In this document: positions 1 through 64,000 of the stretch, piece by piece
Layout of the letters: every line of letters starts with the position of its first letter
How positions within the stretch are numbered: the stretch's first letter is position 1
Source of the DNA: an uncultured SAR86 cluster bacterium
GTDB lineage: Bacteria; Pseudomonadota; Gammaproteobacteria; Magnimaribacterales; AG-339-G14
Assembly (NCBI GenBank): GCA_902526045.1
Contig: CABZJI010000001.1
Span: 315,248 to 379,247, forward strand
Reading direction: 5' to 3'
Length of the DNA stretch: 64,000 nt
The notes under the pieces: model-generated
Seen by the model: the letters and a program-made list of their open reading frames with translations, nothing else
What the model was told of the DNA's origin: nothing
Database searches by the model: none
Program-made: the position numbers and the translations under genes

Positions 1-216
1 AATCCTAGAGCAACCAAGTCAATTAAAGACTTAAAAAAAGCTGAAAGCCTTTCTATAGCAATTGGCCCAGAGGGCGGATTTACAGATAATGAAATAGAAA
101 AATTAGAAGAAGAAGGATTTATTAGTATTAATTGTGGAGATATGATTTTTAGAGCAGATACAATGCCGATCGTAATATTATCAATGTTAAATTTTTCTAT
201 GAGGGACATATCATGA
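1..216 (+). CDS. rsmE: 16S rRNA m3U1498 methyltransferase RsmE, C-terminal fragment (truncated by window edge)
   Basis: Frame 1 reads NPRATKSIKDLKKAESLSIAIGPEGGFTDNEIEKLEEEGF...MSMRDIS-type tail ending TGA at 214-216; IGPEGGF motif typical of RsmE; sits upstream of gshB as in many gammaproteobacteria. Confidence 0.88.
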   Translation, partial: NPRATKSIKDLKKAESLSIAIGPEGGFTDNEIEKLEEEGFISINCGDMIFRADTMPIVILSMLNFSMRDIS

Positions 217-1145
217 AAATTGGATTTGTAATGGAGCCAATTCCTGCAAAGAATCTAAAAAAGGATTCAACTTTATTGCTAATGTTCGAAGCCCAAAACA
301 ATGGACACGATATATATTTTATTGACTCAAAAAATTTATTTATGAAGGACAATCAACCCTACTGTAAATTTCAAAAGGTAGAAGTTTCTCTAGAAGATAC
401 GAATTTCAACGTTTTGTCTTCTTCTGAGAATACTATGAATTTTTTTGAAATAATCATGATGCGTCAAGATCCTCCAGTTGATTATTCTTTTATAGTAAAC
501 ACAATGATTTTAGAAAAAGCTTCAGATTTAGGGGTTAACGTTATTAATAATCCTTCAAATCTAAGAAACTTAAATGAAAAAATATTTGCATTAAATTTTC
601 CAAAATTTTGTCCGCCTACTTTGATTACATCTGATTTTGCAATTTTTAATAATTTTCTAAAAGAGAATGAGCATATCGTAGTTAAGCCTCTTAATTCCAT
701 GGGTGGAGATTCTATCTTTCAACTAAAGAAGGATGATGACAATTTATCTGAAGTTTATTCAAAAATATCTAATGAGGGTGAAGTAAAATTTATCGCACAA
801 AAATTTCTTCCGGAAATTTCCATTGGAGATAAAAGAATATTAATTATAAATGGCAAAGTTCCTCAACACGCAGTGTTGAGAACACCTCCTAAAGGAGATT
901 TTATAGGAAATTTGGCTGCTGGAGGATCAGCCTCAACTATTGAGCTTGACGAACAAGATAAAATTGTTGCTCAGACAGTGGCAGACAAAATGCTGGATTT
1001 CGGGCTTTATATAGTTGGATTAGACATGATTGGAAATTTTCTAACAGAAATCAATTTAACAAGTCCAACTTGCTTTAGAGAACTCAATGATCAAGCAGGA
1101 GAAAACTTAGCAAAACTTTTTGTAGATGAACTATTTGGGCGTTGA
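213..1145 (+). CDS. gshB: glutathione synthase
   Basis: 310 aa ATP-grasp protein, MKIGFVMEPI...MRQDPPVD...VVKPLNSMGGDSIF...TEINLTSPTCFRELN. Confidence 0.95.
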   Translation: MKIGFVMEPIPAKNLKKDSTLLLMFEAQNNGHDIYFIDSKNLFMKDNQPYCKFQKVEVSLEDTNFNVLSSSENTMNFFEIIMMRQDPPVDYSFIVNTMILEKASDLGVNVINNPSNLRNLNEKIFALNFPKFCPPTLITSDFAIFNNFLKENEHIVVKPLNSMGGDSIFQLKKDDDNLSEVYSKISNEGEVKFIAQKFLPEISIGDKRILIINGKVPQHAVLRTPPKGDFIGNLAAGGSASTIELDEQDKIVAQTVADKMLDFGLYIVGLDMIGNFLTEINLTSPTCFRELNDQAGENLAKLFVDELFGR

Positions 1146-1530
1146 TTACGGAGAAGTTAATTATGGATTTGCGATTGGCAATTCTATTACCAAAAGTTCA
1201 ACAACATATTTTTCTGAAAAAATTGCATCTGAAAAAGAAGCTTTAAAATATATTGATAATTTAATAAAAGAGTGGGATTTAAAAGGAATTATTCTAGGAT
1301 ATCCGCTTAATATGGATGATACTGATTCAAAACTTTCATTAAAAATAAGCAAATTTAAAATTGCTTGTGAGCAGCTGTTTGATATTGATGTTGAATTAGA
1401 AGATGAAAGACTTACTACATGGGAAGCCAAGGAAATAATGTCTGATAAAAATAATCTAACCGATAAAAAAACAACATCTCACGCTCTTGCAGCTAAGATA
1501 ATTCTTGATACTTGGCTTAATAAAAAATAA
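1126..1530 (+). CDS. ruvX: Holliday junction resolvase-like protein RuvX/YqgF
   Basis: LGVDYGEVNYGFAIG N-terminus, GYPLNMD and DERLTTWEA motifs; 134 aa. Confidence 0.92.
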   Translation: MNYLGVDYGEVNYGFAIGNSITKSSTTYFSEKIASEKEALKYIDNLIKEWDLKGIILGYPLNMDDTDSKLSLKISKFKIACEQLFDIDVELEDERLTTWEAKEIMSDKNNLTDKKTTSHALAAKIILDTWLNKK

Positions 1531-3291
1531 ATGGCTCAATTACCCAGAGATTTTATTCAAAGAGTTTTAGATTCAACAGATATTGTTTCTTTGATCGATA
1601 GTTATGTTTCTCTTCAAAAAAGAGGAAAAGATCACTGGGCGCTCTGTCCTTTTTGCGATGACGGAAGCAAGCCTTCTTTTAGCGTAAGTCAACATAAGCA
1701 GTTTTATTATTGCTTCAAATGTAGAGCGAGTGGAAATGCAATTTCGTTTCTCACAGATCACCAAGGGCAAACTTTTATGGATGCCTTAGAATTTTTAGCA
1801 ACTAATGCAGGGATAGAAATTCCTAAAAACACAAATAACACAAATAATGAAGATTTTAAGATTTTTGACAAAATCAATGACCTTACAATGAAGTTTTTTC
1901 AAAAAAATCTTTCTGAGCAAAGTGAATCTAGCTCTGTTTTTGAATACCTTAAAAGTAGAAATATTGAAGGAAAATCTTCCCAAGATTTTTCCTTGGGCTA
2001 CGCAACTAAAAGCTGGGACAATTTATACAAGTATCTGCTTAAAGAGGGCATATCTAGAGAAGATATTTTAAAAACAGGATTAATCAAAACCTCAGATAAA
2101 GGGAAAGATTATGACTTCTTTAGAAATAGGTTAATGTTTCCAATACGAAATAGGAGAGGGCAAGTTATTGGTTTCGGTGGCAGAGTTATAGAGAACGAAG
2201 AACCAAAGTACCTTAATTCAGCAGAATCTCTGGTATTTAAAAAAAATAGGGAGCTTTATGGCCTTTATGAATCCATTGAGCAAAATAGAAACATAGATAA
2301 AATTCTGGTAGTAGAAGGTTATACAGACGTCATTGCACTATTTGCAGGTGGTTTTCCTTATGCTACAGCTACACTTGGGATAGCTACATCAAAATATCAT
2401 CTTGAAAATATTCTAAAGGTTACTAACGAAGTAGTTTTTTGTTTTGATGGTGATCAAGCAGGATCAGATGCAGCTAGAAGAGCGGTAGAAGTCACACTGC
2501 CTTTTATTAATGATAATAGAAAATTCAACATTTTGTTTCTGCCTGAAGGGCAAGATCCTGCAAGCATCATTGAGGAGCATGATTCAAATAAATTTGAGGA
2601 ATATTTGAACAAGTCGGTAGTGCTTTCAAAATATATCCAAGATTCTTTTCTTGAAGGTAATGACGATTCGATAGAAACAAAAGCAAACGCCATGAAAAGT
2701 TTTCAAAATTTTATAAAATCTATCCCATCTTCAAATTTCAAAACTTTTCTGGTTGAAGACTTTTCATCGAAATTAGGTTTCAAAGTTGACGAGGAAATCC
2801 AATCATCAAAAAAGAAAAAATCTTTCATGATGATAGAAAATGAAATGTTTATAGAAAGTACAATTTTAAAAAAGATTCTAACGGTTGTAATAGATTTTCC
2901 TGGAAGAATTAATTTTGAACTGTTTTCATATTTCGACGTCAAGTCGCAAATAAAGGAAGAAGAAACAATCGCCAAGATAATTGAATTTTGTAAATCAGCC
3001 CCCAATTATAACGCAGGCCAATTAATCGAAGAATATCCTGAATTGAAAGGAGATATTACTTCCATCGCTGCTGATGAGAATATAGTTTCGGAAGCTAAGG
3101 CTAATGATTTTATCGAAGAATCGATTAATTTTTATTTAAAAAAAGAGAATATTTCAAATTATGGATATCTCCAACAAAAGCTCATTGATGGAAGTATCAC
3201 AGAAATAGAAAAGATTGAATTGAAAAAAAGTTTGCTTGAAAAATTTGAAGCATTGGATGATCAAGAAAAAGAGCTACTGAAGTCTTTGTAA
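1531..3291 (+). CDS. dnaG: DNA primase
   Basis: 586 aa; CPFC...SVSQHKQFYYCFKC zinc finger, TOPRIM VVEGYTDVIAL; adjacent to rpoD. Confidence 0.97.
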   Translation: MAQLPRDFIQRVLDSTDIVSLIDSYVSLQKRGKDHWALCPFCDDGSKPSFSVSQHKQFYYCFKCRASGNAISFLTDHQGQTFMDALEFLATNAGIEIPKNTNNTNNEDFKIFDKINDLTMKFFQKNLSEQSESSSVFEYLKSRNIEGKSSQDFSLGYATKSWDNLYKYLLKEGISREDILKTGLIKTSDKGKDYDFFRNRLMFPIRNRRGQVIGFGGRVIENEEPKYLNSAESLVFKKNRELYGLYESIEQNRNIDKILVVEGYTDVIALFAGGFPYATATLGIATSKYHLENILKVTNEVVFCFDGDQAGSDAARRAVEVTLPFINDNRKFNILFLPEGQDPASIIEEHDSNKFEEYLNKSVVLSKYIQDSFLEGNDDSIETKANAMKSFQNFIKSIPSSNFKTFLVEDFSSKLGFKVDEEIQSSKKKKSFMMIENEMFIESTILKKILTVVIDFPGRINFELFSYFDVKSQIKEEETIAKIIEFCKSAPNYNAGQLIEEYPELKGDITSIAADENIVSEAKANDFIEESINFYLKKENISNYGYLQQKLIDGSITEIEKIELKKSLLEKFEALDDQEKELLKSL

Positions 3292-3307
3292 TCTTTTTAC
3301 ATATTTA

Positions 3308-3336
3308 TTCAAACTTTAGCTCTTAGAAGATATAAT
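3308..3336 (+). promoter_or_regulatory. predicted sigma70 promoter for rpoD: TTCAAA-N17-TATAAT
   Basis: -35-like TTCAAA at 3308-3313, TATAAT at 3331-3336, 17-nt spacer. Confidence 0.5.
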
Positions 3337-3358
3337 CAACGACCTTTTTTAGAAATAC

Positions 3359-5152
3359 ATGTACGAAGAAGATTTAGAGAATAGCGGTTTAAGAGAACTC
3401 ATTGAAAAAGGAAGAGAGCAAGGATATATATCCTATGCTGATATCAATGATTTCTTGCCAGAAGATGTATCAGATCCTGATCAACTTGAGGAAGTCATTT
3501 CTCTAATCAATGAATTAGGGCTAGAAGTTTTGGAAAATCCTCCTGCTGAAGGATCAGATTTCATGCCTGCAGCAGAAAGCCCACAAGAACAACCAGATCC
3601 AGAAGGAGAAATAGCAATTGAGTCTGAGGTTGGAAGAACAACTGATCCAGTAAGGTTGTATATGAGGGAAATGGGATCTGTTGATCTATTGACCAGAGAG
3701 GGGGAAATATCAATAGCAAAAAGAATTGAAGATGGAGCAAGAGACTTACTTAGTGCATGTGTTCATTATCCTGGAGTGGTCGAGGGTATTATTGAAGATT
3801 ATAAGTTAACCAAAAAAGGAGAAAAAAGACTTTCAGATTTGATTGTTGGCTTTATGGATGAGGATGAGCCTCTCACTGAAGCTGCTGCTAATAAAAACAT
3901 TAAAGAATCAGATGATGATGTTGAGGAAGAGGAAGATTCCGGGATAAATGAAGAAGAGTTAGAAAAAAGATTCGCCTCTCTTAGAAGACAATTTAATAAA
4001 ACTGAAAAAACTATTTCTGCAAGTGGAAGAAGTAGCACGAAGGCTCAAACAGACTTAGAAAAGCTAGGTGAAATTTTTAAGTTTCTTAAATTATCACCAA
4101 AAAAATTCGAAACAATTGCTCTACCTGCAAGATTGAATTTCCAACAGGTAAAAGAACTAGAAAGGCTTATTTATGATATCTGCGTCAGAGAGTCAAAAAT
4201 GCCACGAAAAGAATTTATTGAAATCTTTGTTGGTAGCGAAACCAAAGCAAACTTTTTAGATTCAACCTTAAGATCAAAAAAAACATTCGTGAAAGAACTC
4301 AAAATCAGGAAACCTGAGATTAATTTAATTCAAAAAAGAATAAATGCTCTAGAAAAAGTTTCAGGATTGTCTGTTCGTCAGTTAAAAGAAGTTAATATGA
4401 AAATCACAAAAGGCGAATCAAAAATTAGAAGAGCTAAGAAAGATATGATTGAAGCTAATTTAAGGTTAGTTATATCAATAGCAAAAAAATATACAAATAG
4501 AGGTCTCCAATTTTTAGATCTTATTCAAGAAGGGAACATTGGCCTTATGAAGGCGGTAGATAAGTTTGAGTATAGAAGAGGATATAAGTTCTCCACTTAT
4601 GCAACTTGGTGGATACGACAAGCCATAACAAGGTCGATAGCAGACCAAGCCAGAACAATAAGAATTCCTGTCCATATGATTGAAACAATCAATAAACTCA
4701 ATAGAATTTCCAGACAAATGCTTCAGGAAATGGGTAGAGAACCTTCTCCAGAAGAACTAAGTGAAAGAATGGAAATGCCTGAAGATAAAGTAAGAAAAGT
4801 ATTAAAAATTGCCAAAGAGCCAATCTCCATGGAGACTCCTATAGGAGACGAGGATGACACCACTTTAGGAGACTTTATTGAGGATCCTCTTCAAAGTTCG
4901 CCTGTTGATGCTGCTACTGAAAATAATTTGACTGAAGCAACTGGAGATGTACTAGGGAGTTTAACAGCCAGGGAAGCTAAAGTTCTAAGAATGCGATTTG
5001 GTATTGGAATGAATACTGACCATACACTAGAAGAAGTTGGCAAACAATTTGATGTAACTAGAGAAAGAATAAGACAAATAGAAGCGAAAGCTTTAAGAAA
5101 ACTTAGACATCCATCAAGGTCAGCACATCTTAAAGGGTTCCTCGACGAATAA
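3359..5152 (+). CDS. rpoD: RNA polymerase primary sigma factor RpoD
   Basis: 597 aa; [32 protein letters not shown] and [21 protein letters not shown]. Confidence 0.98.
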
Positions 5153-5195
5153 TTTCTCTTAATTCAAATTTAACCTATATAATTCTCCTTCCTAC

Positions 5196-5272
<77 letters not shown>

Positions 5273-5281
5273 GTACTTATC

Positions 5282-6253
5282 TCAATTCTTCTCAGGGAAG
5301 GGGTCGGTGAAATGATTATCTTCTCTTTTGGGAAGAAAATTAGCATCATAAGCTCTTTCTGGATTTTCTCTGACTCTTCTATCAAGAGCTTCAGCATCTG
5401 GCCCAACTAGAATTCTCCATTGGTTTTTTTTCACTCCATCTAAAATAATTTTTGCAGCATCTTGAGATGAAGTAAGCGCATTTTTTTTGAAGTCATCTTG
5501 TCTTTGAATAATAGCCTCCCTAAATACTTCGAGTGATAAGTTATGAATTGGAGCACCTGCTCTCATCCAACCATCCTTCATGAGTTGCAACTCACTTTCA
5601 TCCAAATCTTCAGGTCTTTTCCCTAAAATTATTCCTGTGTTCTGACTAATATCTGTACTTATGTGGCCTGGCATCACCAAAGAAACATTTAAGTGAGGTG
5701 CATTTACTTTGAAATCATTAAGCAATGCCTCTGAAAAACCTTTCACGGCAAATTTAGCTGCTGAATATGAAGTATGAGGTACCCCATCTCCTAAAGATGC
5801 CCAGAATCCATTGACGCTACTTGTATTAATTAAATGTCCTTCGTCACTTTTCATTAATGCCTCCATAAAAGCTCTAGAACAAAAATAAACGCCATACCAA
5901 CAAACAGCAAAAACTTTTTCCCATTCTTCGATGTCGCTCTTTATAAAGCTTTGACCTCCTCCGATGCCCGCATTATTGAAAAGTAAATTTATCGATTCAG
6001 ACTGTTGCTCTTTCATAACAGCATCTTTAAATTGTTCAACTTGTTCCTTTATTGAAACATCGCATACATGTTTCGTAATTTTTACATCTGGGTTAAGGGA
6101 AGAAGCCAGATCCATCGTTTGATCCATATTTTCTTCGATAACATCACACATAGAAACATTGCAGTTTGATTTTGCTAATTGCAAAACAAGCTCTCTTCCC
6201 ATACCTGTCCCACCTCCGGTGACGACAGCAATTTTATTTTCAAAAGATTTCAT
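5282..6253 (-). CDS. SDR-family NAD(P)-dependent oxidoreductase
   Basis: VVTGGGTGMGREL cofactor motif, NNAG, SYSAAKFAVKG active site. Confidence 0.9.
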   Translation of the reverse strand: MKSFENKIAVVTGGGTGMGRELVLQLAKSNCNVSMCDVIEENMDQTMDLASSLNPDVKITKHVCDVSIKEQVEQFKDAVMKEQQSESINLLFNNAGIGGGQSFIKSDIEEWEKVFAVCWYGVYFCSRAFMEALMKSDEGHLINTSSVNGFWASLGDGVPHTSYSAAKFAVKGFSEALLNDFKVNAPHLNVSLVMPGHISTDISQNTGIILGKRPEDLDESELQLMKDGWMRAGAPIHNLSLEVFREAIIQRQDDFKKNALTSSQDAAKIILDGVKKNQWRILVGPDAEALDRRVRENPERAYDANFLPKREDNHFTDPFPEKN

Positions 6254-6328
6254 TTAGCTATCATATGACTTATCAAAGTATAAGGAAACGACAGAATATG
6301 TTAAAAATAGGCTAAAAGGAGTTTAAAA

Positions 6329-7117
6329 ATGACTAAAAAAGTTTGTTTGGTTATTGGTGCTGGTGGTGGAATTGGGGCAAACATAGCCAGAAAATTTGCT
6401 GTTGAGGGTTATCACTCTTGTCTAGCAAGAAGAACAGATCAGGAAGGTCTTGATAAATGGATAAAAAACATAGAGGCAGAGGGAGGGGAGGCTTCAGGAT
6501 TTTTAATTAATGCAATTGAAAAAGGATCAATAGAAAAGCTGATCAAGGATATCGAGGAAGGCATAGGCCCTATTGATACATTAGTTTATAACTTGGGAGC
6601 TCAAACTGGCATGAAGCTTTTGGATCAAACAAGTCTTAAAGAATTTGAATGGGGCTGGAAAATGGCAACTCAAGGACTTTTTAGAACAGCCAAGGAGATA
6701 TGCCCCATTATGGCTGGAAGAGGAGAAGGATCCCTGCTTGTAACTTCCGCTACAGCAGCAGTCAGAGGAAATAAAACTCAACATTCTCATGCTGCTGCAA
6801 TGGGTGGAAGGAGAATGTTATGTCAATCTTTAAATGATGAATTTGGTCCGCAAGGAGTTCATATCGCTCATATTGTTATCGATGGTGCCGTAGATGCACC
6901 TGATACTCTAGGTAAAATGCTCGGACCTGAAATGTATCAGAAGATGAGAGAAACTAAAGGAATGGAACACGATGGATTAATCCTTCCTGAAAAGGTTGCC
7001 GAAACTTATTTTCATCTAGCCAAACAACATAGATCCACTTGGACTCATGAGATAGATATAAGATCTTTTTCTGATATGGCTTGGTGGAATACAGATAGTA
7101 GCTTTACAAGAAAATAA
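6329..7117 (+). CDS. SDR-family oxidoreductase
   Basis: VIGAGGGIGANIARKFA Rossmann motif; atypical active-site region (SHAAAMGGRRM); AAAAGGAG RBS upstream. Confidence 0.85.
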   Translation: MTKKVCLVIGAGGGIGANIARKFAVEGYHSCLARRTDQEGLDKWIKNIEAEGGEASGFLINAIEKGSIEKLIKDIEEGIGPIDTLVYNLGAQTGMKLLDQTSLKEFEWGWKMATQGLFRTAKEICPIMAGRGEGSLLVTSATAAVRGNKTQHSHAAAMGGRRMLCQSLNDEFGPQGVHIAHIVIDGAVDAPDTLGKMLGPEMYQKMRETKGMEHDGLILPEKVAETYFHLAKQHRSTWTHEIDIRSFSDMAWWNTDSSFTRK

Positions 7118-7147
7118 AAAAAGGCGGTGTTTCCACCGCCTTTTTTT
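7114..7147. terminator. bidirectional intrinsic terminator
   Basis: A-tract, GGCGGTG(7123-7129)-TTTC-CACCGCC(7134-7140), T7 tract; lies between convergent genes. Confidence 0.93.
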
Positions 7148-7160
7148 GCACACCCTATTT

Positions 7161-9902
7161 TTAGAATCTGTACTGTATACCAGCTTTAACGATCCTTCCT
7201 ACAGGAGAATGAGTAAATGCATCATAACCCAACTCAGCAGGAGCCAATGGTGGCTTCTCATCAAGAAGGTTGTGGGCACTTAGATTAAGAGTAACTCTAT
7301 CATCAGCTAAATTTACTGAGTAATTGAAGTCTAATGTATTCATAGAATCAATCTTATCTCCTACAAATGTGTATCCCGCAGTAATAGTATCAGGGATCTC
7401 ATATTCACTTGTATGTCTCAAGTAGATGTTCATTCTATGAATATCGATATCAATACCTAATCCTAAGAACAGCTGAAGTTCCGGTAGAGATCTTATAACG
7501 ATTGGAGACACAGACGATCTAGTGTTGTACTTACCCACTGCTTCGTAAGTTGCTCCATCTAGAGCACCAATACCACCAGCAACGTCATATTGCGTAAGAT
7601 ATGTTCCACCATATGAAAATTGCATTACAGCATTTCCAGAATCAAAACCAACAGAACCTTCAAAATCAAGTCCTGAAACATCAACATCATCACCATTGAT
7701 GAAATCAGTTTCAATTCTAGCTACTCCACTAGTGTCATCACCAGGAGTGTTATAAATGATCCTAGCAGTAGGACTAGTCGAAGCCGTTCTTGCAAAACCA
7801 TTTGTGAACGCTAGGTTGAAGTAATCAAAAGTTAATTGGCTACGATCAGTTGGTCTGATGATAAACCCGATGTTCATGTTATCTGATTGCTCTGGTAACA
7901 GAGTTGAGGGAACTGGAGTCACTACAGTTACATACTCACCTATTGGGGCGTAACGTTCTAAAGACTCAGTTGGCTGACTCGCAAGAATAGGAGTTCTATA
8001 AGTTTGTTCATAAGAGAATCTCAAACTAAATATATCTGTAGCATCCCAAATGAAAGACAGTCTTGGTTTAGTCACTGAATCAATTTCATAATCAATGTAT
8101 CTAGCACCAAGTTGCAACTCAAAATTATCGCCAGCAGGTATTAAAACCTCACCAAATAATGAAGTAACTTCATTATCTGTTCTTTCAGTTTTATCCATAG
8201 TTAAAAAATGAAAAACAGTATTACATTTTCCATTGTCTGGACATCTGTTATCACCTGCAGCCCTATAAAAACCATAAAATTTTCTAAATTGTGCTCCAAC
8301 AGCCCAACCTATGTCGTTTGCACCCATTCCAGAGAAAACAAACTCTCCAACTGTAAGCGATTTCTTTTCTTCGCTTTCAGGTCCGCCCCAGAAGAAATCC
8401 CATGCGTCTGGATGATTGTAATAAGCAGCATCTGGAGATGCACCTATTGCAGCTCCAACTGGATTCCAATAGTGACAGTTACCAACACCTGCAGCCGCTA
8501 AGGCAGCGTCAGTTCCAATTTCATAGAATTCACCTGTAGCAGGATCTCTACAATCTTCTCCACCAATACCATTTAGGGCCATTGCATACCTATCAGTTAA
8601 AGTATCACCCCAGGCATTACTCCACTCTGTAGCGCCATAAGTGATACTCGCATCAAACGTAACTGATTCATTTATGTCAGTGGTTATACCAGCAACAATT
8701 CTATCTGAATCGTGATAGTTTGGCCTCTCCATTCCAGGACCTTCAATGGCTCTCGCTCTGTGCCAAGTTAAAGCAGAAGTTCCCATGTCCACGCCAGTGG
8801 CTCTCTCAATTTCTTGGAACCCTGGGTTATGGTCAGGAATAGCTAGGTAATAACCCGCAGCAGTTGGCGGATAAGAAGGCGATCCAGTATAAGTAGTATC
8901 CAAACCAGCATGCAAGTACTCAAAATATAAAACAGTATCATCATTTATATCCGATTCAGCTGTTACATAAAGTTTGTTTCTTGTTGTTGGATCAATGGCA
9001 TTTGAAAAAGGCACATAGTTGAATCCACATTTAGAGTGAGCACTTCCAGAGAGGACTGCTGAATAAGCAAGCCCCTTAGTTTTGGATTTAGCTACAGGAA
9101 CACTCATACCACAAGTTGGATCCATAATAGCGTCCTCACCCTGAGCAGCTCCACCAGCAATTGGATGCCAAGTTCCAGGATTACCAAATGATGATGCGCC
9201 TAAAGGCCAAGTAGTTGGATCTTTCCAATCAACCAGACCAAGATCTATGTTCATCAACCGTCCAATTTCTTCATATTCATAAGAAATAGTGAATCTGTTA
9301 TCACCGTTTTGATTTCCATAAATGAATCCAAAATTGTAACCAGGATCAGCATTATTAATGTTGGTAGTAGAAAGGTTCATCTCGAAACCTTCAAAGTCAG
9401 TTCTTGTAATCATATTGAACACACCAGCAACCGCATCAGAACCATATGTAGTAGAACCACCGTTTTTAAGCAATTCAATACGTTTCAAAGCAATCGATGG
9501 GAAGTTACCAATATCAACTGGCGACTCAGCAGAGTTAGTAGCAACAGCAGTTTCAACCATCCTCTTACCATTAATTAGAACAAGGGTTCTGGCAACACCA
9601 AGACCTCTTATGTTCACGTTTTTAATACCGGTTATTGTTCCTCCTTCAACGAATTGTTCAGACGTATTTACCGTTCCAGATACAGCAGTAAGATTCCTGA
9701 CTAGATCTGATATTTCCGGTTGTCCAGACGACTCAAAATCATCCCTATCGTAGGTATCTACAGGTACAGATAAAACTTCTCTGTCGGTAGCAATTAAAGA
9801 ACCAGTTACTACGACCTCTTCAGTATCATCATCCTGTGAATTAACAAAAGGAATGCAAAGGAGAGAGATTAAAAATAACCTTAATAAATAGAATTTATTC
9901 AT
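7161..9902 (-). CDS. TonB-dependent outer-membrane receptor
   Basis: 913 aa; signal peptide, EEVVVTGSLIATDRE plug start, NVRGLGVARTLVLINGKR, C-terminal GIQYRF. Confidence 0.93.
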   Translation of the reverse strand: MNKFYLLRLFLISLLCIPFVNSQDDDTEEVVVTGSLIATDREVLSVPVDTYDRDDFESSGQPEISDLVRNLTAVSGTVNTSEQFVEGGTITGIKNVNIRGLGVARTLVLINGKRMVETAVATNSAESPVDIGNFPSIALKRIELLKNGGSTTYGSDAVAGVFNMITRTDFEGFEMNLSTTNINNADPGYNFGFIYGNQNGDNRFTISYEYEEIGRLMNIDLGLVDWKDPTTWPLGASSFGNPGTWHPIAGGAAQGEDAIMDPTCGMSVPVAKSKTKGLAYSAVLSGSAHSKCGFNYVPFSNAIDPTTRNKLYVTAESDINDDTVLYFEYLHAGLDTTYTGSPSYPPTAAGYYLAIPDHNPGFQEIERATGVDMGTSALTWHRARAIEGPGMERPNYHDSDRIVAGITTDINESVTFDASITYGATEWSNAWGDTLTDRYAMALNGIGGEDCRDPATGEFYEIGTDAALAAAGVGNCHYWNPVGAAIGASPDAAYYNHPDAWDFFWGGPESEEKKSLTVGEFVFSGMGANDIGWAVGAQFRKFYGFYRAAGDNRCPDNGKCNTVFHFLTMDKTERTDNEVTSLFGEVLIPAGDNFELQLGARYIDYEIDSVTKPRLSFIWDATDIFSLRFSYEQTYRTPILASQPTESLERYAPIGEYVTVVTPVPSTLLPEQSDNMNIGFIIRPTDRSQLTFDYFNLAFTNGFARTASTSPTARIIYNTPGDDTSGVARIETDFINGDDVDVSGLDFEGSVGFDSGNAVMQFSYGGTYLTQYDVAGGIGALDGATYEAVGKYNTRSSVSPIVIRSLPELQLFLGLGIDIDIHRMNIYLRHTSEYEIPDTITAGYTFVGDKIDSMNTLDFNYSVNLADDRVTLNLSAHNLLDEKPPLAPAELGYDAFTHSPVGRIVKAGIQYRF

Positions 9903-9935
9903 AATTTTCCCCCTAGAAAATAATCTATATCCTGC

Positions 9936-9964
9936 AGAATATTCAACTCTTTAGTAAGCGTCAA
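9936..9964 (-). promoter_or_regulatory. predicted sigma70 promoter for the 913-aa TonB receptor: TTGACG-N17-TATTCT
   Basis: Minus-strand TTGACG (9959-9964), 17-nt spacer, TATTCT (9936-9941); AGGGGG Shine-Dalgarno just before the ATG. Confidence 0.55.
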
Positions 9965-10069
9965 ACTCTTATTTTTGTGCTTAATACAAGAAATAAGTAA
10001 AAGGTCAAGACTTTTAATTCTAAATTTTTTTATTTTTTTTTAAAGAAAGTTATAAAGGTATCGCTAAAA

Positions 10070-10088
10070 GGAATTGATAATCATTCTC
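10070..10088. promoter_or_regulatory. predicted Fur box 1
   Basis: GGAATTGATAATCATTCTC, 15/19 by eye to GATAATGATAATCATTATC; overlaps the -35 of a TTGATA-N16-TATAAT promoter. Confidence 0.75.
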
Positions 10089-10101
10089 ATTTGTATATAA
10101 T
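10074..10101 (+). promoter_or_regulatory. predicted sigma70 promoter for siderophore receptor
   Basis: TTGATA 10074-10079, 16-nt spacer, TATAAT 10096-10101, bracketed by Fur boxes. Confidence 0.65.
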
Positions 10102-10102
10102 T

Positions 10103-10121
10103 GCGAATGATTCTCATTATC
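10103..10121. promoter_or_regulatory. predicted Fur box 2
   Basis: GCGAATGATTCTCATTATC, 15/19 by eye to the Fur consensus; immediately downstream of -10. Confidence 0.8.
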
Positions 10122-10157
10122 AACATGAAAATCAACTTAAAACTTTGGGAAAAAATT

Positions 10158-12215
10158 ATGAAAAAATTTATATACACCGCATTATTCTTAATAAGTTCAA
10201 TTAGCATATTCGCTCAAAATAATGATGATGTTGAAGAGGTGGAAGTAAAAGGAAAAGTCCTTTACGTTGATCAGGTTAATTCTTTAACACCTCCAGTGCC
10301 GATTTTAGATGTCCCGCAATCAGTTTCTGTTGTAACAGATGAGGATATAAAAAATCAGGGTTTTAGAGAAATATCAGACATAATAAGGTATACCCCTGGT
10401 GTAAATACTTCTCAGGGTGAAGGACACCGTGACGCTGTTGTCTTTAGAGGAGTTAGATCTACCGCAGATTTTTACCAAGATGGTGTCAGAGATGATGTTC
10501 AGTACTATCGATCTCTCTACAATGTTGAGCAAGTAGAGGTCCTCAGGGGAGCAAATGCACTTTTATTTGGTAGAGGTGGAACAGGTGGTTTAATCAACAG
10601 AGTATCAAAAAAGGCAGAGATTGGAGAAGCTTTCGGAAGTTTTGATATTGGTGCTGACTCTTTTGGAGGGTCTGACATAGCCTTAGATGCTAACTTTGCA
10701 ACCTCACAAAATACTGCAATTAGGCTTAATCTTCATACCGACTCTTTAGCAAATCACAGGGATTTTTATGAAGGAGAGAGGTATGGAATTAATCCTACCG
10801 TAAAAGTTCAAGTCAACGATGATACAGTGATTGATTTATCATATGAATACGCAGATCACGAAAGGTTCATTGATAGAGGTATCCCAACCGAAAATGGAGC
10901 TCCAGTTGAAGCACTTAAGGATGTTGTTTTTGGTACAAAAGATCTTAACTTGCAAACCTTAGAAGCAAGCATATTAAAAGGTATTCTTTCACATAATTAT
11001 TCAGAAACGGGGAAATTGAATATTTCTGTTACCGCAAATGATTTCAGCAAGTTATATAAAAACCTTTATGCATCTGGTTATGATGGGACATTAGTGACTA
11101 TGGATGGTTATTTGGACCCCACAAGCAGAGAAAGTCTAATTTTCTCAGGAAATATTGTTAATGAATTTTCCAATGGCTCAACCACCGGAACAGTATTATT
11201 TGGTTATGACTACCTAGATACAGATAATAAAAATTATCGTTACAACACCTTCTTTTCAAATACTGAGGATGATAATGAAATTTTCAAGGTGTCAAGGCCG
11301 ATGGATTTTTCTGTGAATTCAGATGGTATTGCTTCAACTGTTGACTATACAACAGACCTTAAGAGCAAATCAGAATCAGATATAGAAGTAAACTCCTTGT
11401 ACCTGCAAGGGGATATAAACTTTAATGATCAATGGAAAATGATAATTGGAGGAAGATTAGAAACTTTCGATATCACTGTAACGGATGTTAAAAAATCTCA
11501 AGCTCAAACAAGAGAGGACAACGTTTTCTCTCCAAGATTTGGAGTTATCTACAAACCCCAAGAAACGATGTCAGTTTATTTGAGTTACAGCGAAAGTTTT
11601 CTGCCAAGATCTGGTGAACAATTTAAAGCTTTGAGCGCCTCATCGGCAGCTCTTGATCCAGATGTATTTGAGAATACAGAACTAGGTTTTAAATATGATA
11701 TTAGCGAAAGACTTTTTCTTGCTTTAAGTGCTTTCAATAGTGAGCAAACTAGAGCAGAAAGGACGGACGCTGATGCCGAGCAATCTTTTGTTAGAGGTCT
11801 AAAAGTTAGCGGATTTGAAATAGAACTGACAGGAGATATCGATGATCAAAATAGCTTATCTTTTGGATATTCCTCCCTTGATGGTGAGACAAAAAGTGGG
11901 GGTCAACCAAGAGAGATTCCTGAACAAATGCTCTCTGCTTGGTATTCATACCAAGCAAACGATCTATTTGGTCTTGGAATTGGTGTAACGCATCAAGGAG
12001 AGTCAGCAATAAAAGATGATAAGCCAACATTATTGTTACCCGACTATACTAGAATTGACTTTGCATTCTTCTTTAATGTTTCTGAAAATGATGTTGTAAG
12101 GATAAATGTAGAGAATGCTACTGATGAGTTATATTTTCCTCATTCGCATAGTACTCACCAAGCTTCAGTAGGGGAGTCAGTAAATGCAAGAGTCTCATAC
12201 ACAAGAAGGTTCTAA
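10158..12215 (+). CDS. TonB-dependent siderophore receptor (Fiu/catecholate-type)
   Basis: Start refined from 10101 to ATG 10158, where the signal peptide MKKFIYTALFLISSISIFAQ begins; VPQSVSVVTDEDI, YTPGVNTSQGEG, FRGVRSTADFYQDGVRDD, RVSYTRRF C-terminus. Confidence 0.92.
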   Translation: MKKFIYTALFLISSISIFAQNNDDVEEVEVKGKVLYVDQVNSLTPPVPILDVPQSVSVVTDEDIKNQGFREISDIIRYTPGVNTSQGEGHRDAVVFRGVRSTADFYQDGVRDDVQYYRSLYNVEQVEVLRGANALLFGRGGTGGLINRVSKKAEIGEAFGSFDIGADSFGGSDIALDANFATSQNTAIRLNLHTDSLANHRDFYEGERYGINPTVKVQVNDDTVIDLSYEYADHERFIDRGIPTENGAPVEALKDVVFGTKDLNLQTLEASILKGILSHNYSETGKLNISVTANDFSKLYKNLYASGYDGTLVTMDGYLDPTSRESLIFSGNIVNEFSNGSTTGTVLFGYDYLDTDNKNYRYNTFFSNTEDDNEIFKVSRPMDFSVNSDGIASTVDYTTDLKSKSESDIEVNSLYLQGDINFNDQWKMIIGGRLETFDITVTDVKKSQAQTREDNVFSPRFGVIYKPQETMSVYLSYSESFLPRSGEQFKALSASSAALDPDVFENTELGFKYDISERLFLALSAFNSEQTRAERTDADAEQSFVRGLKVSGFEIELTGDIDDQNSLSFGYSSLDGETKSGGQPREIPEQMLSAWYSYQANDLFGLGIGVTHQGESAIKDDKPTLLLPDYTRIDFAFFFNVSENDVVRINVENATDELYFPHSHSTHQASVGESVNARVSYTRRF

Positions 12216-12236
12216 AAAAATTAGAGAGAGATATGT

Positions 12237-12481
12237 TTGCTCCGAGTTCCATGATTTCAAAAGCCGCTGGCGGAGCGGTAATGAATTTCAATACCCTGAT
12301 GAGGATTCGGAGCAATTCATCTCAAAAAGTTCAGTTCTTTTTAGGAGAGAGAACTGAAGGGAAAATCAATCTTACCATCTGTACCTACCATCAAGATTGA
12401 TTTTCCCTGCAACTTAAAGATTCTGGAAGAGTTTATTTTATTCGCTCCATAACACCCCTTATGAAAAATTAAGCTCTTCCG
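12237..12481. other. dense cluster of four inverted repeats/hairpins in an intergenic region (candidate structured RNA)
   Basis: H1 12237-12249/12303-12315; H2 TTCAGTTCT 12330-12338/AGAACTGAA 12350-12358; H3 AGGGAAAATCAATCTT 12358-12373/AAGATTGATTTTCCCT 12393-12408 (16 bp perfect); H4 GGAAGAGTTTA 12425-12435/TAAGCTCTTCC 12470-12480. Confidence 0.6.
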
Positions 12482-12505
12482 CTCTTTATTTGCTAAATTA
12501 TCATA

Positions 12506-13414
12506 ATGAATGAGTTCATCATAGTTTTCAGAGAAACTCTTGAGGCTTCTCTTATTGTAGGGATTATCTACACAATCCTTATAAAAAATGAATTGTATGA
12601 ATCTATTAAGAAACTTTGGATTGGTGTTGCTGCAGCCCTTGTTTTTAGCGTCCTCGTAGGTTATCTGGTTTACGTGCTCAAGGAGAGTTTCAGCAATGAA
12701 TCTGCAAGGGCTCTTTTTGAATCAATATTTATGTTTATTACTGCCGGTTTGATTTGGTATGTCATTTTCTGGCTATCAAAACATGTAAGCGATAGAAAAC
12801 AAATTGAGGTCGAAACAAATACTGCTGTTCAGGCGTCAACCTGGGGAATTTTCTTTGTAATTTTCTTCTCCATCCTAAGAGAGGGATTTGAAACTGCAAT
12901 TTTCCTTTTGGGCAGCTTTTCAATGACAGGTTCCTTTAGTTATCTCGGGTTCACTATAGGTGCAGCATTAGCAATTTTAATTGGTTATCTTGTTGTTGTT
13001 CAGGGCAAAAGAATTAATTTAAGATCTTTCTTTCAAGGGACAACTTTATTACTGGTATTTTTGGCATCAGGCATGATTGCTTATGGAACCCACGAAGCAG
13101 AAAGTTACCTTGTCAAATCAGACAATCTCCAATTGATAGGTATAGAAAATAAATCAGACATCGCTCGTCCTTGGGATATCTTACAACCCAAAACTAGTCT
13201 TGACGAAACAGACAACTCTTTCTTTTATTCCTACGATTTGAAGGGCAAACAACAGTATACGCACATCATGCACGACAGCGGAAGAGTTGGTGTATTTCTC
13301 AAAGGATTCTTTGGCTACAACAGCAATCCAAACTACATTGAATTACTTTTCTGGATTATCTCTTTGGTCGGAGGGATAGCTCTTTGGAGATCTTTCTATC
13401 GCCCAGCAACCTAA
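12506..13414 (+). CDS. FTR1-family high-affinity iron permease
   Basis: 302 aa membrane protein with two REXXE motifs, FRETLEAS and LREGFETA. Confidence 0.93.
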   Translation: MNEFIIVFRETLEASLIVGIIYTILIKNELYESIKKLWIGVAAALVFSVLVGYLVYVLKESFSNESARALFESIFMFITAGLIWYVIFWLSKHVSDRKQIEVETNTAVQASTWGIFFVIFFSILREGFETAIFLLGSFSMTGSFSYLGFTIGAALAILIGYLVVVQGKRINLRSFFQGTTLLLVFLASGMIAYGTHEAESYLVKSDNLQLIGIENKSDIARPWDILQPKTSLDETDNSFFYSYDLKGKQQYTHIMHDSGRVGVFLKGFFGYNSNPNYIELLFWIISLVGGIALWRSFYRPAT

Positions 13415-13415
13415 G

Positions 13416-14657
13416 TTAAGAATTTAAATTTACTACTTTGTTGTATGCCTCAACCCTTTCTAGAGACATTTCTGTCCAAACATCATCAATAGCATTTAAA
13501 AAGTTTTGAATATCCGTTGCGTTATGTTTTGGGGTAATTGTCACTCTAAATCTTTCATCACCTTTTGGGACTGTTGGGAAGAAGACAGGCTGAATATATA
13601 TTCCGTGCTTATCAACTAAGAGATTTGCTGCGTCTTTACACAGGACTGGATCTTTAATAAGAATTGGAATTATGTGACTATCATTTTCGATAAATGGAAT
13701 ATTGAGATCTCTTAAACCAGTTCTAATTTGATCAGAATTGAATTTTATTTCTCTTCTTAGGTGATCTGCTTTTTTGGCTAATTTTATTGCTTTGACAGAA
13801 CTTGCAACAATGGACGGATTTACTGATGAAGTAAATATAAATCCAGGAGCAAAACTTCTAATAAAATCTATGATATCCGCGTTAGCAGCTACATAACCAC
13901 CTAGTTGACCAAAAGATTTTGAGAGAGTTCCGTTAATAATATCTATTTTATCGGCGACTCCAGCTTCAGCAGCAATACCCCTTCCTTCTGGACCGTATAA
14001 GCCAACAGAATGAACTTCGTCTAGGTAGGTAAGCGCATTATATTTCTCTGCAAGCCAAATAATCTTTTCAATGGGAGACCTTAAGCCTTCCATAGAATAG
14101 AGGGACTCAAAGACAATCATTTTAGGAGTATTTGCATTTGACGTTCTCAACAGCTCCTCTAGATGTTCGGTATCATTGTGTCTAAAAATATGAACTTTCA
14201 CGTTTGCATTTTTTATTCCTTGAATCATCGAAGCATGATTTAGTTCATCTGAATATATTTCAATTCCTTCTAGTTTTTTGCATAAAGTCCATAAAGTAGA
14301 TTGATTGGCTGTATAGGCAGAAGGAAATATCAAGGCAGAATCTTTTTTATGCAATTCAGCAAGTGTTCTTTCAAGATCCGCATGATATGAAGAAGTTCCA
14401 GAGATGTTTCTTGTACCGCCAGAGCCAGTTCCTAACTCTTGTGTAACTTTGATGGTTTCATTAACAATAGCAGGATGTTGACTTAGGTTTAAATAATCAT
14501 TACTACACCAAACCTCAACCTGTCTTTTAGACTCTCCATCGTGTTCGGTTGCTTTTGGAAAAGTGGATCGTGTTCTATTTATTTCGCGAAATTTTCTATA
14601 TAAACCCTGTGACTTAAGGGATTTAAGTTCGTCGCTAAAAAATTTTTCATAATTCAT
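13416..14657 (-). CDS. hemA: 5-aminolevulinate synthase (ALAS, C4/Shemin pathway)
   Basis: [91 protein letters not shown]; adjacent to other hem genes. Confidence 0.92.
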
Positions 14658-14777
14658 TAATTACCTTCTATTTAATTTAACTTGATTTGCAAAATGAATT
14701 CGTCAGAACTATAACACATCAGAACTTCTTCCAACATTCGGGTATCATTATGTTTTTATTAAGAACAAACAGTTATA

Positions 14778-16274
14778 TTGAAAATAATCAGAATACTTTC
14801 AAGAAATAGCAACCTGGCTAAAATACAAGCTCGTCTTGTTGCAGATGAGATAAGAGAAAAATATCCTGACATAAATGTCACGCACTCATATAGAGATACT
14901 AAGGGTGACATAGATTTAACTACTCCTTTAAGCAAAATGCCTGAACAAGGTGTCTTTACATCAGACTTGAGAGATGCTCTTTTAAATGATGAAACCGATA
15001 TGGTTGTTCACTCATGGAAAGACTTACCTATCGAAATGCCTAAAGGCACTAATATTGTCTCTACACTTGCAAGATCTGATAGTAGGGATATTCTTTTTTT
15101 TAAAAAAGACTCAATTAAAAAAAACTCTTTAAAAATCTATTCTTCATCTCCACGAAGGGAGAGAAACCTTTCATTATCGTTGCCTCATTTATTGCCGTGG
15201 AAAATATCTAAGACGGAATTCCATCCATTAAGAGGAAATATTCAAACCAGGTTTTCTAAATTTTTGAACGATCCATTAGATGGGGTAGTTATTGCCAAGG
15301 CAGCAATTGATAGACTCTCTGAGGATGAGGACTTTGTTGAGCTTTATAAAAAGAATTCTAATTCATTTTCTTGGATGATTTTACCAAATTCAATAAATCC
15401 ATGTGCTCCTGGTCAGGGCGCTCTTGCTATTGAAGTTGCTGAAAATAATGAGTTCGCAAACTCTATTGCGGCCTCTATTAATAACGAAAGTGACTTTGAT
15501 GCAGTATCTAGAGAAAGAAAAATTCTTTCACAGTATGGAGGGGGATGTCATCAAAAAATAGGTATATCAATAAGAAAGATCAACTTAGGGGAGATAACTA
15601 ATATTATCGGTCTAACAGAAGAGGGCATTGAATTAAAAGAGAGCACTTTTAAGCAGATACCAAAGTTAAAAGTTGAACAAAAAGTAAATAAAAATAAAAT
15701 TTTTCCAACGGAAAAAGAAGAAAGTGTTTTCTTTGAGCGCAAATTTATTCAAAGTACTTTAAAAAAAATAGAAGCAATGGAGAACAAAGGAATTTTTATT
15801 TCCAGACAAGATGCATTATTGGATGGAATAAGAATCAACTCATCAAATATTTTATGGACAGGTGGAGTTGAAACTTGGAAAAAATTAGCTGCTAAAGGCT
15901 ACTGGATAAATGGTACTTCAGATAGTTTAGGAAAAAATAACGAACCACCTTGTACTATATTTGATGATTTAGATTGGTTGAATTTTACGCATGATAGAAA
16001 CCAAGAAAAAAGTTCAATGGAAAAATTTATTTCATACGAACTGATACCAAGGAAAGATGAGATAAAAATGAAGGACAAACAGTATTTTTATTGGATGAGC
16101 GGCAGTGCGTTTGAATATGCGCTTGAATTATATCCTAATATTATCGAAGCTAATCATGCATGCGGTTTAGGGGCAAGCTATGACATAATTGATCGCCAAA
16201 TTTCGGGAAAGGTAGTTCCTTTTCTAAATTATGAAGATTGGAAAGATCAAATGACTGCTGATACGGATGAATAG
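14778..16274 (+). CDS. hemC: hydroxymethylbilane synthase (HemC) with C-terminal uroporphyrinogen-III-synthase-like extension; TTG start
   Basis: N-terminus RILSRNSNLAKIQARLVADEI, KDLPIEMP, GQGALAIE, dipyrromethane cysteine in YGGGCHQKIG; extra C-terminal domain KGIFISRQDALL...LWTGGVETWKKLAAKGYWINGT...YWMSGSAFEYAL. Confidence 0.88.
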   Translation: MKIIRILSRNSNLAKIQARLVADEIREKYPDINVTHSYRDTKGDIDLTTPLSKMPEQGVFTSDLRDALLNDETDMVVHSWKDLPIEMPKGTNIVSTLARSDSRDILFFKKDSIKKNSLKIYSSSPRRERNLSLSLPHLLPWKISKTEFHPLRGNIQTRFSKFLNDPLDGVVIAKAAIDRLSEDEDFVELYKKNSNSFSWMILPNSINPCAPGQGALAIEVAENNEFANSIAASINNESDFDAVSRERKILSQYGGGCHQKIGISIRKINLGEITNIIGLTEEGIELKESTFKQIPKLKVEQKVNKNKIFPTEKEESVFFERKFIQSTLKKIEAMENKGIFISRQDALLDGIRINSSNILWTGGVETWKKLAAKGYWINGTSDSLGKNNEPPCTIFDDLDWLNFTHDRNQEKSSMEKFISYELIPRKDEIKMKDKQYFYWMSGSAFEYALELYPNIIEANHACGLGASYDIIDRQISGKVVPFLNYEDWKDQMTADTDE

Positions 16275-17256
16275 AAAATTTCCAGATACTAGATTGCGAA
16301 GGTTGCGTAGTAATCCGTCATTGTTAAAGATAACCGCAGAAACTAGCCTAACAGTTGACGATTTAATACAACCTATCTTTATCAAGGAAGGTATTAAAAA
16401 GACTGAAACAATTGATTCCATGCCCAGCGTAAATAGATACTCAAAGGATGGTGTAGTTGATTATTGTAAAAATTTAATAGATCTGGGAATAAAAGCTGTC
16501 GCTCTTTTTCCTGTAATAGATCCTAAAAAAAAGGATTTAGAAGGCTTTGAAGCACATAATCGTAAAAATCTGATATGTGAGTCTGTCGAGTCTATTAAAA
16601 AAAAGATTCCAGATTTGGTAATCATAGTAGACGTTGCCCTTGATCCTTATACATTGCATGGCCACGATGGAATATTAGACAAAAAAGACTACGTAGATAA
16701 TGATAAAACAGTCGAAGTACTAAAAAAGCAAGCACTAGTTCTAGCAGATGCAGGAGCTGATGTTATAGCTCCTTCAGATATGATGGATGGGAGAATTGGT
16801 GCAATCAGAAAAGAGCTCGAGCTAAATGATTTTTTTAATACAGTAATTCTTTCCTATGCTGCTAAATATAGTTCAAAATTTTATGGTCCTTTTAGAGAAG
16901 CTGTTCAGTCATCATCAAACCTAAGCAAAGGGAATAAGGATTCATATCAAATGTCGCCCCATAATATTAATGAGGCTTTATATGAAGTTGAGATGGATTT
17001 AAACGAAGGAGCAGACGCAGTTATGGTAAAGCCTGGCATGCCTTACCTTGATGTTATACGTGCGGTAAAAGAAAAATTTAAGGTGCCGACATTTGCGTAT
17101 CAGGTATCAGGTGAATACTCAATGTTGAAAGGAGCAATTGAAAAAGGATGGTTGCAGGAAGAGGTTTTGATGGAAGTTTTACATTCATTCAAAAGAGCTG
17201 GTTCTGACTGCATACTCACTTATGCTGCAGAAGAAGTTGCAAAGAAATTGAGCTGA
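16267..17256 (+). CDS. hemB: delta-aminolevulinic acid dehydratase (porphobilinogen synthase), non-cysteine metal site type
   Basis: RLRRLRSNPSLLKI, DVALDPYTLHGHDG, APSDMMDGRIGAIR, MVKPGMPYLDVIR. Confidence 0.97.
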   Translation: MNRKFPDTRLRRLRSNPSLLKITAETSLTVDDLIQPIFIKEGIKKTETIDSMPSVNRYSKDGVVDYCKNLIDLGIKAVALFPVIDPKKKDLEGFEAHNRKNLICESVESIKKKIPDLVIIVDVALDPYTLHGHDGILDKKDYVDNDKTVEVLKKQALVLADAGADVIAPSDMMDGRIGAIRKELELNDFFNTVILSYAAKYSSKFYGPFREAVQSSSNLSKGNKDSYQMSPHNINEALYEVEMDLNEGADAVMVKPGMPYLDVIRAVKEKFKVPTFAYQVSGEYSMLKGAIEKGWLQEEVLMEVLHSFKRAGSDCILTYAAEEVAKKLS

Positions 17257-17259
17257 GTC

Positions 17260-18282
17260 ATGCCAAATCACAAATTTGAAAATGCTTTAGCCAGAAAATC
17301 TCAATCTTGCCCTCCAATATGGTTCATGCGACAGGCAGGGAGATACCATAAACACTATCAGTCGCTTCGCGAAAAATATTCTTTTGAAGAGCTATGTAAA
17401 AAACCTGAGTTAGCTGCAGAGACTGCCATAGGTCCAATTGAGGATTTTGATTTTGATGTAGCAATTCTTTTTAGTGACATTTTGTGGCCTTTGCAAGCAA
17501 TGGGGATGAATTTAGCATTTGATCCCGGGCCAAAATTTGAGGAAATTCTTAGTGAACAAAATTTTAAAAAACTAATAAATAAAAAAGATCTTAGATTTAT
17601 GGAGTTTCAGTCAGAAGCTCTGCAGCTGACCAAGAAAAAATTAGGCGATGATAAATCGCTTATTGGATTTGTGGGAGGTCCTTGGACAGTCTTATCCTTT
17701 GGCATGGGGACAAATAAATTAGGTAGCAATTCTTTAAACCTTACAAGCGAAAAAAACTTTTTACTGGAGGAGTTTATTATTCCTTTTCTACAAAAAAATA
17801 TTGCAATGCAAATTGAAGCAGGGGCTGAAATTGTAATGATTTTTGATTCTTCTGCACATCAATTAGCCAATATCGATTTTTCATCTTATATGGAAAAAGT
17901 AACAAAACATATGATTCAACCATTCAAACAAAAAGTTGGCTATTATGCTAAAGAAGAAGTTGATTATAATTGTATTATTTCCTATGCCAATGATAATGAA
18001 AATTCTTTTGCAGGCATTGGCATAGATTCACAAACTTCACTGCATGAAACTTTAAAAAATGTTGATCATGGATTCGTGCAAGGAAACTTTGATGAACTAA
18101 AATTTCTTGCAAATTCAAATGAGTTTTATCAAGCGCTAGATCATTTTATCGAAGACATGCTCTCTCTGAGACAAGACGAAAGGGCCGGTTGGGTCTGTGG
18201 GTTAGGACATGGAATTAATAAAGACACGCCCGAGGAACATGTGAAATATTTTGTCAGTCAAATTAGGCAGGCCTTTAAATGA
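17260..18282 (+). CDS. hemE: uroporphyrinogen decarboxylase
   Basis: PPIWFMRQAGRYHKHY, FSDILWPLQAMGM, GFVGGPWTVL, QGNFDE. Confidence 0.97.
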   Translation: MPNHKFENALARKSQSCPPIWFMRQAGRYHKHYQSLREKYSFEELCKKPELAAETAIGPIEDFDFDVAILFSDILWPLQAMGMNLAFDPGPKFEEILSEQNFKKLINKKDLRFMEFQSEALQLTKKKLGDDKSLIGFVGGPWTVLSFGMGTNKLGSNSLNLTSEKNFLLEEFIIPFLQKNIAMQIEAGAEIVMIFDSSAHQLANIDFSSYMEKVTKHMIQPFKQKVGYYAKEEVDYNCIISYANDNENSFAGIGIDSQTSLHETLKNVDHGFVQGNFDELKFLANSNEFYQALDHFIEDMLSLRQDERAGWVCGLGHGINKDTPEEHVKYFVSQIRQAFK

Positions 18283-19268
18283 AATTTAAGGGAGAGCAAA
18301 ATTTTCATCACGAAAATGAGCAAAAAAAGGGAGTGCTTATCACTTACTTAGGAACTCCTGATTCGCCAGATGTATTAAGCGTTCGAAGATATCTTAAAGA
18401 GTTTCTATCTGATCCTAGAATTATTGAAGTGCCAAAAATAATTTGGTGGTTTGTTCTAAACATTTTTATTTTAAATTTCAGATCATTTAATTCGGCTAAG
18501 TTATATAAGTCTATATGGACTGAAGAAGGATCTCCTTTATTAGCCAATTGCATCAAGATAAAAGAAAAAGTTCAAAAATCTCTGCCATCAAATTACCAAG
18601 TAGCGCTTGGGATGAGGTATGGAAACCCCAGTATCGAAAGCGCTCTCAATGAATTAAAAGAAGCAAACTGTAGGGAAATTGAGGTAATCACTCTCTTTCC
18701 ACACTACTCTGCTACAACTGTTGGGAGTATTTTTGACTCAGTATCGAATGAAATTAAATCGTGGAGATGGGTGCCAAGCGTTAAATTTTTGAATGGCTAC
18801 CACGATAACCCATTACTCATTGAGATTTTGTCTAAAAGAATTCAAAAAAGTTTTGAATCTCAAGGCAAGCCCGACAAATTAGTATTTTCCTACCACTCTA
18901 TACCAAAGAAATATTTTGATTCAGGAGATCCGTATCATTGTTTATGCCAAAAAACCTCTAGATTGATTGCAGAAAAACTTTCTTTAAACGAGGAAGATTA
19001 TATTACAGCTTTTCAATCCAGATTTGGTCCATCTGAATGGTTAAAGCCCTATACTAGTGAAACAATGAAATCTCTTCCTAAAAAGGGAATCAAATCTGTT
19101 CAGGTTGTATCTCCAGGTTTTGGTGTCGACAACTTAGAAACTTTACAAGAAATAGATATAGAAAATAAAGAATATTTCGAGGATGCTGGCGGAGAGAATT
19201 TTCATTATATCCCTTGCCTAAATGACGATGATGATCACGTTGATTTTCTTATCAGTTTAATTGGTTAA
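18279..19268 (+). CDS. hemH: ferrochelatase
   Basis: LITYLGTPDSPDVLSVRRYLKEFLSDPRI, FSYHSIPKKY, FQSRFGPSEWLKPYT. Confidence 0.96.
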   Translation: MKFKGEQNFHHENEQKKGVLITYLGTPDSPDVLSVRRYLKEFLSDPRIIEVPKIIWWFVLNIFILNFRSFNSAKLYKSIWTEEGSPLLANCIKIKEKVQKSLPSNYQVALGMRYGNPSIESALNELKEANCREIEVITLFPHYSATTVGSIFDSVSNEIKSWRWVPSVKFLNGYHDNPLLIEILSKRIQKSFESQGKPDKLVFSYHSIPKKYFDSGDPYHCLCQKTSRLIAEKLSLNEEDYITAFQSRFGPSEWLKPYTSETMKSLPKKGIKSVQVVSPGFGVDNLETLQEIDIENKEYFEDAGGENFHYIPCLNDDDDHVDFLISLIG

Positions 19269-19274
19269 TAAAAA

Positions 19275-20093
19275 TTGGAAATCAAAGAAAAAAAAGAATT
19301 TGCTTCAAATTGGTTTCGAGACTTAAGAGATACTTTCTGCTCTTCCTTTGAATTGATTGAGGGTAATAAATTTAGCTTTGAAAGGAAATCGTGGTCACAC
19401 AAACACTCAGGTGGCGGTGAAATGAGTATCTTGAAAGGCGAGGTTTTTGAAAAAGTTGGAGTTAACATTTCGACTGTCTCAGGAAAGTTTCAAGAAGACT
19501 TTAGAGGGCAAATAAAAGGTACAGAAGGTTCTCCAGAATATTTTGCAACTGGGATAAGCCTAGTTGCCCACATGAATTCACCAAAAATTCCTGCATTTCA
19601 TTTCAATACAAGATTTCTTGTTACAGGAGAATCTTGGTTTGGAGGTGGGGCAGATTTAACTCCAACTCTTTCTGATAAAGAGGCAGTCAACCTTTTTCAT
19701 AATCATATGAAAGATGCCTGTAGCGGTTATGGAAAAGAAGCTTATGATGAATATAAAAAAAATTGTGACGAATATTTTTATTTAGGCCATAGGTCAGAAC
19801 CTAGAGGAGCCGGAGGGATTTTCTTTGATCATATTAATTCAAATAATTGGGAAAGAGACTTTGATTTTATAAAACAAGTCGGTAAATCTACTCATCAAGT
19901 AATTACGCAAATTGTTGAAAGTAAAAAAGATCTTTCTTGGACTGAAGAAGAGAAAGATTTACAACTTATAAAAAGAGGAAGATACGTAGAGTTTAATTTA
20001 ATTTGGGATAGGGGAACTTTATTTGGATTAAAAACTGGTGGCTCGACTGAAGCAATTCTCATGTCTATGCCTCCAACAGCAAAGTGGGATTGA
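19275..20093 (+). CDS. hemF: oxygen-dependent coproporphyrinogen III oxidase; TTG start
   Basis: WFGGGADLTPTL, HRSEPRGAGGIFFD, RGRYVEFNLIWDRGTLFGLKTGG, LMSMPP. Confidence 0.97.
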   Translation: MEIKEKKEFASNWFRDLRDTFCSSFELIEGNKFSFERKSWSHKHSGGGEMSILKGEVFEKVGVNISTVSGKFQEDFRGQIKGTEGSPEYFATGISLVAHMNSPKIPAFHFNTRFLVTGESWFGGGADLTPTLSDKEAVNLFHNHMKDACSGYGKEAYDEYKKNCDEYFYLGHRSEPRGAGGIFFDHINSNNWERDFDFIKQVGKSTHQVITQIVESKKDLSWTEEEKDLQLIKRGRYVEFNLIWDRGTLFGLKTGGSTEAILMSMPPTAKWD

Positions 20094-20617
20094 TGAAGGG
20101 GCTTATTATTTACTCATCTGTAGACGGTCACACAAAAAAAATTTCAGAGAGAATATTATCAAAGCTTGATTCTAGTGATGATTACGAATTAATTTCGCTG
20201 GATGACCTATTAGATGAACACATTGAAAAGGCTGACAAAATTCTTGTAGGAGCAAGTATAAGATATGGTAAATATAGAAGAAATTTATTAGATTTTTTTA
20301 ATTCATACTCGGATGTTTTGATTAGAAAGAAAACAGCTTTTTTTAGCGTCAACGTAGTTGCAAGAAAGGAAGGAAAAAATAAGCCTAAAAATAATCCATA
20401 CTTAATAAAATTATTAAAAAAACTTTCCTTTAAGCCTGATCTCATTGAAGTTTTTGCAGGAGTGGTAGATTACCCTAAATACAACTTCTTTGATAAATAC
20501 ATAATTCTTTTTATTATGTTTTTAACTAAAGGTCCAAAGGATATAAGCAAAACTCATGAATTCACTGATTGGGATAAAGTTGATCTCTTTGCAAAACTTT
20601 TCTCAGACCTCAGGTAA
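20093..20617 (+). CDS. hemG: flavodoxin-like protoporphyrinogen IX dehydrogenase HemG
   Basis: ATG 20093 overlaps the hemF stop; GLIIYSSVDGHTKKI, VVARKEGKNKPKNNPY, FAGVVDYPKYNFFD..IMFLTKGP. Confidence 0.92.
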   Translation: MKGLIIYSSVDGHTKKISERILSKLDSSDDYELISLDDLLDEHIEKADKILVGASIRYGKYRRNLLDFFNSYSDVLIRKKTAFFSVNVVARKEGKNKPKNNPYLIKLLKKLSFKPDLIEVFAGVVDYPKYNFFDKYIILFIMFLTKGPKDISKTHEFTDWDKVDLFAKLFSDLR

Positions 20618-20647
20618 TATCTCCTAACTATCGTTTATAATATCCAT

Positions 20648-21127
20648 ATGCAAAGAGCGGTATATCCTGGGACTTTTGATCCTATGACTATGGGGCATGT
20701 AGATCTGGTAAAAAGAGCAAGTAAGCTTTTCGATTCAGTAATAATCGCTATTGCTTCCAGCGATTCTAAGAAACCTATGTTTACACTTGAAGAGAGGATT
20801 GCGATAGGAAATAAAATATTTGCTGATGATCCTAAGGTAGAAGTGGTTGGTTTTTCTGGTTTATTAGTTAACTTCGCCAAAGAAAATGATGCGAATATCT
20901 TGATCAGAGGCTTAAGGGTAGTAGCAGATTTTGAATACGAATTTCAATTAGCAAATATGAATAGAGCAATGAGCCCTGATATTGAGAGCGTTTTCCTCAC
21001 TCCTAAGGAAGAGTACTCTTACATTTCATCAAGTTTAGTAAAAGAAATTGCTACGATGGGGGGAGATGTAGATAGATTCGTTGATCCAGTGACTTTGGAA
21101 GCTCTTAATCAGAAGATTAATAATTAG
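20648..21127 (+). CDS. coaD: phosphopantetheine adenylyltransferase
   Basis: [56 protein letters not shown]. Confidence 0.97.
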
Positions 21128-21936
21128 CGCTGACAACTTGAGCAGAAGACCGTGCTTCTGTTGTTCATTCTAATTTCTTTAAGAATTTTTCCGCAGTTAA
21201 AGCAACTTTCGTTTCCTCTTCCGTATACTTTTAATTCAATCTTAAAATAACCAGGAACACTGTCAGGATTTAAATAATCTCTCAAAGTTGTCCCACCAGC
21301 CTTGATAGCTTTTTTTAATACTTTTTTTATCGATGTCACTAAGGAGCTGGCTTCATTTTTTGAAATTCTATAAGCCTTTTTTGTGGGTTTTATGTTTGAA
21401 TCAAATAAGGCTTCACACGCATAGATATTTCCTATGCCAACTACTACTTTTGAATTCATAATAAAAGTCTTAATAGGAACCTTTCTTCCTCTGGAAATTT
21501 TAAAAAGGTAGCTTTCATCAAAAGCATCGGACAGTGGCTCTGGTCCAAGTGATTTAATAAGGAAATGATTTTCAAAATCTTTAGTGTAATGAATTGAACC
21601 GAATCTTCTTGGATCTGTGTATCTGAGGATCATTCCATTCTCAAAACATAAATCCCAATGGTCGTGTTTCAGCGGTGCTATATTATTAGATAAGTATCGT
21701 AGGCTTCCAGACATGCCTAAATGAATCAGAAGATATTCTGAATCCAAACTAACAATTAAGTATTTCGCTCTTCTTGAAAGGGTAGAAACCCTTTTGGAAA
21801 TAAGTATTTTTGATAATTTTGATGAAACTGGCCAACGAAGATTTTTATTCCTTAATTCAAAGGTCTTTATCTGACTTTTTTCTAATTTAGGTTTTAGAGC
21901 CCTAACAGTAGTTTCAACTTCCGGTAATTCGGGCAT
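21124..21936 (-). CDS. mutM: formamidopyrimidine-DNA glycosylase
   Basis: [25 protein letters not shown]-terminal zinc finger CFNCG...CSSCQR. Confidence 0.97.
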
Positions 21937-21939
21937 GAA

Positions 21940-23253
21940 TCAATTCATAAATTCATCTAGGTTGTAGAGATCTTGCGGAGAAAGAGTCCCAGCAGAAAGT
22001 TTCAGACCAAAATCAGATAGGATGAAGTCGTATTTAGCAGATGCATAATCTCTCTCGGCCGCAAAAACATTTCTTTGCGCATTTAAAAGATCAATAATAT
22101 TTCTTGTATTTGCCTCAAAACCATATTCTGTAGCTATCAAAGCAGATTCAGCTGATTTAAATGCTTGCTCTCGCGCTTGAACATTAGCCTTTGCTGTTAA
22201 TAAAGATGAATGTTTTGATTTTATGTCTTGGATAACACTTCTTGTTGTGAATTTACTTTGCTCTTTTGCTTTATCATAATTTGCATATGCTTCTCTTCTC
22301 TTTGAATGAGCAATACCTCCTGCTACTAGAGGCCAGCTAAACTGTATAGAATAGTTATTAGATTCAGTTTCTATACCTAAAAGAGGATTTTCAATAAAAC
22401 CACCAAACCTTCCTTGATAAGAAGTACTACTATTGAGGGTACCAACTAAATCGATATTAGGAATGTGACCACCAATGCTAGCCTTTGCATTATTTTGAGC
22501 AGACCTTTCAAAAAGCTTAGCTGTCTTAAGTACATTGCTATTAATTAGACCAATTCTTACCCATTCATTTTGATCTTCAACAAGTACTTTCCCAAATGGA
22601 TAGTCTATTAAATCTGATATCTCAGGAGCTTCATTAACTAGGGCTATTAGAATTTCTCTAGCAACCTCTAGTTGACCTTCAGAAGCAATTTTGGCGACTC
22701 TGGACAAATCATAGAACGCTTGAGTTTCTTGAAAATCTGTAATGGGAGATATATTTTCTTCAAATAATCGTTTCGCTCTGTCTAATTGTTTTTTAAGTGC
22801 CTCCTCTTCAGATATAGCTGTTTCGAGATTATTTTGTGCTTTTAATAATCCAAAATAAGCTTGAGCAACCCTAAAGATCATTTGTTGCTGAGATAATAGA
22901 AATTCCGCTGCAGCACTCTCACTTAAAGCTTTACCGCTAGCAAATTGAAACCATCTATCTACTCTAACTATTGGCTGACTTAATCTTAGAGAATAACCAA
23001 ATGAGTTGTATTCATCTGTCTTATTGCTATCAATGAAACTATTGTTCCAAGCGGTTGATGCAGTAGTAGTGATAGACGGTAAAAGTCCAGCTAGAGCCTG
23101 TTCCTTGATTTCTTTATTAGCCCGAAAAGTTGCCTCTGCTATTTTCAACTGAGGGTCTTCTTCTAAAGCAATTTCATATATTTCAGATAGAGTTTTACCT
23201 ATAACAGATGGAGTTAGAAATGTAATCAAAAAAGAAAAGATAAAAATTTTCAT
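21940..23253 (-). CDS. tolC: TolC-family outer membrane efflux protein
   Basis: Start refined to MKIFIFSFLITFL (ORF track starts at 23295); TLSEIYEIALEEDPQLKIAEA, NNAKASIGGHIPNIDLVGTL, YGFEANTRNIIDLLNAQRNVFAAERDYA. Confidence 0.9.
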   Translation of the reverse strand: MKIFIFSFLITFLTPSVIGKTLSEIYEIALEEDPQLKIAEATFRANKEIKEQALAGLLPSITTTASTAWNNSFIDSNKTDEYNSFGYSLRLSQPIVRVDRWFQFASGKALSESAAAEFLLSQQQMIFRVAQAYFGLLKAQNNLETAISEEEALKKQLDRAKRLFEENISPITDFQETQAFYDLSRVAKIASEGQLEVAREILIALVNEAPEISDLIDYPFGKVLVEDQNEWVRIGLINSNVLKTAKLFERSAQNNAKASIGGHIPNIDLVGTLNSSTSYQGRFGGFIENPLLGIETESNNYSIQFSWPLVAGGIAHSKRREAYANYDKAKEQSKFTTRSVIQDIKSKHSSLLTAKANVQAREQAFKSAESALIATEYGFEANTRNIIDLLNAQRNVFAAERDYASAKYDFILSDFGLKLSAGTLSPQDLYNLDEFMN

Positions 23254-23332
23254 GTTAAGAATATCTAGATATTTTTTTTTAAAAGTTAGCTTCATAATAA
23301 TTTTTTGTGGGGCATTATGCTATAAAATATAG

Positions 23333-25099
<1,767 letters not shown>

Positions 25100-25111
25100 A
25101 CACAAACAATA

Positions 25112-26998
25112 GTGGTGAAGGAGTATACATCCGAATCAATTGAGGTGCTCTCTGGTCTTGAGCCCGTCAGAAAAAGACCGGGAATGTACACAGATACTTC
25201 CAATCCAAATCACCTAATAGCAGAAGTAGTCGATAATAGCGTAGATGAAGCACTTGCTGGACATGCTAAACAAATATCAGTTCTTCTTTTAAAAGATGGA
25301 TCTATTACAGTTGAAGATGATGGCAGGGGCATGCCAGTAGACATTCATCCAGAAGAAAAGGTTCCAGGCGTTGAATTAATTTTTACTAGGTTGCACGCTG
25401 GCGCAAAATTTACTAACAAGGATTACACCTTCTCGGGAGGGCTTCATGGCGTTGGAGTTTCCGTTGTTAATGCATTGTCCAAAAAACTAAATGCCGAAAT
25501 CAAAAGAGATGGAAAAAAACACGAAATTCAATTTAAAGGCGGTGAAATCTCTAAACCACTCAAAGTAGTTGATTCTGTTGGGCAAAGGAATACCGGTACT
25601 AAGATTACCTTTTACCCTGATGAAGCATTTCTCGACACCACAAAAATATCAGTAAAAAATTTAAAGTATTCCCTGAAGGCAAAAGCTGTTCTTTGTTCAG
25701 GTTTGACCATAAATTTCACAGATAAGATTGCTAATGAAAAAGAGACGTGGTGTTTTGTCGATGGCTTGGGAGATTATTTAAAAAAGACCCTTGATTCAGA
25801 ATTATTACCCAGTGATCCAATAGAAGGAGAATTTTCTGACGGAGAACAAGGTCTCAGTTGGGCTGTTGCTTGGTCAAATAAAATTCTTACGGAAAGTTAT
25901 GTCAATTTAATACCTACTATCGAAGGAGGAACTCATGAAGCAGGACTAAGGTCTGGTATTACTGAATCCATAAGAGAGTTTTGTTCACTAAGAAACTTAA
26001 TTCCGAAAGGAATCAAATTGACTCAGGAAGATGTCATGAAAGATTGTTCATTTATTTTATCTGCAAAGATAAAGGATCCACAGTTTACTGGGCAAACGAA
26101 AGAAAAGTTATCTTCTAAAGATTTTCAGGCCACTGCTACCTCAATAATTAAAGATGCTTTTTCATTATGGTTGAATCAAGAAACAGAGGCAGCAGAAAAA
26201 ATTGCTCTGCTTAGCATTGATAACGCTCAAGAAAGGTCAAAGCAAGTAAAAAAAGTAGAAAGAAAGAAAATTACAAAAGGACCAACTTTGCCGGGAAAAC
26301 TTACAGATTGTGTTTCCACAGATGATGATGAAACTGAGCTTTTCTTAGTTGAGGGAGAGTCAGCAGGAGGATCAGCCAAGCAAGCTAGAGATAGAAACTT
26401 TCAGGCAGTAATGTCATTAAAAGGAAAGATATTAAATACTTGGGAAGTTGATACAGGTTCCATAACTCAGTCTCAAGAGGTAAAAGATATCTCTCTCGCT
26501 CTTGGTTTAGAGCCAGGATGTAATGATTTAAATGGTCTTCGTTATGGGAAAGTTTGTATCCTTGCTGATGCCGATTCTGATGGTGCACATATAGCAACAC
26601 TATTGTGTGCTTTATTTTTAAGACATTTTAGACCTCTTGTTGAGGCTGGAAAAGTCTTTGTCGCGCAACCTCCTCTGTATAGAGTTGACCAAGGGAAAGA
26701 AGTTTTTTATGCCCTTGATGACGAAGAAAAAGATGATTTGGTGAAACAGTTAGGCAAAAAAAATAAATCAAAGAAAATTGAAGTACAAAGATTCAAAGGT
26801 TTAGGAGAAATGAACCCAGGCCAGCTAAGAGAAACTACTATGATTAAAGACTCAAGAAAACTTGTAAAATTAACACTAGATCAGCCTACAAAATCAATAT
26901 CTATGATGGATATGTTGCTCTCAAAAAAAAGAGCATCAGATAGAAAAATATGGTTAGAGGATAAAGGAAATCTAGCTACTTTAAGTAAAGGAGAATGA
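25112..26998 (+). CDS. parE: DNA topoisomerase IV subunit B
   Basis: GHKL ATPase: [56 protein letters not shown]; paired with parC. Confidence 0.95.
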
Positions 26999-29223
26999 GC
27001 AAAGAAAGTGATCTACCATTTTTCAATTACGCTGAAAAGGCGTACTTGGAATATTCTATGTACGTCATTCTTGATAGGGCATTACCTTTTATAGGCGATG
27101 GGTTAAAGCCAGTTCAAAGAAGGATTATTTATGCAATGTCTGAATTAGGACTTAAATCCAGCTCTAAGTTTAAAAAAAGTGCCAGAACTGTGGGAGATGT
27201 AATAGGTAAATTTCATCCGCACGGTGACTCTGCAGCCTACGAAGCAATGGTTTTGTTAGCTCAAAGCTTTTCTACCAGATATCCATTGTTAGAAGGACAG
27301 GGAAATTGGGGATCTTTAGACGATCCAAAAAGTTTTGCTGCTATGAGATATACGGAATGTAGGTTGTCTGCTTATGCTCAATCACTTCTTGAAGAGGCAG
27401 CACAAGGAACGGTTGACTGGATACCAAATTTTGATGGAACTTTAATTGAACCAAAATTTCTTCCGGATAGACTTCCAAATGTTTTATTAAATGGTGCTTC
27501 TGGAATTGCAGTTGGGATGGCAACAGATATACCGCCGCATAATCTAAAAGAAATTGTTAATGGTGTGATTGCTTTGATTGATAGTCCAAAACTTTCAAAT
27601 GAAGAATTGATGAAAGATATTTCAGCGCCAGACTATCCTACCTCGGCTCAGATTATGAACTCCGAAGATGAGGTTTTAGAAATATATGAGACTGGAAAAG
27701 GAGCCATTACTTTAAGATCAACATTTGAAATAGAGGATGGAAATATCGTCATTAATTCTCTTCCATACCAAGTCTCTTCAATGAAAGCAATTGAACAAAT
27801 TGCTGCACAGATTGATTCTAAAAAGCTTTCAATGATTGAAGATATAAGAGATGAAGGAGACGAACATAATCCCGTACGAATTGTAATTGTCCCTAGATCA
27901 AATCGTGTAGATAAGGAAGCGTTAATGTCTCACTTATTTGCTACAACTGAGCTTCAAAAAAATACGCGCGTTAACATGAATGCTATTGGCCTTGATGGAA
28001 AGCCCAGAGTATTTGACCTCAAGGGAATTCTAAAGGAATGGATTAAGTTCAGAACAGAGACTGTAAAAAGGCGAATACAACATAGGCTTGATTGGGTTGA
28101 TGACAGACTTCATATCTTAAAAGGTCTCCTGATAGCCTATTTAAATCTTGAGGAAATAATAAATATCATCAGAAACCAAGACGATCCAAAAAAGACTTTA
28201 ATGAAAAAATTTAAACTTTCAGATCTTCAAGCTAATGCAATTTTGGATATACGTCTTAGACAATTAGCTAAACTTGAAGAAATTTCTATAAAAACTGAAC
28301 AAGAGGATCTAGCCTCAGAAAAGAAGGAGTTGGAAGCATACCTAAAATCATCATCTCGGCTGAAAACTCTTATTAAAAGAGAGCTTAAAGCTGATGCAGA
28401 AGAATATGGCGATGAACGAAAAAGTTTTTATGGAGAAGGATTTTCAGCAAAAGCGTTTGATGAGTTAGATCTTATTTCTAATGATCCTATGACGGTCGTT
28501 TTATCAGAAAAAGGATGGATTAGAGCAGCTAAAGGACACGACATTGATCCTGAAAGCTTGCAATACAGGGAAGGTGATAGTTTTCTTTCAGCAAGTAAAG
28601 GCAGAAATAGTGAATCTGTGGTGATCATTGATAATTCAGGAAAATCTTACTCTTTACCTATTCATAAATTACCATCCGCCAGAGGCCAAGGTGAACCGGT
28701 TTCAGGAAAAATTAATGCTCCGTCTGGATCAAGTTTTATGGGTGTTATTGCCGGTTCAGCTGATCAAAAGCTACTTTTAATTTCAGATCTTGGATATGGT
28801 TTCTTAACTAAAGTTGAAGATATTTTTACAAAAAATAGATCCGGTAAATCAGCTTTAAATGTTAAAGATGCGAATCCTATCAAACCTGTTGAGATAAGAG
28901 AAACTGATCAGAGAATTGCTCTTGTTACAGCTGCAGGAAAATTATTAGTAATTAATATTGAGGATATTCCCGTATTAGCCAGAGGAAAGGGAAATAAATT
29001 AATTGGAATTGATAAGAAACTTTATGCTTCCGAAGAAGATAAAGTTATTTTTGCCAATGCTCTTGGCGAAAATGACTCCCTAAAAATATTTAGTGGTAAG
29101 CAACACTTTGAAATAAAATCAAAAGACTTAAATAACTTTTTTGGTGCGAGAGGGAGAAAGGGAAATTTTCTTCCAAAAGGCTTTAGAAAAATCAATAGGA
29201 CAGAAAGTATCTTAAAGGACTAG
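26995..29223 (+). CDS. parC: DNA topoisomerase IV subunit A
   Basis: [48 protein letters not shown]. Confidence 0.95.
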
Positions 29224-30410
29224 TAAAAAGATTTAGTTACTTTTTCTAGTTTTGAAAATCCTTCTTCTATCTCCTGGTCGCTAATAATCAGAGAAGGCGC
29301 AAATCTTAAAGTGCTTTCACCATTTGCTGACACCAAAAGAAGACCTTCCTCATAACTTCTAGCTAAGAATTCTTTTGAAGTTACTTGCTTCATATCAGCA
29401 GCAATCCACAAACCTGCAGATCTAATATCTGTAAAAAAATCATACTTCTTAGATAAGTTTTGCAAATTATTAATAAACTTAATGGTTTTTTCCATTACTC
29501 CAGATAATAATTTTTTGTCATCAACGATATCAATTAATTTTGAGGCAACAGCACAAGAGACTGGATTACCTCCAAATGTGCTTCCGTGAGTTCCGGGCTG
29601 CATACAATTAGCAATATCAGATGTAGTAATTGTTGCAGCAATAGGCAAACCACCTCCAAGCCCTTTCGCTAATGTAAGTATGTCTGGCGTCACTCCGTAA
29701 CCTTGATAAGCAAATAAAGTTCCTGTTCTACCAATTCCGCTTTGAACTTCATCAAAAATAAGAAGAATATTATTTTCACTGCAAATATTTCTGACCACCT
29801 CAATGAAATCATTTTGTGCACTGATGACTCCCGCTTCACCTTGAATTAGTTCAACTATTATTGCTGCAGTTTTGTTAGATATTTTCTTCTTAACATCTTC
29901 AATATTATTGAATTCAGCTTTTATAAATCCTTCTGGTAATGGACCAAAGCCAGTTTGATGAAATTCTGAATCTCCTAAAGTTATATTTGCAAGAGATCTT
30001 CCATGAAATGAATTCGTAAAAGATAAGATCTCAAATTTTTCATCATCACCTTTTTCAAAAAAATATTTTCTAGCTAATTTAATTGCAGCTTCATTTGCTT
30101 CATTACCCGAGTTGCTAAAAAGAACCTTGTCAGCAAAACTTTTTGAAGCTATTTTTTGACCTAGTTCTTTTGCAGGTTTGCTTAGAAGATAATTACTTAC
30201 ATGCCAAAGTTTTTTTGATTGTTCTTCCATGGATTTAATGAGATCAGGATGACAATGGCCCAAAGAAGTAACTGCTATACCTCCACCAAAATCAATATAC
30301 TCTTTTCCATTTTCATCCCAAAGTCTTGAACCTGAAGCTTTCTCTGGAACCAAGTCTGGAAAGGAATAATTTGGCATCATTGCCGATCTATTATTAGAAC
30401 TAATATCCAT
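29220..30410 (-). CDS. argD: acetylornithine/N-succinyldiaminopimelate aminotransferase-like class III aminotransferase
   Basis: [56 protein letters not shown]. Confidence 0.87.
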
Positions 30411-30480
30411 TTATAAATTTATTTTTAATTAAAATTGGCATAATTGTAAGCCTTAATAAGTAATATTCAATTTAACTCTT

Positions 30481-30981
30481 ATGATTATTTCTGAAAAGAT
30501 TGATGCTAATAACAGTTTTCAAATAACGCTTTCCCCAAATAATTCATTATCTTGGGGTGGTAATCTGTTATTTTTGTTTTTCGTTTCATTTCCAATTTTA
30601 GTTATAGCCATAACTTTTGCCGTTGCGGGCGCACCGATTATCTTGCCTTTTGCCGGGCTAGAAATTCTAGTGGTTACAATAGCTATTTGGTACATATCCA
30701 AAAGAAATAATAGACAAGAAGTTATAAAACTTTCTTTTGATAAATTAATAATTGAAAAAGGTATTAAAAAACCTGAAATATTTAAAGAATTGATACGACA
30801 GTGGTCATATGTATTTATCGAAAGACCATCTCATCGATGGTACCCATTACAGATTGTTATTTCATCAAAAGGAGAGAAGATTCCTGTTGGCGAATTTTTA
30901 ACAGATGAAGAAAAAGAAGAATTAATCGAAATGCTTCAGTCGCACATCGAAGATTTGCGCGTGAAAGAATTTAAAAACTAG
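30481..30981 (+). CDS. DUF2244-like membrane protein
   Basis: SPNNSLSWGGNLLFLFFVSF, two TM segments, RQWSYVFIERPSHRWYPLQIVISSKGEKIPVGEFLTDEEKEEL. Confidence 0.75.
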   Translation: MIISEKIDANNSFQITLSPNNSLSWGGNLLFLFFVSFPILVIAITFAVAGAPIILPFAGLEILVVTIAIWYISKRNNRQEVIKLSFDKLIIEKGIKKPEIFKELIRQWSYVFIERPSHRWYPLQIVISSKGEKIPVGEFLTDEEKEELIEMLQSHIEDLRVKEFKN

Positions 30982-32141
30982 TTTCTCTGATTAAATCTTC
31001 TGCCGATCATTGCTGATGCAATGTTTATCTTTTGGATATCGATTGTTCCTCCGGCGATGCCCCAGCCAAATGCATCTCTTACTCTTCTTTCCATTCCGTA
31101 TTCTTTGTTATAACCGTAACCACCCATTAATTGCATGGCTGTTGTTGTTACCTCTCTAGATATTTCATTGGAAAAACATTTTGCAGTGCTTGATTCAAGA
31201 ATATCAGGTAAACCATTTTGAGCATTAAAAGCTGCCTTATGAATAAGAAGTCTTGAAGCTTCAACTTTCATTAACATGTCGGCAAGCTTGATTTGCACCG
31301 CTTGAAAATCAACTAAAGGCTTCCCAAATTGTTCTCTTTCTTGAACATAATTTGTTACGTATTCTAAAGCTGCAGATGCCTGAGCAAGAGCCATTGTGGC
31401 ATTTCCACATCTCTCGAGATCAAAAGTTTCCATGAGCTTTTTAAATCCATCCTCAGGTTCTACTAATAGATTTTCAATAGGAACTTCAACATTATCAAAA
31501 TATATATCCGCAGAAGGAATACCTCTAAAGCCCATCAATGACTCGCTATTTCCAAAGGTTAGTCCATCTCTCTCGAGCTCGACATACACCGCACCGATTC
31601 CTTTTGCAGCAGGAGCATCCGACATTCTTGCGTAAACAACATAGCCATCCGAGTGACCCGCACCAGAACACCATCTTTTGGTTCCATTAATAAGAATTTT
31701 GTTACCTTTGATTTCTGCCTTCGTTTTTAAATCTGACAATGCTGTGCCAGCCCCCGGCTCTGACATGCTCACAGCAACAACCTTTTCTCCTTTACATACT
31801 GCTGGAAGAATTTTTTCTTTTAGTTCAGGAGTTCCAAAATGTTGAATAGATTTTATTGGACCTGCATTAGCTTCAAAAACAGGCCATCCTATTGCAGACG
31901 AAATCTTTCCAAATTCTTCTAAAATAATTAAAGCTTCAAGATTACCTAGTCCTTGCCCGCCGTATTCCTCAGGAGTATTGATGCCAAGAAATCCCATTTC
32001 ACCTATTCTGGCTAAAACTTCTTTTGGCACAGGACTGCCTGAATCTTCTAATTCTACGGCAATGCCAGTTAATTCATTCTGAGCAAAATTTCTCGCAGCT
32101 TCTTTAAGCTCAATTTGTTCTTCAGTTAAATTAAAATCCAT
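30978..32141 (-). CDS. acyl-CoA dehydrogenase family protein
   Basis: VAVSMSEPGAGTALSDLKTKA, FGKPLVDFQAVQIKLADM, AMQLMGGYGYNKEYGMERRVRDA. Confidence 0.93.
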   Translation of the reverse strand: MDFNLTEEQIELKEAARNFAQNELTGIAVELEDSGSPVPKEVLARIGEMGFLGINTPEEYGGQGLGNLEALIILEEFGKISSAIGWPVFEANAGPIKSIQHFGTPELKEKILPAVCKGEKVVAVSMSEPGAGTALSDLKTKAEIKGNKILINGTKRWCSGAGHSDGYVVYARMSDAPAAKGIGAVYVELERDGLTFGNSESLMGFRGIPSADIYFDNVEVPIENLLVEPEDGFKKLMETFDLERCGNATMALAQASAALEYVTNYVQEREQFGKPLVDFQAVQIKLADMLMKVEASRLLIHKAAFNAQNGLPDILESSTAKCFSNEISREVTTTAMQLMGGYGYNKEYGMERRVRDAFGWGIAGGTIDIQKINIASAMIGRRFNQRN

Positions 32142-32179
32142 ATAAATTTCCTCTAATTTTTAAGGTTAAAATAGTTTAT

Positions 32180-32599
32180 ATGAGTTCAAATAAAAATTCC
32201 TATCCTATTCCCGATGGATATAAAGAAATTGAGTTTCAGACAGAACATCACATTGACCACATAGGTAAGGGATTTCATAAAAAAGATGCTGAAGGAAATC
32301 TAATTATGGCTTTTTATGTGAAGCCTGAAAACGGTAATTCTGGTGGAGTCGCTCACGGTGGAATGTTGATGAGTATTGCAGATTATTCTTTGTGCTCAGC
32401 TGCTATGGAATCAAGAGAGAAATATGTAGCAACAATTAGTTTTAGATCAGAATTCATATCTGGAGCAAAAATAGGAACATTATTGGAAGTTCATACCAAA
32501 ATTTCAAAACATACCAAATCTTTAGTATTTGGTGGTGGAATAATAATGTCAGAAGAAAAAAAGATTATGAACTTTTCAGGCGTGGTAAAAAAAATATAA
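32180..32599 (+). CDS. PaaI-like hotdog-fold thioesterase
   Basis: NSGGVAHGGMLMSIADYSLCSAA...ISFRSEFISGAKIG. Confidence 0.8.
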   Translation: MSSNKNSYPIPDGYKEIEFQTEHHIDHIGKGFHKKDAEGNLIMAFYVKPENGNSGGVAHGGMLMSIADYSLCSAAMESREKYVATISFRSEFISGAKIGTLLEVHTKISKHTKSLVFGGGIIMSEEKKIMNFSGVVKKI

Positions 32600-32609
32600 A
32601 TATAAAAAA

Positions 32610-33851
32610 TTAAGTTAACTTCTTTATAAGAACATTTTTTAATTGAGCTACAACAGGAATTCCATTTTTAAATTCTATTGGAGTTTCTCCTTGAATAAGG
32701 GGAGATAGGTAATCTATTCCTTTACTTGTTATCATGAAACCATCTTTCGAGATATAGCCTTTGGGAAGAGTTTTCTCTACATTTGCAACTTTACTTAGTG
32801 AGGCTGATTCTATTTTCCACTTGTAAGGTTTATTGCTTAATCTCTTGATGATAGGCATAACTGCATTTTTTCCAGCTAGAGCGAATTCAACTGCTTTTTT
32901 ACCTACAGCATAAGCTTGATCAAGGTCTGTTTTCGACGAAATATGTCTTGCTGATCTTTGAAGGTAATCTGACACCGCCCAATGATTTTTAAGGCCGATA
33001 GAAGAAATCATTTGTGCCAACACAGGAGCAACTCCTCCTAATTGCTTATGACCAAATGCATCGCTTTGACCTGAATCAGCTAAAAAAATTCCGTTTTTGT
33101 ATCTTGTCCCTTCAGAAGCCACCACAACACAAAAGCCTTCACTAGCAATTGTCTTTTTAACTTTATCGATAAATTTCTTTTTCGCAAAAGGAACTTCTGG
33201 CATAAGAATGATATGTGGAGGGTCGGTTTCATTTTTTGAGGCTAAGGCTGATGCTGCAGCAATCCAACCCGCATGCCTTCCCATAACCTCTAGGATAAAT
33301 ACCTTCGTGGAAGTTTCTGACATGCTTTTGACATCTAAACCTGCCTCAAGCGTTGATGTCGCAACGTATTTTGCAACAGAACCAAAACCTGGAGAACAAT
33401 CAGTTATCGGCAGGTCGTTATCGACAGTTTTTGGAATTCCAATACAAGTTAAAGGTATTTTGAGTTCCTTGGCCATCTTTGAAACCTTAAAAGTTGTATC
33501 CTGACTATCTCCGCCACCGTTATAAAAAAAGTACTTAATATTGTGGGCTTTAAAAACCTCAAATAACCTGAGGTATTCTTTCTTTTGCTTTACTGGATCC
33601 TGAAGTTTGAATCGACAAGAACCGAAAGCTCCCCCAGGGGTTTGCCTGAGTTTGGCAATCTCAGACTTCTTTTCCTTAGATGAATCGAATAATTCTTCAT
33701 TCAATGCTCCTAAGATCCCATTTTTACCGCATAGAACTTTATTTATTCTCGAGGATTTATTTGCTGTTTCAATTACACCACAAGCTGAGGCATTAATAAC
33801 TGACGTCACTCCGCCTGATTGAGCATAAAAGGCATTTGCGGTCTTATTCAT
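32610..33851 (-). CDS. phosphofructokinase, probably pyrophosphate-dependent
   Basis: YNGGGDSQDTTFKVSKMAKELKIPLTCIGIPKTVDNDLPITDCSPGFGSVAKY, MGRHAGWIAAASALA. Confidence 0.87.
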   Translation of the reverse strand: MNKTANAFYAQSGGVTSVINASACGVIETANKSSRINKVLCGKNGILGALNEELFDSSKEKKSEIAKLRQTPGGAFGSCRFKLQDPVKQKKEYLRLFEVFKAHNIKYFFYNGGGDSQDTTFKVSKMAKELKIPLTCIGIPKTVDNDLPITDCSPGFGSVAKYVATSTLEAGLDVKSMSETSTKVFILEVMGRHAGWIAAASALASKNETDPPHIILMPEVPFAKKKFIDKVKKTIASEGFCVVVASEGTRYKNGIFLADSGQSDAFGHKQLGGVAPVLAQMISSIGLKNHWAVSDYLQRSARHISSKTDLDQAYAVGKKAVEFALAGKNAVMPIIKRLSNKPYKWKIESASLSKVANVEKTLPKGYISKDGFMITSKGIDYLSPLIQGETPIEFKNGIPVVAQLKNVLIKKLT

Positions 33852-33902
33852 AGAAATATGTTACTGAAAAACTATTGATTTGGGAAAGGGTATAATTTCT
33901 TA

Positions 33903-35234
33903 ATGAAGATTTATATCCTCGGTATAGGCGGCACCTTCATGTCTGGCATAGCTCAGTTAGCTAAAGAGAAAGGTTTTGAAGTCCATGGATGCGACCAAAA
34001 ACTTTATCATCCAATGGATAAAGTATTGCAAAGGGCGTCAATAAAAGTAGAAGAGGGATACGACGAAAAGAATCTTCCTTCAAATATTGATATTTTTGTC
34101 ATCGGTAACGTCATATCTAGAGGTAATCCTTTAATGGAGTATATTTTGACCAAAGGCTTCAGATATTGTTCAGGGCCTGATTTCCTTCATGAGCACATTC
34201 TAAGGAATAAACATGTGATTGCGGTAAGTGGCACGCATGGCAAAACATCAGTTTCTGCAATGACCTCAAAAATATTTTTAGATCAAAAGCCAGAAACTGG
34301 ATACTTGATTGCAGGCGAAACTAAAGATTTTCCAAGTTCTTCAAGATTGGGCTCTGGAGATTTTTTTATTCTTGAAGCAGATGAGTATGATTCGGCATTT
34401 TTTGATAAAAGATCCAAATTTATTCATTACAGACCAAAAACCTTACTCATTAATAATTTGGAGTTCGATCATGCTGACATTTTTAATGACCTTTTTGATA
34501 TTCAAAAACAATATTCTCAATTATTGAGAACTCTGGCCTCAGATGCTTGCGTGATCTATCCCAATTCTGATTTAAATATAGAAGCACTTTTTAAGGAGGA
34601 TTTTTTCAGCAAATCCAGAACCTTTTCTTTTGGACAGGATGACATAATGCTTTCCCAATTAAATAAAGATGGTTCAAAATTTGAGGTCTCTAGACCAGAT
34701 GATTCTTTTGGCGAGGTAAATTGGGAGCTAATAGGAGAGCATAACTTAAGCAATGCTTTAGCATCATTAACGATAGCCGACGAGTTGGGTCTTGACCTAT
34801 CGAAAGCTGTAAAATCTCTTTCATCTTTCAAAGGAGTTTCAAGAAGAATGGAGCTTTTATTTTCCAATGATGATATTCATATATACGATGATTTCGCTCA
34901 TCATCCGACGGCAATAAAAAAGACATTAGAGGGCTTGAGGAATAGAGTTGGCTTAGATCCTATTCATTGCTTGTTAGAAATGAGATCTAACACAATGTCA
35001 GGAGGTTTTCATGATAATGAAATACCCAGCGCTGTGGAGAAAGCTGACTTTGTACATATTTTTTCTAAGAATAAATCTCAAGCATTGGGCATAGCTAAAA
35101 TGGCTAAGAATATGGTTGCAGAAGATAGCGTAGATAGTTTTTTGAGTAAGTGGGAGAAAATGCCAGGACACTACGTCTGCTTCTCAAATGGTTCTTTTGA
35201 TGAGGTTCATCAAAGATTAATTGAATTAATTTAG
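33903..35234 (+). CDS. mpl: UDP-N-acetylmuramate:L-alanyl-gamma-D-glutamyl-meso-diaminopimelate ligase
   Basis: YILGIGGTFMSGIAQLAKEKGFEVHGCD, AVSGTHGKTSVSAM, YDDFAHHPTAI. Confidence 0.95.
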   Translation: MKIYILGIGGTFMSGIAQLAKEKGFEVHGCDQKLYHPMDKVLQRASIKVEEGYDEKNLPSNIDIFVIGNVISRGNPLMEYILTKGFRYCSGPDFLHEHILRNKHVIAVSGTHGKTSVSAMTSKIFLDQKPETGYLIAGETKDFPSSSRLGSGDFFILEADEYDSAFFDKRSKFIHYRPKTLLINNLEFDHADIFNDLFDIQKQYSQLLRTLASDACVIYPNSDLNIEALFKEDFFSKSRTFSFGQDDIMLSQLNKDGSKFEVSRPDDSFGEVNWELIGEHNLSNALASLTIADELGLDLSKAVKSLSSFKGVSRRMELLFSNDDIHIYDDFAHHPTAIKKTLEGLRNRVGLDPIHCLLEMRSNTMSGGFHDNEIPSAVEKADFVHIFSKNKSQALGIAKMAKNMVAEDSVDSFLSKWEKMPGHYVCFSNGSFDEVHQRLIELI

Positions 35235-36523
35235 TCTAAGTCAATCCAACTTCCATGAAAGCCAAAAGGCACTCTCTGTGGAAGGGAGACAGTAGCTAGA
35301 GGTTCGTCTGAAAAATTATTTGCATCAATGATCACGAATTCACTCGAGTCAGAAGTTTTATCGTAAACGAAACCTACAACAAAGCCATCATCCTCACTGA
35401 CAGCATTTTTCTTTGGAATAAAAACAGGCTCAGCGGCTTGTTTGTTTTCTCCTAAAAAATTCTCCTTAGTCTGATCTTTAAAAAAGTCCCTTTTAAAAAA
35501 TCTATTTAAATTGCCATCATTAAGCATGTACCCAAACTGATGCTCTTGACCATCAAGATCAGGATGTACCCTCGAGAATTCCATGGATCTATCATCTAGC
35601 ATAGTTTCTTTGCATGTTTTCTTTTCAATGTTTATAACCCATCTAGTTAGAAATGGCTTGTGACCCATGGGCAAAGGATTTTCAAAATCAAACAGTCTAT
35701 CGTAACGGCAAAAATCAAGAATTACTTCGCCAGCCTCATTTTCATAAGAATTAACAATGTGAAATAAAAAACCTTTTGGAACATCTATCCAGGTTATTTC
35801 ATCTGAATGTCTGGACTGTAAACCGACTCTTGAATTATGATTCTCATCCCAAATCACCGGATAGTCGCCAGAAGTTGCTTTATTTTTTTCATCTCTCCTG
35901 CCTAAATTAAAGGTTGCAGGCAGATCAAAAACTAAAATATAGTTTTCCGTGATTGCACAATCATGAACCATTGGACGACTTGAAAGATTTATAATTTGAT
36001 CTTTTGTTTGTTTTCCATTTTTATCAATCACTACATAGTGAACTTGTTCCTTTCCTTTTAAATATTCATTAAAGTCATAACTGATGGCATGCATCTCTCC
36101 AGATTTACTATCAATTTTTGGGTGTGCAGTGAATCTTTTGTTCTGCGCAGAAGGAAAGGGCTCATCATCTAGGAAGTTCATTTCTTCATCCATAATAACT
36201 GGAGCAAGACCGCCTTCCACAAGAGCGTATATTTTATTTCCATGTTTCATGACGTGAGTATTTGGACCAAATCCATTAGGGGAGGTGACAAATTTATTTC
36301 GGTACCAAAGTGCCTGACCGTTTTCAAGCCTCAGCCCATGAATCATGCCATCGCCAAAAAAAGGATGATAATTATCCTCATCAAATTTTTTAGGATTTGG
36401 ACCGTTTCTGAGAAATAATCCAGCTAATTCCTTTGGGATCTCTCCTGATACTTTCAGGTTTTCAGCCAAAGTCTCTTCAACAGGATGCCAATTACCGTCT
36501 AAAAATTTATTTCTACTTTTCAT
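35231..36523 (-). CDS. carotenoid cleavage oxygenase (RPE65 family)
   Basis: RNGPNP, GDGMIHGLRLENG, TAHPKID, MVHDCAITENYIL, FHIVNSYE, PFGFHGSW with putative four-His iron ligands. Confidence 0.9.
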   Translation of the reverse strand: MKSRNKFLDGNWHPVEETLAENLKVSGEIPKELAGLFLRNGPNPKKFDEDNYHPFFGDGMIHGLRLENGQALWYRNKFVTSPNGFGPNTHVMKHGNKIYALVEGGLAPVIMDEEMNFLDDEPFPSAQNKRFTAHPKIDSKSGEMHAISYDFNEYLKGKEQVHYVVIDKNGKQTKDQIINLSSRPMVHDCAITENYILVFDLPATFNLGRRDEKNKATSGDYPVIWDENHNSRVGLQSRHSDEITWIDVPKGFLFHIVNSYENEAGEVILDFCRYDRLFDFENPLPMGHKPFLTRWVINIEKKTCKETMLDDRSMEFSRVHPDLDGQEHQFGYMLNDGNLNRFFKRDFFKDQTKENFLGENKQAAEPVFIPKKNAVSEDDGFVVGFVYDKTSDSSEFVIIDANNFSDEPLATVSLPQRVPFGFHGSWIDLD

Positions 36524-37127
36524 TGTTTTCTCTTGCTTGCTTCATTATTCCAAATGGATCTTTCCATATTGAATAAACAAAGATAATAACAAAAATTATA
36601 CCCATACCAATTAAGAAGTTTTCTATAAACACTTCTCCCAAGAAATATCCTGATAAAACATACAAGCCTGTCCAAATAGGTGCAGACAATATTTCAACCG
36701 GTGCAAAAATGATAAATCTCATACCCAGAGAGCCTGCAGTCATTGGTACAAGACATCTTAAAGGTCCTAGGAACCGACCTAAAGCTACTGACAATATTCC
36801 GTACTTGCTCATAAATTGCTTGGCCTGATTAAGTTGTTTCTGGTATTGATTTGGCACCCAGGTCTCAATTCTTGTCCCAATTATCAGTCCAATTGCATAG
36901 CTAACGGTGTCGCCAATAATCATTCCTAGACTGGCATAAAACAAAATCTCAACTGGGCCGATACCAACTGCTGCGGCTAAGGCACCAATTCCTGGCATGA
37001 CCAAACTTGCTGGGATGAACAAACCAAGAATGACTATCGACTCTCCAAAAGTGAGAAGAAACATAGTGGAAGTAATCCAAGCAGGATTAGCTTGAAGAAA
37101 TTCCATAATGTTACTTAGATCAAACAA
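36513..37127 (-). CDS. DedA/SNARE-associated family membrane protein
   Basis: FGESIVILGLFIPASLVMPGIGALAAAVG, GDTVSYAIGLIIG, FLGPLRCLVPMTAGSLGM. Confidence 0.9.
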   Translation of the reverse strand: MFDLSNIMEFLQANPAWITSTMFLLTFGESIVILGLFIPASLVMPGIGALAAAVGIGPVEILFYASLGMIIGDTVSYAIGLIIGTRIETWVPNQYQKQLNQAKQFMSKYGILSVALGRFLGPLRCLVPMTAGSLGMRFIIFAPVEILSAPIWTGLYVLSGYFLGEVFIENFLIGMGIIFVIIFVYSIWKDPFGIMKQARENNEK

Positions 37128-37171
37128 AATATCCTTCTAGAAATAATTAAATCCATAGCATAATAACCCAT

Positions 37172-38434
37172 ATGATGAATCAAAAGTTTAAGAAAGAGCT
37201 AAATAATCTAGGAGCTAAAGCAAAAGATGCAAAGGAATTCTTGCTTAATTCGTCTGTGGACACACGGAATGATGCATTAAAATTTGCCTGCGAGGAAATT
37301 CATAAAAACAGATCTGATCTTTTCAAAGAAAACGAAAAAGATTTAGAAGAGGCAAAAAAGATGGCCTTGCAAAATAGCTTCATTGATCGACTTGAGCTTA
37401 ACGAAAAGAGAGTAGACTCAATGATAGATGGCCTCAATAAGGTCATAAACCTAAACGATCCTATTGGAGAATTAGAAGAAATGAATCCTTCTCCTTCAGG
37501 ATTCAAAGTTAGCAAGATGAGAGTACCGCTAGGCACAATAGGAATCATCTATGAATCAAGACCAAATGTCACAGCTGATGCCTCGGCTCTGTGCATCAAA
37601 TCAGGAAACGCATCAATTTTAAGAGGCGGATCTGAGGCCGTTCGTTCAAACAATCACATTGTTACGCAAGTAAGGAAAGGACTTACAAAAGCAAAATTGC
37701 CTGAAGGCAGCGTTCAATTAATTCAAAATCAAGATCGAGACTTGGTTAAAGAATTCATCAAATTTGATGACTGCATTGATTTGATTATACCGAGAGGAGG
37801 ATCTAGTTTGGTGAGACTAATTGCTGCTGAGTCAAAAGTTCCAATACTCAAGCATTTTGAGGGATTGTGTCATATATTCGTTGACTCAGAAGCCGATGAA
37901 GAGTTGGCTCAAAAAGTTGTAAGCAATGCTAAATCTTATAGATATGGCATTTGCGGAGCTATGGAAACCCTTCTAGTCTCTGAAGATATTGCCCAAAAAT
38001 TCATACCGAATATAGTAAACGAATTTAATGAGCAAGGTGTTGAAGTAAGAGCATGCAGCCAAACCCTAAACATTACCTCAGCTAACACAGCTACTGAAGA
38101 AGATTGGTCAACAGAATATTTAGAACCAATTATTTCAATTAAGATCGTCAAAGGCTTAGACGAAGCTATAAGACACATTAATGATTATGGCTCTGGTCAT
38201 ACCGATAGCATCGTCACTGAAAACCAAGAAAAGAAAGAAAAATTTTTCAAGTTAGTCGACTCAAGCTCTGTCATGCATAATCTACCAACTTGTTATGCTG
38301 ATGGATTCGAATACGGTCTGGGAGCTGAAGTAGGAATATCCACAGATAAACTCCATGCTAGGGGCCCTGTAGGATTGAATGGTTTAACAACTCAAAAATT
38401 TATTTTGGAAGGAAGAGGCCAAATTAGATCTTGA
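37172..38434 (+). CDS. proA: gamma-glutamyl phosphate reductase
   Basis: VPLGTIGIIYESRPNVTADASALCIKSGNASILRGGSEA, GLGAEVGISTDKLHARGPVGLNGLTT. Confidence 0.97.
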   Translation: MMNQKFKKELNNLGAKAKDAKEFLLNSSVDTRNDALKFACEEIHKNRSDLFKENEKDLEEAKKMALQNSFIDRLELNEKRVDSMIDGLNKVINLNDPIGELEEMNPSPSGFKVSKMRVPLGTIGIIYESRPNVTADASALCIKSGNASILRGGSEAVRSNNHIVTQVRKGLTKAKLPEGSVQLIQNQDRDLVKEFIKFDDCIDLIIPRGGSSLVRLIAAESKVPILKHFEGLCHIFVDSEADEELAQKVVSNAKSYRYGICGAMETLLVSEDIAQKFIPNIVNEFNEQGVEVRACSQTLNITSANTATEEDWSTEYLEPIISIKIVKGLDEAIRHINDYGSGHTDSIVTENQEKKEKFFKLVDSSSVMHNLPTCYADGFEYGLGAEVGISTDKLHARGPVGLNGLTTQKFILEGRGQIRS

Positions 38435-39081
38435 GCAAAAAAGATTACATAGGGATCTTTGGAGGATCATTTGATCCTATCCACAAAGGGCATATAGAGT
38501 CCTTAAAAAGCGTCACCGAGAAATTAAACTTATCTAAGGTATTAGTAATACCAAATAAGGTTTCTCCTTTAAAAGATCTGTCAGTAGCAAGCTCATTAGA
38601 AAAAATAAAAATGCTTGAAATAGCTTTTTCAGACTTCAAAGAAATTGAAATTGAAGATTATGAATTAAAGAAGGAAGGTCAATCTTTTATGATTGAAACC
38701 CTGCAATACCTGGATAAGAAATTAGGAAAGAAAAAACATTTTTTATTGATTATTGGGGAGGATTCATTTCAAAGTTTCCATCATTGGAAAAACTACCAAA
38801 ATATCATAAAAATGACGTCTATATTAGTTATGAATAGGCCTACTTTGAACCATGATCTAACTTTAAAGGCAATTGGGCTCCATCAAGATTGCATTGAAAA
38901 TAGCTATCAAAATAACAATTTAAAAAGAGGAAAAATTTATTTTATTAAAATTAAACCAAATCCAGCTTCGTCAACTCATATTAGAGAGAATATAGATGAT
39001 CAAAGTGTTCTCGCGGAGGGTCTTGACGATAGTGTGTTGAAATATTTACAAGAGCAAAAGATTTATAATAAACATGACTAA
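38431..39081 (+). CDS. nadD: nicotinate-nucleotide adenylyltransferase
   Basis: IGIFGGSFDPIHKGHIESL, IGEDSFQSFHHWKNYQNI, SSTHIREN. Confidence 0.95.
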   Translation: MSKKDYIGIFGGSFDPIHKGHIESLKSVTEKLNLSKVLVIPNKVSPLKDLSVASSLEKIKMLEIAFSDFKEIEIEDYELKKEGQSFMIETLQYLDKKLGKKKHFLLIIGEDSFQSFHHWKNYQNIIKMTSILVMNRPTLNHDLTLKAIGLHQDCIENSYQNNNLKRGKIYFIKIKPNPASSTHIRENIDDQSVLAEGLDDSVLKYLQEQKIYNKHD

Positions 39082-39400
39082 AATTTCTCATAATTTAATC
39101 ATGAATTCTTTGGAAGAATTAAAGGCAGTAGACACAAAAATATTGTCTCTGAGAGACATAAGTAGTTTTACAGATATCATGATCATAACCTCAGGCACTT
39201 CCTCTAGACATATGTCTGCTATTTCAGACAAAATTCAAGAAAATCTCAAAGAAAAATCTATTCCCATTATCTCAGTGGAAGGCAAAGGTTCAAGCGAATG
39301 GGTTTTATTGGATTTAGGAGATATTGTGGTAAACATCATGTCCAAGCCCGCTAGAGAACTTTATGATTTGGAGAGTCTCTGGGATCCTAATTTGTTATAA
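39074..39400 (+). CDS. rsfS: ribosomal silencing factor RsfS
   Basis: AVDTKILSLRDISSFTDIMIITSGTSSRHMSAI, EGKGSSEWVLLDLGDIVVNIM. Confidence 0.95.
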   Translation: MTKISHNLIMNSLEELKAVDTKILSLRDISSFTDIMIITSGTSSRHMSAISDKIQENLKEKSIPIISVEGKGSSEWVLLDLGDIVVNIMSKPARELYDLESLWDPNLL

Positions 39401-39402
39401 CG

Positions 39403-41211
39403 ATGAAAATTAAAAAATTTTTTTCGGTAAAGCGAGATTCAGATTTCAATAAGTTTATTGTTTATTTAATTTTTCCTATTTTTTTGATGTTTGTAGTTTT
39501 GTTACAAACTATTAATTTGACAGTACTCAATGGAAAAAAATATGAGACTCAGTCAGAGAATAATAGAATCGTGTCGAGAACAATTTATCCTACAAGAGGT
39601 TTAATTTACGATACAAATGGTGCGTTGTTAGTTGAAAATGTACCTTCATCTCAATTGAATTTAGTTCCTGAAAGATCAACAAATACGATAGAAAAAATCA
39701 AAGAAATTGCTGACTTATTGAATTTAGAAGAATCTTTTTTGTTAGATATGTATGAAAATCAAATAAAAAAATCTAGGTATCCTTTTCAACCAATTATCTT
39801 GGCCAAATCATTGAATGATGAGCAGATAGCTTTAATAAGTGTTTCAGGTGAAAAATTCCAGGGATTTAGTGTTGAAACTGGTTTGGTAAGGTCGGCTGTA
39901 AACAAGAAATCATTAGCTCATGTTCTTGGTTATTTAGGATACTCTGAGCTAAATGATACCAATGAAAGTTCTGGCTTTAGTCTAGGAAACCAGATAGGAA
40001 TCTCTGGGATTGAAAAAACTTATCATGATCAATTGAGCGGAAAACTAGGCACGAGAATAGAAGAAAAAAATGTATCTGGTGAGTTTGTTCGAGTGTTATC
40101 TGAAAATAATGCTATTAGCGGAAAGGATTTAAAACTATCTATTGATCTTAATCTGCAAAATTTCTTAACTCCTTTTTTTGAGGGACAAAAAGGAGCTTTG
40201 GTAGCTTTAGAACCTAAGTCTGGATTGATTAAGGCACTAATAAGTTCTCCTTCTTATGATCCTAATGTCTTTAATTCGAGCAGTTCTTTAGCTGAAATCC
40301 AATCTATCTTCAATAATGACGACGGACCTTTATTCAATAGAGCAACCATGGGAAATTATCCTCCTGCATCTACAATAAAACCGATCCTTGGTTTAGCAGC
40401 TTTAGACGAGGGAATAGTCGATTGGAACACAATTATTCAAGATGACGGAGAATTTTATGTTGAAGGCGATCCTCGACCATACAGAGGATGGAAAGAAGAT
40501 GGTCATGGCAAGGTCAATTTAGAAAGAGCAATCGTTGAATCTTCGGATATTTATTTCTACTCTACCGCATATGATCTTACTATAAAAAAGTTAGAACCTT
40601 TTCTGAATAAATTTGGCTTCGGAGATAAGACCGAAATTGATGCAGAAGAATCAACAGGACTTGTACCAAATGAAAAATGGAAGTTAGGCTATATTGGCGA
40701 CTTTTGGTTTAAAGGTGACAGTATCAATTTAGGTATTGGTCAAGGTTACATGCTTTCCACTCCTATCCAAATTTCACAGGCCATAGCAATAATAGCTAAT
40801 AGAGGAGAGATAATTAAACCTCGTTTAGTAGAAGAGATTGATGAGTTAGCAACAGAAATAGAATCTTTAGGAAAAGTTACTCTGAAGGATGAAAAAAATT
40901 GGGAAAAAATTGAAAAATCAATGATAGAAGTCATCAACTCATCAAATGGCACTGCCAACAACATAAAGGACAGTAAATATCTAATAGCCGGTAAGACCGG
41001 AACAGCACAAATTAAAAGTTATGAAGATCAAGATTATGAGGATATTAGAGAAAATCCATTTTTCAGGGATCATGCTTTATTTGTTGGTTATGCCCCAATT
41101 CCAAACCCGGAGCTACTAATCTTAGTAATTATTGAAAATGGAGAATCTGGAAGCAGGGTAGCAGCGCCAATTGCAAAAGCTGGTTTTGATTATTACTTAA
41201 CAAAAAAATGA
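39403..41211 (+). CDS. mrdA: peptidoglycan transpeptidase PBP2
   Basis: RGLIYDTNGALL, NRATMGNYPPASTIKPI, ESSDIYFYS, AGKTGTAQIK. Confidence 0.96.
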   Translation: MKIKKFFSVKRDSDFNKFIVYLIFPIFLMFVVLLQTINLTVLNGKKYETQSENNRIVSRTIYPTRGLIYDTNGALLVENVPSSQLNLVPERSTNTIEKIKEIADLLNLEESFLLDMYENQIKKSRYPFQPIILAKSLNDEQIALISVSGEKFQGFSVETGLVRSAVNKKSLAHVLGYLGYSELNDTNESSGFSLGNQIGISGIEKTYHDQLSGKLGTRIEEKNVSGEFVRVLSENNAISGKDLKLSIDLNLQNFLTPFFEGQKGALVALEPKSGLIKALISSPSYDPNVFNSSSSLAEIQSIFNNDDGPLFNRATMGNYPPASTIKPILGLAALDEGIVDWNTIIQDDGEFYVEGDPRPYRGWKEDGHGKVNLERAIVESSDIYFYSTAYDLTIKKLEPFLNKFGFGDKTEIDAEESTGLVPNEKWKLGYIGDFWFKGDSINLGIGQGYMLSTPIQISQAIAIIANRGEIIKPRLVEEIDELATEIESLGKVTLKDEKNWEKIEKSMIEVINSSNGTANNIKDSKYLIAGKTGTAQIKSYEDQDYEDIRENPFFRDHALFVGYAPIPNPELLILVIIENGESGSRVAAPIAKAGFDYYLTKK

Positions 41212-42308
41212 GTAGAAACCCATTAGAATTTTCTTTATCTTCCCAGATGCTAAAGCCTAATAAGTGGCTTAATCAAGATTGGTTTATTCTTTTTTTAATT
41301 TTTTCTTTGGTTAGTTTTGGGCTAATGATGATCTATAGTGCTTCAGGCTCGATGGAGATGGTTTTGAGACAAGGGATTTTCGCAGTAATTGGTTTTGTCT
41401 TTATGATTTACTTATCTTTAAGTGATTATCAGAGGTTGTTGCCTATCTACTTAAATGTATTTTGGATAGGATTATTTTTTTTACTGGTGGTGCTTATGAT
41501 TCCATCTGATGCAGCTACCAAAAGGTGGATAAATCTTGGAATTTTTGGATTTCAGCCTTCTGAGCTAATGCGATGTTTATTGACAATAAGTGCAGCAGCC
41601 TTTCTTTCTAGAAATCCAAGAATAGCTTTCAGAGATTGGATTGTTGTTATATGCGTAAGTTTTTTCTCCTTTTATTTAGTGTTCATACAACCTGATTTAG
41701 GAACTGCAATTATGGTCTTGATTTCAGGAATTCTTCCAGTTTTGATATCCGGATTTCCAGTCAGTTATCAAATTCTAGGAACAGCTATTATTCTATTATC
41801 AATGCCATTTTTTTGGATGAATTTACTAGAGTATCAAAAACAAAGGGTGCTCACTTTTTTTGATCCCAGCTCAGATCCATTGGGTGCAGGATGGAATATT
41901 ATTCAATCTCAAATAGCTGTTGGCTCAGGGAGTCTATTTGGAAAAGGCTTTCTTCAAGGTACTCAAAGTCAATTAAATTTCGTCCCTGAAAGTCATACAG
42001 ATTTTATTTTCGCTGTTGTTGCTGAGGAATTTGGATTATTCGGAGTAATGGGACTGTTCTTGGTATACTTAATAATAGCTTTTAGATTAGTTATGATTGC
42101 AAAAAAATCAAATATACTTTTTGTAAAACTAGTTGCCGGTACCTTTATTTTTCTTCTTTTGACTTATGTTGCATTTAATACTGCTATGGTGGTGGGAATT
42201 TTACCAGTTGTAGGTATGCCACTACCTTTTTTGAGTCAGGGAGGCACAGCATTAATTATCAACATGATCATGATTGGAATTATTTTGTCTTTTAGGAGAG
42301 TGACTTGA
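41208..42308 (+). CDS. rodA: rod shape-determining glycosyltransferase RodA
   Basis: MIYSASGS, RWINLGIFGFQPSELMR, QPDLGTAIMVL, FVPESHTDFIFAVVAEEFG, GMPLPFLSQGGTAL. Confidence 0.96.
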   Translation: MSRNPLEFSLSSQMLKPNKWLNQDWFILFLIFSLVSFGLMMIYSASGSMEMVLRQGIFAVIGFVFMIYLSLSDYQRLLPIYLNVFWIGLFFLLVVLMIPSDAATKRWINLGIFGFQPSELMRCLLTISAAAFLSRNPRIAFRDWIVVICVSFFSFYLVFIQPDLGTAIMVLISGILPVLISGFPVSYQILGTAIILLSMPFFWMNLLEYQKQRVLTFFDPSSDPLGAGWNIIQSQIAVGSGSLFGKGFLQGTQSQLNFVPESHTDFIFAVVAEEFGLFGVMGLFLVYLIIAFRLVMIAKKSNILFVKLVAGTFIFLLLTYVAFNTAMVVGILPVVGMPLPFLSQGGTALIINMIMIGIILSFRRVT

Positions 42309-43261
42309 GAATAGTCATTTTTTTCATTATGTTTCTATCGCCGATGATCTATGCTGATTATTCTTCTAATGATGCTGTAAAAGATTTTATCAACGAGATG
42401 CATCATAAACATGATTTTGATCTGAACTTTCTGAATTCCATTTTTTTAAGTGCTAACAAACAACAGAAGATCATAGATCTTATGAATCGGCCTGCTGAAA
42501 AAGCTTTTTCTTGGGACAAATACCGGAAAAGACTTGTTTCGCCCATGCGAATTGAGAATGGTAAAAAATTCTTAAATGCATACATGACAGAGTTCATAGC
42601 TGCTGAAAAAGAGTTTGGCGTACCAAAAGAAATCATAGCTTCTATAATAGGGATAGAGTCAAGCTATGGATCAATAAAAGGAAGCACTAGGGTGATTGAT
42701 TCTCTGGCTACTTTAAGTTTTGATTATCCTAGAAGATCAAAATTCTTCAAAATCCAGTTAGAGAATTTTTTGTTGCTTTCTAGAGAAGAAAATTTTGATC
42801 CTCTTGAAGTGAATGGTTCTTATGCTGGAGCTATGGGCTTCGGACAATTTTTACCTGAATCTTATCGGAGACTTGCTATAGATTTTGATGAAGATGGAAT
42901 AAGAGACATCATAAATAATCCTGCAGATGCTATTGGAAGTGTTGCTAATTATTTAATGAAAAATGGTTGGCAAAAGGGCTCAAATATTGCTGTAGAAGCA
43001 AACCTTATAAATAAGGAGAATCCTATTTCAACTATTTGGAAAATGAAAAAAAATGAATATCTTGAATTAGAGCCAAAAAATAAGGTCGAATTTGATGAAT
43101 TAAAAAGTGAAACTTATTTGCAAGTAGCTGTAAGCGATGATTCTTATTGGATAGGAGGCAATAACTTAAAGGTTTTATCAAGATATAATAAAAGTTCTTT
43201 TTACGTTATTGCAGTTCTTTTATTGAGCAAAGAGTTAGCATTTTTTTTAAACGAGGTTTGA
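42305..43261 (+). CDS. mltB: membrane-bound lytic murein transglycosylase B; TTG start
   Basis: FGVPKEIIASIIGIESSYGSIKGSTRVIDSLATLSFDYPRRSKFF, YAGAMGFGQFLPES. Confidence 0.93.
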   Translation: MRIVIFFIMFLSPMIYADYSSNDAVKDFINEMHHKHDFDLNFLNSIFLSANKQQKIIDLMNRPAEKAFSWDKYRKRLVSPMRIENGKKFLNAYMTEFIAAEKEFGVPKEIIASIIGIESSYGSIKGSTRVIDSLATLSFDYPRRSKFFKIQLENFLLLSREENFDPLEVNGSYAGAMGFGQFLPESYRRLAIDFDEDGIRDIINNPADAIGSVANYLMKNGWQKGSNIAVEANLINKENPISTIWKMKKNEYLELEPKNKVEFDELKSETYLQVAVSDDSYWIGGNNLKVLSRYNKSSFYVIAVLLLSKELAFFLNEV

Positions 43262-43262
43262 T

Positions 43263-44414
43263 TTGAAACTATTACTTATCTTTTTTCTACTTTCAATTTC
43301 AAATTTATTTTCACAGACTTTGATTCCAGATCCGCCAGAGGTTAATGCAAAAAGCTATATTTTAGTTGAAGCTCACACGAATGAAATTATCTCCGAACAA
43401 AATGCAGATCTGCCATCTGGTTTAGCAAGCTTGACAAAAATTATGACAGGTTATGTAGTTGCTGATCAGTTAGAAAAAGGCTTCATATCCAAAGATGATC
43501 TGGTCTTGATTTCAGAAGTATGTTGGCGAATGGAAGGCTCAAGAATGTTCATCCAAGAAGGGAAAAGAGTTTCGGTTGATGATTTACTTAAAGGAATGAT
43601 TATTCAATCAGGTAATGATGCAAGTTGTGCCCTTGCTGAGCATGTTGCTGGTACCCAAGGAGATTTTGCTGTTTTAATGAATGAGTATGCAGCTGAATTA
43701 GAGATGTTGGATTCAAATTTTGTAAATCCGACAGGTTTACCAGATGTTAATCATTACTCAACCGCAAGAGATTTAGCAAAATTAAGTATCAGCATGATCA
43801 ATAATTTTCCAGAGCACTATTCATTATATAAAGAAAAAGAATTTACTTTTGATGATATCAGGCAGCTAAATAGAAATAGCCTACTTTGGCAAGACGATTC
43901 AGTTGATGGGATAAAAACTGGGCACACTAATGATTCAGGTTATTGTCTAGCCGGCTCTGCTATTAGAGGGGAAACAAGATTCCTTAGTATTGTTTTAAAA
44001 AGTGCATCAGAAAAGACAAGAATTAGAGACACAAGGCGATTGTTGGACTATGCATTTAGGTTTTATCAAACAAAAACAATTGTGAAAGCATATGAACCTT
44101 TAACAACCGTTGATGTATGGGCTGGAATTGATGAAAAAGTGTCACTAGGCTTAGATTCAGATTTAAAAATCACCCTTCAAAGGAATAAATTTAGAAATCT
44201 TGAATTAGACTTGCCAAGCAGCTTAGGTGTAAGGGCTCCAATATCTAGAGATCAAAAACTGGATGAGTTAATTTTATTGGCTGAAGGCGAAAGAATTGAG
44301 TCATATGATTTAGTAGCAATATCAGATGTGAAGAAAAAAAGTTTTGTTTCAGCATTGTGGGATAACTTGATTTTCTCTATTTATAGTTTTTTTATGCAAG
44401 ATGAAACAACTTAA
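43263..44414 (+). CDS. dacA: D-alanyl-D-alanine carboxypeptidase (PBP5/6 type); TTG start
   Basis: GLASLTKIMTGYVVADQ, QSGNDASCALAEHVAG, VDGIKTGHTNDSGYCLAGSA. Confidence 0.95.
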   Translation: MKLLLIFFLLSISNLFSQTLIPDPPEVNAKSYILVEAHTNEIISEQNADLPSGLASLTKIMTGYVVADQLEKGFISKDDLVLISEVCWRMEGSRMFIQEGKRVSVDDLLKGMIIQSGNDASCALAEHVAGTQGDFAVLMNEYAAELEMLDSNFVNPTGLPDVNHYSTARDLAKLSISMINNFPEHYSLYKEKEFTFDDIRQLNRNSLLWQDDSVDGIKTGHTNDSGYCLAGSAIRGETRFLSIVLKSASEKTRIRDTRRLLDYAFRFYQTKTIVKAYEPLTTVDVWAGIDEKVSLGLDSDLKITLQRNKFRNLELDLPSSLGVRAPISRDQKLDELILLAEGERIESYDLVAISDVKKKSFVSALWDNLIFSIYSFFMQDETT

Positions 44415-45253
44415 TGCCTTTTTCTTCTCTTAATTTCGATATAAAAGAATCTCATAAACTTTCTATATCTCCCTTTGATAGAGGATTTTTATTTGGAGAT
44501 GCTGTTTATGAAATGATACTCAGTATAAATGGAAGATGTATTTTTCTGAACGATCACCTTGCTAGATTAAAAAAGAGCCTAGATTCAATAAAACTTAATC
44601 TAAATTTTAAAGAAAAAAACTTAGTCGATGAAATCAAGAGAATTTCAAATTTAAATGATAATCCATTTCAAGCAATATATATTCAAATTTCCAGAGGTGT
44701 TCAATTAGCTAGAAATCATCTTCCTGAAGAAAATTTAAGTCCTACAGTCTTTATAACGTCCTTTAAAATTAATAATCCATCGGATAGACAGAAGGGAATT
44801 TCTGCATTACTTAAAGAAGATGAGAGATGGTTAAAAGCAAATATCAAATCTACATCTTTACTGGCAAATGTTTTGAGTAAAATTGAAGCTGATTCTGAAG
44901 GCCACGAAGAAGTAATCTTGCATAAAGATGGTTTTTTAAATGAAGGCGCAGTATCAAATTTATTTTTATTTATAAATGATGATCTTCATACACCATCTCT
45001 TGATGCAAACATATTGCCTGGTGTTACAAGGGGAAAACTTATTCAATCAGCGGAAGCTGATAATATAAATGTTATTCAAAGGATTATTCATATATCAGAA
45101 ATTGATGATGCTCAAGAAGTCTTTATGTCATCAACTACAAAGGGAGTAATACCTGTAGTAAAAATAATAGGTTCTGATTTTGATACAGATCACCCAGGTG
45201 ATCTCACATCCAGACTAAGAGAGATATATTTACGAGAAATTTATCAGGCATAA
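44414..45253 (+). CDS. dat: class IV aminotransferase, probable D-amino-acid aminotransferase
   Basis: SPFDRGFLFGDAVYEMILSINGR, QISRGVQLARNH, GFLNEGAVSNLFLFIN, ILPGVTRGKLI. Confidence 0.85.
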   Translation: MPFSSLNFDIKESHKLSISPFDRGFLFGDAVYEMILSINGRCIFLNDHLARLKKSLDSIKLNLNFKEKNLVDEIKRISNLNDNPFQAIYIQISRGVQLARNHLPEENLSPTVFITSFKINNPSDRQKGISALLKEDERWLKANIKSTSLLANVLSKIEADSEGHEEVILHKDGFLNEGAVSNLFLFINDDLHTPSLDANILPGVTRGKLIQSAEADNINVIQRIIHISEIDDAQEVFMSSTTKGVIPVVKIIGSDFDTDHPGDLTSRLREIYLREIYQA

Positions 45254-46164
45254 TACATTAAGGCATTAAAATGCACTTTTATTAATTTTTCATTATTTTC
45301 TGATTTAATCAACCTATCTAATTTAGCGATTTCCAATTTTATTTTATTTATTGAATCTTCTGATATTGTCTTAGCCCTATTTTTTAAATCAGATACATAA
45401 TCGAAGGGACCTGGTACTTTCATTGTTGGGTTAGTTTGTAGTGCTTCGATAAAAGACAATTCTCTATTTAAGCTCCAGAGCATTAAAGTTAATGGTACTT
45501 TCTCAATGAGAAGTTGATTTAGAAGTTTGCTAAAAATTAATGCGTTTGAATTGATGAAACTCCTAGAAAAAGAAAATATATCTTTGCTTGAACTATCGAT
45601 CAATGAATCTTTAATGGTGATCATTTTTAGATCTTCATTCTTTGATATGAGTTTAAGGCATTTTAATTCTTGATCAGCAGCCAAGAGATTTCCATTTGTC
45701 AGCTCAGTTAAATATTCAGACATTTGAGCATCTAAATCAAGGCCTCTCCTTTTAGCCCTTGATTTAAGCCATGCAGGGAACTGATTTGGATAAACCTTTT
45801 CTATATGTGACGATTCCGTAATAGAGGAAATTTTCTTATACCAAGCACTGCCTTTTACTTTGGTAACATTTTCAATTGACAAGATAATTGTTTTGGAACT
45901 TTCTTCTTTGTCTGAGAATTCTTCTAAATAGTTAAGGCAATCTTTCGTAGGAGCAAATCCATTAATTCTCAAATCTAAAAGCTCTTTATCCTCAAATAAA
46001 GATAAACTTTCATTGTTATCAAACGTATCCCAATTAAACTTTTTGTCTACAAAAAAAACTTTTCTGTTTAGATACCCTTCTTTTTTTAATTTATTGATTT
46101 CTATTAATCTATTTTCTTGAAGCAGAAAGGACTCATCACTAATAAAGCAGTATATTTCAGCCAT
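45244..46164 (-). CDS. holA: DNA polymerase III subunit delta
   Basis: 306 aa, divergent; WLKSRAKRRGLDLDAQMSEYLTELTNGNLLAADQELKCLKL; conserved order leuS-lptE-holA. Confidence 0.85.
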   Translation of the reverse strand: MAEIYCFISDESFLLQENRLIEINKLKKEGYLNRKVFFVDKKFNWDTFDNNESLSLFEDKELLDLRINGFAPTKDCLNYLEEFSDKEESSKTIILSIENVTKVKGSAWYKKISSITESSHIEKVYPNQFPAWLKSRAKRRGLDLDAQMSEYLTELTNGNLLAADQELKCLKLISKNEDLKMITIKDSLIDSSSKDIFSFSRSFINSNALIFSKLLNQLLIEKVPLTLMLWSLNRELSFIEALQTNPTMKVPGPFDYVSDLKNRAKTISEDSINKIKLEIAKLDRLIKSENNEKLIKVHFNALMYYA

Positions 46165-46633
46165 TAGAGATTTTTATTAAATTAGACTTAATATCTTCCA
46201 GGGCTTTTTCAAGGAAATTGTTTTTAATTTCTTCTGTAATTTTATCATTCGAAAGAATATTTGAAGTATTGTATGGATAAAGTTCAGAGTCATAAAAGCT
46301 TTCTGAAATGATTTTGTCATTTAAGATTAATTCATACTCTAAAGAATACTCGATGCTTCCTACCGCAGGCATAAGATTTTTGTCCGTGGCAGAGAGAAAT
46401 TTCCCGATTCTTTGTGAGATAATCCTAATTTTTAAATCAACTTGATCTGTTTTGGATAAGTTCAATCCTACATATCCCTGATTAGATTTAATATTTTTGA
46501 CAAGTAATTTATTAAGAGGTGTACTTTCATAAATCAATACAGCATCAAGCTTTGATGGATTATTAGAAACTAGACTATATCCGCAGGAATAAATAAACAT
46601 GCATAGAAGGGATGTAGAGACATATCGCATCAC
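46157..46633 (-). CDS. lptE: LPS-assembly lipoprotein LptE
   Basis: Lipoprotein signal CMFIYSCGYSL; position between leuS and holA. Confidence 0.83.
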   Translation of the reverse strand: MMRYVSTSLLCMFIYSCGYSLVSNNPSKLDAVLIYESTPLNKLLVKNIKSNQGYVGLNLSKTDQVDLKIRIISQRIGKFLSATDKNLMPAVGSIEYSLEYELILNDKIISESFYDSELYPYNTSNILSNDKITEEIKNNFLEKALEDIKSNLIKISNG

Positions 46634-49014
46634 ACAACAAAGTTTATCAATTTACCTTTAACAAATATTACTTTTTTTATTTCTTTCTCTTCTAAATACT
46701 TAGCAACATTTTCAATTTTCATCGACCTGGATTTTACTTCATCTTCATCTGCTTCAATGGAAATGATTAACTTACCTCTGGATTTTCCATTAACTTGAAC
46801 AATGAAATCAACTTCGTTAAATTCTAAGAAACTTTCATTTGGAACTGGCCAACTTTCATTGTAAAGAAATTGACCTCCAGCATCCTTCCACAATTGCTCT
46901 GTAACATGGGGAATGATGGGATTAAGAAGACTTATAGCCACCTTCAAAGTTTCATTAACTAATTTCTTTTGATCTTCGGAAGAATTATCACCAAGGAATT
47001 TATCAGGTATCGCATTTATCATTTCCATGACTGAAGAAATCGCTGTGTTGAAAGAAAATCTTCTTGAGAAATTATCATTAACTTTTTTGATGGTCTGATT
47101 GACTTTAATATAAAGTTTTTCAATATCAGAATCTCCTGAGCTATGCTCATAGTGCCCAATAGTTGAAAAATGTTCTTGAGACATCATCCAAAGTTTATTG
47201 ATAAATTTAAACGAACCTTTGATCCCACTATCAGACCACTCCAAAGACTGTTCAGGAGGTGCTGCAAACATCATAAATAATCTTAATGAGTCAGCACCAT
47301 ATTCTTCAATTAGATCATCTGGATTAACTACATTACCTTTTGACTTTGACATTTTTGTACCATCCATAAGAACCATTCCCTGACAGAGAAGATTCGTAAA
47401 TGGCTCTCTTGTATCCAAATATCCCAATTCGTTAAGAACTTTGCAGAAAAATCTTGAGTAGAGTAGATGAAGAATTGCATGTTCAATTCCTCCTATGTAC
47501 TGATCAACCGGCAACCAATAATTTGCCTCATCATCCAAAATATCTTTGTCAGACTTATAAGATGCATACCTTGCATAATACCAAGAGGATTCAAAAAAAG
47601 TATCAAGCGTATCTTTTTCTTTAAAGTATTTTTTTCCATTTCTCTCTATTGAGTCTGCCTTTAGCTCATCATCAGATAAATCTGAAAAAGGAATGGCATC
47701 GTTATCATCTTCATTCTCAGAGATCATCATAGGAATAGGAGCGCCCCAAGATCTCTGTCTGGATATACCCCAATTTCTGAGCTTATAATTTTCTTCAAAT
47801 CTTCCAAAATTATTTTGCTCTGCAAATTTTTGTATTTTTATGAACGCATCTTCAAAACTTAAACCATCGAATTGACCCGAATTAATTAACTTCCCTTTGT
47901 CTGATGAAGCTTTATCAAAATCTCCGTTTTCGGAAGAAATTACTTTATGGATTGGCAGAGAATATTTTGTAGCAAATTCAAAATCTCTTTGATCATGGCC
48001 TGGTACACCCATCAATGCACCTGATCCATAATCTGAAAGCACAAAGTTTGCTACCCAAATGGGTATCTTTTCTTTTGAGACTGGGTGAAAGGCAAATTCA
48101 TTAAGAAAAAAACCGTTTTTTTTCTGCTGCGCCTGATCCTTATCTGCGCTCTTAACTTTACTCATTTCTTCTATCCACAGCTGTAAATCTTTATTCTTTG
48201 ATAGTTTTCGCTTCGTGATTTCGTGTTCTGATGAAAGTGCAATAAAGCTGACACCCATGATGGTGTCAGGTCTTGTTGTAAAAACCTCAATTGGCTGATC
48301 TATTGCTGAGTTTTCAAACTGGAATATCATTCCTTTTGATTTACCAATCCAATTCTCTTGCATAAGCTTTACCTGCTCAGGCCAGCCAGGAAGATTGCTT
48401 AATTCTGAAAGCAGCTCATCTGCATAGTCAGTGATTTTTAAAGACCATTGGTTGAGAAACTTTTTTTCTACTAAGGCTCCGGATCTCCAGCCTCGGCCGT
48501 CAATAACCTGTTCGTTTGCAAGAACTGTTTGATCGACAGGATCCCAATTAACCTCAGCTTTTTCTCTAATAACCAAACCCTTCTCATACATTTTACAAAA
48601 TAGATTTTGCTCCCATTTGTAGTAGCTTTCATCACAAGTAGAAAATTCTCTACGCCAGTCATAAGCAAATCCTAGTTGTTTAAGCTGACTTCTCATAGTT
48701 TCTATATTCTGATGGGTCCAATCTTTTGGAGAAACGTTATTTTCTATTGCTGCATTTTCTGCTGGCAACCCAAAAGCATCCCAGCCCATAGGTTGCATGA
48801 CACATTTTCCTAATCTGATGTTGAATCTAGAGATTAAATCACCAATCGTATAATTCCTTACATGACCCATATGGATTTTTCCAGATGGATAGGGCAGCAT
48901 GCTCAAGCAGTAAAATTTATCTTTATCTGTATCAGGATCTACTTCAAAAGCATTATTTGATTCCCAATAATTTTGAATAGATTGATCTATAATTTTAGGA
49001 TCATACTCTTTCAT
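46630..49014 (-). CDS. leuS: leucyl-tRNA synthetase
   Basis: MLPYPSGKIHMGHVRNYTIGD, GMVLMDGTKMSKSKGNVVNPDDLIEEYGADSLRLF. Confidence 0.98.
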   Translation of the reverse strand: MKEYDPKIIDQSIQNYWESNNAFEVDPDTDKDKFYCLSMLPYPSGKIHMGHVRNYTIGDLISRFNIRLGKCVMQPMGWDAFGLPAENAAIENNVSPKDWTHQNIETMRSQLKQLGFAYDWRREFSTCDESYYKWEQNLFCKMYEKGLVIREKAEVNWDPVDQTVLANEQVIDGRGWRSGALVEKKFLNQWSLKITDYADELLSELSNLPGWPEQVKLMQENWIGKSKGMIFQFENSAIDQPIEVFTTRPDTIMGVSFIALSSEHEITKRKLSKNKDLQLWIEEMSKVKSADKDQAQQKKNGFFLNEFAFHPVSKEKIPIWVANFVLSDYGSGALMGVPGHDQRDFEFATKYSLPIHKVISSENGDFDKASSDKGKLINSGQFDGLSFEDAFIKIQKFAEQNNFGRFEENYKLRNWGISRQRSWGAPIPMMISENEDDNDAIPFSDLSDDELKADSIERNGKKYFKEKDTLDTFFESSWYYARYASYKSDKDILDDEANYWLPVDQYIGGIEHAILHLLYSRFFCKVLNELGYLDTREPFTNLLCQGMVLMDGTKMSKSKGNVVNPDDLIEEYGADSLRLFMMFAAPPEQSLEWSDSGIKGSFKFINKLWMMSQEHFSTIGHYEHSSGDSDIEKLYIKVNQTIKKVNDNFSRRFSFNTAISSVMEMINAIPDKFLGDNSSEDQKKLVNETLKVAISLLNPIIPHVTEQLWKDAGGQFLYNESWPVPNESFLEFNEVDFIVQVNGKSRGKLIISIEADEDEVKSRSMKIENVAKYLEEKEIKKVIFVKGKLINFVV

Positions 49015-49020
49015 AAAATT

Positions 49021-50358
49021 TCACTTTATCTTGAGGATATCTCTTAAGTAATTAATTGATATTTTTTCTTCAACAAAGTTTGGCTCAACAAGAATCCTTT
49101 GATGAAGAGGAGCGTTTGTATTTATGCCTTCAATGTAAGTTTCTTCTAGAGCAACTCTCATCTTCCTTATCGCAGAAATTCTATCGCTTGAGTGTGCACA
49201 TATTTTTGCAATCAAAGCATCATAATATTGGGGAACTGTATATCCAGAGTACAGATGAGAATCAGTCCTAATTCTAAATCCACCAGGAGGATGGAACTCA
49301 GTTACCTTACCAGGAGATGGAATGAAAGTTTCATGATGCTCAGCATTTATTCTGCATTCAATGGCGTGACCACGACAGTTAATGTCTTCCTGAGAGAAAC
49401 GTATTTCCTGACCTGCTGCAATCATGATTTGTAGCTTTACAAGATCAATACCAGTTATCATTTCTGTAATTGTGTGTTCAACCTGCAATCTTGTATTCAT
49501 TTCAATAAAGTAAAAATTCCCATCTTGGTAAAGAAATTCAAAAGTTCCTAAACCCTTATAATTAATTTTCTTGCAGGTATTCACTGCTATGTTTCTTATT
49601 TCATCTAATTTTTCTTGAGGAATATCAAAAGCAGGAGCTTCTTCAATGATCTTTTGATTTCTTCTTTGGATTGAGCAGTCTCTTTCAAAAAAATGAACAA
49701 CATTGCCGTGATCATCAGCAGCCACTTGTATTTCTACGTGCCTTGGAGTTTGAAGATATTTCTCTATATAAACTTCGTCACTTCCAAAGCTATTTAAGGC
49801 TTCAATTTGGGTGAGACTTAGTTTTGACAAAAATTCTTCTCTCTTCTCACAGATTTGTATTCCTTTACCTCCACCTCCTGAAGCAGCTTTAATTATTACT
49901 GGATAGCCAATTTCATCAGCCATCTTCAATGCTTCTTTCTCCGAGTTAATCCTTCCTGTACCTGGTACGGCCTGCATTCCAGCCGATAAAACTGCTTCTT
50001 TTGCAGTGATTTTGTTTCCCATCACTTTTATGGTTTCTGAATCTGGTCCTATGAATTTGTATCCGCTAGATGTTACTTGTTGAGCAAAATGATCGTTTTC
50101 AGAAAGAAAACCTACACCCGGATGAATAGCATCAATTCCTGTCAGTTCTGATGCACTTATAATAGCAGCGACGTTGAGATAACTTTTTGCTGATTCTGCA
50201 GGTCCGATACAAATTGATTCATCTGCCATCTTCACATGTTTTAAATCTTTATCTGCTGACGAATAAACAGCAACAGTTTTTATATCAAGCTCTTCGCATG
50301 CTCTTAAGATTCTTAAGGCGATTTCTCCTCTATTAGCTATAAGGATTTTTTTAAACAT
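49021..50358 (-). CDS. accC: acetyl-CoA carboxylase biotin carboxylase subunit
   Basis: MFKKILIANRGEIALRILRACEEL, IIKAASGGGGKGIQIC, EMNTRLQVEHTITEMITGIDLV. Confidence 0.98.
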   Translation of the reverse strand: MFKKILIANRGEIALRILRACEELDIKTVAVYSSADKDLKHVKMADESICIGPAESAKSYLNVAAIISASELTGIDAIHPGVGFLSENDHFAQQVTSSGYKFIGPDSETIKVMGNKITAKEAVLSAGMQAVPGTGRINSEKEALKMADEIGYPVIIKAASGGGGKGIQICEKREEFLSKLSLTQIEALNSFGSDEVYIEKYLQTPRHVEIQVAADDHGNVVHFFERDCSIQRRNQKIIEEAPAFDIPQEKLDEIRNIAVNTCKKINYKGLGTFEFLYQDGNFYFIEMNTRLQVEHTITEMITGIDLVKLQIMIAAGQEIRFSQEDINCRGHAIECRINAEHHETFIPSPGKVTEFHPPGGFRIRTDSHLYSGYTVPQYYDALIAKICAHSSDRISAIRKMRVALEETYIEGINTNAPLHQRILVEPNFVEEKISINYLRDILKIK

Positions 50359-50364
50359 TGGACT

Positions 50365-50850
50365 TTAAGAAATAATAAATAAGGTTTGATCGAACTCAAC
50401 AGGCTCAGCATTGTCAACTAAAATTTGTTTTACTGTTCCGGAAAACTCTGACTTTACTTCATTCATCATTTTCATGGCTTCAATTATACAAAGTACATCA
50501 CCTTCATTAATTTGATCACCAACTTTTACAAAAGGTTCTGACTCTGGATTTGGTGCAGAATAAAAAGTTCCTACCATTGGAGAATTCATTTTATTTCCAC
50601 TTTCAAGTACATCTGATGTTTGGCTAATTTCTTGAGTAACTGTTTCTTCAGGTGAAGGTGCCGATTGATTAGCAATCAGAGACTGTTGAGTAGGTTCCGA
50701 AATAATAGGAGTTGTAGAAGAAATAAAATTACTTGGAATAGGGTTATTCTTTACAAGTTTTACAGCTTCTTCACCTTCTTTTATTTCTATTTCATTGAGA
50801 TTAGATTCTTCTAACATTTCAATTAATTTTTTTACTTTACGAATATCCAT
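50365..50850 (-). CDS. accB: acetyl-CoA carboxylase biotin carboxyl carrier protein
   Basis: C-terminal biotinyl domain CIIEAMKMMNEVKSEFSG. Confidence 0.97.
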   Translation of the reverse strand: MDIRKVKKLIEMLEESNLNEIEIKEGEEAVKLVKNNPIPSNFISSTTPIISEPTQQSLIANQSAPSPEETVTQEISQTSDVLESGNKMNSPMVGTFYSAPNPESEPFVKVGDQINEGDVLCIIEAMKMMNEVKSEFSGTVKQILVDNAEPVEFDQTLFIIS

Positions 50851-51296
50851 TAATCCTCCCTTAGTAGATAATTTTTTGCTGCTTGAAAGGCCATTAAATA
50901 ACTTTCCTTTCCAAATCCTGAAACCACGCCTAAAGCAATGTCTGAAAAATATGACTTTTCTCTAAATTCTTCTCTGCCATAAATGTTCGACAAATGTATT
51001 TCAATCAAAGGAATATTTACACCGAGTATTGCATCTCTCAAAGATATGCTTGAGTGGGTGAAGGCTCCTGGATTAAACAGAATAACTTTTACTCCATTAG
51101 ATTTAGCATCATGAATCTTATCAACTAACTCATGCTCTGCATTGCTTTGAAAGCATTCGGTTTCGATATTATTCTCTTTGCCAAGCTCTTTAATTGTTTT
51201 TTCAATGTCTTCAAGAGAAAACTCTCCATAAATATCTGGCTCTCTTTCACCTAAAAGATTTAAATTTGGCCCATTTAAAAGCAAGATCGAAGACAT
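50850..51296 (-). CDS. aroQ: type II 3-dehydroquinate dehydratase
   Basis: LLLNGPNLNLLGEREPDIYG, FNPGAFTHSSISLRDAI, EIHLSNIYGREEFR. Confidence 0.97.
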   Translation of the reverse strand: MSSILLLNGPNLNLLGEREPDIYGEFSLEDIEKTIKELGKENNIETECFQSNAEHELVDKIHDAKSNGVKVILFNPGAFTHSSISLRDAILGVNIPLIEIHLSNIYGREEFREKSYFSDIALGVVSGFGKESYLMAFQAAKNYLLRED

Positions 51297-51306
51297 TTAC
51301 CGAATT

Positions 51307-51747
51307 TTAAAGTATTTTTTTTGAAATTAAACGATTTTCTTTGAATAATAGATCTATTTTGTTAACTTTTTCTGGGTAGCAGTATTTCCCTTGGTAGCAT
51401 CCCAAATAGTTTAATTTGAATGACAAAATGCCATCCTTCAGATTTGGGACATTAAAGAAAATATTATTGATGAAGACTTTAGATTCTCCAAAAAACTCAT
51501 CTTTAATGACTGATGACTCTGTATCTACCTTAAAATTTTTATTTGCCGGAGAGATTGAATAGTTTAGCTTATTGGCATAAACGTAAACATTTTGATGTAA
51601 TTTTAAATCTATCAAAACATGATCATCAAAAGAATTTATAGTGATAGTATATGCTTCCTCAGGAGATATGAACTTATCGGTCGTCTCAATAAATAAGAAA
51701 CTATTGCTCGAAAAAACAGCTGAAACAAATAGTAAAAATAATTTCAT
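51307..51747 (-). CDS. stand-alone DsbD N-terminal (alpha) domain-like periplasmic protein
   Basis: Start refined to [19 protein letters not shown] (signal peptide); C-x5-C in YLGCYQGKYCYPEK matches the DsbD-alpha YQGCADAGFCYPP pattern; no membrane or thioredoxin domain encoded. Confidence 0.75.
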   Translation of the reverse strand: MKLFLLFVSAVFSSNSFLFIETTDKFISPEEAYTITINSFDDHVLIDLKLHQNVYVYANKLNYSISPANKNFKVDTESSVIKDEFFGESKVFINNIFFNVPNLKDGILSFKLNYLGCYQGKYCYPEKVNKIDLLFKENRLISKKIL

Positions 51748-53341
51748 GAATAATTTCGGTGAACCAATTTTAGAAGTAAACAATCTTAACGTTGAATTTG
51801 CAAATGAATCTTCAACTTTTAAAGCAGTTCATAATTTAAATTTTAATCTCTCTGAAAAAGAAACTGTTGCTATTGTTGGAGAAAGCGGATCAGGTAAATC
51901 GGTTACTGCTTTGTCCATTATGCAGTTACTTCCTTACCCAATTGCATTTCACAGCAAAGACAGTTCCATAAACTTTAAAGGTTTAGAACTCATCGATTTG
52001 CCTAAAAAAGAACTTGAAAAAATTAGAGGGAAGCGAATATCAATGATATTTCAAGAGCCTATGACTTCTTTGAATCCATTTATAAAAGTTGGCAAGCAAA
52101 TCGTAGAGTCAATTCAAGTCCATAACAAAGTTTTTAAAAAAATGGCAAGCGATAAAGCTATTGAACTATTAAGAAAAGTTGAAATAGAAGATCCAGAGCA
52201 AAAGTTTTCATCATTCCCTCATCAGCTTTCAGGAGGACAAAGACAAAGGGTTATGATCGCAATGGCTTTATCAAACAATCCTCAAATATTGATCGCTGAT
52301 GAACCGACAACTGCCTTGGATGTCACTGTCGAAAAAGAATTACTAATTCTTCTAAATAAATTGAAAGAAGAGGAAAATCTAAGCATAATTTTCATAACGC
52401 ATGATTTAAATGTCGTGAAACGGTTCGCAGATAAGGTTCTGGTGATGAATCAAGGAAAAGTGATAGAGCAAGGAACCACTTCAGACATTTTTTCTAATCC
52501 AAAAGATTCTTATACAAAAAAATTATTAGAGTCTATTCCCGAACCTAAAGAGATTAAAAGCATGTCAGGTTCTAAAATTCTGGAATGCAAAAATCTGAAT
52601 GTGAGCTATCAAGTTAAAGAAGCATCTATTCTTCAAAAGGAAGAAAGGTTTGATGCAGTCAAAGAAATCTCATTTTCTTTATTCACTAATAGCACTCTAG
52701 GAATTGTAGGAGAATCAGGATCAGGAAAATCAACTATTCTCAAAGCAATCTTAGGTATTGAAGAATATTCAGGAAAAATTTTATTTGAAAACGAAATATT
52801 GAAAAAAGATCGATTAAGCAATCTAAGAAAGAATTGTCAGGTAGTTTTTCAAGATCCTTTTAGTTCTCTTTCCCCTCGAATGCGAGTGGAAGAGATTATT
52901 AAAGAAGGCTTGGATATCCATTTTAAACAAATGAGTGAAAAAGAAAAAAAACAACGTATCTTAGAATCAATAAACGATGTTCATATAGATCCTTCTTGCC
53001 TAAAAAAATTTCCCCATGAATTTTCTGGAGGTCAAAGACAAAGGATTGCTATCGCAAGGGCTTTGATTACAAATCCTAAATTGATTTTGCTGGATGAGCC
53101 AACATCAGCTTTGGATGTTTCAATTCAAAAGGAGATACTGCTGTTACTAAAGGATTTACAAAACTCTAAAGACATCAGCTATGTTTTGATCAGTCATGAT
53201 TTAAGAGTAATAAGATCAATGTCAGATAGAGTTTTAGTAATGAAAAAAGGCTCAATAATCGAATCTGGTCCGACTGATCAAATATTTGATACACCACAAG
53301 ATGAATATACAATCAATCTTATAAACGCTGCTTATGATTAG
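51746..53341 (+). CDS. dual-ATPase ABC transporter ATP-binding protein (YejF/oligopeptide-dipeptide type)
   Basis: Start refined from 51641 to [18 protein letters not shown]; two Walker A ([22 protein letters not shown]) and two signature motifs ([16 protein letters not shown]). Confidence 0.92.
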
Positions 53342-53346
53342 TCACA

Positions 53347-55017
53347 ATGTCTAAAAAAAGAAAATATTCATCTTCTCTGGTTGATGGGATCGATCAAGCT
53401 GGAGCCAGGTCAATGCTAAGACCAACAGGTTTTTCAGACGAGGATTTCAAAAAGCCACAAGTTGGCATTGCCTCAACTTGGTCAAATGTGACTCCTTGCA
53501 ACATGCACATTAATGAATTGGCACAAACCATATGCAACTCTGTTGATCTTGCTGGCTTAAAATCAATTCTTTTTAATACCATCACAATTTCTGATGGTAT
53601 TTCAATGGGCACACTAGGAATGAGATACTCTTTGGTATCAAGGGAAGTCATTGCAGATTCAATTGAGACAGTTGTAGGGTGTCAGTCGTTTGATTCAGTT
53701 GTAGCAATAGGCGGATGCGATAAAAATATGCCTGGTTGCATGATGGGATTGATAAGATTAGATAGGCCAAGTTTGTTTGTCTACGGCGGCTCTATCAAAC
53801 CAGGAAAGGATCATACAGATTTTGCAACTGTTCTTGAGAAGGTTGGAGCATACTCACAAAATCAAATAAGTGAGGATGAACTCATAGCAATTGAGAAAAA
53901 TGCACTTCCAGGACCTGGTTCATGCGGAGGTATGTATACGGCAAACACTATGGCATCAGCAATTGAAGCTTTGGGAATGAGCTTGCCTGGCAGTAGTTCA
54001 CAAGATGCCATTTCTGAAGAAAAGAGAAATGATTGCTTAGCTGTAGGACAAGCTATCGACTACTTATTAGAAAAAGATATTAAACCCAGTGACATATTAA
54101 CTAAAAGTGCTTTTGAAAATTCTATTAAGGTAGTGATTGCACTGGGTGGTTCAACAAACGCAGTTCTCCATCTTTTGGCAATGGCAAAATCTGCAAATGT
54201 TGATTTAAATCTCGATGATTTTACTAGGATTGGAAAAAATACACCCGTTTTATCTGACATAAGGCCATCTGGTTACTATCTAATGAGTGATTTGAATGAG
54301 CTGGGAGGAATTCAACCTTTAATGAAAATGATGCTGTCTGATGGATTGCTTGATGGGAGTTGTTTGACCGTTTCTGGAAAAACAATAGAAGAAAACCTTG
54401 AAGATATTGAACCTTATAAAGACGACCAAAAAATTATTTCTCAAATTAGTAAACCAATTAAGAAAGAAAGCCATATTAGGATTTTGAAAGGAAATCTTGC
54501 GCCTGAAGGGGCTGTAGCCAAAATAACTGGTAAAGAGGGATTATCTTTTTCAGGTCCTGCAATAATATTTGAATCTGAGGAAGAGGCCGTTGATGCTATT
54601 TTCAAAAATACCATTCAAGAGGGTTCGGTAATAGTTATCAGATATGAAGGTCCTGTGGGAGGTCCAGGCATGCGAGAAATGCTAAAACCTACTGCCGCAA
54701 TTATGGGAGCTGGGCTAGGCGATAAAGTTGCACTGATTACTGATGGAAGATTCTCAGGCGGTTCTCACGGTTTTGTGGTTGGTCACATTACTCCTGAGGC
54801 GGCAAATGGAGGTCCGATTGGGCTTTTACAGAATGGAGATTTAATCACAATAGACGCAACAAAAGATCAAATAAATATCGATATTTCAGAAGAACAGCTA
54901 GCAGAGAGAAAAAAAAACTGGCAATCTTTAAAAGAACCTCCTAATAGAGGAGTGTTAGCCAAATACGCTAGATCAGTGTCCTCAGCATCCGAAGGTGCCG
55001 TAACAGATAATTTTTAA
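53347..55017 (+). CDS. ilvD: dihydroxy-acid dehydratase
   Basis: [77 protein letters not shown]. Confidence 0.98.
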
Positions 55018-55052
55018 TTTGCATTTTTTTAATTGAACCTAATAAAAGAATT

Positions 55053-55373
55053 ATGAGTAAAACAATAAAATTGGATAAGGAAAACTTCACAGAAACCGTT
55101 GGTTCTAACAAACCAGTTTTAGTTGATTATTGGGCAGAATGGTGTGGTCCATGCAAAATGGTAGCTCCAATACTTGAAGAAGTTGCCTCGGACATGTCAG
55201 ATAAACTGACGGTTGGCAAGGTTGATGTGGATGAAAATCAAGAGTTAGCAGCCCAATTGAACATTATGAGCATTCCTACGTTAGTTCTTTTCAAAGATGG
55301 AGAGGTAGTTGATCAAGCAATAGGTGCTTTATCAAAAGCTCAGCTTTTATTATTCTTAGAACCACACATTTAA
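55053..55373 (+). CDS. trxA: thioredoxin
   Basis: VLVDYWAEWCGPCKMVAPILEE. Confidence 0.97.
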   Translation: MSKTIKLDKENFTETVGSNKPVLVDYWAEWCGPCKMVAPILEEVASDMSDKLTVGKVDVDENQELAAQLNIMSIPTLVLFKDGEVVDQAIGALSKAQLLLFLEPHI

Positions 55374-55457
55374 ATTTAACCTAGACTAGGGTTAACTTAG
55401 GTGTTAAATTATTGAACCTAGTCTTAGACAATCTTTAATTAAATCCCAATATCTGTT

Positions 55458-56720
55458 ATGCATTTAGGCGAATTAAAAGCCAAGCCGGTAGAAGAATTAC
55501 TCAGTCTTGCTGAAGGGATGGGTATAGAAAATCTTGCCCGCTCAAAAAAACAAGATGTTATTTTTGGTATTTTAAAATCTCATTCTGGAAAAGGGGAGGA
55601 TATAGAGGGTGAAGGCGTTCTTGAAATTCTAAATGATGGATTTGGATTTTTGAGATCTCCATCTTCTTCTTACTTAGCTGGTGCAGATGATATCTATGTT
55701 TCGCCTAGCCAAATAAGAAGATTTGGTCTTAAGACTGGCGATTCAATATCTGGAAAAATAAGACCACCAAAGGAAGGCGAGAGATATTTTGCCCTGTTAA
55801 AGATAGAAAAAATTAATTTCATCGCTCCGGAACAAACGAAATCGAAAGTTGCTTTTGAAAACTTAACACCCTTATTTCCTGAAGAAAGGATTGTTATGGA
55901 GGCTGGAAACGGTACTACGGAAGATTTATCTGCAAGAATTATTGATTTAACTGCTCCAACAGGTAAAGGGCAAAGAGGACTTATTGTCTCTCCACCCAAA
56001 GCAGGTAAGACTCTTCTTCTTCAAACAATTGCTCATTCAATAGAAAGAAATAGTCCTGATAGTAAGCTTATGGTTCTTTTAGTCGATGAAAGACCTGAAG
56101 AAGTAACAGATATGAAACGTTCAGTTCGTGGTGAAGTTGTAGCTTCTACTTTTGACGAACCACCTTCAAGACATGTGCAAGTAGCTGAAATGGTAATTGC
56201 CAAAGCAAGGAGACTTGTTGAAACAAAAAATGATGTCATCATCTTGCTAGATTCAATTACTCGTTTAGCTAGAGCTTATAATTCTACCCAAGCAGCTTCT
56301 GGAAAAATATTAACGGGAGGTGTGGATGCCAATGCTTTAGAAAAACCAAAAAGATTTTTTGGTGCTGCAAGAAATATTGAGGGGGGCGGGAGCCTCACCA
56401 TAATTGCAACTGCTCTTATTGATACTGGATCTAGAATGGACGAAGTAATTTATGAGGAATTTAAAGGGACTGGAAATCAAGAAATTCATTTAGACAGATC
56501 AATTGCGGAAAGGAGAGTCTTTCCAGCTATTAATATAAGACGATCAGGAACAAGAAGAGAAGAGTTGATAACTGATGATGCAGAGCTACAAAGAATTAAT
56601 ATTCTCAGAAAGCTTCTCAATGATATGGAAGATGTTGATGCAACTGAATGGCTCATAGATAAACTTGGCAAGCATAAGACCAACAATGAATTCTTTAGTT
56701 CAATGAAGAAAGGTAAATAA
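55458..56720 (+). CDS. rho: transcription termination factor Rho
   Basis: [61 protein letters not shown]. Confidence 0.98.
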
Positions 56721-57290
56721 CTATTTCTCTTTGATTAATAAATACTTCTTCTCGCCTGATTTAGTCTCTTTTATGATATCCCAACCCTTTATCAAAAAAT
56801 TTAAATCTAATTCTTTTTCAACTTCTAGATAAACTTTCCCAAAGTTGGAAAGAAGGCCATTTGTTTTAATTTTTAAAAGAACTTTTTCAGCAAGTTGTCT
56901 ATAAAAAGGTGGATCAACAAATATTAAATCGAAGTCTTGAGTTGTTTCATCTAGCCAAGTAAGCACATCTCCTTTGATTATAAAGACATCTTCATCAGCA
57001 TTAAGGCTTCCAATGTACTTTTTAATTTTATTTAAATGGTAAGAATTTTTTTCAACGAATGTAACTTTGTCTGCTCCTCTTGATAAGGATTCAAGTCCTA
57101 AGGATCCAGTTCCAGCAAATAAATCTAAACAATTTTTATTACCAAGGATTTGTCCAAGCCAATTAAATAATGTTTCTCTGAGCCTATCTGGAGTTGGTCT
57201 TAGATCATCAGAAGGAATGAATTCAAATTTTCTTCCTTTGTATTTTCCGCCTATTATTCTGAATGACCCCTTAATTGCTTTATTGCTCAT
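56721..57290 (-). CDS. rsmD: 16S rRNA (guanine966-N2)-methyltransferase RsmD
   Basis: RIIGGKYKGRKFEF, RPTPDRLRETLFNWL, CLDLFAGTGSLGLESLSRGA, IFVDPPF. Confidence 0.96.
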   Translation of the reverse strand: MSNKAIKGSFRIIGGKYKGRKFEFIPSDDLRPTPDRLRETLFNWLGQILGNKNCLDLFAGTGSLGLESLSRGADKVTFVEKNSYHLNKIKKYIGSLNADEDVFIIKGDVLTWLDETTQDFDLIFVDPPFYRQLAEKVLLKIKTNGLLSNFGKVYLEVEKELDLNFLIKGWDIIKETKSGEKKYLLIKEK

Positions 57291-57328
57291 AATTTTCTTT
57301 TATAATTCTCTTTTCTAACCTCAACAAA

Positions 57329-57787
57329 ATGCAAGATATATTTCTAAATATTTTAAGGACTCAAGCTCAAACAGTTTATGTAATTTCTTCAGGAAATTCA
57401 GTTTCGAAAGAGGCAATGACTGTTTCATCAGTAGCCTCTTTATCAGCTAACCCTCCAAGAATGCTTGTTTGTATAAATAAATCTGCAGCTATGCACGACT
57501 TTTTAAAAACTACTGAATCTTTTTGTCTTAATTTATTAAGTAAGGAACAAGAACATGTTGCTGATATTTGTAGTAATTCAGAGAAAATTAATGAAAGATT
57601 TTCTAATGATCCTTGGCTTAGAAAGGAGGACACTCCATATTTGGAAAATGCACAATCAAATCTCTTCTGCAGCTTAAAAGAAATCATGGAAGACACTACT
57701 CACTCTATTTTCATTGGTGAGATCCAAGATTTAATTCATAATGAGTCTTTAAAACCCCTAATATATCAAGAAGGCAAATATGTTTAA
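57329..57787 (+). CDS. flavin reductase-like domain protein
   Basis: EAMTVSSVASLSANPPRMLVCINKSAAMHDFLKTTESFCLNLLSKEQEHVA. Confidence 0.85.
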   Translation: MQDIFLNILRTQAQTVYVISSGNSVSKEAMTVSSVASLSANPPRMLVCINKSAAMHDFLKTTESFCLNLLSKEQEHVADICSNSEKINERFSNDPWLRKEDTPYLENAQSNLFCSLKEIMEDTTHSIFIGEIQDLIHNESLKPLIYQEGKYV

Positions 57788-58178
57788 AATTTTCCATCTT
57801 TTAATTTTTGTTTTTTGCTCAAGTTATATATCTTCAAGCGAGATTGAGCTTTATTTTATTGAGCCTAAGGATGGTGCAATACTCAATGGACCTGTAAAAA
57901 TAATTTTTGGGTTATCAGGAATGGGTGTGGCTCCTGCAGGAATAGATTTTCCTAATACTGGTCATCATCATCTCCTTGTTGATTTAGAAAATTTACCTAA
58001 TCTTTCAAAACCTATTCCAGCTGACAAAAACCACATTCACTTTGGTAAAGGTCAGACTCAAACAGTTCTTGAATTACCCAGGGGAAAAAGAACCTTGCAA
58101 CTTTTAATGGGAAATTATCTCCACATTCCACACAAAGAGCCGGTCATTTCCGATAAAATTACCATCTTTGTAGAATAA
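57780..58178 (+). CDS. DUF4399-like exported protein
   Basis: Signal peptide; FIEPKDGAILNGPVKIIFGLSGMGVAPAG....TGHHHLLVD....FGKGQTQTVLELPRGKRTLQLL. Confidence 0.8.
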   Translation: MFKIFHLLIFVFCSSYISSSEIELYFIEPKDGAILNGPVKIIFGLSGMGVAPAGIDFPNTGHHHLLVDLENLPNLSKPIPADKNHIHFGKGQTQTVLELPRGKRTLQLLMGNYLHIPHKEPVISDKITIFVE

Positions 58179-58194
58179 TCTGCGAAAAATTTTC

Positions 58195-60543
58195 TTGATT
58201 TACGCTAATTTAAAAATAAAGAAAAAGTTCATTATTCTTCTTTATTTACTCCTTATTCCCAGCTTTTCAGTGGGTGAGATTCTCATCGATGGAATTCTTG
58301 ATGAAGAAGAATGGAATTCAGCCAAGTCAATTGATGACCTCGTAATTGTTCAGCCAAACATCTTGAAAAAATCAAAATATAAAATTGAAGTCTTATATTT
58401 TGCTAATGAGAAAGGAATTTATTTTGGTTTTAAAAATTTTAAACCTTCAGAGAGACAAACCTCAATTCAACATAAGAGGGATGCATGGATGGTAGATGGA
58501 GATAGAAATTTTATCATCATAGACTTTGTAGGAAATGGAAATAACGGATTTTCTTTTGGAACATCCCTAGGAGATTCTGTTGGAGACGGAACTGTTTCAA
58601 ATGAAAATCAGTTCAATCAAGATTGGGATGGAGTATGGTTCGTAAAAACTAGTAAAGATAGTGAAGCTTGGTACTCTGAGTTTTTAATACCTTGGGATGT
58701 AGCACCCATCAGCTCATCCTCCGATGACGAAATAGAGATTAAAATAAGATTCAATACTTTTGATTTTCTCAGTAATGAATGGTCGAGTTTTCCTGCTATT
58801 TGGAGCACTGACTCAGCTTTTTTATCCAAATTTGAACCAATAAGAGTAAAGAATTTTGCTCGGGATACAAAAAGCGGCGCAGATTTCTATCCCTATATTT
58901 CAATATCACAAGAGCAAGTTACAGATGAACAAATCAATAAAATAGGTGGTGAAATATTTTGGTCTATAGATGCTGAAAAGAGATTAGATGTGACTATAAA
59001 TCCTGATTTTGGCCAAGTAGAAAGTGATGATGTTATTGTTAATTTTGATTCAACTGAGACATATTATGAAGATAAGAGACCTTTCTTCACTGAAAATCAA
59101 AATTTGTTTCAAATAACTGGCTGGAGAACCTATCTTGTTAATACTAGAAGAATTGGTGCAGCGCCAGATTATGACTGCAATCGATTAGACGAAAGACTTA
59201 CTGATAAATGCCTTAAAGATAATTCATCGACAAGTGATATTGATCTTGCTTTAAGGTATACCCAATCAGGAGCAATCAATGAGTTTGGTATTTTCTCTGC
59301 TTTTGAGAAGGGAACGGATATTTATAAAGCTAGAAATTTTCAGGCTATTCGTTATAGAAGAAATTTCAATAAAGGAAAAGTAGGCTATTTATTAACTTAT
59401 GCTGATAAACCAAACATATCAAGATCTGCTCAAGTGCACACTTTAGATTACGAATATTTCATCGATCAAGATACTCGTTTTTTTGGAATGTTAAGCCACT
59501 CAGATATTGATGATCCAATTTTGCCTAAGAATGGATCTGCAATCAGAGCTTTAGTTTCGAAACAATTTTCGAAAAAATTCTCAGGTTTGTGGGCTTTTTC
59601 ATCTTATGGCAAGGGCTATGATCTTAATGATATGGGTTACAGTGAAATGAAGGAATATATGTCAACTGGATGGGTAGCTAACTATAGAGAAGCTGACTTT
59701 GAAAATTCCTCTCCTCTTCAAAGTTTGACTATTGATTCAAACGGTGGATTTAATAGAAGCGCCTCAGGAATATATGGCGGATCTTTGGCAAATGTGAACC
59801 TAGGCTTTGATTTTAAAGATTTCTCTTCTTTAAGAATTTCTTGCGAGTGTTTTTTAGACCCTGGAAAAGACTATATGGAAACAAGAGGCTTTCCTGATGC
59901 ACCTTTCATAAGAAATAAAGGTGGGTATACCATTGCAATTAGATACGAGGCACCAGAGACTTTTGTTTTCATTCCTTCTGTGAAACTAGAGAGCAGGTCG
60001 TCAGGATATGAGTTCGATGATCCTATGTTTTCAAGAAAAGAAGAAGGCTGGGGCTTTAACTTGGGCGCAACAATAAAACCGACAGATAATTTGAATATTA
60101 ACTTCGGTCTCATCAGATACGATGAAGATGAAAATTGGAGTAAATTCGAATACGACAACGTATTTGGTTTTTACCATAAGAAAAAACTGTCGTCCTCTTT
60201 TTCGTTAGGATTATATGAAGGAAAACATGAATTAAGAATTAAAGCTCAATTTTATAGCTTAACAGCTGAGGATCCCGAAGCTTTTTTTGTCTCACCAGAT
60301 GGAAAAATGAAATCGATGAGCGCTAGCTTAAATTCATTTGAGCTAAGTCAAATGGCATTTCAAATCAGGTATAAATATCAATTAGCACCTTTGTCTCATA
60401 TATATGTTGTCTATACTAGGGGAGGAGATTACTTCAACTCTGAAGTTGAGCCTTCATCATTTGATAGGCTGTATACAAAAGGATGGAATACTGCTTACTC
60501 AGATCAATTTATTTTGAAAATAAGATATAGATTTTCTTCCTAA
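58195..60543 (+). CDS. CBM9-like / DUF5916-type predicted outer-membrane protein (paralog 1)
   Basis: Signal peptide, IDGILDEEEWNSA carbohydrate-binding-9-like start, NPDFGQVESDDVIVNFDSTETYYEDKRPFFTENQNLF, C-terminal LKIRYRFSS. Confidence 0.8.
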   Translation: MIYANLKIKKKFIILLYLLLIPSFSVGEILIDGILDEEEWNSAKSIDDLVIVQPNILKKSKYKIEVLYFANEKGIYFGFKNFKPSERQTSIQHKRDAWMVDGDRNFIIIDFVGNGNNGFSFGTSLGDSVGDGTVSNENQFNQDWDGVWFVKTSKDSEAWYSEFLIPWDVAPISSSSDDEIEIKIRFNTFDFLSNEWSSFPAIWSTDSAFLSKFEPIRVKNFARDTKSGADFYPYISISQEQVTDEQINKIGGEIFWSIDAEKRLDVTINPDFGQVESDDVIVNFDSTETYYEDKRPFFTENQNLFQITGWRTYLVNTRRIGAAPDYDCNRLDERLTDKCLKDNSSTSDIDLALRYTQSGAINEFGIFSAFEKGTDIYKARNFQAIRYRRNFNKGKVGYLLTYADKPNISRSAQVHTLDYEYFIDQDTRFFGMLSHSDIDDPILPKNGSAIRALVSKQFSKKFSGLWAFSSYGKGYDLNDMGYSEMKEYMSTGWVANYREADFENSSPLQSLTIDSNGGFNRSASGIYGGSLANVNLGFDFKDFSSLRISCECFLDPGKDYMETRGFPDAPFIRNKGGYTIAIRYEAPETFVFIPSVKLESRSSGYEFDDPMFSRKEEGWGFNLGATIKPTDNLNINFGLIRYDEDENWSKFEYDNVFGFYHKKKLSSSFSLGLYEGKHELRIKAQFYSLTAEDPEAFFVSPDGKMKSMSASLNSFELSQMAFQIRYKYQLAPLSHIYVVYTRGGDYFNSEVEPSSFDRLYTKGWNTAYSDQFILKIRYRFSS

Positions 60544-60699
60544 AATTCTTCGTAAGTAAATTAAAAAATCTTAATAAATTTCATTCTCAGAATATATTAA
60601 TTGATCCTTCTACAACATTGTTCTGATTAATTCAGATAAAATAGCGCCCAATTTTCTTCTGACTTTAATGTGACCCAAATACTCAATAAAACAGTAAAT

Positions 60700-63012
60700 A
60701 TGATTAGAAAAATAATAATTTTATTTTTTTTCATACAATTGTCAGCAGAAATAGTAATTGATGGAAAATTAGATGAAATTGAGTGGGACTCTGCAGGCGT
60801 TATTGATACTTTTTTTATCACCGAACCTTTAACTTATGCTACTCCAGAGGTTGAAACTGAGGTTTTATATTTTGCTAATGAAGATGGGATATATTTTGGG
60901 TTTAAAAATTATCAACAGCCTATTGAGAATCAAACAACTTTGCTTCATAAAAGAGACGTTATGGATGCATCTGCAGATAGAGCCTTTTTAGCAATAGACT
61001 TCAACGGAAACGGTATAAGAGCTTATAGCTTTGCAGTATCTTTGGGTGGATCAATCGGAGATGCTGTTTGGGCTAATGAAAATCAACCATCATCAGATTG
61101 GGATGCAATTTGGTTTGCTAAAACTTCCCAAGATGAAGATGCTTGGTTTGCTGAATTTTTGATCCCCTGGGATGTTGCTCCATTGGAAACTTCCGATAAA
61201 GAATTTATTGAAATAAATGTTAGGACATCTAGAGGTTATTTTTTTAAAAATGAATGGCATGGCTTCCCGAGAATTAACTGGACAGATACAAAATTTATCT
61301 CAAGATTTCATCCTATAAAAATAAGAAATTTTGCAAAAAACTCTAACTCACAAGTTGATTACTTTCCTTACATTTCTATTTCTCAGGAAGAGGTTAGTGG
61401 AAAACAGGAGAATAAAATTGGCGGAGAAATATTTTGGGCAATAGATTCAGAAAAAAGGTTAGATGTCACTTTAAATCCTGATTTTGGTCAAGTAGAAAGT
61501 GATGATGTGATTGTAAGTTTTGATGCAATTGAGACTTTTTATGAAGATAAACGTCCTTTTTTTACTGAAAACCAGGACCTTTTTCAAATAAGAGGTCGAA
61601 CTTCTTTTTTAATAAACACAAGAAGGATTGGTGCTCGACCAGACTATAATTGTTCTTCAGAAATAGATGAATCAGACTGTAGCCTTCAAAGAAAAACCTA
61701 CAGTGAAATAGATTTGGCCCTGAGATATACCCAGACTGAGGCAGATGACGAATTTGGAATCTTTTCAGCTTTTGAAAGGGACGGTAGATTTTATAAAGGA
61801 AGAAATTTTCAGTCTATTAGGTACAGAAAAAGTTTAGATGATCTACGCATTGGATACCTACTAACTTATGTTGACCGTCCAACTATAACTAGATCTGCTC
61901 AAGTCCACACAATGGATTTTGATTATTCTTTCGATGAATCAAGTAGATTCTCAGGGACCCTTAGTTATTCAAATATTGATTCTGACTCAACTACAACAGA
62001 GGGAGTAGCTCTCAGAGGAAGGGTGGCAAGAAACTTTACAGAAAAGTTTTCCGCTCTTTGGGGTTTTGGTATTTATGATGAAGGCTATGACATGAATGAT
62101 ATGGGTTACTTAGATATGAGAAATTTTGCTGAAACAGGCATTACAGCTGTTTACAAAGAAACCAATTTCTCAGAAGTTTCTTTAATTAGAAGTCTTACAT
62201 TAGATTTGAACAGTGGACATCAACGAAGCATATCTGGAATAAATGGTGGAGCGATGGCATGGGTATCTCTAAATTTGGATTTGAAAGATTTTTCTTCAAT
62301 TGACATTTTCTGTGAGTGCATTCTGTCACCTGGAAAAGATTTTGTTGAAACAAGAAATTATCCAGACTCCCCTTACATAAGGAGAATTGGAGGATACTTA
62401 TTTAGTATGAGATATTCAGCACCAAAACAGAAAATCTTCATACCATTCATAAAAATTGAAAGTTCATCTGGAGGCTACAAATTTGATAATCCCTCAAACT
62501 CTAAAAGAGGAGAGGGTTGGGGTTTTAATTTAGGAGCAATTGTTAAGCCTTCTCAAGATCTGGATTTAAATCTTGCTCTCATTAGATATGATGAATATGA
62601 AAATTGGGCGAAATACGAATTTGATAATGTGTTTGGTTATTATAAAAAGAAGAAACTATCATCATCCTTATCTTTGGGTTGGATTAAAGATAATATTCAT
62701 GAGTTAAGAATTAAAGCTCAATTTTATTCTCTAACTGCCGACGATCCGGATCCTTATTATGTTAGCGCCGATGGAAAGATGATTAATTATGATGGATCTC
62801 TTAATCCATTTGAACTAAGTCAGGTCGCTTTCCAGATAAGGTACAGGTATGAACTGTCACCTTTATCTAATTTTTATGCAGTTTATACAAGAGGCGGATA
62901 TTATTATGATAATGATGATAATGATATGAGATCTTTTGGGGATTTATATTCAACTGGATGGAACACTACTTACTCTGATCAATTCATACTGAAACTAAGA
63001 TATAAATTTTAA
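60700..63012 (+). CDS. CBM9-like / DUF5916-type predicted outer-membrane protein (paralog 2)
   Basis: Start refined to ATG 60700 (MIRKIIILFFFIQLSAEIVIDGKLDEIEW); collinear with the preceding gene. Confidence 0.8.
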   Translation: MIRKIIILFFFIQLSAEIVIDGKLDEIEWDSAGVIDTFFITEPLTYATPEVETEVLYFANEDGIYFGFKNYQQPIENQTTLLHKRDVMDASADRAFLAIDFNGNGIRAYSFAVSLGGSIGDAVWANENQPSSDWDAIWFAKTSQDEDAWFAEFLIPWDVAPLETSDKEFIEINVRTSRGYFFKNEWHGFPRINWTDTKFISRFHPIKIRNFAKNSNSQVDYFPYISISQEEVSGKQENKIGGEIFWAIDSEKRLDVTLNPDFGQVESDDVIVSFDAIETFYEDKRPFFTENQDLFQIRGRTSFLINTRRIGARPDYNCSSEIDESDCSLQRKTYSEIDLALRYTQTEADDEFGIFSAFERDGRFYKGRNFQSIRYRKSLDDLRIGYLLTYVDRPTITRSAQVHTMDFDYSFDESSRFSGTLSYSNIDSDSTTTEGVALRGRVARNFTEKFSALWGFGIYDEGYDMNDMGYLDMRNFAETGITAVYKETNFSEVSLIRSLTLDLNSGHQRSISGINGGAMAWVSLNLDLKDFSSIDIFCECILSPGKDFVETRNYPDSPYIRRIGGYLFSMRYSAPKQKIFIPFIKIESSSGGYKFDNPSNSKRGEGWGFNLGAIVKPSQDLDLNLALIRYDEYENWAKYEFDNVFGYYKKKKLSSSLSLGWIKDNIHELRIKAQFYSLTADDPDPYYVSADGKMINYDGSLNPFELSQVAFQIRYRYELSPLSNFYAVYTRGGYYYDNDDNDMRSFGDLYSTGWNTTYSDQFILKLRYKF

Positions 63013-63197
63013 TGATCTTTACAGATCCAACCTCTTGATGTTTTCCTGGCCTCAAACATTGGAAAGTAAACATCACATTCTATACATTTGACCATGCTTG
63101 ATTGATCTTCACTAATATCAACTGAACTTTCTCCTAAAAGACGAGCTAGACCTACAATTATCCCAATAAAGATTAAAACTGAAATTAAAATAGCCAC
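63009..63197 (-). CDS. small membrane protein with C-x2-C motif (PP0621-like)
   Basis: 62 aa: one TM helix then MVKCIECDVYFPMFEARKTSRGWICKDH. Confidence 0.7.
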   Translation of the reverse strand: MAILISVLIFIGIIVGLARLLGESSVDISEDQSSMVKCIECDVYFPMFEARKTSRGWICKDH

Positions 63198-63970
63198 TAA
63201 GATTTAACTTTTTCTTCTTTGAAAGCTTTGAGTAAATCTTGAGTTAAGTTTGCCAGATCTGATTGATTTAGTTCTTTATATGCTTGAATTTTTATCTCTA
63301 AGGCTTGCTCAACTTGGGAGCTATTTGGCAGGTGCTCTATCACATAATTAGCCCTATTTAACGCCGCAACATAAGCTTTTCTTTCCATATAAAAAGTTGC
63401 AACATAAATTTCTTTTTTTGCAACTAAATTTCTCAAGAAAACCATGCGTTGTCTTGCTTGATCCGCATAATCGCTGTCTGGGAATCTAAGTAAAAAGTCA
63501 CTTAGGTCAGAAAAAGATTTTTTTGCTCGATTAAGATCTCTTTTTGAGGCGGCATCTTCAAGGATCATATTAGGATTAAAAATTGACATATCCGCAGTAT
63601 AGCCAGACATTCCTTTCAAATAGTATGCATAATCTACGTTGGGATGATTAGGGTGCAAGCTTATGAATCTATCAGCAGCAGAAATGGCAGCATCATAGTT
63701 TGCAGATTTAAAGTAAGCATAAATCAACTCGGATTGAGCTTGAGTTGCAAATCGTCCAAAAGGATATCTAGCCTCAAGCATTTCTAAGCTCATAGCAGCA
63801 GCGGCAAAATTACCTGATCTCAATCTATTTTGAGCTTGATCAAATAATTCTTTTTCAAGTAAAACTTTTTCAATAGTTTCATCTTTATTTGCACAAGATG
63901 GAAATAAACTCATCAAGATCAGTAAAAAAAGCAGATTAAAGATAAAATAGTATTTATTACTGGACAACAT
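63197..63970 (-). CDS. bamD: outer membrane assembly lipoprotein BamD
   Basis: Lipobox LFPSC; LFDQAQNRLRSGNFAAAAMSLEMLEARYPFGRFATQAQSELIYAYFKSANYDAAISAADRFISLHPNHPNVDYAYYLKG. Confidence 0.95.
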   Translation of the reverse strand: MLSSNKYYFIFNLLFLLILMSLFPSCANKDETIEKVLLEKELFDQAQNRLRSGNFAAAAMSLEMLEARYPFGRFATQAQSELIYAYFKSANYDAAISAADRFISLHPNHPNVDYAYYLKGMSGYTADMSIFNPNMILEDAASKRDLNRAKKSFSDLSDFLLRFPDSDYADQARQRMVFLRNLVAKKEIYVATFYMERKAYVAALNRANYVIEHLPNSSQVEQALEIKIQAYKELNQSDLANLTQDLLKAFKEEKVKS

Positions 63971-64000
63971 TCGTTAATTCTATCTGTTTAAAGATTAAAA

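Follow-up and report, generated by a model that had tools for sequence, protein, structure and literature searches.

A probable chaperone-independent iron-sparing RNA in the 3'UTR of a SAR86 siderophore receptor mRNA, with a loop that appears to co-evolve with the katG start region

The gap between a TonB-dependent siderophore receptor gene and the FTR1 iron permease gene in a 64,000-nt stretch of SAR86 DNA (the window) probably encodes an antisense RNA that is part of a 3'UTR, is under Fur control and saves iron and heme, a reading to which we assign a probability of about 0.75. SAR86 bacteria are uncultured, abundant in the ocean and often short of iron. The reading draws on the structure of the gap, its covariation and conservation, its location 3' of the receptor gene in each of four genera and a complementarity kept through change on both sides, all of them observations on sequence; transcription, Fur control, processing and translational repression we infer. 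The window genus is labeled g1, and g2, g3 and g4 are labels for sister SAR86 genera.

Fold, conservation and position of the receptor-FTR1 gap

The features of the window that bear on this reading are the following.

10070-10127, + strand: promoter of the receptor, with two Fur-box-like sites (10070-10094 and 10103-10127), each with 15/19 matches to the Fur consensus; the pair is present in all six congeners
10125-12215 (start codon 10125 or 10158), + strand: TonB-dependent siderophore receptor gene with the RNA as its putative 3'UTR; ORF with TIGR01783 above cut-off, PF00593 and PF07715
12237-12315, + strand: H1, branched hairpin with two-sided pair changes; covariation score reached by 0/500 shuffles
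12330-12358, + strand: H2 hairpin with loop TTTTTAGGAGAG; stem nearly unchanged across seven genomes
12358-12408, + strand: H3 hairpin with a perfect 16-bp stem (12358-12373/12393-12408)
12374-12392, + strand: H3 loop ACCATCTGTACCTACCATC, 19 nt, invariant in 6/7 genomes; predicted to act as the antisense seed for katG (and, in congeners, ALAS)
12424-12481, + strand: H4 hairpin with exposed AACACCCCT, kept in seven genomes; possible second pairing segment or FTR1 leader hairpin
12506-13414, + strand: FTR1 iron permease (PF03239), the downstream gene in g1 only
13416-14657, - strand: 5-aminolevulinate synthase (ALAS, TIGR01821), second predicted target in relatives

The refolded gap (12216-12505, 290 nt) has a minimum free energy of -94.9 kcal/mol compared with -58.8 ± 4.4 kcal/mol for dinucleotide shuffles (z -8.28, with 0/200 shuffles folding equally well), and the four strong hairpins reported by the first-pass annotation are present where it had placed them, including H3 with its perfect stem and 19-nt loop. 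H3 is the highest-scoring stem-loop in a scan of 1.157 Mb of the window genome. The ordinary terminators of this genome have loops of 3-5 nt and T-tracts, neither of which is seen in H3, and a scan of the gap for intrinsic terminators returned none, with no clear terminator after the RNA in g1; an intrinsic terminator as the identity of H3 is rejected on the size of the loop and on the absent T-tract, the latter already used as an argument by the annotation. The gap sequence is single copy, the sole other notable match being that of H3 to its own opposite arm, which removes the REP/MITE-type repeat that had been raised as an alternative. No Rfam covariance model, those for RyhB and PrrF included, matched the gap above its gathering score, and its description as an undescribed structured RNA holds. 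The exact H3 loop was absent from the viral contigs. The gap had also been called the largest intergenic one, which is not confirmed: with a simple ORF caller it is second in the window to a gap of 344 nt (about 51296-51641), and genome-wide ~32 of 1116 gaps have a length of at least 290 nt, with a median gap of 3 nt.

The receptor-gap-FTR1 order is common to six congeners and all four hairpins are kept. H2 and H3 together show 96% identity between species, with ~60% at the third codon positions of FTR1 and the receptor. H1 varies yet remains paired, five pairs having changes on both sides, and in slid versions of the pairing the proportion of paired cells drops from 91% to 31-50%. H3 shows one compensatory change, from a T:A to a C:G pair in L042, so that the compensatory changes proposed earlier as a check on the structure are found in both hairpins. 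A small ORF in H1 (ATGAA...TAG) was considered and rejected: L040 has an in-frame stop, L041 has a frameshift, and the covariation of the stem points to RNA. In 7/7 genomes the better fold is that of the + strand, and the RNA is therefore taken to be read in the direction of the genes.

In g2, g3 and g4 the receptor lies downstream of FTR1 and a strongly structured RNA is still located 3' of the receptor, with ALAS, where visible, next after the receptor on the opposite strand. The structured RNA accordingly follows the receptor stop codon on the same strand in four genera whatever the position of FTR1. Because the order in g2-g4 is FTR1, receptor and then RNA, H1-H3 are assigned to the receptor 3'UTR and not to an FTR1 leader; H4 may belong to either. 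The gap is, on this comparison, the 3'UTR of a TonB siderophore receptor mRNA with two putative Fur boxes at the promoter. The earlier suggestion of a cis-regulatory UTR or an iron-linked sRNA is borne out in the location at the receptor 3' end and in a loop complementary to the ribosome-binding sites of iron and heme genes, but not as an FTR1 leader.

From the receptor stop codon onwards, the g3 RNA (~200 nt) has TTTAGGAGAG, then a variable stem, another stem whose loop is TTTTCATTTCATCTCAT, the segment AGATCTCCCCCT and an intrinsic terminator. This loop is unchanged in nearly all g3 genomes and is placed at the receptor 3' end in every g3 genome that has it, with one extra near-match in G033. 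The TTAGGAGAG motif, found in H2 in g1, also occurs 3' of the receptor stop codon in g3. The g4 receptor 3' RNA carries TTCTTGAGGAAGTTTTCACTTCCATTTATTAAGAACTTCCTCAAGAA, and in that of g2 an internal loop contains TACCCTC and a terminator is present; the intrinsic terminator that ends the RNA is clear in g3 and g2. Three g4 loci (L219-L221) share a TAGAGGCATTGAGAT-like motif located downstream of the hairpin at the receptor 3' end.

Complementarity of the loops to katG and other start regions

Of the 594 start regions that the window genome shares with G003, that of katG, a heme catalase-peroxidase by its domain models, gives the best joint score with the H3 loop, and katG is again first when the RBS alone is scored. 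The g1 katG site TATGGAGGTACAACATGG pairs with nearly the whole H3 loop over the SD and start codon. The katG start regions were read across the whole family: the g3 site ATGAGGTGAAAT forms 12 bp (one G-U) with the g3 loop, the g4 site ATAAATGGAAG spans the start codon in its 11-bp pairing with the g4 loop, and the g2 site GAGGGTA forms 7 bp only with the g2 segment, the sites in all four genera coinciding with the SD or the start codon. The loops and the katG sites differ between genera, and the true loop-target assignment is the best of 24, with the next 8.8 kcal/mol behind. The shuffled-loop p for loop-katG pairing is 0.002-0.007 in each genus, with some freedom in the choice of the single-stranded segment scored per genus. 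As g1 served to select katG, independent tests come from g2-g4 only, and the ranks in g2 and g4 are relative to other SAR86 start regions and not to the genome's own. In g3 the loop alone ranks katG 6/389. The best single H3-loop energy in g1 is not beyond the values that shuffled loops reach somewhere in the genome, and in L043 the pairing with its own katG is weak. As far as the compared sequences indicate, loop-katG complementarity is kept through change on both sides in four genera.

A joint ranking of 244 orthologous genes, whose start regions from two g1 genomes and from g3 were scored against each genus's own loop, places katG first, ALAS (heme synthesis) second and gltB third, the last of which we take, from its sequence alone, to be the glutamate synthase large subunit (GltB, an Fe-S enzyme). 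When the loops are exchanged katG falls to 10 and ALAS to 70. ALAS has a perfect 13-bp site in g3 and sites of 9-10 bp in three g1 genomes (L039, L041 and L098), with 10 bp in a shifted register in L042 and a weak site in L043; the window genome has lost the site and g4 has none. In g3 acnB the sequence ATGAGATG is present over the start codon in 14/15 genomes, even without an upstream GGAG, and the remaining genome has AGATGAAATG; no acnB site was found in g2 or g4. The ACCCCU of H4 is complementary to the g1 acnB start region, which ranks fifth of 594, weak evidence for a possible pairing there. Counted by genus, pairing is predicted for katG in four, ALAS in two and acnB in one. Conserved targets were also sought for the H2 loop, the ACCCTG of H1 and the g3 CUCCCCCU segment, none of them convincing.

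A general anti-SD role was rejected on the weak SD use of the window genome, in which AGGA, GGAG or GAGG occurs in 19% of start regions compared with 13% of a control stretch, and on the g4 site, which lies over the start codon and not the SD.

Two further start regions have related features. A divergent TonB receptor gene in the window (7161-9902, - strand) has the start TAGGGGGAAAATTATG, with which the CCCC segments of H4 in g1 and of the g3 UTR (CUCCCCCU) could pair in both genera. Elsewhere in the window genome a gene with an AurF-like di-iron domain (G000:C4:7728-8879) has AGGTAC and ATGG in its start region and matches the H3 loop in the same two parts as katG does.

Alternative readings, proposed mechanism and known systems

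Very stable stems directly after the receptor stop codon in every genus, an H3 without a T-tract and the lack of an own Fur box at FTR1 in g1 would all suit an intercistronic structure with loops that have no trans target, serving to stabilise the 3' end of the receptor mRNA and to reduce expression of FTR1 downstream. We regard this as unlikely, as stability needs no invariant 19-nt loop, the loop-target matching of four genera is left unexplained and FTR1 is not downstream in g2-g4. Lower still is the probability of a binding site for an RNA-binding protein that reads G-poor loops and autoregulates the receptor or FTR1. The loops are G-poor and C/U/A-rich throughout, and similar ones occur in hairpins near FTR1 outside the family, but they diverge strongly between genera, which is unfavourable for a protein site, and the katG complementarity persists. 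A cis-acting, riboswitch-like 5' leader of FTR1 appears highly improbable given that the g2-g4 RNA is downstream of the receptor with FTR1 upstream of it and that Rfam gave no match, even though in g1 the RNA is directly upstream of FTR1 with H4 near its start and hairpins are also seen in FTR1 leaders outside the family; for H1-H3 a leader is already disfavoured, and H4 alone could be one.

The antisense RNA favoured here would operate at low iron, when Fur would let go and the receptor mRNA would be made. The 3' end of this mRNA, whether cut out as a small RNA or left in place, would expose the pyrimidine-rich loop on its long stem, and the loop would pair with the SD/start-codon region of the katG mRNA and, depending on genus, with the mRNAs of 5-aminolevulinate synthase, AcnB and possibly GltB. 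Translation of the paired mRNAs would be blocked and iron and heme saved without Hfq. A Pfam search detected Hfq in 0/40 genomes of the family, 13 of them at least 90% complete, with a positive E. coli control, and ProQ was not found in the window genome; chaperone-free action must therefore be assumed. It is likely that the receptor-mRNA 3'UTR holds a chaperone-independent SAR86 iron-sparing regulon in which the loop seed and the RBSs of katG and heme enzymes co-evolve, the loop being replaced between genera and the pairing kept. If true, SAR86 would have a post-transcriptional switch for sparing iron that is built into siderophore uptake and needs neither Hfq nor ProQ, and this would also be a clear natural case of RNA-target co-evolution.

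The small RNA s-SodF of Streptomyces coelicolor originates in the 3'UTR of an mRNA under metal (Fur-family) regulation and, like the SAR86 RNA, has complementarity to the mRNA of a different metalloenzyme, in the 5' region and RBS (PMC3919588). The systems differ in that s-SodF belongs to nickel, Nur and SOD isoenzymes in an actinobacterium, whereas the SAR86 RNA belongs to a siderophore receptor, katG and heme synthesis; processing was demonstrated by experiment for s-SodF and is predicted for the SAR86 RNA.

RyhB, PrrF and IsrR are stand-alone sRNA genes. Their expression responds to iron and they silence genes for Fe-S, heme and catalase proteins, as is predicted for the SAR86 RNA, and they differ from it in that the SAR86 RNA is carried by a siderophore-receptor mRNA in a lineage without Hfq. 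The C-rich regions of IsrR pair with RBSs and catalase is lowered (PMC11257911), and katG is named as a RyhB target in E. coli by Ribo-seq in work quoted in a passage of PMC6393394. Iron and heme targets, as expected of a RyhB-like RNA, are seen in the top joint matches katG, ALAS and gltB and in acnB in g3; Hfq dependence is not seen in SAR86, and IsrR indicates that such a function can exist outside the RyhB family. SdhX of E. coli is a 3'-end-derived sRNA that represses katG via Shine-Dalgarno pairing, but it is Hfq-dependent, derives from a TCA operon and has its katG pairing in Escherichia/Shigella only (PMC6393394), whereas the SAR86 pairing with katG extends across four genera with both sides changed.

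By sequence model the SAR86 RNA is not a member of s-SodF, RyhB/PrrF/IsrR or SdhX, and what is new is that a siderophore-receptor 3'UTR, a host lacking Hfq and a loop seed co-evolving with katG come together. A review of 3'-end sRNAs (PMC9438474) mentions neither TonB nor receptors, and a search of the literature on SAR86 small RNAs found nothing relevant.

Similar structures outside the family

Hairpins with long stems and ACCCTC/AACCTT-rich loops, e.g. TAACCCTCATAACCCTC, are present in L045, L047, L048, L051, L052, L056, L060 and L062 (upstream of FTR1, about 4870-4985). They are located at FTR1 leaders or after TonB receptors, and their stems differ and their loops look alike. The receptor loops of L045 and L048 may pair with their own katG (p 0.016 and 0.01, respectively); the loops of L051 and L062 do no better than shuffles against katG, and a whole-UTR duplex search in the outgroups was uninformative. 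In the alphaproteobacterial PS1/OCS116 clade (L066, L067, L069 and L104) a receptor ~60% identical is found with FTR1 alongside, and its strongly structured 3' region contains GAGGGGTAC and ATACCCCTC.
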